From assembly GCF_034932065.1 (NCBI RefSeq), contig NZ_JAYGHP010000002.1:124001-188000 (forward strand): a stretch of DNA of 64,000 nt, written 5' to 3'. The stretch is from Crocosphaera sp. UHCC 0190 (GTDB lineage: Bacteria > Cyanobacteriota > Cyanobacteriia > Cyanobacteriales > Microcystaceae). Position 1 is the stretch's first letter. Each line of letters begins with the position of its first letter. Shown here in pieces: positions 1 through 64,000 of the stretch. The notes under the pieces were generated by a model. It searched no databases, was not told the DNA's origin, and saw nothing but the letters and a program-made list of their open reading frames with translations. Both the position numbers and the translations under genes were made by a program.

Positions 1-1
1 A

Positions 2-202
2 AATAGGTTGTTCTGAAAAATGAAAACACACTTGACAGAGGCCTACTTGTTTTTTGGCTTCAATTAACGCTTTCGCTAGGGCTTGAACTTCAGCATCAGG
101 CCGCTTTAGGATATGCAAAGCAAGTCTTTGGGCCGTTTTTGGCCCAACTCCTGGTAAGCGTTGCAGTTGTTCAATTAAACGGGCTAAGGGAGGAGTATAA
201 AT
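2..202 (-). CDS. recR: Recombination protein RecR, N-terminal part (cut by window edge)
   Basis: The frame encodes the first 67 residues of RecR, which acts with RecF/RecO in loading RecA at single-strand gaps; the rest lies beyond the left edge. Visible are the N-terminal [10 protein letters not shown] helix, the helix-hairpin-helix [13 protein letters not shown] (residues 16-28) and the first zinc-finger pair CQVC (56-59). No ATG, GTG or TTG lies between the in-frame stop at 206-208 and the conserved N-terminus. The best start is an ATT codon at 200-202, nine bases after a GGAG ribosome-binding site at 212-215. The family assignment is secure; the start is inference and is treated as a finding. 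Confidence 0.9.
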
Positions 203-338
203 AAGCTATTTCTCCAGATAAATTACTATAAAAAACAGTAGGGAACAACATCAAAACCCTAAAGGGTTTTTATCTGGGACTGGTTTGAGTTTTGCGGGCC
301 AAGTTATGGAACTCAAAGCCAGATCCTCGTGCTTTTTT

Positions 339-1112
339 TTAATTATTTTTTTCCACTTTCTGAATTTTAATCGGTTGTGTGGGTTTATTGTTTTTCATAG
401 GGGGTTTTTTGTCTCCTTTCGGTGGTTGATTCCCATCGGCGATCGCTTTAACTGGTTTTTTGTATCTGGGAATTTTTTCTGTTGGGGGTTCTAAATCCAC
501 ATCCCATCCCCAACAATTGCGGGAGGGAATAAACTTAAAATGAGCCTGAATAAACCAACGAGGGGGTAATTCCTCCCTAGACATTTTAGGGTTAAAACGA
601 AAGGGTTTAGCCTCATCTTCTCGTCTCATCAAAACAGGGAGATGGGCCGCCTTAAATTTACCTTTGGGGTCATTGGCATTCTGATTTCGATAGACGGAAA
701 TCACCGGGGTTCTCAATTGAGGGACAAATTGCCAGACCCCTCTAAATTTAAAGATCCCAGGTTCTTCTTCCCAGGGGTTTTCTGCTTCCCAAGCAGCCAC
801 TTGAAAGTAAATTTGAGGATCTTGACGAGGAATAATGAGGCATTTCGGATAAACTCGCAGAAATAGGGTTTGATCTGGATGACTGGCGATTTGTTTGAGC
901 CAGGCTTGATAGCGATAACCAGAAATAAATAACTTATAACGTTTTCCCCCTAGACGAATAAAGAAATTACCTTCCTCATCTTGTTCTGGTTGACCTTTGA
1001 GAGTACCGATCGCTTGAAATAGAACGGGACTTACTTCAGGTTCAGGGGTTGAGGAAGACTCAGCGTCAACGGGTTGGGAGATCTCAGGAATGAGTTCTTC
1101 AGGGGCAGACAT
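339..1112 (-). CDS. Conserved hypothetical protein, low-complexity ends
   Basis: I do not recognise a named family. From the ATG at 1110-1112 the protein has 257 residues; a TTG five codons upstream is the alternative start. An acidic, Ser/Pro-rich N-terminus of about 30 residues leads into a compact central region (about 35-190) rich in aromatic residues, with the runs KRYKLFISGYRYQAWL and LFLRVYPKCLIIPRQDPQIY. A basic Lys/Pro-rich tail of about 55 residues follows. There is no signal peptide or membrane segment. It is transcribed towards recR with about 135 bp between them. The well-structured core and basic tail suggest a real soluble protein, perhaps binding nucleic acid, but no function can be assigned. 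Confidence 0.7.
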   Translation of the reverse strand: MSAPEELIPEISQPVDAESSSTPEPEVSPVLFQAIGTLKGQPEQDEEGNFFIRLGGKRYKLFISGYRYQAWLKQIASHPDQTLFLRVYPKCLIIPRQDPQIYFQVAAWEAENPWEEEPGIFKFRGVWQFVPQLRTPVISVYRNQNANDPKGKFKAAHLPVLMRREDEAKPFRFNPKMSREELPPRWFIQAHFKFIPSRNCWGWDVDLEPPTEKIPRYKKPVKAIADGNQPPKGDKKPPMKNNKPTQPIKIQKVEKNN

Positions 1113-1250
1113 TTTAGCGTTTCCCAATGGTTTTTTTGTCTTATTCTGTATAGCATACTTGCTTTGTTAATGATAAACCCCTAGAGGCAATTAGCCTAAG
1201 AGTTTTCATACCATATAATATTTAGGCGGTTGCGCCGAAGTGACCTCTGT

Positions 1251-1274
1251 AGGGGCGAACGGCCGTTCGCCCCT
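1251..1274. repeat. 24-bp perfect palindrome upstream of gatA
   Basis: The bases read AGGGGCGAACGG followed by its exact reverse complement. It lies about 45 bp upstream of the gatA start in an otherwise AT-rich leader. GC-rich palindromes of this kind are common dispersed elements in cyanobacterial intergenic DNA. As RNA it would form a 12-bp hairpin. Confidence 0.8.
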
Positions 1275-1320
1275 AGGACTTCCGACTTCTCATCCCTTCA
1301 ATCATTGAAAAGAGTACACC

Positions 1321-2769
1321 ATGACATCTATCCGCGAACTCCATCAACAATTAGTCAAAAAAGAACGTTCTGCTGTCGAAATTACCACAGAAGCCTTAGA
1401 ACGCATCAAAAAAGTAGACCCCAAAGTCAAAAGCTTCTTACAGATTACTGCCGATTCTGCCCTAGAAATGGCCAAGCAAGTCGATAAAAAAATCGCGGCT
1501 AAAGAAGAAATTGGGCTATTAGCCGGAATTCCCATCGGTATTAAAGATAATATGTGTACCACAGGCATCACCACTACCTGCGGATCAAGAATATTAGAAA
1601 ATTTTGTCCCTCCTTATGAGTCTACCGTCACCCAGAAATTAAAAGACGCGGGAGCCGTCATGGTAGGCAAAACCAACTTAGATGAGTTTGCCATGGGGAG
1701 TTCCACCGAAAACTCCGGTTATCAAGTCACCGCCAACCCCTGGGACTTATCTAGGGTTCCTGGGGGTTCATCTGGGGGTTCTGCTGCTGCTGTAGCTGCC
1801 TCAGAATGCGTTGTCGCCCTTGGCTCAGATACAGGGGGATCAATTCGTCAACCAGCCGCTTTATGTGGCGTAGTGGGGCTAAAACCCACCTATGGGTTAG
1901 TGTCTCGCTTTGGTTTAGTGGCCTATGCTTCATCCTTAGACCAAATTGGCCCCTTTGCCCGTAATGTAGAAGATGCAGCCATTTTATTAGGGGCGATCGC
2001 CGGGTACGATGCCAAAGATTCTACCAGCTTAAATGTTCCTATTCCCGACTATACCCAATTCCTGAAACCCTCCTTAAAAGGGCTAACGATTGGAGTTATT
2101 GAGGAAACCTTTGGGGAAGGATTGGATGGGGTAGTAGAAAAAGCGGTTAATGAGGCGATCACCCACTTAAAGAGTTTAGGGGCAAAAATTAACAAGATTT
2201 CCTGTCCCCGTTTCCGTTACGGTTTACCTGCTTATTATATTATTGCCCCCTCAGAAGCATCTGCCAATTTAGCCCGTTATGATGCGGTAAAATACGGCAT
2301 TAGAGAGGATGCAGATACCCTAATTGATATGTACACCAAAACCCGCGCTAAAGGGTTTGGAACCGAGGTTAAACGACGTATCATGTTAGGAACTTATGCT
2401 TTATCCGCAGGGTATTATGATGCTTATTATCTCAAGGCCCAAAAAGTTCGCACCTTAATTAAAAATGATTTTGATGCTGCTTTTGAAAAGGTAGATGTCT
2501 TGGTTTGTCCCACTACCCCCACCACAGCGTTTAAAGCAGGGGAAAAGACTTCAGATCCCTTAAGTATGTATTTATCTGATTTAATGACCATTCCTGTTAA
2601 TTTAGCAGGTTTGCCAGGGATGAGTATTCCTTGCGGGTTCGACAAACAAGGTTTACCCATCGGGTTACAACTCATCGGCAATGTCCTTGAAGAAGGGAAA
2701 TTATTTCAAGTCGGTTATGCTTATGAAAAATCTAGCGATTGGCAGACTAAAATTCCTCCCTTAAAGTAA
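1321..2769 (+). CDS. gatA: Glutamyl-tRNA(Gln) amidotransferase subunit A
   Basis: GatA is the amidase subunit of GatCAB, which turns Glu-tRNA(Gln) into Gln-tRNA(Gln) using ammonia released from glutamine. The 482-residue protein has the full amidase-signature domain. The Ser-cisSer-Lys triad is visible as K75 in GIKDNM, S150 in the GGSSGGS loop and S174 in [10 protein letters not shown]. The spacing matches characterised GatA proteins. Length is normal and the start [11 protein letters not shown] is the usual one. gatB and gatC are not in the window, as is common in cyanobacteria where the subunits are scattered. A nondiscriminating GluRS (gltX at 37917-39362) would supply the mischarged substrate. 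Confidence 0.97.
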
Positions 2770-2907
2770 TAGGGTGACGGGGTGATGGGAAAACTTTCTC
2801 CTCATATCCTCACTCCCTCACTCCTCCCAAGCCATTTTCTTGACATTTTTGGTAAATTAGCAACAATGAGCCATAATCATTGATAACCGATTGAGGATAA
2901 TGCCCCA

Positions 2908-3810
2908 ATGATGACCAATCTTTTACTTAAAGGATTGCTAAGTGGTGTAGGCATGGGTGCGATCACCTATCTCTGCGCCTGTTTGGCCCTAGTTGCTGCT
3001 CAAAATCGCCTCATTTTTAAACCTGTCTCTACCATCACAACCACCCCTGCTGATTTAGGATTAGCTTATGAGGATGTCTGGTTATCAGTTTTAACCCCCC
3101 AAGACACTGTAGAAAAATTACATGGTTGGTGGATTCGGGCCACTTCTTCGAGTCAAAAGGTCTTATTATATTTGCATGGCAATGGGGGTAATATTAGTTA
3201 TAACTTAGGCCCCATCAAATCCTTTCAAGAAGCGGGATTTTCTGTTTTAATTATTGATTATCGGGGTTATGGCCGCAGTCAGGGTGAGTTTCCCACAGAA
3301 TCAGAAGTTTATCGAGATGCTCAAGTTGCCTGGGATTATTTAATTGAAGAACGGAAAATTAAACCCCAAAATATCTTTCTCTATGGTCATTCTTTAGGGG
3401 GTGCAGTAGCCATTGATTTAGGGGTGCGTAAACCTCAAGCGGCGGGAATTATTGTGGAAAATACTTTCACTTCCATGAGGGATATGATGGATTATTTAGG
3501 GTCATTTTATCAACTTTTTCCGGCGGATTTAATTTTACATCAACGCTTTGATTCTTTGAGTAAATTACGATTATTACAGATTCCTTTACTCTTAATTCAT
3601 GGCACTAGCGATCGCACGGTTCCCGCTTCCATGAGTGAAAAACTGTTTAAAGCAGCAACGGTTCCGAAAAAGCTGTTTTTAGTCCCCAATGCTAATCATA
3701 ATAATGTGGGGGTGATCGCCGGAGAAGACTATGAGCGTGTTGTGCAAGATTTCTATCAATTCGTTCTTCATAATCAGGGTCAATTAGATTTAGTTTATAA
3801 CCAGAATTAG
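2908..3810 (+). CDS. Alpha/beta hydrolase with N-terminal membrane anchor
   Basis: A 300-residue alpha/beta-fold serine hydrolase of the membrane-anchored BEM46/ABHD13-like type. Residues 5-32 form a hydrophobic anchor or uncleaved signal. The nucleophile elbow GHSLGG places Ser162; the acid is Asp235 in HGTSDRTVP and the base His264 in NANHNN, giving a complete triad. The oxyanion region is LHGNGGN (about 89-95). The substrate cannot be read from sequence; lipid, ester or peptide hydrolysis are all possible. The gene stands alone after gatA and converges with the SepF-like gene across a terminator-like hairpin. The ATG at 2911 is an equally good start. Confidence 0.88.
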   Translation: MMTNLLLKGLLSGVGMGAITYLCACLALVAAQNRLIFKPVSTITTTPADLGLAYEDVWLSVLTPQDTVEKLHGWWIRATSSSQKVLLYLHGNGGNISYNLGPIKSFQEAGFSVLIIDYRGYGRSQGEFPTESEVYRDAQVAWDYLIEERKIKPQNIFLYGHSLGGAVAIDLGVRKPQAAGIIVENTFTSMRDMMDYLGSFYQLFPADLILHQRFDSLSKLRLLQIPLLLIHGTSDRTVPASMSEKLFKAATVPKKLFLVPNANHNNVGVIAGEDYERVVQDFYQFVLHNQGQLDLVYNQN

Positions 3811-3819
3811 TTATAATAT

Positions 3820-3842
3820 TGGGGTGCAGACTAGACACCCCA
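3820..3842. terminator. Bidirectional terminator-like hairpin
   Basis: A 6-bp GGGGTG/CACCCC stem with a 9-base loop lies between two convergent genes, flanked by T-rich or A-rich DNA on both sides. It could terminate both the hydrolase (+) and the SepF-like gene (-). Confidence 0.55.
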
Positions 3843-3850
3843 TACTGTTA

Positions 3851-4213
3851 TTATTTTCTTGTTTCTACTTTCTTATTCCCCAGTTTCAAGCAAGGGGAAA
3901 CTGAAGGAGATGAGGGACGTTTAGAAGTAATTGCCACTTGGTTAGGCACAAACATAAAGGTCTTTTCACTAATCCAAAATGTCTGACCATCAATGGCACA
4001 AGTTCCACCAGCCATCCAATCTACCACACGCTGAGCTTGTTGGACACTCAACCTCTCTAAAATCAATATTACGACTCTTCTTTGCTGCAACAGTTGCAGA
4101 GCTTGGCGTGTTTCTTCTACAGACTCTATCGTTTTAATAACCACTTCGGACTGAGAATGTTGGTTAACAGACCAATCAAATTGAGGTATGCTGTTCATTG
4201 ATTCAGAGTTCAT
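3851..4213 (-). CDS. Short SepF-family (DUF552) protein
   Basis: The 120-residue protein carries one SepF/DUF552 domain at about residues 23-95. It has the family order: VVIKTIESVEETRQAL, a strand RRVVILILERL, the helix AQRVVDWMAGGTCAIDG, and KTFMFVPNQVAI. SepF polymerises and links FtsZ to the membrane in Gram-positives and cyanobacteria. The usual cyanobacterial SepF is longer, with an N-terminal amphipathic helix and a linker. Here only about 22 polar residues precede the domain, so direct membrane binding looks lost. It is best read as a SepF paralogue or accessory protein rather than the main SepF. The family call is firm; the role in division is inference. Confidence 0.82.
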   Translation of the reverse strand: MNSESMNSIPQFDWSVNQHSQSEVVIKTIESVEETRQALQLLQQRRVVILILERLSVQQAQRVVDWMAGGTCAIDGQTFWISEKTFMFVPNQVAITSKRPSSPSVSPCLKLGNKKVETRK

Positions 4214-4769
4214 ATTGGTGAGTGAGAGTTACTAAATATGATTGTGTTTATCTTCCCTAACTAATCAGATAAATGGACTGCTAATAATCCTGATTAGTGC
4301 CTAATTCATGATTCTTAACTGGGTTTAATACATTCGTCTTTCCTAGGATATCTAAATTATCTAAATTGCGATGTATTATCAGTCACATTTTCCCTTGGTT
4401 TACTTGAATATTTTGGTTTTTTTGACTGATAAAATCTCAGAAATTATCCCACAGAAATACCTCTCAAATTATGGTAATTTGCGAAGGATAAAAGCGTGTA
4501 AATTTTAGGTCAAAAGAAAAATCATTAATCTTAAAACAGATTATAAAAATCAGAAAAACCTAGACTATGATCAGGTTATTTCTTAGATCTCATTTATTTT
4601 TGTTCAATTGGCCTCCTGTAAAACACCACTTTTTAACAGAAAAGAACCAGGGTTTTCGTAACGACACTTTCCTGACTCAACACATTTCATAGACGGTAAC
4701 ACACTTTTGTCGGTAAAATAATTAAATAAGTCTAAAGCTTATCCTTTCTTCTTATATCATAAAAAACTG
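4214..4769. other. Intergenic region, no gene seen
   Basis: This AT-rich stretch between two minus-strand genes holds no convincing ORF, RNA gene or long repeat. The part next to 4213 must carry the promoter of the SepF-like gene. The side near 4770 is downstream of the pseudo-caspase gene. Confidence 0.5.
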
Positions 4770-6446
4770 TTAACGGGGAGGCAACTGCTGTCGCCACTGT
4801 TTGATCGACTGTTGTGTTTTTTCGTAAACCTGACTATCCTGGGGAACAAATTGAGCCGTTTTCAGAGCTAAGCTTAATTGTCCTTGTTTTGCCCTAGTTT
4901 GGGCTAATTGATAAATTTGTTGACTCAATTGTTCAATCAACTTTTGCGCGGTATTATAGCCAGGTTCTCCCATTTTTAGATATTTTAAAGTCGTAATTGC
5001 CCGATTATAAGAAGATGCTTGGTTTGGCTTCACTAAGGCTAAAGCTGCCTCAATTAAGACTTGATTATCCGCTTGTTGTTGACTCAAGGTTTGCCAACGT
5101 TTAATCGACTGCTGGGCTGATAAATAAAGGGTTTGATGCTCATTAGGCACTAATTGCGCGGCAGCGATCGCGCCCCCAAAATCTCCCTGAGTCGCTCTTC
5201 CTTGGGCAATATCGAGAATTAATTGACTCCAACGGGCAATATTTCGTCTTGCGTCCCCATATAAAGGCGTATGGGGCTGAATTTGACGGGCAAATTGAAT
5301 AGACTCATTTAAGCGCGAAGCTTGATATAGACTTAAGGGGATTTTGGCATAGTCTAAAACAAGTTGATTTTTCTCGATTTTCTCCTGATTAGCCAAATCT
5401 AGCTGTTGTCTGATTTTTCCGGGTATCAGCCAGAATAACCCGATTAAAACGAGCATTACCCCTCCCCACCCCAACCATTGGGGCAAGCCTTTGATTTTAG
5501 TTAAGATTGCCTGTTTTTTGACGGTGGGGGTTACTATTTGCTGATTATCACCTTGGGTTGTATTGCCCTTGCTTTGTTGTCTGGGTAAGGAAAACTTAAA
5601 CTGAGTTTGAATCGGTGATTTTGGTAAAATCGGTAAGTTTAGGGTTGTGATAGGTTGATTAACCGTTGTTTGGTGCAAATTTTGTTGTAAAGTAACGGTT
5701 AAGGCTTGATAATCAGTTTTTTCTTGGGGTTGGGGTTGGGGTAACAAAGGTTGACGACTGGCGGTTAAACTGGGGCTAATAATGATGGGGAGTGCAATAG
5801 TCGGAAAATTAGCCCGATGAATAGGGTTTAAGCGTTCTTGTAGATAAGCATCTAACTTAGTCAGGGTGAGATGATGACCATAGTAACGCAAGGCTTCAAT
5901 TAAAGCCGTCATAAAGATGCCTTTTTCTGCACTGATGGTTTGATAGACAGGGGAACGACAGGAAAAAATCAAAGAAATGCCCTTTTGTTGGGCTAATTCT
6001 AGGGTTATTTGTCCTAACTTGCCATCTTTAAACGGATTTTGTAGATCTAAGATCACTAATAATTGTTCACTACTGGCGTTTAATTTTTCAAACAGCGATC
6101 GCATTTTAATCCCTGTTTGGGGGATGGTTTGGGGGTTACTATCAATAGGCAATAAATAGTCTTCTCCTTGATAATTAACCCCATATCCTTGAAAAAAGAA
6201 CCAACAATGTTTAACTTTTAGGGGACTATCATTAAGCCATTCCAGTATATTTTCTCGGTTGGGATAGGTTGAGCGTTTTCCTGGAGAGGGGGAAGTATCC
6301 GTTAATAAGAGTAATTGACGGGAGGGGAGTTTCGCTTCTTGGAAAAAATAGCAATAGAGAGCTTGTGCGTTATTCTCTGGGCCTTTTAGGGGTTGCCAAT
6401 GGAAATATTCTTCAATTCCCATCGTGATAGCGCGAAAATTTTCCAT
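4770..6446 (-). CDS. Membrane-anchored caspase-like (orthocaspase) protein with substituted catalytic dyad
   Basis: A 558-residue protein with three parts. Residues 1-225 resemble the peptidase C14/metacaspase p20 fold: NAQALYCYF, WFFFQGYGVNYQGEDYLLPID (81-102) and LLVILDLQNPF (129-139). Active family members have SGHG and DxC at these places; here they read QGYG and DLQ, so the catalytic His is Tyr88 and the Cys is Gln136. A membrane segment follows at about 325-343. The C-terminal region is helical and contains two related repeats (about 410-455 and 510-555), each with a LAxxRAxQG start and a QQSIKxW end. Proteolysis is therefore unlikely and a binding or scaffold role is more probable. Start ATG at 6446; no operon partners. 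Confidence 0.8.
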   Translation of the reverse strand: MENFRAITMGIEEYFHWQPLKGPENNAQALYCYFFQEAKLPSRQLLLLTDTSPSPGKRSTYPNRENILEWLNDSPLKVKHCWFFFQGYGVNYQGEDYLLPIDSNPQTIPQTGIKMRSLFEKLNASSEQLLVILDLQNPFKDGKLGQITLELAQQKGISLIFSCRSPVYQTISAEKGIFMTALIEALRYYGHHLTLTKLDAYLQERLNPIHRANFPTIALPIIISPSLTASRQPLLPQPQPQEKTDYQALTVTLQQNLHQTTVNQPITTLNLPILPKSPIQTQFKFSLPRQQSKGNTTQGDNQQIVTPTVKKQAILTKIKGLPQWLGWGGVMLVLIGLFWLIPGKIRQQLDLANQEKIEKNQLVLDYAKIPLSLYQASRLNESIQFARQIQPHTPLYGDARRNIARWSQLILDIAQGRATQGDFGGAIAAAQLVPNEHQTLYLSAQQSIKRWQTLSQQQADNQVLIEAALALVKPNQASSYNRAITTLKYLKMGEPGYNTAQKLIEQLSQQIYQLAQTRAKQGQLSLALKTAQFVPQDSQVYEKTQQSIKQWRQQLPPR

Positions 6447-6658
6447 AATGGCTGTTTTCTCCTCTTATATCCCAACGCCATTGTTGATGATTTGACGCTA
6501 TTGTATTGTCGGTTCGGGGATGTTCTCTATTCAGCAGACTGTTGATGGATAGATACCGTTCCCATTTTTTTCTTATGTTATTTAGGGAATTTTCCTTCAC
6601 CAAAATTTAGTGAGAAGACTTACAATAGAAAGGTTGTCTATATTCGAGCATCAGTCCG

Positions 6659-6838
6659 ATGGCAGTTCCTAAGAAGAAAACTTCTAGTACCAAACGCGAT
6701 CAACGTAAAGCGCATTGGAAGCGCACCGCAGCTTTAGAAGCTAAAAAAGCCCTATCCTTGGGTAAGTCTGTCATGACAGAACGTTCTAACAGCTTTGTCT
6801 ATCCTAAAGATGAAGAGGAAGAAAACGACGAGGAATAA
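6659..6838 (+). CDS. rpmF: 50S ribosomal protein L32
   Basis: The 59-residue basic protein starts [20 protein letters not shown], the classic L32 start, and ends in an acidic DEEEENDEE tail typical of cyanobacterial and plastid L32. It is a structural protein of the large subunit near the peptidyl transferase centre. The zinc-binding cysteines found in some L32 proteins are absent, as is common in this group. It is a single gene with a hairpin and T-run just downstream. Confidence 0.96.
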
Positions 6839-6849
6839 GTTAGGGTTAG

Positions 6850-6903
6850 GGTATAAGGGGGGGCGCGTCTCTAGATGATTTTGTGCGCCTCATACCTTTT
6901 TTT
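6850..6903 (+). terminator. Probable rho-independent terminator after rpmF
   Basis: GGTAT (6850-6854) pairs with ATACC (6892-6896), with an inner GGCGC/GCGCC stem, and seven Ts follow at once. The position just after the rpmF stop fits a terminator. Confidence 0.6.
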
Positions 6904-6927
6904 GCCGATACAAATTACGATTAGTTA

Positions 6928-7000
6928 TGGAGGTTAGCGGACTTGAACCGCTGACATCCTGCTTGCAAAGCAGGCGCTCTACCAACTGAGCTAAACCCCC
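6928..7000 (-). tRNA. trnA-UGC: tRNA-Ala (anticodon TGC)
   Basis: The minus strand reads a complete 73-nt cloverleaf. The acceptor stem is GGGGGTT/AACCTCC with discriminator A; it has D-arm GCTC/GAGC, anticodon stem CCTGC/GCAGG around TTTGCAA (anticodon TGC), and T-arm AGCGG-TTCAAGT-CCGCT. The G3-T70 wobble pair typical of tRNA-Ala is present. CCA is not encoded. Here the gene stands alone, not in an rRNA spacer. Confidence 0.97.
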
Positions 7001-7073
7001 AGAAATTTACTCACTCTTACCATTATACACAGAGTCATCTGAAATAAGCAAGAATTTTTCTGAAAATTTTCCT

Positions 7074-7958
7074 ATGCCCTATACTGTCGCCACTTTTTAC
7101 AAGTTCGTCCCCTTAGCGGACTTTGCCCAAAAACAGGCTTCTTTACTAGCCTATTGCCAAAATCACCAAATAAAAGGCACAATCTTGTTATCCCAAGAGG
7201 GCATTAACGGGACGATCGCCGGAACTTCTGATGATATTGAAGCAGTTATTAACTATTTGTGCAATGATGTCCGTTTCGCTGACTTAGAGGTTAAATATTC
7301 TTCTGCTCAACAGCTTCCTTTTGAACGGATAAAAGTGCGTTTAAAAAAGGAAATTGTTACCTTGGGAATGCCAGAAATTGATCCCAGTCAACAGGTAGGA
7401 ACTTATGTTAATGCCAAAGAGTGGAATCAGTTAATTAGTGATGATGAAACTATGGTCATTGATACTCGTAATACTTATGAGGTAGATATTGGCAGTTTTC
7501 AGGGTGCAATTAATCCTAAAACCCATTCTTTTCGAGAGTTTCCTGATTATGTACGACAAAATTTAGATCCCCAAAAACACAAAAAAATTGCTATGTTTTG
7601 TACGGGTGGAATTCGTTGTGAAAAAGCGACTTCATTTTTATTAAAAGCAGGATTTTCAGAAGTATATCATCTGAAGGGAGGAATTTTGAAATATTTAGAA
7701 GAAGTTCCCCCAGAAGAGAGTTTATGGGAGGGAGAATGTTTTGTTTTTGATGAAAGGGTAGCCATTAAACATCAATTAGAGGGAGGAAGTTATGAAATGT
7801 GTCTTGGCTGTGGTCATCCAATTTCCGAGGAAGATAAATTATCATTGCAATATGAAGAAGGGGTATCCTGTCCCCATTGCTTTGCAAACTTAACCCCTGA
7901 AAAGTTAGCGAAACAAAGAGAAAAACAAAGACAAATAAATCTTAATCATGATGAATAA
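7074..7958 (+). CDS. trhO: tRNA uridine(34) hydroxylase, rhodanese-like (TrhO/YceA)
   Basis: TrhO makes 5-hydroxyuridine at tRNA position 34 using O2. The 294-residue protein has the N-terminal UPF0176 domain (about 1-95), a rhodanese domain (about 110-215) with the active loop FCTGGIRCEK (Cys176, second Cys182), and a C-terminal cysteine cluster CLGCGHP...CPHC that probably binds zinc. Length is normal. The stop overlaps the start of cbiD by 11 bases, so the two are probably co-translated, though no functional link is obvious. Confidence 0.93.
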   Translation: MPYTVATFYKFVPLADFAQKQASLLAYCQNHQIKGTILLSQEGINGTIAGTSDDIEAVINYLCNDVRFADLEVKYSSAQQLPFERIKVRLKKEIVTLGMPEIDPSQQVGTYVNAKEWNQLISDDETMVIDTRNTYEVDIGSFQGAINPKTHSFREFPDYVRQNLDPQKHKKIAMFCTGGIRCEKATSFLLKAGFSEVYHLKGGILKYLEEVPPEESLWEGECFVFDERVAIKHQLEGGSYEMCLGCGHPISEEDKLSLQYEEGVSCPHCFANLTPEKLAKQREKQRQINLNHDE

Positions 7959-9069
7959 TGCTGAACCCAGATCAGGTTATACTTTACCTGTCTTTGCTTG
8001 TGCTGCTGGGATTGCTGCTTTAGATTGCCTCCATAACATTGAGATTAATCAGACAGTTTCTCTCGATTTAATTGAACCATCGGCAACGGTAAATATTCCT
8101 ATTCAACAAGTAGCTAAAATCCAGGAAAATATTGCATTGGGAATTACCATTAGTGATCCAGGAGATAACTTAGATTTAACGAGAAATACCCCGATTTGGG
8201 CCATAGTTGAAATAGTTAAAAATAGTCAAACTGATGAGCAAATTATCATCAAAGGGGGTGAAGGAATTGGTAAACAAATTAATAATAATCAAAAAGATGC
8301 TATTTATTCTTATGCCAAAAAACTATTACATCATAATTTAAAACAACATCTTAAACTTGAAGAAACTATTATTATTACTATTATTTTACCGGAAGGACGC
8401 AAACTAGCAAAACGAACTTCTAATGAAGCATTTGGGGTAGTCGAGGGATTATCCTTATTAGGGACAAGTGGCATATCTCAACCCTTAAGCGCACCCAGTC
8501 AATTAGAACTTTATCAACAACAATTAAAAGAGAAAGCTAAACAATTTGACACCGTAGTTTTTTGTTTAGGAGAAAATGGCTTAGACTTAGCCCAAAAATC
8601 GGGTATTAACCCTCAACAATTAATTAAAACAGCTAATTGGTTAGGGCCATTATTAGTCACAGCAGGACTAGAAAAAGTCCAGTCTATTCTACTCTTTGGC
8701 TATCACGGAAAATTAATTAAATTAGCAGGAGGAATCTTTCATACTCATCATCATCTAGCCGATGGAAGACGAGAAATATTAGTCGCTCATGGGGCTAAAA
8801 TAGGATTATCAACCCCAATTCTACAACAACTTTTTACCTGCGAAACCACCGAAAATGGGTTACAAAAATTGAGAAAATTAGATCAAGAGATGGGAACTAA
8901 TTGGACTGAAAAAATTTATGAATCTCTTGCGGAAACTATTGATAAACGGACACAGGAATATATCCATAAATACGTTGATTTTGACGTTAACATTGGCTCA
9001 GTTTTATTTGGACGCGATCGCCAGATTATTATTACCAGTAAAAGAGGTGAAACTTTACTGAATAGTTGA
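7948..9069 (+). CDS. cbiD: Cobalt-precorrin-5B (C1)-methyltransferase CbiD
   Basis: CbiD methylates C1 of cobalt-precorrin-5B with S-adenosylmethionine in the anaerobic cobalamin route. The 373-residue protein begins with the family signature RSGYTLPVFACAAG (8-21) and contains GEGIGK (about 105-110), IILPEGRKLAKRTSN and GLSLLGTSGIS. It overlaps trhO by 11 bases and was probably translated with it. The rest of the cobalamin genes are elsewhere. No cobalamin riboswitch precedes the pair. Confidence 0.95.
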   Translation: MMNNAEPRSGYTLPVFACAAGIAALDCLHNIEINQTVSLDLIEPSATVNIPIQQVAKIQENIALGITISDPGDNLDLTRNTPIWAIVEIVKNSQTDEQIIIKGGEGIGKQINNNQKDAIYSYAKKLLHHNLKQHLKLEETIIITIILPEGRKLAKRTSNEAFGVVEGLSLLGTSGISQPLSAPSQLELYQQQLKEKAKQFDTVVFCLGENGLDLAQKSGINPQQLIKTANWLGPLLVTAGLEKVQSILLFGYHGKLIKLAGGIFHTHHHLADGRREILVAHGAKIGLSTPILQQLFTCETTENGLQKLRKLDQEMGTNWTEKIYESLAETIDKRTQEYIHKYVDFDVNIGSVLFGRDRQIIITSKRGETLLNS

Positions 9070-9166
9070 TAAAGCCAATTTATATAGAAAAATGTAACAA
9101 ATGCGCCTACATTCCTAAGTAATTTTGCTAAGTTAGATGATTGATATCTCTGCTTCTATTTCACCT

Positions 9167-10966
9167 ATGGCTCTAATCGTTCAAAAGTATGGGGGAACCT
9201 CAGTCGGTTCAGTGGAACGTATCCAAACTGTGGCCCAACGCATTCATAAAACAGTCCAAAACGGTAACAGTGTCGTTGTCGTTGTGTCAGCGATGGGAAA
9301 AACCACCGATACTTTAGTCAGTTTAGCCAAGGCAATTACCGAAAACCCCTCCCGACGAGAGATGGATATGTTACTCTCCACAGGAGAACAGGTATCCATT
9401 GCCCTAATGACCATGGCCCTGCAACAAATAGGACAACCGGCCATCTCCTTAACGGGGGCCCAAGTAGGCATTGTCACAGAAGCAGAACATAGTCGGGCCC
9501 GCATTCTCTCCATTAAACCCGATCGCATTCAACGTCATCTTAACCGTTCAGAAGTGGTTGTGGTGGCGGGGTTTCAAGGAATAAGTAACATCGATGACTT
9601 AGAAATTACGACCCTGGGCCGTGGGGGTTCCGATACCTCAGCCGTTGCCCTCGCGGCCGCCTTAAAAGCCGATTTTTGCGAAATTTACACCGATGTGCCT
9701 GGTATTTTAACCACTGACCCCCGTCTCGTCTCTGATGCTCAATTAATGGCAGAAATTACCTGTGATGAGATGCTAGAATTGGCAAGTTTAGGGGCCAAAG
9801 TATTGCATCCAAGGGCCGTGGAAATTGCCCGAAATTATGGGGTTTCCTTAGTCGTGCGATCCAGTTGGAGTGATCAACCTGGAACCCTTGTGGTTTCCCC
9901 CATTCCTAAACCGAGATCCTTAGAAGGGTTAGAAATTACCAAAGCGGTCGATGGGGTAGAATTTGACAGAGATCAGGCAAAAGTTGCCTTATTACGAGTT
10001 CCCGATCACCCTGGAATTGCGGCCCGTCTCTTTGGGGAAATTGCCCATCAAAAAGTAGATGTAGACCTGATTATTCAATCAATCCACGAAGGCAATAGTA
10101 ATGATATCGCCTTTACGGTGGTGAAAAATGTGTTAACCAAAGCAGAAGCAGTGGCCGAAGCGATCGCCCCGGCCCTACGGAGTTACCCGGCCAACCCCCA
10201 AGAAGCAGAGGTGATCGTAGAAAAAGGGGTGGCCAAAATTGCGATCGCAGGGGCGGGAATGATTGGCCGGCCGGGTATTGCAGCTAAAATGTTTAAAACT
10301 TTAGCAGAAGCTAATATTAATATTGAAATGATTGCTACCTCGGAAGTAAAAGTCAGTTGTGTCATCGACCAAGAAGACGGTGATCGCGCGATTGAAGCCC
10401 TCTGTAACGCTTTTGATGTGGATCTGTCTCCTGTCCCTGTGACAGCGAAAACCGTTGCTATGTCTCCCCCGGTTCGGGGTGTGGCCTTAGATATGAAGCA
10501 GGCCCAAATTGCCATCCGTCATGTGAAAGATCGCCCAGGCATGGCAGCCAGCATTTTTGGGGTATTGGCAGAGCATAATATTAGTGTGGATACTATTATT
10601 CAATCCCAACGCTGTCGTATTGTGGCAGGAATGCCCACCCGTGACATTGCCTTTACCGTTGCCCAAGGGGATGTAAAAGGGGCTTGTTTGGCCTTAAATA
10701 GTCTCTCTGATGGCTTTGATGAGGTGCTGGTTGATGAAGATATTGCTAAGGTAAGTATTGTCGGGGCCGGAATGGTGGGACAACCTGGGATCGCTGCTAA
10801 GTTTTTTGATGCCTTAGCGAGTCAAAAAATTAACATTAAAATGATTGCCACCTCAGAGATCAAAATTAGCTGTGTGGTTCCCAAGGAAGAAGGGATCAAA
10901 GCCTTAAAAGCTGTGCATCAAGCCTTTGAGTTGGCAGGGAAGGAAACGGTAGAAGTGCCAGCTTAG
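9167..10966 (+). CDS. lysC: Aspartate kinase with four ACT domains
   Basis: Aspartokinase phosphorylates aspartate at the entry to Lys, Thr, Met and diaminopimelate synthesis. The kinase domain (about 1-245) starts ALIVQKYGGTSVGS and contains TLGRGGSDTSAVALA. Four ACT domains follow as two copies of an ACT pair, a layout typical of cyanobacteria: VPDHPGIAA, GAGMIGRPGIAA, VKDRPGMAA and GAGMVGQPGIAA. These bind Lys and Thr for feedback control. I chose the ATG at 9167 (599 residues, conserved MALIVQKYGGTS start); another ATG ten codons upstream at 9137 is possible. A terminator follows the gene. Confidence 0.96.
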   Translation: MALIVQKYGGTSVGSVERIQTVAQRIHKTVQNGNSVVVVVSAMGKTTDTLVSLAKAITENPSRREMDMLLSTGEQVSIALMTMALQQIGQPAISLTGAQVGIVTEAEHSRARILSIKPDRIQRHLNRSEVVVVAGFQGISNIDDLEITTLGRGGSDTSAVALAAALKADFCEIYTDVPGILTTDPRLVSDAQLMAEITCDEMLELASLGAKVLHPRAVEIARNYGVSLVVRSSWSDQPGTLVVSPIPKPRSLEGLEITKAVDGVEFDRDQAKVALLRVPDHPGIAARLFGEIAHQKVDVDLIIQSIHEGNSNDIAFTVVKNVLTKAEAVAEAIAPALRSYPANPQEAEVIVEKGVAKIAIAGAGMIGRPGIAAKMFKTLAEANINIEMIATSEVKVSCVIDQEDGDRAIEALCNAFDVDLSPVPVTAKTVAMSPPVRGVALDMKQAQIAIRHVKDRPGMAASIFGVLAEHNISVDTIIQSQRCRIVAGMPTRDIAFTVAQGDVKGACLALNSLSDGFDEVLVDEDIAKVSIVGAGMVGQPGIAAKFFDALASQKINIKMIATSEIKISCVVPKEEGIKALKAVHQAFELAGKETVEVPA

Positions 10967-11002
10967 ATGTAAACCAGGTTTTAACATGAGATCGTTAATT
11001 AT

Positions 11003-11026
11003 GGCAAGAGTCCTTGCCTTTTTTTT
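11003..11026 (+). terminator. Rho-independent terminator of lysC
   Basis: GGCAAG (11003-11008), a 4-base loop and CTTGCC (11013-11018) are followed by eight Ts. It lies 37 bp after the lysC stop. Confidence 0.85.
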
Positions 11027-11074
11027 ACAAAAACATTAGAATAGTTAATATAAGTTTACACAGGGAAACCAATT

Positions 11075-11206
11075 ATGAGTAACCTCATCATCGAACTCAT
11101 CGCCTTTACCGCAGTTGTGATGGCCGTTAAAGGCATTCAGTCTCAGCAACAATCTGATTCCGTCGTGATCCCTGTTCGTATTGATGAAAATATTAGGAGA
11201 CGTTGA
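11075..11206 (+). CDS. Small conserved-looking protein, 43 residues
   Basis: An ATG ORF of 43 codons follows a short leader after the lysC terminator. The first half is hydrophobic (IIELIAFTAVVMAVKGI, about 5-21) and could span or lie on a membrane; the second half is polar and basic, ending IRRR. It is followed after only three bases by the next small ORF, which suggests one transcript. I do not recognise a family. The close spacing and sensible start argue that it is real. Confidence 0.55.
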   Translation: MSNLIIELIAFTAVVMAVKGIQSQQQSDSVVIPVRIDENIRRR

Positions 11207-11209
11207 ATT

Positions 11210-11389
11210 ATGTTAGAAAAATTGGTAATGTTCTTGCAAGACGAGTTAGATATCCCCGCAGAACAAGTTCATCTTGCTTTACGTAACACCCAAGCCATTC
11301 CCTCCCAGTTACCGATGCAACTATGGAAATATGGGCTAATTAACTTAGGTCAATTAGAAAAAATTTTTGATTGGTTAGAAGCTGCATAA
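11210..11389 (+). CDS. DUF2949-like small protein
   Basis: A 59-residue acidic, helical protein. The pattern LVMFLQDELDIPAEQVHLALR...QLPMQLWKYGLINLGQLEKIFDW matches my memory of the cyanobacterial DUF2949 family; a profile search would confirm it. Function is unknown. It starts three bases after the stop of the preceding 43-residue ORF, so the two are probably co-translated. There are no cysteines, signal peptide or membrane segment. Confidence 0.72.
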   Translation: MLEKLVMFLQDELDIPAEQVHLALRNTQAIPSQLPMQLWKYGLINLGQLEKIFDWLEAA

Positions 11390-11522
11390 ACTTAGCCAAG
11401 GTTAAGTTCTGAGTGATTCTTAAAAAATAGTTAGACAATTGGGGAATTAAGGCAAAATTGTTAAGGTGGGTAGCACCATACTAAACCCAATCGGAAAAAG
11501 AATGCTACTAATCAGCTATCTT

Positions 11523-11550
11523 GTAGAGACGTTTCATGAAACGTCTCTAC
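11523..11550. repeat. 28-bp perfect palindrome beside the infC stop
   Basis: The left arm GTAGAGACGTTTCA is followed by its exact reverse complement. It lies ten bases beyond the infC stop and would make a 14-bp RNA hairpin on either strand. It may double as the infC terminator, although no long T-run follows. It looks like a member of a dispersed cyanobacterial palindrome family. Confidence 0.82.
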
Positions 11551-11560
11551 TGGCCGTTTG

Positions 11561-12112
11561 TTAGTTGGGTTCTAAGAAAATATGTAGCTGATTACCACTG
11601 TAACTACTATTTCCTTCTAAATTGGCCACATCTCTCAGTCTTTCGACAATCTGTTCCAATTTTTCGCGGCCAAGTTGAATAAATGCCCTTTCCCGACCTC
11701 GAAATCTCATGGAAAATTTGACTTTACAACCATCCTTAAGAAACTTGCGGGCCTGATTTAGTTTGGTATCTAAATCCCCTGTATCTATGCAATATCTCAG
11801 TTGCAATTCTTTAACGGAGGTTTCTGTGCGGTTTTTCTTCGCTTGGGCTTCTTTTTTCTGTAATTGATACTTAAACTTGCCATAATCAATTATCTTACAC
11901 ACAGCAGGAGACGCATTCGGGGAAACTTCTACTAAGTCTAATTCTGCTTGTTCTGCTAAACTAAGGGCTTCTTGTAGGGATTGAATGCCGAGTTGTTGTC
12001 CGTCTTCACTAATTACTCTAACTTCTTGCGCTTTAATTCTATGATTAACTCGGTATTGATCAGATTGTTCAAAAGGTTTAACGGGCTTATTTCTTGTTTT
12101 TGCTCGTCTCAA
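11561..12112 (-). CDS. infC: Translation initiation factor IF-3
   Basis: IF-3 binds the 30S subunit, checks the start codon and prevents early 50S joining. The 183-residue protein has the N-domain (YRVNHRIKAQEVRVISEDGQQLG, about 20-42; DLVEVSPNASPAVCKIIDYGKFKY), a lysine-rich linker and the C-domain (VKELQLRYCIDTGDLDTKL, VKFSMRFRGRE). The start is a TTG at 12110-12112, twelve bases after an AGGAG site, with a stop six codons upstream. Non-AUG starts are usual for infC and support autoregulation in enterics; whether this TTG does so here is inference. Confidence 0.95.
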   Translation of the reverse strand: MRRAKTRNKPVKPFEQSDQYRVNHRIKAQEVRVISEDGQQLGIQSLQEALSLAEQAELDLVEVSPNASPAVCKIIDYGKFKYQLQKKEAQAKKNRTETSVKELQLRYCIDTGDLDTKLNQARKFLKDGCKVKFSMRFRGRERAFIQLGREKLEQIVERLRDVANLEGNSSYSGNQLHIFLEPN

Positions 12113-12207
12113 ATTTCTCTTTTGCTCCTATATAACTACAGTCTTCCTCCCATTGTATCATATATAGCAAGTCTCATACTTGTGAGGTACAGAGTTCTCT
12201 GGTTTTA

Positions 12208-12230
12208 GGCAACAGGCAACAGGCAACAGG
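12208..12230. repeat. Heptamer tandem repeat (GGCAACA)3
   Basis: Three tandem copies of a 7-base unit, GGCAACA, lie between infC and the pseudouridine synthase gene. Short tandemly repeated heptamers are a known feature of cyanobacterial intergenic DNA. Confidence 0.75.
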
Positions 12231-12342
12231 GAATAAACTAGGGTGTACCTCATGAGTCCAAGAAACGCTATAACCTGAAAAAGAGCAAAAATTTTGGCTA
12301 TATTTTTAGATAAAATAGCTAGACTCTGATAGAGTAAAATTC

Positions 12343-13260
12343 ATGAATCAAGGTTGGATTTATCGAGATAAAGTACGCCCCATTGATGCAGGGTTGACTG
12401 TCTTAGAATATTATACAGAACGTTATCATCATTCGGGTTCTGAGGAGTGGTTAAAACGCATTTTATCTGAGCAAATTTTACTGAATAATCAACCTGTTAA
12501 CCCTCATACTTGTTTACAAACTGGACAGAATTTAACCTATCATCGTCCTCCTTGGAAAGAACCTGATGTTCCCTTATCTTTTGAAGTCTTGTCTGAGGAG
12601 CAAGATTTACTCATTATTGCTAAACCATCAGGACTTCCTGTGTTACCAGGAGGCGGATTTTTAGAACATACTTTATTATGGCAATTACAACAACAATATC
12701 CTCAAGATAAACCTGTTCCGATTCATCGCTTAGGAAGGGGAACATCAGGGTTGATGTTGATAGCGCGATCGCCTCTTGCTCGCTCTAATTTAACGCAACA
12801 AATGCGAGATCGTCAAATTCGTAAAGTTTACCGAACTTTAATCGGAAAAAGCGAGTTACCTGATCATTTTATCATCGATCATCCTATTGGTAAAATTCCC
12901 TATCCAAGCTTAGGTTATCTTTACGCTGCTACTCCTGATGGAAAGTTTGCTTATAGTGAATGTCAAGTTCTAAAACGTAGGGATCAAAATACTCTTTTAG
13001 AAGTTACAATATTAACGGGTCGTCCCCATCAAATTAGAATTCATTTAGCAACAATGGGTTATCCTTTATTGGGTGATCCTTTATATACAATTGGGGGAAT
13101 TCCTAAAATAAATGATAATGATAAATTAGCGGTTCCTGGAGATTGTGGTTATTATCTTCACGCTTATCAGCTTGCTTTTATTCATCCTAGGACAAAACAA
13201 CTGATGACCTTTACTTGTCCTGATAGAATTAACCCAAAATATCATGACTCGTTAGACTAA
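12343..13260 (+). CDS. RluA-family pseudouridine synthase-like protein lacking the usual Asp
   Basis: A 305-residue RluA-family protein. It contains an S4-like N-terminal segment (EEWLKRILSEQILLNNQPV, about 34-52), motif I LIIAKPSGLPVLPGG (90-104), motif II HRLGRGTSGLMLIA (128-141) and motif III GRPHQIRIHLATMGYPLLGDP. In RluA enzymes motif II reads HRLDxxTSG and the Asp is the catalytic residue. Here position 131 is Gly, followed by RG. I recall the same variant in plant and cyanobacterial homologues, so it may be a conserved subfamily. Activity is therefore uncertain. The target RNA cannot be predicted. Confidence 0.85.
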   Translation: MNQGWIYRDKVRPIDAGLTVLEYYTERYHHSGSEEWLKRILSEQILLNNQPVNPHTCLQTGQNLTYHRPPWKEPDVPLSFEVLSEEQDLLIIAKPSGLPVLPGGGFLEHTLLWQLQQQYPQDKPVPIHRLGRGTSGLMLIARSPLARSNLTQQMRDRQIRKVYRTLIGKSELPDHFIIDHPIGKIPYPSLGYLYAATPDGKFAYSECQVLKRRDQNTLLEVTILTGRPHQIRIHLATMGYPLLGDPLYTIGGIPKINDNDKLAVPGDCGYYLHAYQLAFIHPRTKQLMTFTCPDRINPKYHDSLD

Positions 13261-13472
13261 TTTCTGCAAAAGCTAAGGGAGAAATTCTCTTAATGTCTTT
13301 TTGCTGATTATTGATTAAAACGATTGACACAAGCAGCGTTTTTTAAACCAATTGGGGACATGGTAATAATTTCTCCTTGAACTAATTCCACCCTATCCTC
13401 TGGCGTTAAAATGCCAACTTTCGCCATTTTGTGATACTCTTTAACAGTAAATTTTCTGGTTACAACTTGCAT
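13260..13472 (-). pseudogene. Remnant of a Uma2-family (DUF820) endonuclease gene
   Basis: The minus strand from the ATG at 13470-13472 reads 54 codons. The product contains KFTVKEYHKMAKVGILTPED and VELVQGEIITMSPIG, the N-terminus of Uma2 proteins, and stops at 13308. Immediately after, in another frame, comes ISPLAFAEISLTSHDILG, which resembles the family C-terminus and runs to about 13229 into the end of the neighbouring gene. Intact members have about 190 residues, so over half of the middle, including the PD-(D/E)XK core, is deleted and the frame is broken. The N-terminal match is strong, the C-terminal one weaker. Confidence 0.75.
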
Positions 13473-13481
13473 CGTTTGACC

Positions 13482-14243
13482 TCAGTAAGAACTAAAAAAT
13501 ATACCCCAAAAAATTATATCTTTATCTTGCTTAAGATTTTCTGATATATCAGGGTATTTTTGTTTAAAATAGTTTAATAATAGTTGAGAATCTCCCCCTG
13601 TTAGAATTATTGGACTGTTAGGATAATTATTTAACCAATCATCAATAAATGTTCTAATCCCCCCCAATATAGTATACAAAATTCCACTGGTAATGGCATC
13701 GGGAGTATTGATTGACCAACGAAGGGGTAAAGTTTCAGATAAACTAACATTAGGTAACGCTGCAGTTTTGGTTGCTAATGACTGAAATTGTAATTTTAAT
13801 CCTGGTAAAATTGCTCCTCCCATTAAAGCGCGATCCCTATCAACTCCTGTTAAGGTTAATGCGGTTCCTGCATCTATAACTAAACAAGGAAAACCATAGA
13901 TTTGTCCTGCACCTAACAATGCTAAAGCGCGATCAATTCCCATGGTTGAATATAGATTGTTAAGAGGAATTTTATCTAAAGTAATGATTTGAGTTTCAGG
14001 ATAAGTTTGCCATAATTTAGTTTGAAAAGGAACCACAGAAGCGATATATAAGGGTAAATTATTGGGGATGTTAGGAAGTAATAAATTTTGGGGTAAGATT
14101 TGAGTGATTAAGGGTTTAGATAAATGCTCATTATCCCAAATAGATTGTAATTTATTTTGTTTAAAGTATCCCCAATGTAAACGAGAATTACCAATAACTA
14201 AAGCTAACCAATCCGTTGATTTTGAAGTAGATAAATTATTCAC
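13482..14243 (-). CDS. coaX: Type III pantothenate kinase
   Basis: CoaX phosphorylates pantothenate at the first step of coenzyme A synthesis; the type III form is not feedback-inhibited by CoA. The 253-residue protein shows LALVIGNSRLHWGYF (phosphate-binding start; DxGNT-like motif reading IGNSR), ASVVP, MGIDRALALLGA and LVIDAGTALTLTGVD, then GGAILPGLKLQFQSL and ITSGILYTILGGI. The start is a GTG at 14241-14243. The monovalent-cation-dependent ASKHA fold fits. It lies downstream of the Lin0512 gene on the same strand, separated by a repeat hairpin. Confidence 0.92.
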   Translation of the reverse strand: MNNLSTSKSTDWLALVIGNSRLHWGYFKQNKLQSIWDNEHLSKPLITQILPQNLLLPNIPNNLPLYIASVVPFQTKLWQTYPETQIITLDKIPLNNLYSTMGIDRALALLGAGQIYGFPCLVIDAGTALTLTGVDRDRALMGGAILPGLKLQFQSLATKTAALPNVSLSETLPLRWSINTPDAITSGILYTILGGIRTFIDDWLNNYPNSPIILTGGDSQLLLNYFKQKYPDISENLKQDKDIIFWGIFFSSY

Positions 14244-14266
14244 AATTTAACTATAAAAAACATTTT

Positions 14267-14334
14267 GGTGGGTTACGGTGGACATTTAATTAGTTAGTTG
14301 GTTGGTTTCTTCAGTTATCTCCACCTAACCCACC
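14267..14334. repeat. Inverted repeat between coaX and the Lin0512 gene
   Basis: GGTGGGTTACGGTGGA at 14267-14282 pairs with TCCACCTAACCCACC at 14320-14334 with one bulge, around an AT-rich loop of about 37 bases. It resembles the GGTGGGTTA-type repeats seen elsewhere in cyanobacteria and may attenuate transcription between the two minus-strand genes. Confidence 0.6.
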
Positions 14335-14347
14335 CTACAATAATTAT

Positions 14348-14713
14348 TTAGGGTGTTTCTATAAGCACAGTTACCGCAGCATTGGCAATAATCATGTCAT
14401 CATTCTTATCATTTAATTCAGGGATAGCTCGTCCTTGAACTATCATGCCACCCTCTTTTATCGTAATACTTTTTTGACCAAAAGGTAATACGGCTAAAAC
14501 TTCATCTTGACGGACATTTTTAGGGTAAGGAACTGCCACTTGTACCTCGACAATCATCTCATTCGGATGACTCAAACCGGCCACTTCCCAGACTCCAGGT
14601 AACGCATTGTGTGCGATCGCATTGCGAACGGCTCGCGCTGCTGCTACAGTAGGATCTTGACCATGTTGATCAATTCCCATTCCCATCTCAATAATTAAAC
14701 GTTTTCGTGGCAT
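14348..14713 (-). CDS. Lin0512 family conserved protein
   Basis: A 121-residue protein with RLIIEMGMGIDQHGQDPTVAA (about 5-25), AVRNAIAHNALPGVWEVAG and EMIVEVQVAVPYP, which I recognise as the Lin0512 family of unknown function. Length is normal and it is soluble, without a signal peptide. The early GMGIDQHGQDPT segment is the most conserved part and could bind a ligand. Start ATG at 14711-14713. It is upstream of coaX on the same strand. Confidence 0.8.
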   Translation of the reverse strand: MPRKRLIIEMGMGIDQHGQDPTVAAARAVRNAIAHNALPGVWEVAGLSHPNEMIVEVQVAVPYPKNVRQDEVLAVLPFGQKSITIKEGGMIVQGRAIPELNDKNDDMIIANAAVTVLIETP

Positions 14714-14920
14714 AGTTTTTCAGGATTAAGTTTATTAATATTATGTCATATTTATCGTTATTTTTAGTACAAACGTTCTTTTGAATTAGATTTTGCTGGG
14801 GATTCTATTAACCATTTCTAGGATCTCACACCACGTTATCAATCGGTAATAAAATAATGTGCCAAATTTTGGGAGAAGTTGTAAAGTAGAAAAACTTATG
14901 GAAATGTTTGGGATATAAGG

Positions 14921-15361
14921 ATGAAAATCGTTCAAACTCTGTTGATCACCACTTTAGTCACTACCGTTGGCTTAATTCCTTTACCCAGTCTGGCTCAAAT
15001 CAAGGATAATCAAGTCAATGCCTTGGTCAAGGCCATGAAACAAGCTGCACCCCCTAACCGTGCCAATGATGGAATGTATAGTGCTTGGCAGGTTCTACCG
15101 AATATTATCCCTAGTTGGACAAAGCAATGTGTGGGGAAAGAAATGACCCCCGAACAGTTTGAAAAGGATACTAAAGCGGCGGAAAAGACCGTTAGTTGTA
15201 TTGTGAAACGGGAATTAAATAGCCAATATCAGACGACGAAAAACGAGATGAAGTCTGTGCAAGGAGTCGCTTGTTGGTGGATGACCGGAAAATATCAAGG
15301 TTGCGATCGTGATCCGTCTAAAACCTATGTTCAACGGGTTGTTAATGCTTATAAACCCTAA
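14921..15361 (+). CDS. Secreted hypothetical protein with four cysteines
   Basis: The 146-residue protein starts with a clear Sec signal peptide (MKIVQTLLITTLVTTVGLIP, probable cleavage after LPSLA, about residue 25). The mature part is about 120 residues, with four Cys in QCVGK, VSCIVK, VACWWMTG and QGCDRD, enough for two disulfides in the periplasm. I do not recognise a family. An AAGG sequence just before the ATG supports the start. It is a single gene. Confidence 0.72.
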   Translation: MKIVQTLLITTLVTTVGLIPLPSLAQIKDNQVNALVKAMKQAAPPNRANDGMYSAWQVLPNIIPSWTKQCVGKEMTPEQFEKDTKAAEKTVSCIVKRELNSQYQTTKNEMKSVQGVACWWMTGKYQGCDRDPSKTYVQRVVNAYKP

Positions 15362-15370
15362 AATGTAGTA

Positions 15371-15466
15371 GGTTGGGTTGAGGCAGTGTCCTGAGGGATA
15401 GTCCAAGGAAACCAAACCCAACACAGCAAGGGGTTTTGTTGGGTTTCACTCTCGTTCAACCCAACC
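15371..15466. repeat. Nested inverted repeat, about 96 bp
   Basis: The outer arms GGTTGGGTTGA (15371-15381) and TCAACCCAACC (15456-15466) are exact inverse copies. Inside, AAACCCAACA (15414-15423) pairs with TGTTGGGTTT (15437-15446). The element fills most of the spacer before the TldE-like gene. Its size and nested ends resemble a small non-autonomous palindromic element of the kind scattered in cyanobacterial genomes. Confidence 0.75.
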
Positions 15467-15494
15467 GACAGTTGAGCCAAAACCGACTAGATAT

Positions 15495-16778
15495 ATGACC
15501 ACACAAGCACAAGAATTGATTGATTTAGCTTTAAAAATGGGGGCTTCTCAGGCAGAAGTTTATCATTCCCGTTCCCTCTCTCATCCGGTATTTTTTGAAG
15601 CCAACCGTCTCAAGCAATTAGAAAGTTCTCAGTCAGAAGGAACGGCCTTACGTCTCTGGAAAGAAGGATGTCCAGGGTTAGCGGTTGCTTATGGAGAAGT
15701 GGAGAGTCAAAAATTAGTAGAAAAGGCGATCGCTTTATCTGAGTTAAACAGTGCTGAAACTATCGAATTAACTGATCCGCGCACTGATATTCAGCCGAAT
15801 GTTGGGCAAGTTGTTCCGGTTAATACTTTAGTTGAAGCGGGAAAAAATGCGATTTCCCAATTACGAGAAGCTTACCCAGAAGCGATTTGTAGCGGTGAAT
15901 TTTCTTGCGAAGAAGATGTCACTTGTTTAATCAATTCTCAAGGGCTTCATTGCGAATATAGTGAAACTTCCATCAATTATTATCTGGGATTAGAATGGGT
16001 CAGAGGAGAAGATTTTTTAGGCATTTATGAAGGAGAACAAACCCGCAATCACATTAATACTGATGGGGTTGTTAAAGAGATTTTACAACGGTTAGAATGG
16101 GCGAAAAACAATGTGTCACCGCCGACCGGCCGTATTCCTGTGTTATTTACTCCCAATGCTGCGGCTATGTTATGGGGAACGGTTGCTGATGCAATCAATG
16201 GCAAAGTTGTCTTAGAAAAATCTTCTCCTTGGAGTGATAAATTGGGGGAAAAGGTAATCTCGGAAAAATTAACCATTACGCAACAACCAAATCGAGAACC
16301 CTACACTTGTCCTTTTGATGATGAAGGAACCATTACCCAACATTTAGCCCTCATTACTCAGGGAAAATTAGAACAATTTTACAGCGATCGCACCATTGGA
16401 CACGCTTTAGGTAAAGAAAGTACAGGAAATGGGTTTCGTCCCAGTTTAGGCCGTTATCCTACCCCTAGTTTGGTCAATTTAATTGTTGAACCTGGAACCG
16501 ATAACTTTAAGGAGTTAATTAAACAATTAGATCGAGGTATTATTGTCGATCAAATGTTAGGGGGAGGGGCAGAGCTTTCTGGGGAGTTTTCGATTAATAT
16601 TGACTTAGGTTATGGAGTCAGTCAGGGAAAAATTATGGGCAGAATTAAGGATACAATGGTAACGGGTAATGTTTATACTGCCCTGAAAGAAGTCATTGCG
16701 CTAGGGAATGATTGCCGTTGGACAGAGTCTTGTTACACCCCTTCTGTCATTGTAGAAGGTTTATCTGTCATTGGTTAA
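15495..16778 (+). CDS. TldD/PmbA family protein (TldE/PmbA-like)
   Basis: A 427-residue member of the TldD/PmbA family. In E. coli TldD and TldE form a heterodimeric metalloprotease that trims unfolded peptides and matures microcin B17. Seen here are the N-terminal domain (ALKMGASQAEVYHSRS, about 12-27; FFEANRLKQLESSQSEGTAL), VLFTPNAAAMLWG, the C-terminal strands PYTCPFDDEGT and SLVNLIVEPGT, and GELSGEFSINIDLGYG-type strands. I do not see the HExxxH zinc site of TldD, which fits the TldE/PmbA subunit. tldD is not in the window. The stop overlaps a possible small minus-strand ORF. Confidence 0.87.
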   Translation: MTTQAQELIDLALKMGASQAEVYHSRSLSHPVFFEANRLKQLESSQSEGTALRLWKEGCPGLAVAYGEVESQKLVEKAIALSELNSAETIELTDPRTDIQPNVGQVVPVNTLVEAGKNAISQLREAYPEAICSGEFSCEEDVTCLINSQGLHCEYSETSINYYLGLEWVRGEDFLGIYEGEQTRNHINTDGVVKEILQRLEWAKNNVSPPTGRIPVLFTPNAAAMLWGTVADAINGKVVLEKSSPWSDKLGEKVISEKLTITQQPNREPYTCPFDDEGTITQHLALITQGKLEQFYSDRTIGHALGKESTGNGFRPSLGRYPTPSLVNLIVEPGTDNFKELIKQLDRGIIVDQMLGGGAELSGEFSINIDLGYGVSQGKIMGRIKDTMVTGNVYTALKEVIALGNDCRWTESCYTPSVIVEGLSVIG

Positions 16779-16948
16779 AACAATTGATGAATATAATCAT
16801 CTAAATAACTTAAAGATGGAGTTTCTTTGTTCTTATTATTAATAGAATGTTTAATGTTGTTTTCTTCAGTTTGATTGTATTGAGTAATCTGAAGTTCTTT
16901 ACTACGGGTAAAATGGGGATGCAGCCATTGGGTTAGGGTAAGAGCCAT
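16775..16948 (-). CDS. Possible small protein, 57 residues
   Basis: An ATG ORF fills much of the 314-bp gap between two plus-strand genes and ends 4 bases inside the TldE-like gene. The product begins MALTLTQWLHPHFTRSKE, is Asn/Lys-rich in the middle and ends SYLDDYIHQLF. It has an amphipathic start and an aromatic C-terminus but no recognised domain. It could be a genuine small cyanobacterial protein or a chance frame. Confidence 0.4.
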   Translation of the reverse strand: MALTLTQWLHPHFTRSKELQITQYNQTEENNIKHSINNKNKETPSLSYLDDYIHQLF

Positions 16949-17092
16949 GATAGTACCGTATTATGGTGATGGAGTTAGTGTAAGGGATATCTTCTGTTTG
17001 ATACTTCCCCCTTATTGACTCATCCAACTGGGTGAATTTTCCGGAAATTGATTTTTGTTAAGCTAAGAATGATAAGAAGTTAGGAATGAGGT

Positions 17093-17506
17093 ATGAAAGG
17101 AATTAGAGTGATCTTGCTTTTATGTATGGCAATGTTTCTATTTATTGCTAGTAGCACTTTCCCCTTGAATTCTCAGGCTTCTCTATCTCCTATTGTCAAT
17201 CATGAAATAGCTATGAGCGATCTTAAAATATTATCGTCTGAAGAATTAAAAACCGCGTTAAAACAATTAGATGGTTGGACTGAAAAAGAGGGTAAATTAC
17301 ATCGTCAGTTTCAATTCAAGTCCTTTGTTGAAGCTTTTGGTTTTATGTCTAGTGTTGCTTTAGTTGCTGAATCAATGGGCCATCATCCTGAATGGTTTAA
17401 TGTTTATAATCGTGTCACCATGGATTTAACGACTCATGATGCAGGAGGGATTACTAATAAAGATGTTAATTTGGCTAAAAAAGCCAATGAATTAGCAAAA
17501 TTTTAA
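17093..17506 (+). CDS. 4a-hydroxytetrahydrobiopterin dehydratase with signal peptide
   Basis: Residues 41-137 form a complete pterin-4a-carbinolamine dehydratase (PCD/DCoH) domain: [48 protein letters not shown] and [20 protein letters not shown], with the active-site pair HHPEW near 98-102. In front of it are 40 residues with a basic start, a hydrophobic core ([13 protein letters not shown]) and a polar SQA site like a Sec signal peptide. Most bacterial PCDs are about 95-residue cytosolic proteins. An internal ATG at 17213 ([12 protein letters not shown]) would give that form, but no good ribosome-binding site precedes it. The cellular location is therefore uncertain. Confidence 0.88.
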
Positions 17507-17520
17507 GAGAAATAAATGTA

Positions 17521-17646
17521 TTAAGAATTAGATTGGGTTGCTTTTCTGACTTGCTCCCTATCTAATTCCAAAGCTTCGGCAATCTGTTCTATATTTAATC
17601 CTAATAGAATCAATTTGCTATTACTTTCCTTAAAAATTTGTTTCAT
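17521..17646 (-). other. 41-codon frame, possible tail fragment of an Rpn-like gene
   Basis: Downstream of and slightly overlapping the TamB-like stop, a minus-strand frame starts MKQIFKESNSKLILL and contains LNIEQIAEALELDREQV. The helical pair resembles the C-terminal tail of Rpn/PD-(D/E)XK transposase-associated proteins common in cyanobacteria. No upstream domain is present, so if the likeness is real it is a leftover fragment. It could also be chance. Confidence 0.3.
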
Positions 17647-20600
17647 AACGAATTGTAGCTTCATTCAACCCATAGTCATAAGAAAATCGAATTAGAGAAC
17701 TTTGTGGCAGTTCATAAACCGTTTCTAACACAGGATATAAACGTAAATTGGTTAAGCCTAATTTTTGGCCAAATTCACTCGTTGCTTCATTAGATTCAAA
17801 GACCCAATCTTGTAAAAAGGGTAAGACAACCACAGCAGATTGTAGGACACCTGCTTCAAGTAATTGGGTAGAATTTTGCCTTTGTAATTGCTCCGCAATA
17901 TCAGATTTTTGTGTCCCAAATAATGTTAAAAGTTCACTATTACTAAGAGGAGGATTACTTGAAAATGAAACAATAGGAGAACGCAGTAAATCTTGAATAG
18001 AATTGGTTCCTAAATTATTAACTTCAATACATCTTGCTAGTTGGCGTAACTTCTCAGGAGAAATCTCGGAAGATGCAGGAATTGGGGGACTATTGGCAGA
18101 TCTTAGTTGACAAACTTGTTCTAATTGTTGACCCAAATTAGGCAATACTTCACTAGCACTTCCTCGAATTTTCAAGGTAACTTCTGCTGATTTTGATCGA
18201 CCACTTTGCACAATATCATCGGTAATTTCATTATCTTTAATTGATTGTAATCCCACGAGGAAAAGATAAAATTTTAATTCTAAGTCAATATTGGGATTTA
18301 ATAACCCTTGGTTGGGTAAAAATGTCAAGGTATTTTCATGTTGACGACTGACAAATACACGGGTAATTGGAATATTAACTTGACCACCATTAATCCTAAT
18401 TTGTCCTGATGGTTCAAGAGATAGTAATTCAGTAATTGATAAGCTATTTATTTGACCGTTTAAAGCGATATCACCACTCAAATTAAGAAAGACATTAGGG
18501 GTTTCGCTAAAGATATTTGGTCTTTTGCTGGTTCGTTGAACTGCGATTTCTTCAAGAGATATCTTAAAATTATTTAATTGAGGGGGAATAACTAAGTTAT
18601 TTTCTGAAGCTAATGTTCCTAACCAGTTAACAAAAATTTCGGACTTATTTTCTGGTTTTATATTTATTTCAGGAACCATTAATTTTCCTTCACTAAATAT
18701 TACTTCTCCTCCAATAATTGGGCTAATTAATGCTCCTGTGATTAAGATTTCTCCATTAATTAATCCTTGATAAATTCCCGATTGATTAATCTCATTTTGA
18801 GCAATATTAATGGTCAGAGGGTTGATAATTGGATTATTAGGATTAGGGGGAAATAAAGGGAAAATTCCTCTTGCATTTATATGAGTTTTGGCAAAGTTTG
18901 CAGTTAAATCTTCTACATTAATATTGCCATTTTTTAGTTTAATTTGTCCATTAAGTGTGACGACTGTGGGTAAAAGATTATTAGTAAATTTTGCTTGATT
19001 TAAGTTAATATCAATTTTACTATCAGGATCTAAAGATAGCTTGATTTGATTATTAACATAAAGTTTACCATTGATATCAGCATTAATACCGCCATTTCCC
19101 TCTACCCAAATAATTTGATCCAGGGTGAGAGGTTGCAATAACGCAAAAGCTTGGTTGCCTAAATTTGCTTTAATATCAAAGTCATTATTACGATTTCCTA
19201 GAATTGGAAAAGGTATATTAGCTGTAATTTTTATAAAATCTGGATAGGTTGTATTCACCCTAAGTTTATCATCACTGTAATTAAATTTACCGCTTAAATT
19301 TTGATTAAGTAATCTAGCATTAATTGCACCATCATTAAATGCAAACTGTCCATCAATGTTTGGTTTAGCTAAAGTTCCATTTATCGTTCCTTCAAGATTA
19401 ATAATTCCATTGGCATCACTGGGGATAACAATCAAGTTACGCACCAGATCTAAGGTTAAATTTTGTATCTTAAATTCGGAGGAATCTAAAGAAAATTTAG
19501 TATTTTCATAAGCTAAATTAAGGGTTGCATTAACTAAAGCTTGTCCAAATTTAATACTAGGATTTAATTTAATTAGTCCATCACTTAACTCTCCTTGAAT
19601 CGCCAATTTTTCAATGGGAATTACTTGAGAACTTTCCATCACTAATCCCAAGGATCTGACAATTGAAGCGGTAGAAGATTGAGGAGTCCATTGCCATTTA
19701 TCTCCTTGAAATTCTAAAGAAATTTTAGGATCTTGAAGGGTTCCACTTAAATTAAGTTGAGCTTGATATTTGCCTCGAAAATCTAATTCTCTGGGTAAGT
19801 CTCCTGCTTGAGTTTCCGTAAAAACTTGTCGAACTTTACGATCATTATTCCAGAATTGATTGAGTTGTTGATCAAGGGGAGACTCTGCATCTCCTAATGG
19901 GTTTGGGCTAATTTTCTCTGCTGTCGTAAAGTCAGGTTTTTTGAGTTGTAATAACCTTAGTAAACTATCCCAGTTGGAAATTTGTAAGGCGGTTAAAATA
20001 TCTTGAATATAACCATTATTTATGTTAGCATTTCCTCTTATTTCTCTTGATTTAACATCAAAACTGCCCGCAATATTATAGCTGCTTTCGCCAATGTTGA
20101 GAGTGGTTTCTTCTAAGATAAATTGTTGGTCTTGATAGATGACATTTGCTTGCAATTTACCGCCTACTATTTTACCAAATCGAGGATCAATAATTGTTAG
20201 TTTTCCTATCGCTTTTGACTTTGAAGGATTAAAAGTCAAATCAAAATTGAGGGTTCCTCCTAAATAATTGGGCAAACCATAATCCCCTAAAGGCATGATT
20301 CTTAAGCGTTCTATTGGTAAATTTTCTATTCTGGCAATTAGGTTATTATCTTGACTACTTCCTTGGGCAATAATGGGAGATTTATTATTATAATCTTGAC
20401 GAATTTCAAAAGATTGAATTGAATAAGGAAAAAGACATTTTTCCTGTAAGCAAGGTTTAACCAAAGCACTTATAATGTCTTGTTTTCCCTGTAAGTTAAT
20501 TGATATTTTTTCAGATAAGTCTACTTGTACTTTTCCTTGTAAAATAGGTTCAAAAATTAACTTATTAAAACTCAATTCTGATAATTTTAGATCCCCATTT

Positions 20601-23578
20601 AATTGTAAATTGCCTGAAGAAAAAGGAGCCGTTAATAAATTATTACCCGCTAATTTTCCCTTAAATTCTCCGACTCCTGTTAATTGTAAGGTTTCGGGTA
20701 AAAAATGTCGCTTTATTGGTATTTTTGCGATAATTTGATTCAAGGGTAAGCTGGCTAAATTCAATTTAGTATCTACATTAATTAAGAGATTTTTAACATC
20801 GGGATTTGTTAATAAATTGGAGATCAGAAAAGAACCATCTGCTTCTAAGGTTTCTTCTCCTAACTGAAGGGAAATATTTTGTATTTTAATGGGAAGTAAG
20901 GTTTCCGCGACTAAGATGGAATCTAAAGCAATAGAAGTCTTGATTTTTCCATTAAGTGTTTGAGATGTTAATGATGAGAATAATTCAGGATTTATTTGTG
21001 ATAAATTAATGTTATTTGTGTTAATATTAGATTGGATTTGGTTATTCTTTAACTGACTAGATAATGTAACTTTTCCTTGGGCAATTTCTAATTCTGCTTC
21101 TGTAGAACCCGCAAGACTGCTAAGATCAAAGGAAAGCAAAGATGATAAATTAGCGGTTAAATTACCTTGAACTTTGTTGACTTTAATGAGAGGATATCCT
21201 TTGAGAACAAATGGAGTTGGTGATGAGGGTATCTTTGCAACATTAACGTTGATAGTTCCTTGATTTAATTGACTGTTAGCTGTTATAGTTTGATTGGCAA
21301 TTAATAGCTCAGTATTTGCTCTGATTTGTACTGTATTAAAGTTGGGTTTTGTTCCCGAAAATAAAAGCGATCGCAGATTTGTTTTTAAGTCAATTTCACT
21401 CTGAACAATATTAACGGGAATAGGAAGCTGAGAAAACACCTGATTAACCGATAAATCATTAATATTAGCAACCCCTGTTAAGGACTCTCCCTGTAAATTC
21501 CCCCTGGCAATAATGCGACTATTTCCTATAGTTAAGGCAAGATTACCATTACCTTTAAGTGCATTTAAGTTAAGGGTTGAATTTTGCCAAATTGTTGTTA
21601 AGTCACCCAATAAATTGATTTGAGCATTATTCAAACTCACAGGAAGTGTTAACTGAGGTAAAAATGAATTGATGGGCAATTGTAAGGTTGTTAATGATGT
21701 GATAAAATTGCCTTGTTGGATTTGACTATTAATCCCAATTTTACCCTGATCAATCGATAATAAGAGATTAGAATCTATTTTAAGAGATTGTAGGATAGGT
21801 TGCTTAAAGTTACCCGCTAAGCGAATATTTCCGTTATTTAAGATAATATTTTGAGGACATTTAAAAAGTTGATTTTGACAGAAAACAGCAGCAAAGGAAT
21901 TTAAGTCTAATTTCTCTGTCAACAAAGAAACTTGCCATTGTGTATTTTTTACATTCCCCCTTCCCGTGACATTAATTGTTCCTTTTTTTGTCTTAATTAC
22001 TGTATCATTTAAAAGCAAATTATCTTGTTTAATTAAAATATTGCCTTGACCAACAACTTCAGTATTTAATTGTTTTAAGTTTCCCGAAGTTTGCCATTTA
22101 ATCAAACCATTAAGATTGTCGAGAGTCCCTTTAACTGTTCCTTGTGCTTTCAACAAATCTAAATTTAATTGATTAGGTAACTTGTAATAAGCATTAATCA
22201 GGGTTTTACTCGGTAATTTTGTTTGAAAACTCAACTCAAAAGGTAAGGTTTTAAAATCATTTTTTTTCTTTTCTTTGATTAATTTAGTTAGATTTTGTTT
22301 TAGTTTTCCTTGCGCTTTAATTTCTCCTCCTCCTTGGGTTTCAATTTGTACATTTTGTAATAAAAAATTATCCAAACTTACTTGAAACTCAGCCACAATC
22401 TTTTTAATTGGGGTTTGAGCAACTTCAATGATTTTAGTATTAACAATTTCTCCCTTTAATAACGGATTTTGAAACAGTCCCGAAAGATTAAGATTGGACT
22501 CAAACTCTCCCTTAAGCTTAAAAGGAAAAGAAAACGGAAAAACCTGACGAATGTTACTAACACTTAAATTCCGAACAGCAATATTAATATTACTTCCCGT
22601 CTTCCAATCATAATAACCTTGGATAGTTGTGATGATTTTCCCTAAACTAATTTGAGCTTTATCAATTAAAATCTTATCCTTATCAAAGGAAATATTAGCC
22701 AAAGCTCGAATCGGTTCTTTTAAGGGTTTAACTTGTCCTTTAAACTCTCCTAAAGCTAGATTTCCCTTACCTTGAGTTTCCCTCAAATTTTCAATAGATG
22801 GTACATTAAGATTAAGATTTGCTTGTAAATTACCTCCCACAACTTCCACCGGAAAATTAGGCAATAGAGACATCACTGCTGGTAAAGCTAACTTATTCAA
22901 GGTTAACTCAATTTCACTTTGCATTGTAGTGATTAATGTTCTCCCCTTAAGAGTAATTTCGTCCCTATCAAAAAAGCCAAGATTAATGGCATATTTCCAT
23001 TGTTTTTCTCCCTTTTCTTGATAAGTTGCCTTACCCTTCAATTTCATTTTAACCGGATTCTTAGCATTCTGAGGAAATAAAGCAATATCAGTATTTTTGA
23101 CATCAAAAGTTAAATCTAAATCAACAGGAATTAGTTCATCACTTATATTTAACGTTAACCACTCATCTTGAGACTTTTGACGAATTTCAACCTGAACATC
23201 TTCAGGAGAAATTGTAATTGGTAAAGTTCCCTCAAATAAAACAGCGAGGGGATTAAACTTAATAATGACAGTTTTTGCTATTAATTGATTTTTATGTTCA
23301 GAAGTCGCTGGAATCGAAGCCCCTTCTAGCTGTAAACTGGTCAAAGAAAACCCATTTAACTCCCCAATTTCCACCGGACGATTAATCACTTGACTAACTT
23401 GTTCTTCTAACCAAGGAGGTAAATATTCCCGCAAAAATAAACGTAACCCCCCATAACCAAGGAGAATTAAAGCAAAAGACGTAGTTCCCACAGCGATAGT
23501 CTTGGGTTGTCTCAGCAGTCTCAGAAGATGGTTAAGACGCTGAGAAAGGGAGTTTTGAGGCGTTGGAGACTGACTCAT
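17630..23578 (-). CDS. tamB: TamB-like (DUF490) translocation and assembly module protein
   Basis: A 1982-residue protein with an N-terminal membrane anchor (about 29-48) and a very long beta-rich body of AsmA/TamB-type repeats such as GNLQANLNLN, IKAQGKLKQNL and GNIRLAGNF. The C-terminal DUF490/TamB domain is at roughly 1560-1982, ending LIRFSYDYGLNEATIRYETNF. TamB spans the periplasm; in proteobacteria it works with TamA (an Omp85 protein) and is also implicated in lipid transport to the outer membrane. Plant TIC236 is its chloroplast relative. The length is typical for cyanobacteria. It is divergently transcribed from ycf66; no Omp85 gene is adjacent. Confidence 0.92.
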   Translation of the reverse strand: MSQSPTPQNSLSQRLNHLLRLLRQPKTIAVGTTSFALILLGYGGLRLFLREYLPPWLEEQVSQVINRPVEIGELNGFSLTSLQLEGASIPATSEHKNQLIAKTVIIKFNPLAVLFEGTLPITISPEDVQVEIRQKSQDEWLTLNISDELIPVDLDLTFDVKNTDIALFPQNAKNPVKMKLKGKATYQEKGEKQWKYAINLGFFDRDEITLKGRTLITTMQSEIELTLNKLALPAVMSLLPNFPVEVVGGNLQANLNLNVPSIENLRETQGKGNLALGEFKGQVKPLKEPIRALANISFDKDKILIDKAQISLGKIITTIQGYYDWKTGSNINIAVRNLSVSNIRQVFPFSFPFKLKGEFESNLNLSGLFQNPLLKGEIVNTKIIEVAQTPIKKIVAEFQVSLDNFLLQNVQIETQGGGEIKAQGKLKQNLTKLIKEKKKNDFKTLPFELSFQTKLPSKTLINAYYKLPNQLNLDLLKAQGTVKGTLDNLNGLIKWQTSGNLKQLNTEVVGQGNILIKQDNLLLNDTVIKTKKGTINVTGRGNVKNTQWQVSLLTEKLDLNSFAAVFCQNQLFKCPQNIILNNGNIRLAGNFKQPILQSLKIDSNLLLSIDQGKIGINSQIQQGNFITSLTTLQLPINSFLPQLTLPVSLNNAQINLLGDLTTIWQNSTLNLNALKGNGNLALTIGNSRIIARGNLQGESLTGVANINDLSVNQVFSQLPIPVNIVQSEIDLKTNLRSLLFSGTKPNFNTVQIRANTELLIANQTITANSQLNQGTINVNVAKIPSSPTPFVLKGYPLIKVNKVQGNLTANLSSLLSFDLSSLAGSTEAELEIAQGKVTLSSQLKNNQIQSNINTNNINLSQINPELFSSLTSQTLNGKIKTSIALDSILVAETLLPIKIQNISLQLGEETLEADGSFLISNLLTNPDVKNLLINVDTKLNLASLPLNQIIAKIPIKRHFLPETLQLTGVGEFKGKLAGNNLLTAPFSSGNLQLNGDLKLSELSFNKLIFEPILQGKVQVDLSEKISINLQGKQDIISALVKPCLQEKCLFPYSIQSFEIRQDYNNKSPIIAQGSSQDNNLIARIENLPIERLRIMPLGDYGLPNYLGGTLNFDLTFNPSKSKAIGKLTIIDPRFGKIVGGKLQANVIYQDQQFILEETTLNIGESSYNIAGSFDVKSREIRGNANINNGYIQDILTALQISNWDSLLRLLQLKKPDFTTAEKISPNPLGDAESPLDQQLNQFWNNDRKVRQVFTETQAGDLPRELDFRGKYQAQLNLSGTLQDPKISLEFQGDKWQWTPQSSTASIVRSLGLVMESSQVIPIEKLAIQGELSDGLIKLNPSIKFGQALVNATLNLAYENTKFSLDSSEFKIQNLTLDLVRNLIVIPSDANGIINLEGTINGTLAKPNIDGQFAFNDGAINARLLNQNLSGKFNYSDDKLRVNTTYPDFIKITANIPFPILGNRNNDFDIKANLGNQAFALLQPLTLDQIIWVEGNGGINADINGKLYVNNQIKLSLDPDSKIDINLNQAKFTNNLLPTVVTLNGQIKLKNGNINVEDLTANFAKTHINARGIFPLFPPNPNNPIINPLTINIAQNEINQSGIYQGLINGEILITGALISPIIGGEVIFSEGKLMVPEINIKPENKSEIFVNWLGTLASENNLVIPPQLNNFKISLEEIAVQRTSKRPNIFSETPNVFLNLSGDIALNGQINSLSITELLSLEPSGQIRINGGQVNIPITRVFVSRQHENTLTFLPNQGLLNPNIDLELKFYLFLVGLQSIKDNEITDDIVQSGRSKSAEVTLKIRGSASEVLPNLGQQLEQVCQLRSANSPPIPASSEISPEKLRQLARCIEVNNLGTNSIQDLLRSPIVSFSSNPPLSNSELLTLFGTQKSDIAEQLQRQNSTQLLEAGVLQSAVVVLPFLQDWVFESNEATSEFGQKLGLTNLRLYPVLETVYELPQSSLIRFSYDYGLNEATIRYETNF

Positions 23579-23761
23579 AGGGTTTACCCCGAAACGGGAG
23601 AGAGAGGAGTTGTGCTGCGAAAATTGATATCGCTAAGCAAAACAGGATTTTGTTGATTAATCTAACTTACTTTTGTAAAATTCTTTGGGAGAATTGATCA
23701 GCAATAACGGGCAATATGCCTCACAATAAGAAAAAGAAACCACCAAAGGAGTAACCCACAG

Positions 23762-24952
23762 ATGTTGGCATACATCCTAGCGATCGCTATTGCCCTTGCA
23801 AGCTTAAGTCTTTATTTATCGGCATTTTTCTTACCGGAACTGCATCGAAAAGATGACTTTCTCTGGAGTGGTGTCGGTTTATTCTACGCCCTCATTTTAT
23901 GGGTATGTGCAGGAAGAATGACAGGAGGAGTTTTGTTAGGCCAAGCGGCTGCTGTCACCTTAATGTTATCCTTTGGTTGGCAAACGGTTCGCTTACGACG
24001 GGCGATCGCCCATCCTGATGAACAAACGGATCTTAGCGGATTTTCTTTGCTAACTTGGGTACAAAACCGTCTGGGGAAAAAAACCCAACCCCAACCTATA
24101 ACCCCTCCAGTGGTTGAAACACCTACCCCAGTTATAGAAGAAACAGAGGAACCTGAAATTCCTCAAGGTGAAGTAATTTCTCAACCCCAAGAAACCCCTG
24201 AAATAGAAACCTCAGAAGTTGTTGAGGAAATGACCTTAGAGGAAGTTCTAGAAGTCGCTGAGGCCAGAGAAGCCTCTGTTACCATAGAGGAAACTGAAAC
24301 TCCTGAAACAGAACCTTTATCCGAACCCCTTATGACGGAAACGGAGACTGAAGCAGAACTATCATCCGATGTTCCCCCTCAACCAGTAATTAAAAAACAG
24401 GGATTTTCCTTGAAATCTTGGTTTGGGTTTGGGAAATCTAAGTCTCAACCTGTTTCTAAACCTTTACCAGAACAGGAAAAAGAGACAGAAGCAGAAAACT
24501 GGGAAGATGAAGATGAAGATGAATCATTAGAAATTGAAGAAACTATCCCAATGGTTGTCGAAACAACCGAAGAAATGACAAGGGAAGAAAAAAACTGGGA
24601 TGATGATGATGATGATGACTTGTCAGAAGTTGTAGAAGAAACTGAAGTAATTACAGCAGAAACTATTGTAGAAATTCCTGAAGAAACTACGATTTCATCG
24701 GAAGTTGTACTAGAAAAAACAACTAATCAACCCGAAACTTTAGAACAATATGTGGCTGATTTTGAACCATTTCTTGCTGATGATGAAGCAGAAACATTGA
24801 TTGAAAGCTATCAACCTAAACTGGAGAAAGTGGCAACTGAAACCGTTAAGATAGAACCAGAAACCCCACCTTTTCCCGTTACTTCTGCCGAGACTGCTGA
24901 ACAATCAGAAAAGGTTGAAGAAACGCCAGAAAAATCAGAAGATACAAAATAA
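23762..24952 (+). CDS. ycf66: Ycf66 family protein with long acidic tail
   Basis: The first 85 residues match the Ycf66 family: three hydrophobic segments (about 2-22, 36-53, 57-76) with FLPELHRKDDFLWSGVGLFYALILW and GQAAAVTLMLSFGWQT. Ycf66 is found in cyanobacteria and some plastids; its function is unknown. After residue 90 come about 300 residues that are extremely Glu/Asp/Thr/Pro-rich (including a run of six Asp at about 280-286), with one basic patch GFSLKSWFGFGKSKSQ (about 215-230). The tail is probably disordered. A GC-rich terminator follows directly. Confidence 0.9.
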   Translation: MLAYILAIAIALASLSLYLSAFFLPELHRKDDFLWSGVGLFYALILWVCAGRMTGGVLLGQAAAVTLMLSFGWQTVRLRRAIAHPDEQTDLSGFSLLTWVQNRLGKKTQPQPITPPVVETPTPVIEETEEPEIPQGEVISQPQETPEIETSEVVEEMTLEEVLEVAEAREASVTIEETETPETEPLSEPLMTETETEAELSSDVPPQPVIKKQGFSLKSWFGFGKSKSQPVSKPLPEQEKETEAENWEDEDEDESLEIEETIPMVVETTEEMTREEKNWDDDDDDDLSEVVEETEVITAETIVEIPEETTISSEVVLEKTTNQPETLEQYVADFEPFLADDEAETLIESYQPKLEKVATETVKIEPETPPFPVTSAETAEQSEKVEETPEKSEDTK

Positions 24953-24954
24953 TT

Positions 24955-24976
24955 AAAGCCCGCGAAGGCGGGCTTT
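24955..24976 (+). terminator. Terminator-like hairpin after ycf66
   Basis: AAAGCCCGC, loop GAAG, GCGGGCTTT: a perfect 9-bp stem starting two bases after the ycf66 stop, with a T-rich 3' side. Nearly the same hairpin occurs at 46957-46977 after guaB3. Confidence 0.85.
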
Positions 24977-25008
24977 GTTTATATAGCAAAACCCTTCAGG
25001 GTTTAAAA

Positions 25009-25872
25009 TTAGGTTTGTGTCTGACAAAAAGATTCTATCGCCTTAATTTGCGGTAAAATTTCCCCAAACCACTGTTCAAAACTGCTTCTACTAGCAGAAT
25101 TTTTGATGACTGAGTTCACAAAATTTAACCATTCAGGATCATTTTTAGGTAAAATTAAGCCATAATTTTCACAGTCTAAGGGGTATTTTGGCAGCAAAAC
25201 ATAGTCTTTGCCGATCGCCAATCCTTGGATTAATGCTTCTCCGATTAATAAAATTCCATCACTAGCAAATGCTTCTATTTTGCCCCCTTGTAAGGCTTGT
25301 AGACCTCGAAAACGCCCCGTAACACCTTGAAATTCTACCTGATTTGCAGAGGGATATTTTTGAGAAATTAATTGTTCATTACTCGTATTTCTTAAGACTC
25401 CAATTAACACATTCTCTAAGGTACTATTTGAGTTGATTAATTGTTCATTTTCCGCCTTGACAAGTAGTTGAGTCCCTGTCCGAAAGAAGGGAGAAGAAAA
25501 TTGAATATTATAGTCAGAAACAGCACGAATTGTATTAGGACCACATTCTAAATCAACAATGCGATCGCTGACTAATTCAAAGCGATTAAATAGGGTTGAT
25601 TTATATAACTTAATAGCGATTACTTTTTTGTTTAATTTACGTTGTAATTCCCCTCGAACAACCGCGATAAAATCTAGACATAATCCGTTTAAATCTCCAT
25701 TAATATCTCGATAACCAAAGGGGACTGCATCTTCTCGAATACCTACTTTAAGTAACCCTGTTTGATTAATTTTTTCTAACACAGTTTCTGTTTGTGCATT
25801 GGTAGGTAAAGATAAAAGTAACCCAAAAAGTAAAGGAGTCAAGCTAAATAGTTGTTTAAATTTTATCATCAT
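25009..25872 (-). CDS. Extracellular solute-binding protein, family 3 (amino-acid type)
   Basis: A 287-residue periplasmic binding protein. A signal peptide (about 1-27, ending LPTNA) is followed by LKVGIREDAVPFGYRDINGDLNGLCLDFI, the usual family 3 entry, and ECGPNTIRAV and GLQALQGGKIEAFASDGILL. Family members capture amino acids or related solutes for ABC importers. No permease or ATPase lies beside it. The gene overlaps the preceding AI-2E-type membrane protein gene by 17 bases, so the two are co-transcribed. The start is one of two adjacent ATGs (25870-25872 or 25867-25869). Confidence 0.88.
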   Translation of the reverse strand: MMIKFKQLFSLTPLLFGLLLSLPTNAQTETVLEKINQTGLLKVGIREDAVPFGYRDINGDLNGLCLDFIAVVRGELQRKLNKKVIAIKLYKSTLFNRFELVSDRIVDLECGPNTIRAVSDYNIQFSSPFFRTGTQLLVKAENEQLINSNSTLENVLIGVLRNTSNEQLISQKYPSANQVEFQGVTGRFRGLQALQGGKIEAFASDGILLIGEALIQGLAIGKDYVLLPKYPLDCENYGLILPKNDPEWLNFVNSVIKNSASRSSFEQWFGEILPQIKAIESFCQTQT

Positions 25873-26914
25873 ATTCAATAATATTAATTAAGGGATTCCA
25901 AGGATCTAAAATATCTTTAAATAAAACTTCTTCTATCCAAGTTTTGGTCACAACTGCTAAAGGGAGAGCTAATAATAATCCCAAGATACCAAAAGCTTGA
26001 GCAAAGAAAATTTGTGCCATTAAGGTAACGGCTGGTAAAAGGGAAACTTGTTTGGCCATTACTGTTGGGGTTAACCAATAACTTTCGATGTTTTGAATGA
26101 TAAAATACCAAACAACAATTGCCCAAATTTTCCAAGGAGCATCAAGTAATGCTACCATAAGGGGAAAAACTACACTTGCTGCTGGGCCAACATTGGGAAT
26201 AAAATTTAATAACCCTGCTAATATAGCATGAACTAAGACTAATTTAACTTGTAAAATCCATAACCCTAAACCACTTAATGTCCCAATAAATAAGCAATTA
26301 ATTGTAATTCCCATCAACCAGTTACCTAAAGCAACTTCAGAAATATCTAGAATTTCATCTCCTCTTCTTCGATAAAAAGACGGAAATAACTTGAGAAAAG
26401 CTTTTCGATATCTTTGGGGATCAATAATCATCATAATGGTTAGGATAAAAACAAAAATTAATTGTAAAATCACCACAAAAGAATTAGAAAATAATTTGAA
26501 AAAATTCTTAAATATTGCCGTTGACAAAGGTTGTAATTGGTTAATTAAATCCGTTAAAGATGGGGTAGAAGACAACCAAAAAAAACGACTTTCTTGCTCA
26601 CTCAATGAGATTAATGTCTCTCTAAATTTTCCCCAAATATTCGGTAATAAATCAAGTAAATTTTGAAACTGATCGATAAAGGGAGGAACCACTAAACCAA
26701 AGAAAAGAATGGTTAATAAAATCAGGCTACTAATAGCAATAAAAATTCCTAGATTTCGTTGAATTTTAAACCGTTGTAGCCATTTTATTAGTCGATTAAG
26801 TGCCGTCGCAAAAATAACTGCCGTAAAAATAAGTAAAAGCAGTTGTCTAATTTGCCAAAGAATATAACCGGAAATGACTAAGCTAGATAACCCAATCCAC
26901 TGACCAAAATTCAC
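25856..26914 (-). CDS. AI-2E family transporter (PerM-type membrane protein)
   Basis: A 352-residue AI-2E/PerM family membrane protein with about seven or eight hydrophobic segments: two at the N-terminus, one near 60-80, and a C-terminal block with LAGLLNFIPNVGPAASVVFPLMVAL (about 240-264) and LALPLAVVTKTWIEEVL. Members export autoinducer-2 or act as ion-coupled permeases; the substrate here is unknown. It begins with GTG at 26912-26914 and its end overlaps the solute-binding protein gene. Confidence 0.87.
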   Translation of the reverse strand: MNFGQWIGLSSLVISGYILWQIRQLLLLIFTAVIFATALNRLIKWLQRFKIQRNLGIFIAISSLILLTILFFGLVVPPFIDQFQNLLDLLPNIWGKFRETLISLSEQESRFFWLSSTPSLTDLINQLQPLSTAIFKNFFKLFSNSFVVILQLIFVFILTIMMIIDPQRYRKAFLKLFPSFYRRRGDEILDISEVALGNWLMGITINCLFIGTLSGLGLWILQVKLVLVHAILAGLLNFIPNVGPAASVVFPLMVALLDAPWKIWAIVVWYFIIQNIESYWLTPTVMAKQVSLLPAVTLMAQIFFAQAFGILGLLLALPLAVVTKTWIEEVLFKDILDPWNPLINIIEYDDKI

Positions 26915-26978
26915 GGTTTCATTGCCAATAAAAATTAATGTTGATTAACCGTAACACAGCCTTCTAGGCTGTCACAAC

Positions 26979-27851
26979 TCAAACTTGTTGGCCATAACTT
27001 AAAACCGTATTCTGTAATAACATCGCCACCGTCATCGGGCCAACCCCCCCAGGGACAGGAGTAATATAGTTAGCGACTTCTGCCACAGAATCAAAGTGAA
27101 AATCCCCCACCAACTGAGAAGCCCCATCCGGCCTAATTATACGATTAATTCCCACATCAACCGCCACGGCCCCTGGTTTAACCATTTCCCCAGTAATCAA
27201 TAGGGGTTTTCCCACCGCAGCAATGATAATATCTCCTTGACGGGTCATTGCTCCTAAATCTGGAGTACGAGAATGGGCAATTGTTACCGTTGCATTTTTC
27301 TCCAACAACATCAAGGCCAAGGGTTTTCCGACTAAAATACTACGTCCTACCACAACAGCGTGTTTACCTGCGACCTCAATCTGATATTCTTCTAGAAGAT
27401 TCATGACTCCGGCTGGGGTGCAACTGCGTAATCCCTTTTCCCCCCGCACTAATCGGCCTAAATTCATAGGATGGAGGCCATCAGCGTCCTTATCAGGAGC
27501 GATCGCTAATAATAAGGAAACGGTATCCAAATGAGCAGGTAAAGGCAACTGAACCAAAATCCCATCCACCCGTTCATCTTGATTGAGTTCCTTAATGATA
27601 GACTCCACCTCTTGTTGAGAACTTTGGTGGGGTAAATGACGACCAAAAGAAGCGATACCTACCTTAGCACAAGCCCGTTCCTTGTTGCGAACATAAACCG
27701 CACTCGCGGGGTCATCTCCGACCATAATGACAGCTAAACCAGGAGGACGACCGATTTTAGGCTGTAACTGTTCAATGGATGCTTTGAGTTCAAGCTGAAT
27801 TTTTTGGGCTAATGCTTTACCGTTTAACAAAGAAGCAGTCTGAGGAGCCAT
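26979..27851 (-). CDS. folD: Methylenetetrahydrofolate dehydrogenase / cyclohydrolase
   Basis: FolD interconverts 5,10-methylene-, methenyl- and 10-formyl-tetrahydrofolate with NADP. The 290-residue protein has the catalytic Tyr53/Lys57 in [23 protein letters not shown], the Rossmann motif [18 protein letters not shown] and the C-terminal [16 protein letters not shown]. Length is normal and the start is ATG at 27851. It is a single gene, divergent from the lipoprotein gene. Confidence 0.96.
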
Positions 27852-27944
27852 GGATAATTGTCAGTAAATTTTGGAACGTAGGAGCATTCTAAGGTGTCCT
27901 ATTGGTTAAGATATCTCAAGAAGGTCAAGCTAATCACGGTCATC

Positions 27945-28451
27945 ATGAAAATTTTAAACATTCGAGGGGTTCATGGTGGACTATTATCCCTCCTGGTGGG
28001 GGGACTGGTTGGTTGTACCCCACTTAATTATTTAGGGTTAGCACAAACCCCCCTTACTCCTATTCGGGAAATTTCCCCCCAACCTAGTACACAAACCAGT
28101 CCAGAAGCAGGAATTATTTACATAGAGGGAAAAGTCGTTGATCGGGCCCCTTTTATGGAAAGTGGTTCCTATCAACTCCAGGATGCCACAGGGACAGTTT
28201 GGGTACTGACTAATGGCGACCTTCCCCAAACGGGGCAAGAGATCATAATAAAAGGAAAAGTGGCCTATCAATCGATTGCCATTGGCGGCCAAGATGTGGG
28301 GGAATTGTATATTGTTGAGGTAGAAAAACTTGACACCCCTCCTGTCGCTTCCTCTCCTGTCGCTCAACCTGTGTCCTCTCCCCAAGTTAAACCCACACCC
28401 CAACCGAATTTCGATGAATTCCTCCTCCCCCATAAACGTAACGCCAAATAG
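27945..28451 (+). CDS. Lipoprotein with small beta-barrel (OB-like) domain
   Basis: From the ATG at 27945 the protein has 168 residues; an upstream ATG at 27894 would add 17. A lipoprotein signal ends in the lipobox LVGC (Cys24). After a Thr/Pro-rich linker, residues about 65-135 (IYIEGKVVDRAPFMESGSYQLQDATGTVWVLTN...GQEIIIKGKVAYQ) have the look of an OB-fold of the NirD/YgiW/BOF kind. A Pro-rich tail follows. The stop overlaps the Nudix start by 38 bases, indicating coupled translation. The family is inferred from pattern, not certain. Confidence 0.72.
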   Translation: MKILNIRGVHGGLLSLLVGGLVGCTPLNYLGLAQTPLTPIREISPQPSTQTSPEAGIIYIEGKVVDRAPFMESGSYQLQDATGTVWVLTNGDLPQTGQEIIIKGKVAYQSIAIGGQDVGELYIVEVEKLDTPPVASSPVAQPVSSPQVKPTPQPNFDEFLLPHKRNAK

Positions 28452-28872
28452 TGTCATTCCTGCCGTTGCTGTCGCTATCCTCTATCAAGATGGTCACTTT
28501 TTAATGCAGTTGCGAGACGATATTCCCACCATTCTCTATCCCGGCCATTGGGGATTTTTTGGGGGTCATCTAGAACCGAATGAAACCCCAGAAGAAGGGG
28601 TTAAACGAGAAATCTGGGAAGAAATTGCCTACGATCTGCAAAATCCCACTATCTTTGATTGTTATGCCGATGAACGGGCGATTCGTCATATTTTCCATGC
28701 TCCCCTCACGGTTCCCCTAGAACAGTTAGTCTTACAAGAGGGAGCAGACTTGGAATTAGTGCCGCCTGAAGATATCGCAAAAGGGCAATGTTATTCAGGA
28801 AAACTTGACAAAGTGCGTCCTCTTGGCCCAATTCACCAAAAAATTTTACTCGATTTCTTAAATTCCCATTAA
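28414..28872 (+). CDS. Nudix hydrolase
   Basis: A 152-residue Nudix enzyme starting at ATG 28414 (MNSSSPINVTPNSVIPAVAV). The Nudix box is at residues 51-72: G51, E57, R65-E66 and E69-E70 fit GX5EX7REUXEEXGU except that the last Gly is Ala or Tyr. These enzymes hydrolyse nucleoside diphosphates linked to another moiety; the substrate is unknown. The gene overlaps the lipoprotein gene in a different frame and is probably co-translated with it. Confidence 0.9.
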   Translation: MNSSSPINVTPNSVIPAVAVAILYQDGHFLMQLRDDIPTILYPGHWGFFGGHLEPNETPEEGVKREIWEEIAYDLQNPTIFDCYADERAIRHIFHAPLTVPLEQLVLQEGADLELVPPEDIAKGQCYSGKLDKVRPLGPIHQKILLDFLNSH

Positions 28873-29034
28873 AGTAGAACAAAGGAGGAACATCATGACC
28901 CCAAGGTCGATCTCTAAATTTACCCTTAATTAAGTTCTAAGGGGTAACTCCTCAGTTCTTACTGGCAATTTCTTGTCCGCTTTACTCTTAACTAACGCCT
29001 TCTCACCTAATTCCCCCTTGACCTTGATAATACT

Positions 29035-30426
29035 ATGAATAACTGTATAAAACGCCTGAGTCTCAATCACCCTTTACTCTGGGGAGGAATTGTCGCTACG
29101 ATTTCCCTACATAGCCTCACCTCTCCCGCTTTGAGTGCGCCCCAACCCGAAGTGTTAGAAGATAATCCCAAAGCCATGGTCGATGAGATGTGGCAAATTG
29201 TTAATAATGAGTTTGTGGATCGGAACTTTAATCGGGTTGATTGGCAAGAAAAACGACGGGAATTACTCAGCCAAGACTATGCTAACCCCAAACAAGCTTA
29301 TAAAGCGATTCGGGACGCTCTCAAAGACTTAGGCGACCCCTATACTCGCTTTTTACCCCCTAATGAATTTTCTGTCCTCACCAGTCAAACCTCTGGGGAG
29401 TTATCAGGAGTAGGTGTCCGACTAGCCCTCGATAAACGCACTAGCCAACTTTATGTCGTAGAATCTGTCAGAAATTCCCCCGCTATGGAAGCTGGAGTTA
29501 AACGAGGCGATCGCCTGATTCGGATCAATGGCAAACCCACCGCTTTAATGAGCTTAGAACAGGCCCAAGAAGAAATTACCGGAGCAGTGGGTACGGAAGT
29601 TAGTTTACAGTTATCTCGGCGGGAAAAAGGGGTATTTCAAGTCACTCTCAAACGCGCTCAGATTGAAATTGCTTCCGTGACTTATCATCTCCAAGAAGAT
29701 GAAAAACATCGCATTGGTTATATCAAATTAGATGAATTTAGCTCCCATGCTGCTGAACAAATGAAACAAGCGATCGAAGAGCTAGGACAGCAACAGGTTT
29801 CTGGTTTCATTTTAGACTTACGGGGTAATCCAGGGGGACTCCTCTTTTCTAGCGTCGATATTGCCCGTCTCTGGCTCCAAAAAGGAGAAATTGTCAGTAC
29901 CATTGATCGTAAAGGCGGTGATCGCCATTTTTCAGCCAATGGTACATCAATCACAGATTTACCCTTAGTGATCTTAGTGGATGAAGGGTCAGCCAGTGCC
30001 AGCGAAATTCTGACAGGGGCCCTTAAGGAAAATGGCCGGGCCACCATTGTTGGCACCACCACTTATGGCAAAGGAACAGTACAGTCCGTACATTCTCTCA
30101 CTGATGGTTCCGGGTTAGCTGTCACCATTGCCCGTTATTATCCACCAAGCGGCACGGATATTAACCATAAAGGCATTCGTCCTGATGTCTATCTTGACTT
30201 AACTATGGAGCAACAAGTTCAGTTAAGAAATGATCCAACCTTGATGGGAACCGATGCTGATCCCCAATATAATCGTGCGCTCTCGATTTTAAAGAGTAAT
30301 GCTGCACCACTCTCTACTCCGGCCACCCCAAAACCGATTGGACTCCGTTGGCAACAATTACGTCAAACGGTTCAAGATCCTAATCCTCGCTGGGACAGAA
30401 TGCAAGAAAAAGTCACCGATAATTAG
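29035..30426 (+). CDS. C-terminal processing peptidase (S41, Ctp family)
   Basis: A 463-residue S41 protease with a signal peptide (about 1-35, ending SPALSA), so it acts in the periplasm or thylakoid lumen. A PDZ domain spans about 115-205 (SGVGVRLALDK, AGVKRGDRLIRINGKP). The catalytic Ser321 lies in DEGSASASEI and Lys346 in TYGKGTVQ, 25 residues apart as in D1 processing proteases. Cyanobacteria have three Ctp paralogues; only CtpA is essential for D1 maturation. Sequence alone does not let me say with confidence which one this is. Confidence 0.93.
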   Translation: MNNCIKRLSLNHPLLWGGIVATISLHSLTSPALSAPQPEVLEDNPKAMVDEMWQIVNNEFVDRNFNRVDWQEKRRELLSQDYANPKQAYKAIRDALKDLGDPYTRFLPPNEFSVLTSQTSGELSGVGVRLALDKRTSQLYVVESVRNSPAMEAGVKRGDRLIRINGKPTALMSLEQAQEEITGAVGTEVSLQLSRREKGVFQVTLKRAQIEIASVTYHLQEDEKHRIGYIKLDEFSSHAAEQMKQAIEELGQQQVSGFILDLRGNPGGLLFSSVDIARLWLQKGEIVSTIDRKGGDRHFSANGTSITDLPLVILVDEGSASASEILTGALKENGRATIVGTTTYGKGTVQSVHSLTDGSGLAVTIARYYPPSGTDINHKGIRPDVYLDLTMEQQVQLRNDPTLMGTDADPQYNRALSILKSNAAPLSTPATPKPIGLRWQQLRQTVQDPNPRWDRMQEKVTDN

Positions 30427-30603
30427 GGTGATGGGGTAATCGCAAAAGTCAGAAGTAGTAGGGGCGGGTTTTTTACCCCGCCCCGATAGGATTCTCACCA
30501 CAACACTGCTGTTCCCTTTCAACCGAAATCTATTGTCCTGGGGGAAAATTTTGATAAGATAGGAAATAGTGTCTTTAATCAGAAAATTCTAAACTGAACC
30601 CCT

Positions 30604-30906
30604 ATGGCTAAAAAAAGCTTGATCGAACGCGAGAAAAAACGTAAACGCTTAATTGATAAGTATGCAGATAAGCGAGAAGCTCTGAAAGAAGAGTTTAACA
30701 ATGCTGAAGACTACGAAGAAAAAATCGAGATTCATCGTCAAATACAACGTTTACCCCGTAATAGTGCGCCTAACCGTCTTCGTAACCGTTGTTGGTTAAC
30801 AGGCCGCTCTAGAGGATATTATCGGGATTTTGGCTTATCCCGTAATGTTCTACGAGAATGGGCCCATGAAGGGTTACTTCCTGGGGTAGTTAAATCTAGC
30901 TGGTAA
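30604..30906 (+). CDS. rpsN: 30S ribosomal protein S14
   Basis: The 100-residue protein starts [20 protein letters not shown] and ends [21 protein letters not shown], the standard long form of S14, which lacks zinc cysteines. It includes [21 protein letters not shown] and YRDFGLSR. Length is normal. It is a single gene away from the ribosomal operons, as in other cyanobacteria. Confidence 0.97.
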
Positions 30907-31007
30907 GCTTTTCTTAAGACTAAATTAAGATGGCTTTCAAGGAATGATCGAATCAAGTGAGTGGGACAGTCCGATAAACAGAAAGGATGTCCCTATTCCT
31001 TGTGGAA

Positions 31008-31343
31008 CTAACTTTCCCCACAGCAACGATCAATACCTAAACTATCTAAAATTAAGTCACTGACTGCATTCGCAACGGCAAACTCGCTAAAAAACGATTC
31101 TCGAAAATCAAAGGCCTGCATTTCCGTCACAATGGCAATGACTAGGGAGCCTAAATCATTTTCCCCTTCTAATCGCTGACGCACGAAAATTTGAGCGGCC
31201 CTTTTAGCAATATTTTCGTTGACTTTTTCAGGGATAAACTCTTCATCTAACCAGTTTTGCAAAGCCACCTGCAACCATTCCCCTTCCTGTTGGGGATTGC
31301 GAATTGGGGGTAAAGTAATGGGAGGAATCGGTTCTGCCGTCAT
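31008..31343 (-). CDS. Conserved hypothetical protein, head-to-head with aat
   Basis: A 111-residue soluble protein, Pro-rich at the start and then helical (WLQVALQNWLDEEFIPEKVN; AAQIFVRQRLEGENDLGSLV; FFSEFAVANAVSDLILDSLG) and ending GIDRCCGES with two adjacent Cys. I do not recognise a named family, but the dense helical pattern looks like a real conserved cyanobacterial protein. Its ATG at 31343 lies only 28 bp from the aat start on the other strand, so the two genes must share or overlap their promoters. Confidence 0.72.
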   Translation of the reverse strand: MTAEPIPPITLPPIRNPQQEGEWLQVALQNWLDEEFIPEKVNENIAKRAAQIFVRQRLEGENDLGSLVIAIVTEMQAFDFRESFFSEFAVANAVSDLILDSLGIDRCCGES

Positions 31344-31371
31344 GGAACTTTATTAACTACGGAAATCTACG

Positions 31372-31953
31372 ATGGAATTTGCCGAAGATCTAGACCCCAT
31401 TATACAGGGATATGCTCAAGGTTACTTTTTGATGACGGATGAACACAATGTTCTGGGGTGGTATTCCAGTCGTCAACGGGCCCTAGTCCCCTTAGATGAG
31501 GGTTTTCGCTATCCTAAATCCCTGCAACGGGTTTTGAATCAAGAACAGTTTTCTGTCGCCATTAATCGGGATTTTTTGGGGGTTTGTCAGGGTTGTGCTG
31601 ATCGAGAGGTGACTTGGATTTCTCCTGAACTAATTGAAATCTATTATCAGCTACATTTGGCTGGATTTGCTCATAGTTTTGAAACTTGGCAAGGAGACGA
31701 ATTAGCCGGAGGAATTTTAGGCCTTACCCTTGGGGGTGCTTTTATTGGAGAATCGATGTTTTATCGTATTCCCAATGGCTCTAAAGTGGCTATGGTAAAG
31801 TTAGTAGAACATTTAAAAGCCAGAGGGTTTATCTTATTTGATGCCCAATTACAAAATGAACATTTAGAAAGATTTGGTTCTTATTTAGTCAGTGATAAAG
31901 AATATCAAAATTTATTGCAAAAAGCGTTAAATATTTCTTGTATTTTTGTTTGA
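31372..31953 (+). CDS. aat: Leucyl/phenylalanyl-tRNA--protein transferase
   Basis: Aat adds Leu or Phe from tRNA to N-terminal Arg or Lys of proteins, marking them for ClpS/ClpAP degradation. The 193-residue protein shows [76 protein letters not shown] and the C-terminal [16 protein letters not shown]. It is slightly shorter than the E. coli enzyme at the N-terminus, as usual in cyanobacteria. Start ATG at 31372. Confidence 0.93.
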
Positions 31954-32507
31954 AATGAATTACACAAAAACTGTGGTGTGGACAATGCCCACCCTAGGTT
32001 TATTGATGAACACCTAATTTACTTACCTAAAATTGTAATTATTCTTTATAAAAATCTTTTGACCAAGTTGCTAAGACCAACAACTGACCAAAAACCCCCT
32101 ATTTTTTGTTACATTCCTTAATAATTTAACGAGTTTAGGCTAGTTGTGATCCCCTGTCAAATTCGTTGTAATCCTTGCTGAACAAGCTTTGCAACTATTG
32201 TAAAGCTTGTTTAAGACATGGTGAGTAACCGATTGTTTTGCTTTTGTTCCTGATTATAGTAATACAATACACAAAATTTATTTTAAGATTATTTTTGATA
32301 ATAAAACAGATTATAATTTAAAAAAAATATTTTTACTGATTAATACTCTATAAAACTTAGGATTAAACCTAAAATCTCTAAAGAAGGCCCTTTCAATTCT
32401 TATCCATTTGCCCCATAATGCGAGTAATGAGATTGACAAACCCACTGTCCTAAAAAAGCAGTGATAAGGAAAACCAGATTTATTTGATCACACAGGAGAC
32501 TCGAACC
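31954..32507. promoter_or_regulatory. Long leader of chlL with an inverted repeat
   Basis: About 550 bp without a gene. Near its start (31975-31996) is a worn copy of the GGTGGGCAATGCCCACC repeat. A perfect 10-bp inverted repeat AACAAGCTTT (32181-32190) / AAAGCTTGTT (32202-32211) with an 11-base spacer lies about 300 bp before chlL and could be a regulator site or an RNA hairpin. The remainder is AT-rich. A CAGGAG ribosome-binding site at 32493-32498 sits nine bases before the chosen TTG start of chlL. Confidence 0.5.
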
Positions 32508-33377
32508 TTGACTTTAACACTCGCAGTTTACGGAAAAGGCGGTATCGGCAAATCTACCACCAGCTGTAATATTTCCACAGCATTAGCCAAACGGGGTAAA
32601 AAAGTGCTACAAATTGGCTGTGATCCCAAACATGACAGCACATTTACCCTGACTGGGTTCCTTATTCCTACCATCATTGACACCCTACAAGAAAGAGACT
32701 TTCACTACGAAGATATTTGGCCTGAAGATGTTATCTATAAAGGTTATGCAGGGGTAGACTGTGTAGAAGCAGGTGGCCCCCCCGCAGGTGCAGGTTGCGG
32801 TGGTTATGTAGTAGGAGAAACGGTTAAATTACTCAAAGAATTGAATGCTTTTGATGAGTATGATGTTATTCTTTTTGATGTCTTAGGTGACGTTGTTTGT
32901 GGTGGTTTTGCTGCACCTTTAAACTATGCAGATTATTGTTTAATTGTGACAGATAATGGTTTTGATGCTTTGTTTGCTGCTAACCGTATTGCTGCTTCCG
33001 TAAGAGAAAAAGCAAGAACCCATACTTTACGTTTAGCGGGGTTAATTGGTAATCGTACTTCTAAGCGTGATTTAATTGATAAATACATAGAAGCGGTTCC
33101 CATGCCTGTGTTAGAAATTCTGCCATTAATTGAAGATATCCGGGTATCTCGTGTTAAGGGTAAAACCTTGTTTGAAATGACAGAAACTGACCCTTCTCTT
33201 GAGTATGTTTGTAATTACTATTTAAACATTGCAGACCAATTATTAGCAATGCCTGAAGGGGTAATTCCTAAGGATGCTCAAGACAGGGAATTATTCACCT
33301 TATTATCTGATTTCTATCTTAATCCTCAAGCTCCTGTTAAAACAGAAGAAGAAGCATTAGATCTAATGATGGTTTAG
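32508..33377 (+). CDS. chlL: Light-independent protochlorophyllide reductase, iron-sulfur ATP-binding protein ChlL
   Basis: ChlL is the NifH-like Fe-protein of DPOR and passes electrons, driven by ATP, to the ChlN-ChlB complex. The 289-residue protein has the P-loop [24 protein letters not shown], the cluster ligand regions [12 protein letters not shown] and [11 protein letters not shown], and [14 protein letters not shown] chose the TTG at 32508 (usual [12 protein letters not shown] start, SD CAGGAG nine bases upstream); a TTG eight codons earlier also lies in frame. It precedes a small ORF, chlN and por on the same strand; chlB is elsewhere. Confidence 0.97.
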
Positions 33378-33409
33378 GTTTGTATAACATTTTTAAATGA
33401 GATATAAAT

Positions 33410-33454
33410 GTGGAACGGGCATCTTGCCCGTCACAGGCTGGAAGCCTGTACCAC
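33410..33454. repeat. Two-hairpin dispersed repeat between chlL and the small ORF
   Basis: The stretch has outer arms GTGG/CCAC and two inner hairpins, ACGGGCATCTTGCCCGT and ACAGGCTGGAAGCCTGT. The whole could fold like a cruciform. I recognise it as a repeat type widespread in cyanobacterial intergenic regions. Its position between co-directed genes could reduce readthrough from chlL. Confidence 0.8.
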
Positions 33455-33594
33455 AATTGTTTATATTTCAAATAAGAATGTTATGCTATGGGTTTTAGAG
33501 AAGTTTAGCTTGATGTTTTCTCTGAGGTGATACAAATTCTAGTTAGTGAGGGAATACTAGATATAGTTACTTTTGCTAATAAGGAGACTTAATA

Positions 33595-33900
33595 ATGATT
33601 ACTTTAATGGACTCTAGAAATTGGTGGCATAAAACGCCCAATGATGGTAAACGTCCTTGTGCTGACATAATTTTAGGAGTAATTACTGCCCTAGAACCAA
33701 AATTATCTGTCTGGATGTTACCTTTTTGTCAACTTAATTCAGATGGGAATAAGCTTATAGAAGTTCTGGGATTACATTTTGATCCTGAGAAGGAACTAAA
33801 AAAAAGAGCAGAAGAAAGGGCAAAATTACCTCCAGTAGTACCATCAGAAATCGATGAAATCGAACGAATTAGACAACAATTAAGCAAAGGAGAAATCTAA
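33595..33900 (+). CDS. Small protein in the chlL-chlN spacer, DUF5331-like
   Basis: A 101-residue protein with a strong AAGGAG site ten bases before ATG 33595. The segment DGKRPCADIILGVITALEPKLSVWMLPFCQLN (about 17-48) followed by LIEVLGLHFDPEKEL resembles my memory of DUF5331, a cyanobacterial family often coded next to chlL/chlN; this needs a profile search. The C-terminus is helical and charged. It may be shorter at the N-terminus than its relatives, but a stop lies five codons upstream. It ends three bases before chlN and is surely co-transcribed. A role in dark chlorophyll synthesis is inference from position. Confidence 0.7.
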   Translation: MITLMDSRNWWHKTPNDGKRPCADIILGVITALEPKLSVWMLPFCQLNSDGNKLIEVLGLHFDPEKELKKRAEERAKLPPVVPSEIDEIERIRQQLSKGEI

Positions 33901-35304
<1,404 letters not shown>

Positions 35305-35310
35305 CCTGTC

Positions 35311-35330
35311 GGGTGGGCAATGCCCACCTA
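35311..35330. repeat. GGTGGGCAATGCCCACC repeat after chlN
   Basis: An 8-bp GGTGGGCA/TGCCCACC stem around one base, seven bases after the chlN stop. Close copies lie at 36480-36503 and 56570-56594, and a worn copy at about 31975-31996. It probably acts as a terminator-like hairpin. Confidence 0.75.
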
Positions 35331-35485
35331 CTTATCAATTTAAAGTAGAATACTAGATGTCAAATAAAAGTAGCAGCACATACAGTCAGAGTTTTATTCA
35401 ACGAGCTAGTTAATGAGTTAACATAAAAATAGCCTAAAATTCATGGCATAAATGTACTCATAATTTTTCTATCTTTTAATGTTAG

Positions 35486-36475
<990 letters not shown>

Positions 36476-36479
36476 AACC

Positions 36480-36537
36480 GTAGGGTGGGCAATGCCCACC
36501 TACCTTCACCCCTAGGGGCAATTCATGAATTGCCCCT
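36480..36537. repeat. Two palindromic repeats after por
   Basis: 36480-36503 is a copy of the GGTGGGCAATGCCCACC family. 36514-36537 is a separate perfect 24-bp palindrome with arm AGGGGCAATTCA. Together they form two hairpins directly after the por stop. The remaining bases up to 36894 are AT-rich leader of the next gene, with nothing else recognisable. Confidence 0.78.
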
Positions 36538-36894
36538 ACTATTTTGACAAACATTGTTAGACATCAAATTTAACAAATGTCCAAATATTTAGTATTCTTA
36601 TCTTATACGAAAAAAATATATACAATTGTTAAGCTTCTGACAAGTTACTTGGGGAGTTTTGATCGATTTTTAGGGAATGATTTCTAAGTTTAAGAATTTA
36701 ATTGTTGACATTAATTAAATAAAAAATAAGGGGTAAAACTTGAAAAGGGGGAGAAGTATAAAACAATCTTATACTATCTAAATCCTGATGTTTGCAATCC
36801 TTGATTTTAAATTTGAGGTTAGCTATAGTTCCCGTGAGAACACATTTAATTTTGTGTTAACGGCATAATCAAGATTTTTTCTGGAGAAAAACTG

Positions 36895-37674
36895 ATGAAT
36901 ACATCTAAGTTATTACAAAAATTGGCGATCGCTGGTGCGATATCAGCGATCTCTGGTGTGGGTTTGGCTATTTCTCCTGCTCAGGCTGGAGTATTTTCAT
37001 TGACCCCTCAATTGCCAAATAATTCAACTAACCCAGGAGTACGAGATACTGAATCAGGAAGTCCAGGAGAACTCATTTGGACAACCTTTCCAGGTTTTCC
37101 TACCGGTGCTGGTGAAGGTTCTCAGCATGGCGTTAATGGCGTTAATGGTTACGATAATCCTACAATAACATACGATCCTTTACCCGGAGTTTCATCGTGG
37201 TTCAAGATCGAATTCTTCGGGAAAGGGACTTCCAGCCAGAACAACCAACTCTTCTGGAATGGTCAAGAACTTTTTGCCGGTCTAAATTGCCCCAACCCCA
37301 ATAGTTTTGATTCTCCTTGTGCATCCACGATGGTACAAGCATTAGACAATGTTCCCTTTGAGTTCAGGACTAATCTGCCTCCTATGACAATGGTTGCTAA
37401 CGGAGATGAGCCAACTATTGGCGGTGATGGTAATGTTGTAGGAGCGCACTACTTTGCAACCCTCGACGGAACATGGGCGACCACAACTGGTACCGACATG
37501 GTTTACATCGGCTTTTCTGACGGGAATGGAGGAGGAGGTACTAGTGACGACGATGCAGCAGATTTCGTCATTAAAATTACCTCAATCAAGCACGTACCGG
37601 AACCTGGTACTGTTTTAGGACTTCTTGCTTTAGGTGGACTAGGTTTAGTTTCCAAGCGTAAGAAGCAAAAATAA
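36895..37674 (+). CDS. PEP-CTERM sorting domain protein
   Basis: A 259-residue exported protein with a signal peptide (about 1-31, ending SPAQA). It has a Gly/Asn/Pro-rich, probably beta-rich body with two Cys (NCPNPNSFDSPC), and a C-terminal PEP-CTERM tail: VPEPGTVLGLLALGGLGLVS plus KRKKQK. The tail is recognised by exosortase or cyanoexosortase, linking such proteins to the envelope or extracellular polysaccharide. The body matches no family I know. A GGAG site precedes ATG 36895. It is a single gene with its own long leader. Confidence 0.88.
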   Translation: MNTSKLLQKLAIAGAISAISGVGLAISPAQAGVFSLTPQLPNNSTNPGVRDTESGSPGELIWTTFPGFPTGAGEGSQHGVNGVNGYDNPTITYDPLPGVSSWFKIEFFGKGTSSQNNQLFWNGQELFAGLNCPNPNSFDSPCASTMVQALDNVPFEFRTNLPPMTMVANGDEPTIGGDGNVVGAHYFATLDGTWATTTGTDMVYIGFSDGNGGGGTSDDDAADFVIKITSIKHVPEPGTVLGLLALGGLGLVSKRKKQK

Positions 37675-37728
37675 AAGTTATCCATGTTAACAAGACACAG
37701 ATAACTGTTAAGACTTTATTGTAAATTG

Positions 37729-37775
37729 AGTGGGGTTAAGATTGTGTCTTCAGCACAATAGCCTCACTTCTTTTA
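37729..37775 (+). terminator. Probable terminator of the PEP-CTERM gene
   Basis: An imperfect stem pairs AGTGGGG with CCTCACT and, further in, ATTGTG with CACAAT, followed by TCTTTTATT. The position 55 bp after the stop fits a terminator. Confidence 0.5.
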
Positions 37776-37916
37776 TTATAGAAGGTAATTTAACAATAAT
37801 TGAAGGGAAACTTAAGAGGATCTTTTATTACCAGATTTCAAACTAAAGATAGTCATAGTTCTAACCCAATTTCATTTTGAAAAATAAATAAAATCACTCC
37901 TCAACCCTTTAAAATC

Positions 37917-39362
37917 TTAACTTAACGCCTCTTTTAAACGACTTTTATCCCAACCTTTATCATTTAATAAAAGCCAGGATTGAATTAAGTCAGGGCCATG
38001 TAATTCTCCCATTAAACCTGCCCGCAGCGATCGCATAATTAACCCTTTTTTGACCTTAAAGGTTTTGGTCACAGTTTTGATGATTTCTTGGGCCTTTTCT
38101 TCTGTTAATTCAGCCACATCTTCTAAGTTGTCTAACACCGCTTTGAGGATATCTTTTACCCCTTCTTGTTCAATTTGGGCCATGGCTTCTTCACTATAAG
38201 TCACCGTTTCACCAAATAATAAATGACTTTCTTTGGGAGCATCACTTAAACGAGTTAAACTAGGGCCAATTAAGGCAGCCATCTGTTCTAACCAGGGGCG
38301 ATCACTTTCTAAATTAACCTCATATCCTGCTTCTTGCCAATAGGGAATTACTAATTCTACTAATTCATTAGCGGGCATTTTATGAAGATATTGACTATTG
38401 AGCCAATCTAATTTATCCCAATCAAATTTAGCACCTGCTTTATTAACCCGATCTAACGTAAATTGTGTCGCAGCTTCTGAGAGAGTAAAAATTTCTTGAG
38501 TAGAATCAGGGGCCGTCCATCCCAAAAGTGTCATATAATTGACCAAAGCATCGGCTAAAAAGCCCATTTTACGAAAATCATCAATAGAAGTCACCCCATC
38601 CCGTTTTGAGAGTTTACGCCCTTCTTGATTCAAAATCAAAGGAGTGTGGGCGAATTCTGGAACCGTTCCCCCTAATGCTTCATAGAGTAAAATTTGTTTA
38701 GCGGTATTAGCAATATGATCCTCCCCACGAATCACATGGGTGATTTTCATATCAATATCATCCACCACCACCGCTAAATTATAAAGGGGTTGGCCAAAAG
38801 TTTGCTCGTCGGTTTCAGGAATACGAGCGATCACCATATCCCCACCCAGATCGCTGCCTTTCCAAACTACTTTACCTCGGATGACATCATTCCAAACAAT
38901 TTCCCGATGGTCATCAATAATAAACCGAATCACAGGTTTACGGCCTTCTGCTTCTAAAGCTTGACGTTGTTCTTCTGTTAAATGACGATGACGGTTATCA
39001 TAGCGAGGAGCTTGGTTTTTTGCTTTTTGTGCCTCTCGCATCTGTTCTAATTCTTCTGAGGTACAATAACAGCGATAGGCGCAACCTTTATCTAATAAAG
39101 CTTGGATAGCTTGACGATAAAGTTCAAGACGTTGGGTTTGAAAGAAAGGCCCTTCATCCCAAGTTAATCCTAACCAAGAGAGGCCCGATTTAATGTTTTC
39201 CGTGTATTCTGAACGCGATCGCTCCTGATCCGTATCTTCAACCCGTAAAATAAAAGTACCCCCATAATGGCGAGCAAATAACCAGTTAAAAACAGCCGTT
39301 CTCGCGGTTCCGATGTGTAAATTTCCCGTAGGACTGGGGGCAATACGAACTCTAACTGTCAC
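37917..39362 (-). CDS. gltX: Glutamyl-tRNA synthetase
   Basis: GluRS charges tRNA-Glu and, in organisms with GatCAB, also tRNA-Gln. The 481-residue class I enzyme has the HIGH motif in [19 protein letters not shown] (10-28), [12 protein letters not shown] (a zinc-binding-like cysteine region), [24 protein letters not shown] and [14 protein letters not shown] (KMSKS equivalent). The start is a GTG at 39360-39362 giving [13 protein letters not shown]. Glu-tRNA from this enzyme also feeds tetrapyrrole synthesis in cyanobacteria. Confidence 0.97.
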
Positions 39363-39429
39363 AGAATTTCCCTCTAAATAAGACTGACAATTGGACTATT
39401 ATATTTTAAAAGTAAGGCTGTTCATGGAT

Positions 39430-40314
39430 TTAGGCTCTTTCCACAATAAATGGCATCGCTAACCGATAGAAAAACCAGCCGATCAAGGCTATCAAAATGG
39501 CTATAATGCTGGCTATCCAAAAACCTGTCGGATTAGAAATGATTCCTGTGGTTGCCAATTCTCTTGTTGTTACCAATAAAGGCGTAACCGGATTAATTCC
39601 CACTAAAATCGCCCAAATCCCCTCTTTTGGCTCAGGATAGATGACTGGAGTAACAAACAACCAGATCCGAATAACAAAACCCATGAATTTACTCACATCA
39701 CCGTATAAGCAAGAAAAAGGCCCCATAATTAAGCCAATACCTGTCGCAAACATCAGTAAATGAATGAAAGCTACGGGTGCTAGAATAATTGTCCAAGTAA
39801 CAGGTACTTTAAACCAAAGAAAGAAGAAAACGATAGGGATTAATGAGATAAAAAAGTTAAAGATAATTTGTCCTAATGCAGAAAGAACAAAGGCCTCAGG
39901 GGGAACATTTAATTTCATTAACATACTTTTGGCAGAACGGGCCGCACTCATGGTATTCGTTAAAGTCTGGGTAAAAGTCTGCCAGAGGGTCATACTAAAA
40001 GCAACAAATACTGGGTAAGGAATATCTGTTTGTCCCAAATTCAAAATCTTAGCTTCTTTGAGAAAAGTTAAACCAATAGCAGTAATAAGTGGTGGAATAA
40101 AAGCCCAGAGAATACCTAAGACAGATTGACGATATTGAGATTGAATATCCCGTTGAATCAACTGCCAAGCCAACTCACGGGAGGCCAATAAATCATGCCA
40201 CATCTCCTGCAATAATTGCACAGGATGTCTGACACGACTTTCTGGTTGATAGACAACAACTGGGATGGGTTTTTTGTCTTGGTCTGGAGAAGGATGGGAG
40301 GTGCCGTGACTCAT
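39430..40314 (-). CDS. ABC-2 type transporter permease (polysaccharide export type)
   Basis: A 294-residue membrane protein with a cytosolic N-terminus (about 1-60, Pro-rich) and about six hydrophobic segments. The family signature is ELAWQLIQRDIQSQYRQSVLGILWAFIPPL (48-77), plus FRxxLFVTPVIYP-like FVIRIWLFVTPVIYPEP. This matches RfbA/Wzm/TagG permeases that export lipid-linked O-antigen or other polysaccharides with an ATPase subunit. No ATPase or glycosyltransferase gene lies next to it, so its partner must be elsewhere. It precedes gltX on the same strand by about 70 bp. Confidence 0.87.
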   Translation of the reverse strand: MSHGTSHPSPDQDKKPIPVVVYQPESRVRHPVQLLQEMWHDLLASRELAWQLIQRDIQSQYRQSVLGILWAFIPPLITAIGLTFLKEAKILNLGQTDIPYPVFVAFSMTLWQTFTQTLTNTMSAARSAKSMLMKLNVPPEAFVLSALGQIIFNFFISLIPIVFFFLWFKVPVTWTIILAPVAFIHLLMFATGIGLIMGPFSCLYGDVSKFMGFVIRIWLFVTPVIYPEPKEGIWAILVGINPVTPLLVTTRELATTGIISNPTGFWIASIIAILIALIGWFFYRLAMPFIVERA

Positions 40315-40538
40315 GTTAAGGTGTCAGTAGTATAGGGACTTCTTAATGGTTTTATCATATAAATTCACATTTTCTCAAAATTTATATTTCTCCACCAAGC
40401 CTAACCCCTTGAGCAGAGAAGATGTAAGGATTCTTACTTTGGTGACAGTTTACGCCTTTAATATCATAAACTGAGAATCAGAAGATTATCACTTCTGACT
40501 TCCGTATATTCACGCTCCCAGAACTTCTGACTTCTTGA

Positions 40539-41645
40539 ATGTTGACCCTTACTATGTTGAATAAAAATACAATTTTGTCAGTCTTATTGGTGTTTATTCC
40601 CATTTCTTTGGCGGCTGAATATTTAGAATGGGGGGCAACCGTCGTTTTTATTACGGCCGGTTTAGCTATTGTGCCATTAGCCGCCTTAATGGGCAAGGCA
40701 ACTGAAGAGATCGCGGTTGTGGTTGGCCCCAATTTAGGGGGGTTATTAAATGCTACCTTTGGCAATGCCACAGAACTTATTTTAGCCTTAGTTGCCCTGA
40801 AAGAAGGGTTAATTGGAGTCGTTAAAGCAACGATTACTGGGTCAATTATTGGCAATTTATTGTTAGTAGTTGGCTTTTCTATGTTGTTAGGAGGATTACG
40901 CTATAAAGAACAAAGCTTTCAATCAGTAGCTGCCCGTTTAAATTCATCTTCTATGAATTTAGCTGTGGCAGCAATTTTATTACCCACAGCAGTACAATAC
41001 ACTTCGACTGGCATTGAGGAAGTAACCCTACAACATTTATCCGTTGCTGTTGCTATTGTTCTGATTTTAGTCTATGCTTTGACCTTGCTTTTTTCGATGA
41101 AAACCCATGCTTATCTTTATGATGTAGGAGTGGCAATTGAAGAGGAGAGCGAGGAAAAAAAAGAAGACGTAAATGTGAGTAAATGGGTTTTTATCCTGTT
41201 GCTAATTACCCTAGGAGTTGCTTTTGAATCCGAATTATTAGTCAATTCTCTAGAAGAGGCCACAGAGTCTTTGGGTTTAACCGCATTATTTACAGGGGTG
41301 ATTGTATTACCGATTATTGGTAATGCAGCAGAACACGCTACAGCCGTCACAGTAGCCATGAAAAATAAGATGGATTTATCTATGTCGGTTGCTGTGGGTT
41401 CCAGTTTACAAATAGCCCTATTTGTTGCCCCTGTCTTAGTAATTTCAGGATGGTTTTTAGGCCAACCCATGGATTTAGATTTTAATCCCTTTGAATTAGT
41501 GGCAGTATCTGTGGCTGTTTTACTGACTAATTCGATTAGTTCTGATGGTCGTTCTAATTGGTTAGAAGGAACTTTATTACTCGCCACTTATGCCGTGATT
41601 GGTATTGCCTTTTATTTCCATCCTGTCGTCGAAGGATTAGGCTAA
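40539..41645 (+). CDS. cax: Calcium/proton exchanger
   Basis: A 368-residue CaCA-family antiporter with about eleven hydrophobic segments in two halves. Each half has a GNAxE cation-binding motif: NATFGNATELILALVAL (71-87) and IGNAAEHATAVTVAMKNKMDL (second half). An acidic loop (EEESEEKKEDVN) joins the halves. It exports Ca2+ against protons and in Synechocystis its homologue supports salt tolerance. The start could be ATG 40539 or 40554 (MLNKNTILSVLL); neither has a clear ribosome-binding site. A strong terminator follows. Confidence 0.94.
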   Translation: MLTLTMLNKNTILSVLLVFIPISLAAEYLEWGATVVFITAGLAIVPLAALMGKATEEIAVVVGPNLGGLLNATFGNATELILALVALKEGLIGVVKATITGSIIGNLLLVVGFSMLLGGLRYKEQSFQSVAARLNSSSMNLAVAAILLPTAVQYTSTGIEEVTLQHLSVAVAIVLILVYALTLLFSMKTHAYLYDVGVAIEEESEEKKEDVNVSKWVFILLLITLGVAFESELLVNSLEEATESLGLTALFTGVIVLPIIGNAAEHATAVTVAMKNKMDLSMSVAVGSSLQIALFVAPVLVISGWFLGQPMDLDFNPFELVAVSVAVLLTNSISSDGRSNWLEGTLLLATYAVIGIAFYFHPVVEGLG

Positions 41646-41666
41646 TTTCTATTTCAAAGTGACGTT

Positions 41667-41700
41667 CCCTAATCTCAACCCAGACAGATTAGGGATTTTT
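41667..41700 (+). terminator. Rho-independent terminator of cax
   Basis: CCCTAATCT (41667-41675) and AGATTAGGG (41686-41694) form a perfect 9-bp stem with a 10-base loop, followed by ATTTTT. It begins 22 bp after the cax stop. Confidence 0.85.
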
Positions 41701-41855
41701 GTCAGAACTTGACCCTTAAGAATAGTAACCCTGGAACTTTAGCTAGACTTTTTTAATCATTCAAGTTACATTGAAAGCAAATTTGAACCGAATACTATAA
41801 TTGTTTATAGTTTTTGGAGAATATAACCATAGAACGCTCTTATATATCGAATCCT

Positions 41856-43184
41856 ATGACAACCCATCTAGAAGAACAGCAACCCGTTTTAAAAATCCAA
41901 GGACAAGCCACCTTAAAAGGCGAAGTCACTATTAGCGGTGCCAAAAATTCAGCCCTCGTTTTGATGGCCGGAGCCATTCTTTGCTCTGAGGACTGTCGCC
42001 TACGGAATCTGCCTTCCCTGGCTGATATCCACCGCATGACCCAAATTTTAGCTGCTTTAGGAGTTAAGCTCCAAAGAAATGGGGATATTCTAGATATTAA
42101 CGCTCAACACATTGGACAAGATCAAGCCCCTTATGAGTTAGTTTCTCAACTCCGGGCCAGTTTCTTCGTCATTGGGCCCTTATTAGCCCGTTTAGGCATG
42201 ACTCGCGTTCCTTTACCTGGTGGTTGTGCCATTGGGGCCAGACCCGTTGATCTCCATGTCCGAGGGTTGCAAGCTATGGGGGCCGATGTCCGCATTGAGC
42301 ATGGTGTGGTTCATGCTTGTGTTAAAGGCAGTCGTCAACGGTTACAAGGGGCTAAAATTTACTTAGATTATCCTAGTGTGGGCGCAACCGAAACGATCAT
42401 GATGGCGGCCACCTTAGCAGAAGGGGAAACCATCATTGAAAATGCGGCTCAAGAACCCGAAATTACTGACTTAGCCAACTTTTGCCGTTCCATGGGCGCG
42501 AAAATTAAAGGAGACGGCAGCAAGACGATCATCGTTTCTGGGGTAGAAAAGCTCCATAGTACCGATTATTCTGTCATTCCCGATCGCATTGAAGCAGGAA
42601 CTCTCTTAATTGCCGGGGCGATCACTCAATCAGAAATTAGCCTCGCCCCTGTCTTTCCTGAACATTTAGCCTCTGTCATCGCCAAATTACGCGCTATGGG
42701 CCCCCAAGTGGTTATAGACGGGCCAGATCGTATCCGCTTAGTTCCTGCCCCCTTAAAAGCTACAGACATCGAAACCTTACCTTTTCCTGGGTTTCCCACG
42801 GATATGCAAGCTCAATTTATGGCACTGTTAACCTTGAGTGAAGGCAGTAGTATCGTCACAGAAACAGTGTTTGAGAACCGTTTGCGTCATGTGGCTGAAT
42901 TACAGCGCATGGGAGCAGATATACGGGTTAAAGGTAATGTTGCCCTAGTACGGGGGGTTCCCTTCCTCTCAGGTGCGCCTGTGATGGCTACAGATTTACG
43001 GGCTTCTGCTGCTTTAGTTTTAGCAGGGTTAGCCGCCAAAGGAACTACTGTGGTGCAAGGTTTGCAACACTTAGATCGGGGTTATGACAATTTAGAAGGC
43101 AAGCTCAGAAAATTAGGTGCAAACCTCCGTCGTGTCAACGTTGCTTCTGAACAAGAATCAGCAGAATATTCAAGGGTTAATTAG
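41856..43184 (+). CDS. murA: UDP-N-acetylglucosamine 1-carboxyvinyltransferase
   Basis: MurA transfers enolpyruvate from PEP to UDP-GlcNAc, the first committed step of peptidoglycan synthesis. Sequence features are [23 protein letters not shown] near the start, [12 protein letters not shown], the catalytic Cys124 in [31 protein letters not shown] and [16 protein letters not shown]. The Cys predicts fosfomycin sensitivity. I chose ATG 41856 (442 residues). In-frame TTG at 41814 is possible; an ATA at 41829 lies nine bases after a GGAG site. The beginning is therefore not certain. Confidence 0.96.
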
Positions 43185-43196
43185 GGTTGAGATTAA

Positions 43197-43225
43197 GCTA
43201 AAACGCATTTAAAATGCGTTTTAGC
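43197..43225. repeat. 29-bp hairpin after murA
   Basis: Arms GCTAAAACGCATTT and AAATGCGTTTTAGC are perfect inverse copies around one base, 12 bp after the murA stop. The same right end, TTTTAGCAAGTC, recurs in the hairpin at 50731-50757, so this looks like a repeat family that also serves as a terminator. Confidence 0.75.
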
Positions 43226-43561
43226 AAGTCAGAAGTTCCTTCGGCATGATGGCACAGAATTAATAAGAGTTTCCCCTATAAGTTTTTTAAATACACAACA
43301 CCTTATACTCAATATTTAGCATAAGAAATGTAAATCTTTATCCTAATTATTGACATTATTAGACAAAATTTATCATACCTTGAATAAGAATGAACAAGAA
43401 TAAATAGGATTTTTAGATTAATGTCTGGATTAGTCTAATTTTAGGTTGTATTGCCAAGTTTTGAGATGGCTGTTAAACTAATCTCGCATTAAAAGCCTTT
43501 CCCGTCGTAGTTTGTTTTCCACTTCTCTCTTTTTTGCCCTCTATATACTGAGATACTTTAT
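43226..43561. other. Intergenic region upstream of the membrane protein gene
   Basis: About 335 bp of AT-rich DNA with no ORF or repeat that I can support. It should hold the promoter of the 43562 gene, but no clear -10/-35 pair or operator stands out. Confidence 0.45.
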
Positions 43562-45529
43562 ATGTTAACTCTTTTTCTTCAACAAAGTTATCCGCAAATC
43601 ATAGCGTATTTTAACTCTTACTGGAAAATATTTGCTTTACTTACAATTCCCCCTATATTTTTAATTAGTTTATATACTTTTTATTTTAGGTTTTATCAAT
43701 ACGAGTTATCAATATCTATATTGAATTTAACTGACAAGAGAATGAAAATCAAGCAAAGTTATAAAATAAATACTTATATTCAGATTGGTTTTTTTTTACT
43801 TTTTTGTATTACTTATATATACCTGATGCTTTATGGGGAGGATTTTGCTTATCACGACAATGAGCAATACACTTTGTTTTCATTATCAGGAAATTTTTTG
43901 GGTATGCCTATACATCCAAGTGGGGGAAGATTTTGGCCTCTTGGACATCAAGAGTTTAACTTGATCAGTCTTTTCAGTAAAACTCCCCTTGCTTACCATC
44001 TTTTTCCGGTTTTTCAATTAGTTGTTTGTCTTTGTGTCATTTGGCTTATTTTAGAAAATAAAAGCATTAGTTATAAACTTTTTGTGATTTTTTTTATTAT
44101 GATCACTCATAGTTTTGTGATTTCTTTTCAAGGGCTTATTTTCCCTGAAAGGAATCTAATTTTTTGGATAAGTATATTAATCCTATCTATTCAGAAATTT
44201 GAGAAAAGTAATTCTATTATTTACTTTATTGGAGCTATTATTGCCGCTCAATTTTTACTTTACTATAAAGAACCAATCTTTTTGTTAATAGGTGGATTTG
44301 CTACTATGCGATTAGTAAATAGTTTAGTTATTATTAAAATATGGAGCAACTGGGGGAATCTATCTAAGGTCATTAAATATAGATGGATAGATGTTTCATT
44401 AATTATATTATCAATTATTTTTCTATCTTATTATTTTTTATGTATTTTTCCAAATATTGAAGACGCTTATATGAGTAACAATCAAGTCAACACTTTTTCT
44501 ATTATTGTTTCTTATCTTACAACAGATATTATTTTAAATGTATTTTTTATTGTATTTTTTGTGAGAATTATTTATCTAGGTAAAATCAAAAAAAATCCAG
44601 ATATGTTATGGGATTTTTTAGCATTTAGCTCTATTTTGTATTTTATTAGTTATATCAAACTTGGTATGTATAGTACCTATTATACAAGTTTGACAGATTT
44701 TATTGCAATTTTGTACCTTGCTATTTTAATAGATCGAATTGATTTTAGTAATAATAAGTCTCATTTAAAAAAATCAACGATTATAGCATTGACATTTTTA
44801 TTGTGTTTAGAAAATATTCATTTGTCTTCTTACGCAATTATATCCAGAAAAAAACATATAGATTCACGGGTCAAATTTGTTCAATTTATTCAAGAATATA
44901 TTTATAATCACCCTAATGGTAATGACTTAGGTCTATTCTTTCCTCATAATAATAATTATGATGTAATGCAATTCACGGCTTTCATGAATTATAAAATAAA
45001 TCAGGGTAGTAATTTCAGTGACATAACTGATACACAGCTTTATTCAAATGGACAAAAGCTGGTTCTGAAAAACTATCTCACTGAAAAATTAGATAAAGAT
45101 TTATGTGTATCTTATCGTAATATTAAATGCTATTATCAAAGTAAACCAAGTTTTAATGATCTAATAATTTATCTTCCGGCAAGTGATCATTTAAACTTAT
45201 ATAGTCAAAAGTTCGATGGCTTTAGAAAATATATTGGATCTATTAGAAAGAAAGAACTTATAGATCTTGGAAGCAATTCAAAAACTCTATTTCATTATCA
45301 ACCAATGTTTGAAGGTCTGGAGAAAATACTTGTGTTTTTATCTCCACCAAAATGGATTGATTCAGATTGGCTAAATGGGTCTATTATGACTCAAAACCCT
45401 CTTTTATCACTTACGGAAGATACTTATAAATTAAAAAATCTGAAACTTTTGTCTGAAGAACAATCACTATTTTATTTCCCAATAAAAGATCGCCAATACT
45501 ATGAAAATAGTAAAATACTTATGGAATAA
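43562..45529 (+). CDS. Large integral membrane protein, GT-C glycosyltransferase-like
   Basis: A 655-residue protein with about ten to twelve hydrophobic segments in the first 430 residues and a soluble C-terminal domain of about 220 residues. After the second segment a loop carries EDFAYHDNEQ (93-102) and GGRFWPLGHQEFNL, the place and kind of acidic motif seen in the first extracytoplasmic loop of GT-C (lipid-phosphate-sugar using) glycosyltransferases. I do not recognise a family by name. Codon use is far more AT-rich than in neighbours (many Ile, Phe, Tyr, Asn, Lys codons ending in A/T), suggesting acquisition. It stands alone between housekeeping genes. Confidence 0.7.
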   Translation: MLTLFLQQSYPQIIAYFNSYWKIFALLTIPPIFLISLYTFYFRFYQYELSISILNLTDKRMKIKQSYKINTYIQIGFFLLFCITYIYLMLYGEDFAYHDNEQYTLFSLSGNFLGMPIHPSGGRFWPLGHQEFNLISLFSKTPLAYHLFPVFQLVVCLCVIWLILENKSISYKLFVIFFIMITHSFVISFQGLIFPERNLIFWISILILSIQKFEKSNSIIYFIGAIIAAQFLLYYKEPIFLLIGGFATMRLVNSLVIIKIWSNWGNLSKVIKYRWIDVSLIILSIIFLSYYFLCIFPNIEDAYMSNNQVNTFSIIVSYLTTDIILNVFFIVFFVRIIYLGKIKKNPDMLWDFLAFSSILYFISYIKLGMYSTYYTSLTDFIAILYLAILIDRIDFSNNKSHLKKSTIIALTFLLCLENIHLSSYAIISRKKHIDSRVKFVQFIQEYIYNHPNGNDLGLFFPHNNNYDVMQFTAFMNYKINQGSNFSDITDTQLYSNGQKLVLKNYLTEKLDKDLCVSYRNIKCYYQSKPSFNDLIIYLPASDHLNLYSQKFDGFRKYIGSIRKKELIDLGSNSKTLFHYQPMFEGLEKILVFLSPPKWIDSDWLNGSIMTQNPLLSLTEDTYKLKNLKLLSEEQSLFYFPIKDRQYYENSKILME

Positions 45530-45712
45530 GGATTATAGATATCACTTTGCCCCAACGTTACAAAAGAGGGTTTCTATATTATCAGGCTTCAGTCTGTATG
45601 TAGGTGTTGATTTAGCATAACAAGTTCGATAGAACCAATTTTCCATGATTCTGACAAACACCTATTCCCTAAAGCTCTCAAAATTTGGTAGCCTATTCTA
45701 ATACTTAAGGGA

Positions 45713-46891
45713 ATGGGATATAGAAGCGTGGATATAGTTATTGGTCGTGGTAAAACCGCCCGGCGAGCTTACGGAATCGATGAAATTGCCCTGGCCCCCG
45801 GCCTGTGTACCTTAGATCCGAGTTTAGCAGATACAAGTTGGACAATAGGCGGCATTGAACGCCAGATACCTATTCTAGCGAGTGCTATGGATGGGGTGGT
45901 TGATGTCAAAATGGCGGTATTATTGTCAGAATTAGGGGCGATCGGCGTTCTTAACCTAGAAGGCATTCAGACTCGCTATGAAGATCCTAATCCGATTTTG
46001 GATCGCATTGCTTCTGTGGGAAAATCGGAATTTGTCGGTTTAATGCAGCAACTCTACGCTGAACCCATTAAACCAGAATTAATTAAACAACGTATCATCG
46101 AAATTAAATCCCAAGGGGGCATTGCCGCAGTCAGTTTAACCCCAGTAGGAGCTTCCCAATACGGAAAAATTGTGGCTGAAGCAGGGGCTGATTTATTGTT
46201 TGTACAAGCGACAGTGGTATCAACGGCCCATTTGTCCCCTGAATCCATTCTTCCCCTTGATTTACGACAATTTTGCCAAGAAATGCCTATGCCAGTGGTT
46301 TTGGGCAATTGTGTCACCTATGAAGTGGCCTTAAATTTGATGAAGGCCGGAGCCGCTGCTGTTTTGGTCGGTATTGGGCCGGGTGCTGCTTGTACCTCTC
46401 GCGGCGTTTTGGGAGTTGGAGTGCCTCAACCAACTGCCGTCGCTGACTGTGCGGCCGCACGGGATGATTATCAACAAGAAACGGGCCGTTATGTTCCCGT
46501 CGTTGCTGATGGAGGTATCGTGACTGGGGGTGATATTTGTAAGTGTATCGCCTGTGGTGCTGATGCGGTGATGATTGGTTCTCCCATTGCTCGCGCTGCT
46601 GAAGCCCCTGGACGGGGTTATCATTGGGGTATGGCTACTCCTTCCCCTGTGCTGCCAAGGGGAACCCGTATTAATGTGGGAACTACGGGAACTATCAAGG
46701 AAATTCTCACAGGGCCGGCAAAATTAGACGATGGTACTCATAACCTCTTAGGGGCCCTGAAAGCAAGTATGGGAACTTTGGGGGCGAAGGATATGAAGGA
46801 AATGCAGCAGGTTGAGGTGGTTATTGCCCCTTCGTTATTGACGGAAGGCAAAGTCTATCAAAAAGCTCAACAGTTAGGCATGGGTAAGTAA
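45713..46891 (+). CDS. GuaB3-type IMP dehydrogenase-related protein
   Basis: A 392-residue TIM-barrel protein of the GuaB3 family: DIVIGRGKTARRAYGIDEIALAPG, ILASAMDGVVDVKMAVLLSELGAIGVLNLEG, the loop GIGPGAACTSRGVLGVGVPQ with the cysteine of the IMP dehydrogenase active site, VVADGGIVTGGDICKCIACGADAVMIGSP and GTTGTIKEIL. CBS domains are absent. The family is shared by actinobacteria and cyanobacteria; whether it makes XMP or reduces GMP is debated. A GTG at 45728 (MDIVIGRGK start) is an alternative to ATG 45713. A GC-rich terminator follows. Confidence 0.92.
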   Translation: MGYRSVDIVIGRGKTARRAYGIDEIALAPGLCTLDPSLADTSWTIGGIERQIPILASAMDGVVDVKMAVLLSELGAIGVLNLEGIQTRYEDPNPILDRIASVGKSEFVGLMQQLYAEPIKPELIKQRIIEIKSQGGIAAVSLTPVGASQYGKIVAEAGADLLFVQATVVSTAHLSPESILPLDLRQFCQEMPMPVVLGNCVTYEVALNLMKAGAAAVLVGIGPGAACTSRGVLGVGVPQPTAVADCAAARDDYQQETGRYVPVVADGGIVTGGDICKCIACGADAVMIGSPIARAAEAPGRGYHWGMATPSPVLPRGTRINVGTTGTIKEILTGPAKLDDGTHNLLGALKASMGTLGAKDMKEMQQVEVVIAPSLLTEGKVYQKAQQLGMGK

Positions 46892-46956
46892 ATAGCAAAC
46901 CAGGGTTGTTTCATTCTCCCTGACGCTGATACCCTAAAGGGTTCAGCTATAAGCTC

Positions 46957-46977
46957 AAAGCCCGCGAAGGCGGGCTT
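46957..46977 (+). terminator. Terminator-like hairpin after guaB3
   Basis: AAAGCCCGC-GAAG-GCGGGCTT, essentially the same sequence as the hairpin after ycf66 at 24955-24976. It lies about 65 bp after the stop. Confidence 0.75.
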
Positions 46978-47040
46978 CCTATCATAACCCCAGGCTTGAT
47001 ACTGAGGGAATTTAAAGTTTCCTGTTCCCCGTTGAAAAAA

Positions 47041-47499
47041 ATGACACTTATTAACCCTAATACAAGCCTAAAAGTTTTATATGAAACAGATTTTAACTTA
47101 TGGCTTGAAACCATAGCTAATCTCCTGAAAAATGGACAATTAGACCAGTTAGATATTGATAATTTAATTGAAGAAATAGAAGGAATGAGTCGCAGTGAAA
47201 AAGATGCCTTAGAAAGTAATTTAAGAATCTTATTAATGCACTTACTAAAATGGCAATATCAACAGTCTAAGCGTTCTAACAGTTGGCTTTATACTATTAG
47301 AGAACATCGTAAAAGAATTCAAAAAGCTTTCAAAAAAAGTCCGAGTCTTAAGCCTTATTTTAATGATATATTTGCTGAATCTTACCAAGATGCTAGAGAA
47401 TTAGCCGCAGATGAAACGGGGTTAGATATCAAGATATTTCCTCATAATTGTCCCTTCATAAAAGTAGATGTTATCAATTCAGATTATTTGCCAAATTAG
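47041..47499 (+). CDS. DUF29 family protein (LYETDFNLWLE type)
   Basis: A 152-residue helical protein with the DUF29 signature LYETDFNLWLETIANLLKNGQLDQLDIDNLIEEIEGMSRSEKDALESNL and LRILLMHLLKWQYQ...RSNSWLYTIREHRKRI. DUF29 proteins are multiplied in cyanobacteria and of unknown function. I start it at ATG 47041; an in-frame TTG at 46996 would add 15 residues unlike the family. It converges with a second DUF29-like gene 42 bp away. Confidence 0.85.
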   Translation: MTLINPNTSLKVLYETDFNLWLETIANLLKNGQLDQLDIDNLIEEIEGMSRSEKDALESNLRILLMHLLKWQYQQSKRSNSWLYTIREHRKRIQKAFKKSPSLKPYFNDIFAESYQDARELAADETGLDIKIFPHNCPFIKVDVINSDYLPN

Positions 47500-47540
47500 T
47501 CATTCATTTTTAACCTTTCTTAGTTATACCAGTGTTGAGT

Positions 47541-48047
47541 TTACTGCCAATTTTCTCCCCCTGGTAATTTGGATAATTCATGATTAATTTCTGCTCTAAT
47601 AGCTTTTCTAGAATAAGTATAAGTCATCTTTAAAAAGTGACAGGCTATCTTTTTAATATATTCTTCATTAACGTTTTCTCTGAGTTGAAAAGGATTATAT
47701 TTACCCTCAAAAACTTCTAAACTAGCAGCAAAAATAGCATCTTCAAAAGTTTCATCTAAATAGTCTCCCCATTCCTGCTCTTTGAGATAATAAGATTTGT
47801 TATTTTCTTTGAGATTAAGGGATTGAATTTTTAAAATAGAATCTCGAATAGAGACTGCCCAAGAATTGGTTAATCGTTGTTCAACTTGATTTTTAATTAA
47901 ATGTATGAGCAATCTTAACAAAAAACTTTGAATTTTTGCTAGAATTGCTTTTTTACTCATTTGTTCCAAATCATCGATAATTTCTAATGCTTCTTGATAA
48001 CGACCTTCATTAATATAATTCCTGAGTTCTGTTAATTCTTGTGTCAT
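47541..48047 (-). CDS. DUF29-like protein (MTQELTELRNYI type)
   Basis: A 168-residue helical protein beginning MTQELTELRNYINEGRYQEALEIIDDLEQMSKKAIL. The centre SFLLRLLIHLIKNQVEQRLTNSWAVSIRDSI matches the DUF29 core LLxHLLKWxxQ...SNSWxxSIRD, and the protein ends LSKLPGGENWQ. It differs in its N-terminus from the neighbouring DUF29 gene and represents a second subtype. Function is unknown. It is divergent from pds with about 145 bp between the starts. Confidence 0.8.
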   Translation of the reverse strand: MTQELTELRNYINEGRYQEALEIIDDLEQMSKKAILAKIQSFLLRLLIHLIKNQVEQRLTNSWAVSIRDSILKIQSLNLKENNKSYYLKEQEWGDYLDETFEDAIFAASLEVFEGKYNPFQLRENVNEEYIKKIACHFLKMTYTYSRKAIRAEINHELSKLPGGENWQ

Positions 48048-48193
48048 AATTTATGATCTTTATTAATAATTTTGAATTGGAGTGGAGGGACTTGACCCCT
48101 GGGAGCAGAGAAATTTTGCCAATCTCAACAAAATGTAACGAAATGCAAAGTATAATGAGTAACACACACAAACCCTTACAGAGATTAGTATAA

Positions 48194-49621
<1,428 letters not shown>

Positions 49622-49771
49622 GCTAAAGACTAACCTTTTAGAAGGTTAAAAATGACCGATTAACCTATCCCTAATGACGAAACGGCCATTGAATGCGACA
49701 ATGCTAAATGGCTAACGCTCAAGGATTCGGTTCCGTCCCCCTACTATAAAAAATCATTCTGCTTGTGCTGA

Positions 49772-50704
49772 ATGCTGCAACTGCCTAAACCCCCCCAACC
49801 CCAAAAAGTCCTCGTCTCTCTCGAAGAGGCCTACGAACTCTGTCGCCAAATTACCCAGAAGTATTCTAAAACGTTTTACCTGGGAACCTTATTGATGCCC
49901 CCCGAAAAACGTCGGGCCATCTGGGCCATCTATGTTTGGTGTCGGCGCACTGATGAATTAGTTGATGGCCCCCAGGCCCAATATACAACCCCAGAAACTC
50001 TCAAACAGTGGGAAGACCACTTAAACGCCCTATTTTCCGGTCATCCCCTGGATGATGAAGATGTGGCTTTGGTGGATACTCTAGAACGTTTCCCTGTGGA
50101 AATTAGCCCCTTTCGGGATATGATCGCAGGACAGCAGATGGATTTGTATCGCAGTCGCTATGAAACCTTTGAGGAACTGAAACTATACTGTTACCGCGTT
50201 GCGGGGACGGTGGGGTTAATGTCCAATGCGGTCATAGGTATCGAAAAAGATCAGGTGATCCCACCTTGGGAACAAAATCAACCGAAATACATTCCCCAAG
50301 AAGAAGCGATCGCCCTAGGAATTGCTAATCAATTGACTAATATTCTGCGGGACGTAGGAGAAGATGCCCAACGGGGACGAATCTACTTACCCTTAGAAGA
50401 TTTGGAACGGTTTAATTATACTCAAGAAGATTTATTTAAGGGCGTGATTGATGATCGTTGGCGAGATTTAATGCGCTTTGAAATTCAACGGGCCCGTCAA
50501 TATTATAAAGACGCAGAACGGGGAATTCGTGTCCTCAGTCGAGATTGTCGTTGGCCGGTTTGGACCGCTTTGATGCTTTATCAGGGTATTCTGAATGGGA
50601 TCGAAGCTAATGATTATGATGTCTTTAGTAAACGGGCTTTTGTGGCTACCCCGAAGAAAATGCTTTATCTTCCTGTCGCTTGGTTAAGGGCGCAAGTGCT
50701 TTGA
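49772..50704 (+). CDS. crtB: Phytoene synthase
   Basis: CrtB condenses two geranylgeranyl diphosphates to 15-cis-phytoene, the first carotenoid-specific step. The 310-residue protein has both Asp-rich motifs for Mg-diphosphate: DELVD (61-65) after AIYVWCRRT, and DVGED (194-198) in NQLTNILRDVGEDAQRGRIYLP. YCYRVAGTVGLMSNAVIG is also typical. The pds-crtB order supplies product and substrate together. Confidence 0.97.
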   Translation: MLQLPKPPQPQKVLVSLEEAYELCRQITQKYSKTFYLGTLLMPPEKRRAIWAIYVWCRRTDELVDGPQAQYTTPETLKQWEDHLNALFSGHPLDDEDVALVDTLERFPVEISPFRDMIAGQQMDLYRSRYETFEELKLYCYRVAGTVGLMSNAVIGIEKDQVIPPWEQNQPKYIPQEEAIALGIANQLTNILRDVGEDAQRGRIYLPLEDLERFNYTQEDLFKGVIDDRWRDLMRFEIQRARQYYKDAERGIRVLSRDCRWPVWTALMLYQGILNGIEANDYDVFSKRAFVATPKKMLYLPVAWLRAQVL

Positions 50705-50730
50705 TGTTTTTCTGGGGAAGAAAAAGAGGT

Positions 50731-50757
50731 CTAAAACCGATTTTCAATTGGTTTTAG
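50731..50757. repeat. Hairpin repeat after crtB
   Basis: CTAAAACCGATT and AATTGGTTTTAG form a 12-bp stem (one G-T pair) with a 3-base loop, 26 bp after the crtB stop, probably acting as a terminator. The right end TTTTAGCAAGTC is shared with the hairpin after murA. Confidence 0.7.
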
Positions 50758-50939
50758 CAAGTCTCATGGGTTCTATAGGGGTTCTGGTTGAAGCAGGGAG
50801 TAAACCTCAATGTGTCATGTTATGTCGCGTTGTATCAGTTTTATGTAGCAGTGAACAGCCATCCGATGAGGAATCGGGACTTGCTTCTCGTGAGGCGTTT
50901 TGCGTAACTTTCCTGTCAGGGATAAATAATATTAAGCCC

Positions 50940-51782
50940 CTACCGCTTGGTAACAGCTAATAAGCCTGATAATAAACTAAAAGCTAACAATCCTTTCGCC
51001 AGATTTGGTTCAGGAACCTCCGGTATCGGGGGATTTGGATCAACGGCTGCTTCGACAAATGTTATGGATGCGTCTACGGCAGTCGGGCCACTTAAGATTA
51101 GTTCAAAGGCACCCACATTAGCAAAATTTGCCCCACCAGAAAATCCGGCTAGAGTGGTAAAGTTGGCAAAATTATAAAAGGTTTTGGTGGGGGAACCACT
51201 AATAGCATTAAAAGTTTTGCTAAGAGTCGATGCACTATTGTTATCTGTATAGATATTAACTGTAATCTGTAAACCTTGGTCAGCCGATATTAATTCTAGG
51301 CCAATACTATCAAGTGCGCCCATCAAGGTAAAATCCCTGCCAACACCTCCATTATTTGTTCTTAACCCAGTGGTATTAATACCATTGGTAAAACTTTCAT
51401 TGACCCCATCCCAAACAACTCTTAATTTGGAGTCAACTCCATCCCCATTATTCCAGGATAAAGAACTAGATCCCATGTCGGCGAAAACCACACTGTCACT
51501 AACGTTAGGAGGATTACTATTCATCACGTCGAATAAAATTAATTCTCGATATTGCCCAACTACATTAGATTCTGAGTTAGGGCCGTTTTGATCTTGTGTG
51601 GGGAAGCCGGAGTCAGGATCTGTCGAAACAAATTGAAACCCGTCCACAGACTCGTCAAAACTGTCAAGAACTAAATTTATAGCTTGCGCTTTGCCTGAAT
51701 AGATTGTCATGGTGGCTAATAAGCCAACACCACAGTTAATTAATAGTTTAGAGGGAATGTTTACCCCATTCGTTGTTTTCAT
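50940..51782 (-). CDS. Secreted PEP-CTERM protein
   Basis: A 280-residue exported protein: signal peptide (about 1-34, ending GKAQA), a beta-rich Asn/Ser/Gly-rich body, and the tail EVPEPNLAKGLLAFSLLSGLLAVTKR, a PEP-CTERM signal for (cyano)exosortase sorting. The body motif SLSWNNGDGVDSKLRVVWDG recurs in the next gene upstream as TLSWSNPTGFNSRFNVVWDA, so the two are diverged tandem paralogues. Function is unknown; envelope or exopolysaccharide attachment is inferred from the tail. Confidence 0.83.
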   Translation of the reverse strand: MKTTNGVNIPSKLLINCGVGLLATMTIYSGKAQAINLVLDSFDESVDGFQFVSTDPDSGFPTQDQNGPNSESNVVGQYRELILFDVMNSNPPNVSDSVVFADMGSSSLSWNNGDGVDSKLRVVWDGVNESFTNGINTTGLRTNNGGVGRDFTLMGALDSIGLELISADQGLQITVNIYTDNNSASTLSKTFNAISGSPTKTFYNFANFTTLAGFSGGANFANVGAFELILSGPTAVDASITFVEAAVDPNPPIPEVPEPNLAKGLLAFSLLSGLLAVTKR

Positions 51783-51992
51783 ATTCTCCTATTTCCTTTG
51801 AAAGCAGTGACTAAATCAAAAAGTTAGATCTGATTGTTTAAAAATATATTTTCAGCCAAAAGGCAAGGAGTTCAATCGGGTTAAAACCCGTAAAAAGCGG
51901 TTTTTTGCATTTTTTCGTCAAGGTATCCTCTTTTGAAGAATCTCCCCTCAACTCGAAGGGTTAAGGGTAAGACTGCTCAGAAATTCACAAAC

Positions 51993-52784
51993 TTACCTTT
52001 GTTTCAATTTTTGCCGTTTGCCAGTAAGTCCGGCTAAGGTTGCTGCACTGGATAAAGCTAACAGGGAAACCACAGGTTCAGTTACGGGTGGGGGAGCATC
52101 GCGGGTGGTCAAGATCTCAAATCTCGCATCAATGGCGTTTGCTGTTCCATTGACGACTAATTCAATGGCTCCAATGGTATCCACAGCGAAATTGACACCA
52201 CCCCCTTCCGTAGCCATAAATTGAGAGAATTCAAAAGTAAAATCCGTAGGCGTTCCGTTTGGTACTATTCCGAGGTTAGCAATGGTCAATGCAGATTTTT
52301 TGCTACCTGAATACACATTAATGGTGGCTTGAGTACCCAAAATATCGATGAAGCTTGAGGTTAAAATAAAGGCATCGGCCGTCTTGAGACTAAGATTCAA
52401 GCCATTACGGTCAATCACATTGAAATTAGTGTCCGCGTCCCAGACAACATTGAACCTTGAGTTAAAGCCCGTGGGATTAGACCAAGATAGGGTTCCTGCA
52501 TTATTGGTGGGACTAACTGTTATAGTGCTTCCCGCTATAGGTGGACCAGTTCCAGCTGTCTTCGTTAGAGTTAAATCTCTGGTTCCCCCTACAGTGGCCA
52601 TTCCCAGTCCTGATGAGGACACCCCCACGGTTGTTCCGTTGGCGAGATTACGATTAAGAGTAAGACTGCCGTTGGTTGGCAGATCAAAGGTATCAATAAT
52701 GGTTGCTGCTTGAGCATTGCCCACACCCACGAGACTGGCTAAGGTTAGCCAACCCGTCATTCTTAAAGCACTCACACACTTCAT
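51993..52784 (-). CDS. Secreted protein with degenerate PEP-CTERM tail (VTEP)
   Basis: A 263-residue exported protein from ATG 52782-52784 (a GTG four codons upstream is possible). It has a signal peptide ending VGNAQA (about 27), a beta-rich body related to the 50940-51782 product, and a C-terminus VTEPVVSLLALSSAATLAGLTGKRQKLKQR. The layout is PEP-CTERM-like, but the Pro of the PEP triplet is Thr. It may still be sorted or may simply be membrane-tethered. The 210-bp gap to the next gene contains a CGGGTTAAAACCCG palindrome. Confidence 0.75.
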   Translation of the reverse strand: MKCVSALRMTGWLTLASLVGVGNAQAATIIDTFDLPTNGSLTLNRNLANGTTVGVSSSGLGMATVGGTRDLTLTKTAGTGPPIAGSTITVSPTNNAGTLSWSNPTGFNSRFNVVWDADTNFNVIDRNGLNLSLKTADAFILTSSFIDILGTQATINVYSGSKKSALTIANLGIVPNGTPTDFTFEFSQFMATEGGGVNFAVDTIGAIELVVNGTANAIDARFEILTTRDAPPPVTEPVVSLLALSSAATLAGLTGKRQKLKQR

Positions 52785-52964
52785 AATTATTGACACTGAT
52801 TAAAGTAATTTAGTATTGGGTAAAATCTGCTAACAGACACGGGTAAGTTTATCCCTATTTACTCAATGTTGTCAAGGGTAGAAAATATATAAAAAAATTT
52901 CCCTAAAATTCGACCGAAAGTCGCTAATTTTAGCAAGATTAGTTATTAATCCAACAGCCCTAAT

Positions 52965-55187
52965 TTAGTTAATAACATTAATATTCTGAATTAACCAGCG
53001 ATCGCCTTGACGAACTAAATCATAGCGAACTTGCAGATTATCATTATAGGCTCGGCCTTTTTGTCCTTGTTGATAGAATTGAGCGACTTCTTGAACATTC
53101 GCCTCTACTATTGCTTTGTTAGGATCATTCTTGTTGGCTTGAAAATCTTTAAATTTAACTTGATGCTGATAAGTCCAATAATTTTGATTTTGCTTGAGTT
53201 TTTCAGCGCGATCGCGCCATTGAGACAATAAAGGATTGACTAAAATTTTATTCAGGGCATCAAGATCGTGTTGTTTACCAAAAGCTTGAGCCTTGCTCGA
53301 TAGCCACATTTCCACTACCTGTGTTGCTCCTTCCGTTGTCAACATTCCTGTGGGGGTAGTAATTTGAGCATCAGCCGGGGGAATCTCAATCAGGGACTGA
53401 TGTAAGGATACCCCATACTGATCTTTTTCCAGAGCAGCTAAGGGAGAAGTCCCCTGATGGATAAATGCCACAGATAATCCAACTAGCCCTAAACCGCCCA
53501 AAACCGTGAGTCCCATTTTCGGACTGAAAGCGAGGGTGCGACGGGGTCTTCGCCGAGAAGGAGCATGGGGTTTGGTTGAAGGGTCTACCGTCCCAGTAGA
53601 GACAGGGGCCGAGGGCTTTAATGGGGGGGGTGGGGAAGGCTCAAGGTTGGTAGAAACCCTTGGCTCTTCATGGGCTTGTTGCTGATAATTGCGCTTGTAT
53701 TTACGACGACGGGCCGAACGAATATCAACGGGGGCTGTAGAGGGAGTTGGCATAGCTGGCATTGCGGCCGCTACTGCCGCACCACCCCCACTAACCATGA
53801 CCTGATTTTGTTGATAAACTGGATAAGCAATTGCAGCAGAGCGACTGCTGGCGGCCTTGCCTAAGACCCGATTTTGCGTCACACTTTGGGCCGCTGAGAC
53901 TTCCTTTTCCTGTTGTATTAAGGTGAGTTGTTCGAGATAGACTTGAACCTCTTGGTCAGCAAAATATTCTTTTAAAGAGGGTCGTTGCTTGGCTAAATCT
54001 CGGAAATGACTAAATACTTCCGTTTGTAACCAATGCTCTCCGTATAAGCAAAGTCCTGGCAACAAATCGGGAGAACCTTGAGAACAGTCCTGAATGTATT
54101 TTAAAGCTTGTTGATCCTGACACCGTTCTAGGGCTTGGGTGGCTGTCTGGGTTTGTCCCAATAATAAGCCACAAATAGCCTGCTCAATGGACACATCTTG
54201 ACGCTGTTCTAAGCCATCTAAAATGGTCTGTGCTTCCACCATTAAGGCGGGTTCTTTTTTGGCAAAACCACGGGCGATCAGGGCATATACCCCTAAATAA
54301 GCGGCTACGGATGAGGGACGTTGTGCTTCAGCGAGAAACAAATCCTGCTGTTCTTGGGCTGTCAGATAAGTCCGAATTTGTTGAATAAAGCGCAAAAAGT
54401 CATCAATCCCTAGACCTGAGCCATCATCCCCTCGACCATCAATCCCTTGTCGCTCTTGTAACATGGACTTGAGTAGTTCTATCCCTGTCTCACGGGCGGC
54501 TTTCTTGGTTTCCGGTTGGACTAATAATTCTAAAATGCGGTAGGGTCGCAATTTATCAAGTTCTGTCTGAATTTCGGATTGAAGGCCAGGAAAAAGGCTG
54601 TTTTTACCCAGTAAACTCAGTCCTTTAACGCCATAAACTGCCGCTTTGTCATATTTTTCTTGTTGCCATTGTTCCCGACTAATTTCTAAATAGGCCAGGG
54701 CAATGCTTAAAATTGTATCAGCCCGATTTTTGGCGGCCGTATCGGTTAATTCTAAGGTCAAAGAGGAGGAGGGCAAACTGTTGAGATAACGTTCCCCAAA
54801 TTTGATCACTAGCTCGTATTCTCCTAACTCTTGGAGAATTAAGAGGCTACCGGGTAACTGTTGCGGTTCAATTTCAATTCCTGACGCTTTGGCTGAGGAA
54901 CTTTCCTCTGTAGGCTCCGTCCCTGACCAGGAGAAACCTCCTTCGCTTACGGATTCATCAGACAACTGATCTTGGAGAAATTGCGCTTCATAGGCGGCTT
55001 TCTGGCCGGGATCGCAAAAAAGGCCATAGGCTTTATCTAGCAACTGCTTTCTCGCTTTGATCGCTGTTTGGCTATATTCCCGACGGGGTAATTGAACACT
55101 ACGATCTCGATAAGCTTGGCGAAGTTGCTCATCTGTGGCTTGGGGAAAAATTCCCAAAATTCTGTAGTAGTCGAGCGGTATGCGCAC
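52965..55187 (-). CDS. zipN: Cell division protein ZipN/Ftn2 (ARC6 homologue)
   Basis: The cyanobacterial ancestor of chloroplast ARC6, an FtsZ-tethering hub of the divisome. The 740-residue protein has a J-like N-terminus (MRIPLDYYRILGIFPQATDEQLRQAYRDR, 1-29), where the HPD triplet of active J-domains is absent. A long helical region, a disordered Pro-rich and basic stretch (about 480-550) and one membrane segment (about 556-579) follow. The C-terminal periplasmic IMS/DUF4101 domain (about 610-740) ends YDLVRQGDRWLIQNINVIN. The start is GTG at 55185-55187. It is divergent from pdhA. Confidence 0.93.
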   Translation of the reverse strand: MRIPLDYYRILGIFPQATDEQLRQAYRDRSVQLPRREYSQTAIKARKQLLDKAYGLFCDPGQKAAYEAQFLQDQLSDESVSEGGFSWSGTEPTEESSSAKASGIEIEPQQLPGSLLILQELGEYELVIKFGERYLNSLPSSSLTLELTDTAAKNRADTILSIALAYLEISREQWQQEKYDKAAVYGVKGLSLLGKNSLFPGLQSEIQTELDKLRPYRILELLVQPETKKAARETGIELLKSMLQERQGIDGRGDDGSGLGIDDFLRFIQQIRTYLTAQEQQDLFLAEAQRPSSVAAYLGVYALIARGFAKKEPALMVEAQTILDGLEQRQDVSIEQAICGLLLGQTQTATQALERCQDQQALKYIQDCSQGSPDLLPGLCLYGEHWLQTEVFSHFRDLAKQRPSLKEYFADQEVQVYLEQLTLIQQEKEVSAAQSVTQNRVLGKAASSRSAAIAYPVYQQNQVMVSGGGAAVAAAMPAMPTPSTAPVDIRSARRRKYKRNYQQQAHEEPRVSTNLEPSPPPPLKPSAPVSTGTVDPSTKPHAPSRRRPRRTLAFSPKMGLTVLGGLGLVGLSVAFIHQGTSPLAALEKDQYGVSLHQSLIEIPPADAQITTPTGMLTTEGATQVVEMWLSSKAQAFGKQHDLDALNKILVNPLLSQWRDRAEKLKQNQNYWTYQHQVKFKDFQANKNDPNKAIVEANVQEVAQFYQQGQKGRAYNDNLQVRYDLVRQGDRWLIQNINVIN

Positions 55188-55535
55188 GGTTGACTTCCTC
55201 AGAGCAGGGTGACTCAGTAGATTTGGGATTACAAGAGTGATGATAATTTACCATCGGACATTGGTTAGGGATTTTTGGCTGTCTTCGGGTAAAGACATTA
55301 GTTGGGAAAATTGTAACTTAAAGGTTCATTTTAGTAAAAGTTTTTTATTTATTTTCAATTCAATCGCTTTACTTGACGATGCCTATTCAGTTTAAACTGA
55401 AACTGGAGGTTATTGTTTTTTTTCTTTAAGCCTCTAGGATAGCTCACCTAAGTATATGATTGTAGCGGTATTTTTTCATCTTGGTTGGCTCTCCTTTTTG
55501 ACAGTTCAAATGTTCTTTATTATTGTTTAGTTTTT
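55188..55535. promoter_or_regulatory. Divergent zipN-pdhA promoter region with a 16-bp palindrome
   Basis: About 350 bp separate the divergent starts. The perfect palindrome TTCAGTTTAAACTGAA at 55386-55401 lies about 135 bp before pdhA and 200 bp before zipN. Its short arms and central TTTAAA look like a dimeric regulator site. The rest is T-rich and holds no ORF. Confidence 0.5.
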
Positions 55536-56567
55536 ATGGTTTCTGAACGTATTTTGCCTGAATTTAACACAACTGCTGTCCAAATTACCAAGGAGGAAGG
55601 CTTAATCCTCTACGAAGATATGACCCTAGGACGGCTGTTTGAGGATAAATGTGCTGAAATGTATTATCGAGGCCGAATGTTTGGCTTTGTCCACCTCTAC
55701 AATGGACAAGAAGCGGTTTCTACGGGCATTATTAAATCTTTACGTTCTGATGAAGATTATGTGTCGAGTACCTACCGAGATCACGTCCATGCTTTGAGTT
55801 GTGGGGTTCCCCCTCGTGAGGTGATGGCGGAGTTATTTGGTAAGGCCACAGGCTGTAGTAAAGGGCGCGGTGGTTCGATGCACTTATTCTCGGCAAAACA
55901 CCGTTTATTGGGGGGCTATGCTTTTGTGGCTGAAGGTATTCCGGTGGCTACGGGAGCAGCTTTTCAGAGTAAATATCGACGGGAAGTGATGGGGGATCAA
56001 AATGCGGATCAAGTGACGGCCTGTTTCTTTGGAGATGGGGCCAGCAATAATGGTCAATTTTTTGAATGTTTGAATATGGCCGCCCTTTGGAAGTTGCCGA
56101 TTATTTATGTGGTAGAAAATAATAAATGGGCGATCGGTATGGCTCATGATCGGGCAACCTCTCAACCGGAAATCTATAAAAAAGCTAGTGTCTTTAATAT
56201 GGTTGGGGTGGAAGTTGATGGGATGGATGTCTTAGCGGTGCGACAAGTGGCCCAAGAGGCTGTGGCCCGCGCCCGTGCTGGAGAAGGACCAACCTTGATC
56301 GAAGCCTTAACTTATCGTTTTCGCGGCCATTCTTTGGCTGATCCTGATGAAATGCGATCGCCGGATGAAAAAGAATTTTGGGGCAATAAAGATCCCATTC
56401 AACGATTAGCTAATTATTTGATAGAACATAATTTAGCGAATCAGGATGAATTAAAAGCGATTCAGCAAAAAGTTCAAGCCTCTGTTGATGATGCGGTTAA
56501 GTTTGCAGAGGAAAGTCCTGAACCCGATCCTAGTGAATTATATCGTTATGTTTTTGCTGAAGATTAA
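55536..56567 (+). CDS. pdhA: Pyruvate dehydrogenase E1 component, alpha subunit
   Basis: E1-alpha binds thiamine diphosphate and, with PdhB, decarboxylates pyruvate. From ATG 55536 the protein has 343 residues, the usual cyanobacterial length; a TTG 17 codons earlier adds an unlikely extension. Visible are [52 protein letters not shown], the ThDP motif [20 protein letters not shown] ending in ENN, and [14 protein letters not shown] with the conserved phosphorylation-loop region. It is a single gene; pdhB and E2 are elsewhere. A palindrome directly after the stop may terminate it. Confidence 0.96.
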
Positions 56568-56569
56568 CC

Positions 56570-56594
56570 GTAGGGTGGGCATTGCCCACCCTAC
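56570..56594 (+). repeat. GGTGGGCA-family palindrome after pdhA
   Basis: GTAGGGTGGGCA and its exact inverse flank a single T, two bases after the pdhA stop. It is the most complete copy of the family also seen at 35311-35330 and 36480-36503. A short T-run (CTTTTAGTTTT) follows, so termination of pdhA is likely. Confidence 0.8.
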
Positions 56595-56609
56595 CTTTTA
56601 GTTTTAACT

Positions 56610-56640
56610 AGCTATCAGCTATCAGCTATCAGCTATCAGC
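56610..56640. repeat. Heptamer tandem repeat (AGCTATC)4
   Basis: Four copies of AGCTATC in tandem plus a partial unit. A degenerate set of CTGATTG/CTGACTG units follows at about 56706-56732. These are short tandemly repeated sequences of the cyanobacterial type, in the gap between pdhA and miaE. Confidence 0.82.
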
Positions 56641-56737
56641 CTAAAATTTTGTTTATAGGTAATGGTATCTGAAAGCTTGGGTTTAAATCCCCTTGTCTTT
56701 AAAGCTGACTACTGATTGCTGACTGCTGATTGCTTTT

Positions 56738-57334
56738 TTAACTATGAATTCTTGGTTGAGGATGTAAAGTGGCTAAAATTTCACTTTCAATGATTGATAA
56801 TTCATCAAGTCTTGTTTGTACTAAATCTCGATCATAATAAGTATCTGCTAATACCCAATAAATGCCATAATGTCGCGCTTCTGATGCCATTAAACTGCGG
56901 TAAAATTTAGCTAAATTGTCATCAGGACAATGTTTACCTAATAGTCCTAATCTTTCGTGGGATCTCGCTTCTATTAAGGCAGCAACTAACAGAGAATCTA
57001 ACAATCTTTCGGGTTCTTGGTTTCTCATTGCGCCCCTTAATTTTGCTCCATAGGGAGGGGAAGAAATGGGGCCTAGGGGAATATTTCTCTGTTCTAACCA
57101 TTGATTAACTTGTTCAAAATGTTCTAATTCTTCTTGGGCAATAACGGTTAATTTTCTGACTAAAACCGTATTAGAAGAATAACGAAACATCAAATTTAAG
57201 GCAACACCTGCGGCTTTTCTTTCACAATGGGAATGATCTAATAAAATTACATCTAAATTATTAATTGCTTGTTCGATCCAAGCTTCTTGAGTAGGGGTTT
57301 TTAAGATACTAATTTTTGTTTTTTCTGTTAGCAT
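56738..57334 (-). CDS. miaE: tRNA-(ms2io6A37) hydroxylase MiaE
   Basis: MiaE hydroxylates the isopentenyl group of ms2i6A37 in tRNA with O2 at a diiron site. The 198-residue ferritin-like protein has the ligand helices LLDHSHCERKAAGVALNL, IAQEELEHFEQVNQWL, LIEARSHERLGLLGKH and LMASEARHYGIYWVLAD, with the expected Glu and ExxH ligands. Length is normal. It is transcribed towards the repeats after pdhA, convergent with pdhA. Confidence 0.92.
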   Translation of the reverse strand: MLTEKTKISILKTPTQEAWIEQAINNLDVILLDHSHCERKAAGVALNLMFRYSSNTVLVRKLTVIAQEELEHFEQVNQWLEQRNIPLGPISSPPYGAKLRGAMRNQEPERLLDSLLVAALIEARSHERLGLLGKHCPDDNLAKFYRSLMASEARHYGIYWVLADTYYDRDLVQTRLDELSIIESEILATLHPQPRIHS

Positions 57335-57445
57335 AATTCATTTTTCAAGACAAAATATTGGTAATATAGGAAAAATCAATATCCTATTGTGAATTTTATC
57401 AAAAGGATTGGGAATACTACTAATATAATTAATTTTCATTTTTCT

Positions 57446-57820
57446 ATGACAAGTCAACTTCATGACAAGGCGTTACGATACCTCCGTAATGCTTTAAATA
57501 ACCCTAATGCTAACTTTCGAGACGGACAGTGGGAAGCTATTTCAGACTTAGTGCAGAATCGTTCTCGTTTGTTAGTCGTTCAAAGGACAGGATGGGGACA
57601 ATTAGTCAAACAGGGAAAATATGAAACTAATCATTTTGATGATCAATTAGTAGAAGCAATGGCAGAAATGATTCAACGCTGGAACCCTGAACCCAAACCC
57701 ACTTGGATAACTTGTATTCCTTCTCTCAATCGTCCCCATTTAGTCCCAAATTTTGCCCAAAAACTGGCTAATCGCTTACAAATCCCTTTTATTCCAGTGG
57801 TTAGCAAAATCAAAAATTAA
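57446..57820 (+). pseudogene. Internally deleted RecQ-like helicase / phosphoribosyltransferase gene
   Basis: From ATG 57446 the first 46 residues match the start of a RecQ-like DEAD/DEAH helicase: LRNALNNPNANFRDGQWEAI (14-33) and LLVVQRTGWG, the beginning of the Walker A region. The next residues, QLVKQGKYETNHFDDQLVEAM and PTWITCIPSLNRPHLVPNFA, belong to the C-terminal phosphoribosyltransferase-like domain of such proteins. The helicase core and most of Walker A are missing, and the frame stops after PFIPVVSKIKN. Intact relatives have roughly 700 residues. It is a deletion remnant, probably non-functional as a helicase. Confidence 0.75.
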
Positions 57821-58533
57821 ATATAGGTAAATTAGATTCTAACCGATTAGTTGCATTGCTACAAAGAGGTGGTTTATTAGCTTTAACGGTTGAAAAATGG
57901 TTCAATCAAGGTTTATGGGTCATCAGTCGTGCTGATAGTAACTATCCTCAAAGATTAAAACAACAATTGAAAAGCTTAGCTCCTCCTATTTTATATGGGA
58001 TTGGTAATCAAGATTTATTATTAAAAGGAGGGTTAGCTGTTGTGGGTTCTCGTAATGTTGATCAAGAAGGATTAGACTATACTTATCGAATAGTAGAAAC
58101 CTGTGCAGAACAAAAGATTCAAGTGATTTCAGGCGGTGCAAAAGGGGTTGATCAAGCTTCGATGTTAGGAACATTAAAAGCAGGAGGGACAGCAATTGGC
58201 ATATTAGCAAATAACTTACTTAAAGCATCTGTTAATGGCCAATATCGTCCTAGTATTAAAGAAGGAAAATTGACCTTAATTTCTGCGGTTGATCCTAACG
58301 CTTCTTTTCATGTTGGTAACGCTATGGGACGCAATAAATATATCTATGCTTTGGCTAATTATGGGTTAGTTATTAGTGCTGACCATAACACAGGTGGAAC
58401 ATGGGCAGGAGCAACAGAAGCTTTAAATATAATTAAGAATGTACCTGTTTTGGTGCGAATGCAGGGAGCAATACCAGAAGGAAATCAAGAGTTATCAAAC
58501 AGACTGAAAATAAACAAGTTATTTATAAATTAA
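57821..58533 (+). pseudogene. DprA/Smf-like gene, 5' end lost
   Basis: The frame is open upstream of the TTG at 57856 and codes GKLDSNRLVALLQRGGLLALTVEKW, then continues in the DprA-like Rossmann domain: GLAVVGSRNVDQEGLDYTYRI, VISGGAKGVDQASMLGTL, HVGNAMGRNKYIYALANYGLVIS and GGTWAGATEAL. Relatives have about 100 further N-terminal residues, which are missing. The best start would be TTG 57856 (225 residues). The core may still fold and bind single-stranded DNA, but the lack of a normal start suggests decay. It follows directly on the deleted helicase gene, its usual partner as I recall. Confidence 0.7.
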
Positions 58534-58580
58534 ATGAGATATAATTCAAATAATCTATAGATAAAGATGATGGTAAATTG

Positions 58581-59864
58581 TTAATATTTTAACCCTAATT
58601 CTCCCTGGAGAAAATCAATAAATTGTCTAGCACTTCTTCCAGATCTACCATTATGTTTAGTTGCCCATTGTTTCGCCCTAAATTCTAAATCTTCTGGGGG
58701 TAAATTTAGATTTGCTTCTGTTGCTAAATGATGGACAATTTTGAGATAAGTTTCTTGATTTGCAGGTTCAAAAGTTAAGGTTAAACCAAAGCGATCGCTA
58801 AAGGATAATTTCTCTTGTACGGTATCCCAATTATGAATTTCATCAGCATCACTGGGACGAGGACGATCATCAAAAAATTCCCTAATTAAATGTCTTCTAT
58901 TTGATGTTGCATAAACGATAACATTTTTTGCTCTCGCGGTAACACTTCCTTCTAAAACTACCTTTAAAGCTTTAAAAGAATCGTCATCTTCTTCAAAGGA
59001 TAAATCATCAACAAAGATAATAAACTTTTGTGGAACATTTCTTAATTTATCGACAATTAACGGTAAATTGTATAACTGAGATTTATTGACTTCTACTAAT
59101 CTTAATCCTTGGGAACTATACTGATTTAATAAACCTTTAACTAGGGAAGATTTACCCGATCCACGACTACCATATAATAAGACATGAAGAGCCGTATAAC
59201 CAGAAAGTAGAATTTCTGTATTTTTGATCAAGGTTGCTTTTTGTGCTTCATAACCGACAATTTCAGTTAATTTAATGGGATCAGGATTAGCAATACCCAT
59301 TAATTGATTATCTTGCCATTGTAATGCTTTATATTGAGCAAAAATTCCTGTCCCATGTTGACGGTAATAATTAGCTAATTCTTCTAAGCAATTTTCCCAA
59401 AGCTCTTGTTTATGTAAAAAAGTATTGTCTTTATTCTCAAATTGGACAATAAAGGGAGAAAAAGGAACTTTTGCGGCTTCTTTTACCCATTGGCTAACGG
59501 CTTCTAAGGGAAGATTATATAAAGTGTTTAAAATACTTAAATCATGTTCAGTGGCCTCAATTAAAGACTTTGGTACATTAGATAAAAAATCAGATTGAAC
59601 TTGTTGACTAAAAGGATTATTATCGACTAAAATTCTTTTAACAAGATAATCTTGCCAACTAATGCCTTGAGATGCCAAGGTTTTAAACCAATGACTATAG
59701 GCCGTCAAACAGTTAAAATTAATGGTATCTGGAACACGATTATAAATAGAATTTAAAAGTTTAAGAAATGCTTGACCAATTTCATCCTCAAAAATGGATT
59801 GGTACAAAAGTAAAGAGGCAATTTCTTGATGAATGAGGTAATAATAGTTTAAGTCTTGATTCAT
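58581..59864 (-). CDS. DUF815 family AAA+ ATPase
   Basis: A 427-residue ATPase of the DUF815 family. The first 190 residues are helical and specific to the family; the AAA+ core has Walker A LYGSRGSGKSSLVKGLL (about 231-247), Walker B KFIIFVDDLSF, a sensor region VIVYATSNRRHLIREFF and the signature SFSDRFGLTLTFEPANQETY. Substrate and role are unknown; the family is present across bacteria and in cyanobacteria. Start ATG at 59864. It converges with the DprA-like remnant; no functional link is evident. Confidence 0.88.
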   Translation of the reverse strand: MNQDLNYYYLIHQEIASLLLYQSIFEDEIGQAFLKLLNSIYNRVPDTINFNCLTAYSHWFKTLASQGISWQDYLVKRILVDNNPFSQQVQSDFLSNVPKSLIEATEHDLSILNTLYNLPLEAVSQWVKEAAKVPFSPFIVQFENKDNTFLHKQELWENCLEELANYYRQHGTGIFAQYKALQWQDNQLMGIANPDPIKLTEIVGYEAQKATLIKNTEILLSGYTALHVLLYGSRGSGKSSLVKGLLNQYSSQGLRLVEVNKSQLYNLPLIVDKLRNVPQKFIIFVDDLSFEEDDDSFKALKVVLEGSVTARAKNVIVYATSNRRHLIREFFDDRPRPSDADEIHNWDTVQEKLSFSDRFGLTLTFEPANQETYLKIVHHLATEANLNLPPEDLEFRAKQWATKHNGRSGRSARQFIDFLQGELGLKY

Positions 59865-59959
59865 GTTTTCAGGAAATACTTATTCTTAAGATGACTCAGT
59901 ATAGGACAAAAAATAGGAAAAAATGTTGATCGATTGATAACCATTGACCTTAACGCTCG

Positions 59960-60005
59960 TAGTAAGCCCTAAAGGGCTTATCATAGGGCTAAAGCCCCGA
60001 CTACG
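59960..60005. repeat. Dispersed repeat GTAGTAAGCCCTAAAGGGC type
   Basis: An interval beginning GTAGTAAGCCCTAAAGGGCT and ending in GGGCTAAAGCCCCGACTAC. It contains two short hairpins (AGCCCTAAAGGGCT and GGGCTAAAGCCC) and outer GTAGT/ACTAC arms. This is a type I know to be widespread in cyanobacterial intergenic regions. Confidence 0.78.
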
Positions 60006-60142
60006 AACTTAATAATCTATTGCCTCATTTTAACTGTATTAATCCACTACAGTGAAATCGGAGAACTTTTTTACATAATCACCAGGATCAGGCATAATTG
60101 TAAAGAAATAATACAGTTAAGAAAAATTCAGATAGGGGTAGA

Positions 60143-61153
60143 ATGGGAAAACAACGGGTCTTATCAGGGGTACAACCAACCGGAAACCTGCATCTAGGCA
60201 ACTATTTAGGGGCTATTCGCACCTGGGTAGACATCCAAGAAAACTATGATAACTTCTTTTGTGTGGTCGATTTACACGCGATTACCGTCCCCCACAACCC
60301 CAAAACCTTAGCTCAAGATACTTATACTATAGCGGCTCTTTATCTCGCCTGTGGCATTGATTTAAACCACGCTACCATCTTTGTTCAATCCCATGTGACG
60401 GCCCATGCGGAACTAGCTTGGTTATTAAACTGTATCACACCTTTAAACTGGTTAGAAAGGATGATTCAGTTTAAAGAAAAAGCCGTTAAACAAGGAGAAA
60501 ATGTCAGCGTTGGACTATTAGATTATCCCGTATTAATGGCAGCAGATATTTTATTATATGATGCCGATCGCGTGCCTGTGGGAGAAGATCAAAAACAACA
60601 TTTAGAATTAACTAGAGACATTGCGGCCCGGTTTAACGATCAATTTGCTACTCCTGAAAACCCTGTTTTAAAAATACCTGAACCCTTAATTCGTACAGAA
60701 GGGGCCAGAGTAATGAGTTTAACCGATGGCAGCCGAAAAATGTCAAAATCCGACCCATCAGATCTCAGTCGTATTAATTTATTAGATCCTCCTGAATTAA
60801 TTGGCAAAAAAATTAAACGCTGTAAAACTGACCCCATTAAAGGCCTAGAATTGGACAATAAAGAACGTCCTGAATGTAACAATTTATTAGGCTTATATGG
60901 ATTATTATCAGGAAAGACGAAACAAGAAGTTATCCTTGAATGTCAAGATATGGGATGGGGACAATTTAAACCCTTACTCAGTGAGACAACGATAGCAGCC
61001 CTCGAACCAATTCAACTAAAATATCAAGAGATCATGGATAATAAAGATTATTTAGATTCTGTTTTACGAGATGGCAAAGAGAAAGCTGAAGCCGTTGCTA
61101 ATCACACTTTAAACAGGGTTAAAGACGCATTAGGCTATTTACCCACCCTTTAA
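60143..61153 (+). CDS. trpS: Tryptophanyl-tRNA synthetase
   Basis: TrpRS charges tRNA-Trp. The 336-residue class I enzyme has the HIGH-type motif PTGNLHLGNYLGAI (12-25), VDLHAITVPH, LLDYPVLMAADILLYDADRVPVGEDQKQHLELTRDIA (125-161) and KMSKS at 199-203. Length is normal. The start ATG 60143 follows a GGGGTA sequence. A metF-like gene follows after about 40 bp and may be co-transcribed. Confidence 0.97.
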   Translation: MGKQRVLSGVQPTGNLHLGNYLGAIRTWVDIQENYDNFFCVVDLHAITVPHNPKTLAQDTYTIAALYLACGIDLNHATIFVQSHVTAHAELAWLLNCITPLNWLERMIQFKEKAVKQGENVSVGLLDYPVLMAADILLYDADRVPVGEDQKQHLELTRDIAARFNDQFATPENPVLKIPEPLIRTEGARVMSLTDGSRKMSKSDPSDLSRINLLDPPELIGKKIKRCKTDPIKGLELDNKERPECNNLLGLYGLLSGKTKQEVILECQDMGWGQFKPLLSETTIAALEPIQLKYQEIMDNKDYLDSVLRDGKEKAEAVANHTLNRVKDALGYLPTL

Positions 61154-61193
61154 TCATTTTATTCAATTCTTATTATTTATTGTGACTCGTTCT

Positions 61194-62093
61194 ATGATTA
61201 ACCATTTTCGCCAAGCTGCCCAAAATAAGGAATTTCTGATCACCGCAGAAGTCACGCCCCCCAAGGGAGGAAACCCCACCCGAATGTTAGAGATGGCCAA
61301 ACAACTCAAAGGGAGAGTCCATGGGGTAAATGTCACAGATGGTAGTCGGGCCGTGTTGCGGATGTCTTCTGTGGCTGCTTCTGCTTTATTATTGCAGTAT
61401 GGCATAGAACCAATCTGTCAGGTGGCTTGCCGCGATCGCAATGTTATTGGCCTGCAAGCAGACTTGATGGGAGCCTATGCCCTGGGATTACGCAATATTC
61501 TAGCCTTAACAGGCGATCCCGTCAAAGCAGGAGATCACCCGAAAGCCAGAGCCGTTTTTGAGTTAGAATCGGTAAGATTGCTCAAATTGATTGATAATCT
61601 CAATCGTGGGGTAGACTATAATCAGAAGTCTTTACCCGATGACCCCTTAGATTTATTTGTGGGGGCCGCAGTTGATCCCCAGTCTTCTAGTTGGTCAGGG
61701 TTACAACGAAGATTTGAGAGTAAATTGGCAGCCGGGGCGCAATTTTTTCAGAGTCAATTAATTACAGATTTTGATAAATTAGACAAATTTATGCACCAAA
61801 TTGCAGCTAAATCAGATAAGCCAATTTTAGCAGGGATTTTCTTATTAAAGTCGGCGAAAAATGCTCAATTTATCAAGAAGAATGTACCAGGGGTAGAGAT
61901 TCCTGATAGTATTATTAAACGTTTAGCTGATGCAGATGAACCCTTAAAAGAAGGGGTGAAAATTGCAGCTGAACAAGTACAATTAGCTAAACAATTGTGT
62001 CAAGGAGTTCATATAATGGCTGTTAAACGAGAAGATTTAATCCCCGAAATTTTGGATCAAGCAGGTATTTCTCCCATTATTATTAAGGGTTAA
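61194..62093 (+). CDS. Methylenetetrahydrofolate reductase-like protein
   Basis: A 299-residue MTHFR-family TIM barrel that reduces methylene-THF to methyl-THF for methionine synthesis. It shows FLITAEVTPPKGGNPTRMLEMA (about 11-32), VNVTDGSRAVLRMSSVAASALLL, ICQVACRDRNVIGLQADLMGAYALGLRNILALTGDPVKAGDHP and KLAAGAQFFQSQLITDF. It is the MTHFR-domain form common in cyanobacteria and actinobacteria, more diverged than E. coli MetF. I chose ATG 61194; a GTG four codons earlier is possible. Confidence 0.9.
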   Translation: MINHFRQAAQNKEFLITAEVTPPKGGNPTRMLEMAKQLKGRVHGVNVTDGSRAVLRMSSVAASALLLQYGIEPICQVACRDRNVIGLQADLMGAYALGLRNILALTGDPVKAGDHPKARAVFELESVRLLKLIDNLNRGVDYNQKSLPDDPLDLFVGAAVDPQSSSWSGLQRRFESKLAAGAQFFQSQLITDFDKLDKFMHQIAAKSDKPILAGIFLLKSAKNAQFIKKNVPGVEIPDSIIKRLADADEPLKEGVKIAAEQVQLAKQLCQGVHIMAVKREDLIPEILDQAGISPIIIKG

Positions 62094-62608
62094 TTTAACA
62101 AAGATATCTTTGTTTTAAAATTCGGTTTCATGTTAAAAATCTCCAGTTTCCATTTAAAAAAAGAAATATTCAATATCATCATGTTTCATTCAATTCTAAC
62201 AACTTTTGCAGATGATTGGAATAGTCCAGAAATTAGTATTTATGATAATTATGAACAAAATAGAGCCAAACTTCAAGCGCGGTAATGTCAAGATAATAAA
62301 ATAAAGGCAGTAAAACAAGGATATAAAACGATGAAGCGTCTTGAATTTCCTGTAGAATATAGCTTTATAATATTATTGTTCATCAGGCTAGATTAAGTAT
62401 AGAAGAATGGAATAATCTCCAAAGAAACATATTCACTAGACTCACTTTTACATTGGAATTTTTTAAAATTTTGATGACGTAAATCAACTTCTATTATTGC
62501 TATTAATTCATCAATTTTTAATGTAACTAAATCCAATTTTCGGCAAGCTTCTAGCCATATGGTCACGGGCAAAATGGTTATAATCGTCATTTTGCCCTAA
62601 TTAACCGA
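62094..62608. other. Decayed intergenic region with gene fragments
   Basis: About 515 bp without an intact gene. A 34-codon plus-strand frame at 62181-62285 contains FADDWNSPEISIYDNYEQ, which recalls the C-terminal tail of small cyanobacterial antitoxin-like proteins. A 65-codon minus-strand frame at 62393-62590 and a short plus frame around 62330 show no family. The region looks like the worn remains of a small toxin-antitoxin-type locus, but this is weak inference. Confidence 0.35.
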
Positions 62609-64000
62609 TTAATGGGACAGATCTAAACTTGATGCTAATTCAGACACTTCTTGAATTTTGGGAGCAAAAGCATAAATCTCAGGATTAATTTCAGCAATTT
62701 GTTGATAGGAGTTACGAACCTGAGCATTAATTGCAACCGTCTTCACATCATACATTTGGGTAAAGAACTTTGGATAAAAGCCAATACCAATAATTAAGAC
62801 GATGAAACTAAAAGCAATTAGGAGTTCACGGGGTTTAGCATCGCTAAAATCTGCATCTGTGGGTAAAACACAACTATTCCCAAAACAGACCGCTTTTTCT
62901 TCCCCAGATTTGAGAGATTGGGTATCAACCAATCCGCAGGTTAAGGCCCTATCCGAACCATAGAACAATTGCCGTAGCATCGACAAAAGATAAATGGGGG
63001 TCAAAATCAGTCCTATTGCTGCTAAAAATACGGTAACAGTGCGGAAAATAGAACTATAAACATCACCGCTCGTTACTCCGACGAAAACAGAAATTTCACT
63101 AGCAAAACCACTCATTCCAGGTAGTGCGAGAGAAGCCATAGCACCAATGGTAAAGAGGGCAAAGACTTTGGGCATTATTTGTCCAATATCGCCCATTTCG
63201 TCTAAAAACATGGTGTGGGTGCGATCATAAGTGACACCAGCCAGGAAGAATAACAACGCCGCAATTAACCCGTGGGAAATTAACTGCAACATCGCACCAC
63301 TGATACCAATATCGCTAAAGGAGGCAATACCGAGCAAAACAAACCCCATGTGAGACACGGAGGAGTAGGCGAGACGGCGTTTCATGTTGGATTGGCCAAA
63401 GGAGGCAAAACCGCCGTAAACAATGTTAATTACTCCCAAAATAACTAAGATGGGCGCAAAATAGACATGAGCTTCGGGGAGCATTTCTAAGTTCAGGCGA
63501 ATTAAGCCATAGGCTCCCATTTTTAGTAATACTCCCGCCAGAATCATGGAAACGGGCGAGGAAGCTTCCCCGTGGGCATCGGGCAACCAAGTATGAAGGG
63601 GGAAAATGGCTAATTTAACCCCAAAAGCGATTAATAATCCAGCGTATAGGGGCAATTCTAAGGCGAGAGGATAGTTTTTAGCGGCTAATTCCACCATATC
63701 GAAGGTCATCTGACCACCTCCATAGAGTCCCATAGCTAAGGCGGCGATTAAAATGAAGATAGACGCGGCTGCCGTGTAGAGTAGGAATTTCATGGCTGCA
63801 TAACGTCGTTTTTGACCTCCCCAGATGGAAACCAGGAGATAGACGGGAACTAACTCTAATTCCCACATAATAAAGAGTAACAGTAAGTCTTGAGCGACAA
63901 ATACCCCTATTTGGGCTGAATATAACAGCAACATTAAAAAATAGAATAATTTTGGCTTGCGATCGACTTGCCAGGCGGCAAAGATCGAAAGGGTTGTTAC
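62609..64000 (-). CDS. ndhD: NAD(P)H-quinone oxidoreductase subunit 4 (NdhD), 5' end cut
   Basis: NdhD is a proton-pumping antiporter-like membrane subunit of the cyanobacterial NDH-1 complex, which feeds electrons into plastoquinone. The window holds 463 codons to the right edge; the frame continues upstream of the first internal Met (63934) through [20 protein letters not shown], so the N-terminus lies outside. Seen are [22 protein letters not shown] (with the key Glu), [54 protein letters not shown] and the second-half lysine helix region. The C-terminus is complete. NdhD1/D2 (respiration, cyclic flow) versus D3/D4 (CO2 uptake) cannot be told safely; the sequence looks like D1/D2. Confidence 0.95.

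Follow-up and report, generated by a model that had tools for sequence, protein, structure and literature searches.

The closest described systems are the YN pseudo-orthocaspases of cyanobacteria, which have a caspase p20 domain without the His-Cys (HC) dyad, and carry Tyr at the His position (PMC6426788, PMC8283722). The passages of PMC6426788 that define the YS and YN clades give no identifiable C-terminal domain for either, and state that YN occurs only in multicellular nitrogen-fixing cyanobacteria. The survey parts of PMC8283722 report spans in 37 pseudo-orthocaspases, and TPR 1 and TPR 16 models in single pseudo-forms, one each. YS/YG pseudo-orthocaspases, for example SyOC of Synechocystis, also have a p20 domain without the HC dyad; YS forms constitute a separate published clade. 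Deletion of the Synechocystis pseudo-orthocaspase is described to result in higher peroxide tolerance (PMC7889975, relevant section). An architecture of a C14 domain and a C-terminal span, with C14 predicted inside, is described for seven cyanobacterial species (PMC3501461, relevant section). A literature search for pseudo-orthocaspases in combination with Crocosphaera found no report.

Here, a window of 64,000 nucleotides from Crocosphaera sp. UHCC 0190 was analysed, whose genome (G000) comprises 4.43 Mb in 38 contigs. The open reading frame 4770-6446 on the minus strand encodes P0001, for which the following features were assigned (window positions):

4770..6446, minus strand: whole gene, open frame with ATG start, for a membrane-anchored pseudo-orthocaspase of 558 aa (ORF and Pfam)
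5757..6446, minus strand: pseudo-p20 (caspase) domain, residues 1-230 (Pfam, model, fold matches)
6369..6371, minus strand: Asn26, at the position taken by Asp95 in the S1 pocket of T. brucei MCA2 (alignments)
6183..6185, minus strand: Tyr88 (codon TAT), at the catalytic His position (alignments)
6045..6047, minus strand: Asp134, corresponding to the D of D-x-C and conserved in 56 of 60 family rows (alignment columns)
6039..6041, minus strand: Gln136 (codon CAA), at the catalytic Cys position (alignment)
5487..5756, minus strand: variable linker, residues 231-320 (dN/dS 0.26-0.82, the highest part in 9 of 9 pairs)
5418..5474, minus strand: single transmembrane segment, residues 325-343 (hydropathy 1.88, top segment)
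4782..5390, minus strand: C-terminal all-helical domain, residues 353-555, with two related repeats at about 357-453 and 459-555 (model, self-similarity, homology to a 639-aa membrane protein)

A sequence-only reading of this gene had recognised a p20-like fold, and both the search with the p20 domain model and the structure prediction confirm it. Peptidase C14 (PF00656) is the sole Pfam domain over cut-off in P0001 and matches residues 5-207 (34.2 bits, cut-off 21.4 bits, E 2.8e-8); the general Pfam scan found no second caspase match that would suggest a p10 domain. The predicted p20 model (pLDDT 88.1, pTM 0.88) has its closest folds in metacaspases and MALT1: It matches metacaspase-4 with a VIA Z of 20.4 (rmsd 3.0, 211 aligned) and MALT1 with a Foldseek E of 8.7e-10. 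An NCBIfam search with P0001 gave no match, and two relatives match NF047832 far under its cut-off (32 and 46 vs 140 bits). In a defence library, P0001 matches the generic caspase model alone (E 4.1e-6), and a defence role is unsupported.

The proposal that Tyr and Gln replace the catalytic His and Cys was substantiated by two alignments. When the family profile was aligned to solved metacaspases (T. brucei MCA2, E 2.3e-6), SGHG fell opposite the family motif SGYG (QGYG in P0001), which puts Tyr88 at the His position; these alignments end before the Cys. A second alignment, in which P0001 and 6 family members were set against 26 further C14 domains from cyanobacteria (17 of them with an intact HC dyad and 9 pseudo-forms), places Gln136 in the Cys column. 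Six of 32 candidates were left out of this comparison (L155, L156, L164, L182 and L003 with no p20-model match, L177 as a family member), and the script used the longest ORF per locus, possibly not the C14 ORF. In the p20 model, Gln136 ends strand 126-136, and Tyr88 lies inside the long strand 78-92. An intact pair elsewhere in the domain would contradict the replacement. The p20 part of P0001 has eight His and Cys residues, among which just Cys163 falls in a column that frequently has Cys (34 of 60 family rows). Its His residues all lie outside the columns with frequent His in the 60-row alignment; the columns with His in 38 and 30 of 60 rows contain Ala and Asn in P0001. This means, no relocated conserved pair was found in P0001. 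Judged by its sequence, P0001 lacks the His-Cys dyad of active orthocaspases, and because the catalytic nucleophile is absent, it is probably catalytically inactive. The residue pair had seemed unfamiliar in the sequence-only reading, but it is not novel: YQ is listed among 16 rare variants in 473 cyanobacterial orthocaspases (PMC8283722) and is also given among the variants in a review (PMC7475262), in the passages of both that deal with such variants.

The remaining layout agrees with that reading as well. Residues 325-343 are a single hydrophobic segment, the top one in P0001, and the strongest such segment falls between p20 and the C-terminal domain in P0001 and all 79 named relatives. Repeat 2 of P0001 matches repeat 1 of relatives with ~30-42% identity, in accordance with two related helical repeats after the span. 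Of the 80 named loci, 79 have an ORF that combines p20, the span and one or more repeats, and in 76 of these 79 the C-terminal domain exceeds 180 residues.

A scan of genome contigs with P0001 alone yielded 38 stretches and no confirmed relative. An alignment query over named genomes then found 386 relatives, of which 80 were kept; L147, a fragment at a contig end, was removed from these 80 loci before counting. A search of 98 related genomes revealed full-length relatives beyond the host's family. P0001 and the 79 named relatives comprise 67 YN, 7 YQ, 3 CN and one each of YR, YT and YH, a set that is biased toward Tyr88 because one of its two search patterns contains GYG. The 48 rows found without the GYG pattern comprise 24 YN, 9 YQ, 5 YR, 3 YT, 2 YY and one each of CN, YH, YI, HN and HH, i.e. 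Tyr at position 88 in 45 of 48. Named YQ carriers are Cyanothece sp. BG0011, the unicellular cyanobacterium SU3, C. watsonii WH 8501 and three Crocosphaera MAGs.

A p20 tree was calculated from 68 domains, 60 of the family and 8 HC. The family rows were hand-picked for spread (31 of the 79 named relatives, 28 from further genomes and P0001), and the tree tool issued a long-branch warning for the distant HC rows and for L057, L053 and L045. The 60 family rows are split from the 8 HC rows with a support of 100/99. All YQ rows form one clade (100/98), share codon CAA at position 136 (7 of 7) and are located inside a 20-row clade (99/97). We take this larger clade to be unicellular from the names of its members and from the hetR result in family f1, whose searched genomes gave no hetR match. 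Asn136 is present in 2 of its 20 rows vs 39 of the 40 others (41 of 60 overall), and Tyr88 in 20 of 20 and 37 of 40 (57 of 60 overall). Outside YQ, the family has Asn, Arg, Thr, Tyr, His or Ile at position 136. Scored with the p20 model of the family, the nearest HC proteins are L154, L157, L158 and L170 (147-226 bits; other scored C14 domains ≤51). These four orthocaspases have the closest p20 among those compared, yet their His/Cys is intact, their match to P0001 is confined to the p20 part, and their DACR corresponds to DINR or a similar motif in most of the family. Two f22 relatives keep His at position 88 (HN, HH), either retained or reverted; because of them, the two dyad residues need not have been lost, nor Tyr88 gained, in a single event. 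In this tree, computed here apart from the published one, P0001 is by descent a YN pseudo-orthocaspase with a changed residue, Gln136 instead of the Asn of the YN clade. It further differs from YN forms by the loss of the S1 Asp and by its unicellular relatives. New is the fixation of YQ in one small clade, our genome and its Crocosphaera relatives, nested in a mostly Tyr/Asn family.

Presence of the family was defined as a listed match at E <= 8.4e-98, and weaker members exist below this value, e.g. in G002, G004, G005, G012 and G025, all of them hetR-negative. Thus counted, the family is present in at least 147 of 291 genomes. The gene hetR is a marker of filamentous growth. Among the matches listed, a family gene was found in 136 of 161 genomes with a hetR match and in 11 of 130 without, an association that is overstated because the weaker hetR-negative members fall below the E cut-off. 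The 11 include our genome and C. watsonii. A nifK match was found in 109 of 291 genomes (107 over its family's cut-off) and in 65 of the 147 family-bearing ones. The 82 family-bearing genomes without a nifK match and six nifK-bearing genomes of 1.4-3.1 Mb without a strong family match (G007, G015, G020, G026, G031, G034) leave a role in nitrogen fixation unsupported. YN forms occur in genomes without a nifK match, e.g. G050 and G081, and in Cyanothece sp. UBA12306, whose genus is presumably unicellular. Since the family is found in genomes without nifK and without hetR, and YN in the named Cyanothece strain, YN is not confined to multicellular nitrogen fixers, contrary to the published statement.

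In P0001, Asn26 occupies the position of the Asp of the GCCND motif in metacaspases. We take this Asp to be TbMC2 Asp95 in the S1 pocket, and TbMC2 Asp211 to be the D of DxC. Of the two Asp of a metacaspase-type basic S1 pocket, P0001 has Asp134, with Asn26 at the Asp95 position. Asp26 is present in 4 of 20 rows of the unicellular clade vs 40 of 40 elsewhere; four genes are present twice, trimmed slightly differently (L082/L018, L094/L027, L086/L025, L126/L020), so that the distinct counts are 3 of 19 and 37 of 37. Also new is that in the unicellular clade the residue at the Cys position has drifted and the acidic S1-pocket residue is mostly lost. As judged from the alignment, this loss argues against peptide binding in the clade of P0001. 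It could reflect a relaxed constraint on the pocket instead of a switch in role.

Our genome has three C14 matches at E <= 0.01: L001, P0001 and L003. L001, the other one over the Pfam cut-off, is a YS pseudo-form of 742 aa with SGYG and DTS; L003 has TGHG and QCFSG and, with 20.4 bits, lies under the cut-off. An HC dyad was not found in any further C14 protein of this genome that exceeds the cut-off. The N-terminus of L001 (184-2412, minus strand) contains a twin-arginine-like stretch, RRTFLQ, matching published YS forms. A membrane-bound decoy that binds peptides or partner caspases had been proposed for P0001. The membrane anchor stands; the binding part is weakened by Asn26 and because L001, the other C14 protein over cut-off, is a pseudo-form (YS), too.

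The C-terminal domain (residues 353-558) was modelled as all-helical (pLDDT 90.3, pTM 0.74). A fold search among solved structures found no decisive relative: Foldseek E was 5.5e-3 at best, and VIA Z was ≤10.6, a level reached by chance in helical repeats. No TPR model is over cut-off in P0001; one relative passes the related ARM_TT21 (31.5 vs 27 bits). Because the fold matches are weak, TPR-like binding by this domain would be a guess from its predicted shape. The domain is homologous to residues 409-610 of a 639-aa membrane protein from the same genome (hhalign probability 99.3%, E 2.1e-20), encoded at L059 3917-5833 on the minus strand (G000:C3:334129-336045). This protein was matched in 59 of 60 genomes of the order (exception: a 75% complete genome, one match short) and has no Pfam family over cut-off. 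It shares the homologous helical repeats with P0001, but has no p20, and its span is near the N-terminus (by eye). The homology of the C-terminal domain to part of this protein is new. The repeat domain seen in P0001 is absent from the passages on YN forms in PMC6426788 and PMC8283722. A span and repeats without p20 are encoded in ORFs of four genomes (G064, G091, G067, G093). The span of P0001 is flanked by 4 positive and 0 negative charges on the N side and by 4 positive and 3 negative on the C side; many relatives carry more positives on the C side, and charges do not settle sidedness. Since no signal peptide is apparent by eye, and given how long the N-terminal part is, p20 would be cytosolic and the C-terminal domain extracytoplasmic.

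Selection was assessed with our own NG86 script in nine pairs of YQ genes. dN/dS amounted to 0.08-0.23 for p20, 0.10-0.26 for the C-terminal domain (covered in part in C. watsonii) and 0.26-0.82 for the linker; the ratios of all three P0001 pairs and of L077/L075 are rough because dS is >1 there. In addition, 15 columns of the p20 alignment are invariant across 38 sequences. Purifying selection on p20 means that this fold still serves some function. Even within the YQ group, conservation of the gene is not strict: In C. watsonii, a stop removes most of the second repeat, and Cyanothece sp. BG0011 has, besides the intact copy L074, a second, broken YQ copy at a contig end (L147, 2-1282) with 74% identity to the window protein in the best segment. 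A p20 relic with six stops is located at G031:C1:1972846-1973109 in a 3.1 Mb genome that retains nifK; from its size, we guess that this may be a reduced endosymbiont genome.

For other lineages, the neighbourhood suggests a candidate partner. Of 81 loci (the window and 80 named ones), 49 have, next to the family gene and divergent to it, a gene whose product of about 120-370 aa looks exported, judging by eye from its hydrophobic N-terminus and an A-x-A-like site. The divergent pair occurs in at least 59 of 147 genomes from eight families of the order (f5, f11, f14, f21, f22, f28, f32, f33), a lower bound because 89 of the match places and no weaker ones were used. By matched ends, the two genes are 60-789 bp apart in 58 of these 59 genomes. 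One example is L084 5355-5862 (minus strand), besides 48 other named loci. Two members were scanned and gave no Pfam match. As a general partner, this neighbour was rejected for our genome: No match at E <= 1e-8 was found in G000 or C. watsonii (G017). No operon of the window gene was recognised: Its neighbours in the window do not recur beside the family gene in 16 gene orders examined. In Crocosphaera, an ABC-transporter cluster precedes the family gene instead. At L084 8131-8506 and L136 7914-8289 (both minus strand), a gene for a short protein lies immediately downstream of the family gene; the protein matches the Mo-dependent nitrogenase C-terminus (PF06967, scanned for L136), and its cluster spans 49 loci.

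On balance, we consider it probable that P0001 is a catalytically dead, selectively maintained single-pass membrane scaffold of YN descent. The computations show the fold and the loss of the dyad, membership in the family, the span, homologous repeats, purifying selection and the loss of the pocket residue. From these we infer sidedness, inactivity, the order of changes, partner binding and the scaffold role itself. The simplest history would begin with an HC orthocaspase ancestor whose dyad early became Tyr/Asn. Later, in the unicellular lineage of our genome, position 136 would have drifted, at the Cys position to Gln, and the acidic S1 residue would have been lost. A role of a peptide in the pocket, if there was any, would have been dropped, while fold, anchor and repeats were held by purifying selection. 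The cytosolic p20 may now serve as a folded binding surface and no longer as a protease. Linker and one span would join it to the TPR-like helical domain in the periplasm or thylakoid lumen, and this domain probably binds a partner there.

Alternatively, P0001 might be a decoy or regulator, comparable to cFLIP-L or TbMC4, that accommodates basic peptides or an active orthocaspase in its pocket. Such a role fits the conservation of Asp26 (40 of 40) and Asn136 (39 of 40) in rows outside the unicellular clade and the acidic pocket modelled in YN forms in a passage of PMC6426788. We regard it as unlikely for P0001, where Asp26 is Asn and where no further C14 protein of the genome that exceeds the cut-off has an HC dyad; moreover, in its Discussion, PMC6426788 argues that pseudo-forms work without active partners. 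Another possibility is a relict in slow decay, whose p20 became dispensable after the loss of catalysis and whose C-terminal domain carries the function. The ORFs with span and repeats lacking p20 in four genomes, the degraded or truncated copies in Crocosphaera relatives, the six-stop relic in G031 and the variation of dyad and pocket in the unicellular clade speak for it. However, dN/dS of p20 is about as low as that of the C-terminal domain, and the 15 invariant columns are hard to reconcile with decay, so that this explanation is improbable, too. That Tyr88 and Gln136 constitute an unrecognised active site of a hydrolase or ligase is hardly credible: Tyr88 is widespread (57 of 60 rows) and Gln is fixed in all 7 YQ rows, but Gln is no nucleophile, and the variety of residues at position 136 fits no shared chemistry.

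The scaffold reading can be extended, as a tentative and rather doubtful idea, to a mostly vertically inherited cyanobacterial transmembrane receptor-like system. It would consist of a dead cytosolic caspase fold, one span and extracytoplasmic repeats, with the exported divergent partner as a possible ligand in many filamentous lineages; the window lineage would have a reduced version without this partner or the acidic pocket. As a kind, P0001 is ordinary, since cyanobacterial caspase relatives of this inactive type are widespread and have been reported before. The value added here lies in the pocket history, the C-terminal homology and the candidate partner in other lineages. An odd residue pair turns into a readable history, in which the dyad would have been lost first; in unicellular cyanobacteria, the Cys position would then have drifted and the pocket acid disappeared, with the fold kept. 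For pseudo-orthocaspases, such a history would separate catalysis, peptide binding and scaffolding from each other. In addition, a conserved C-terminal domain is now recognised in the family, as is a candidate for a partner gene in other lineages.
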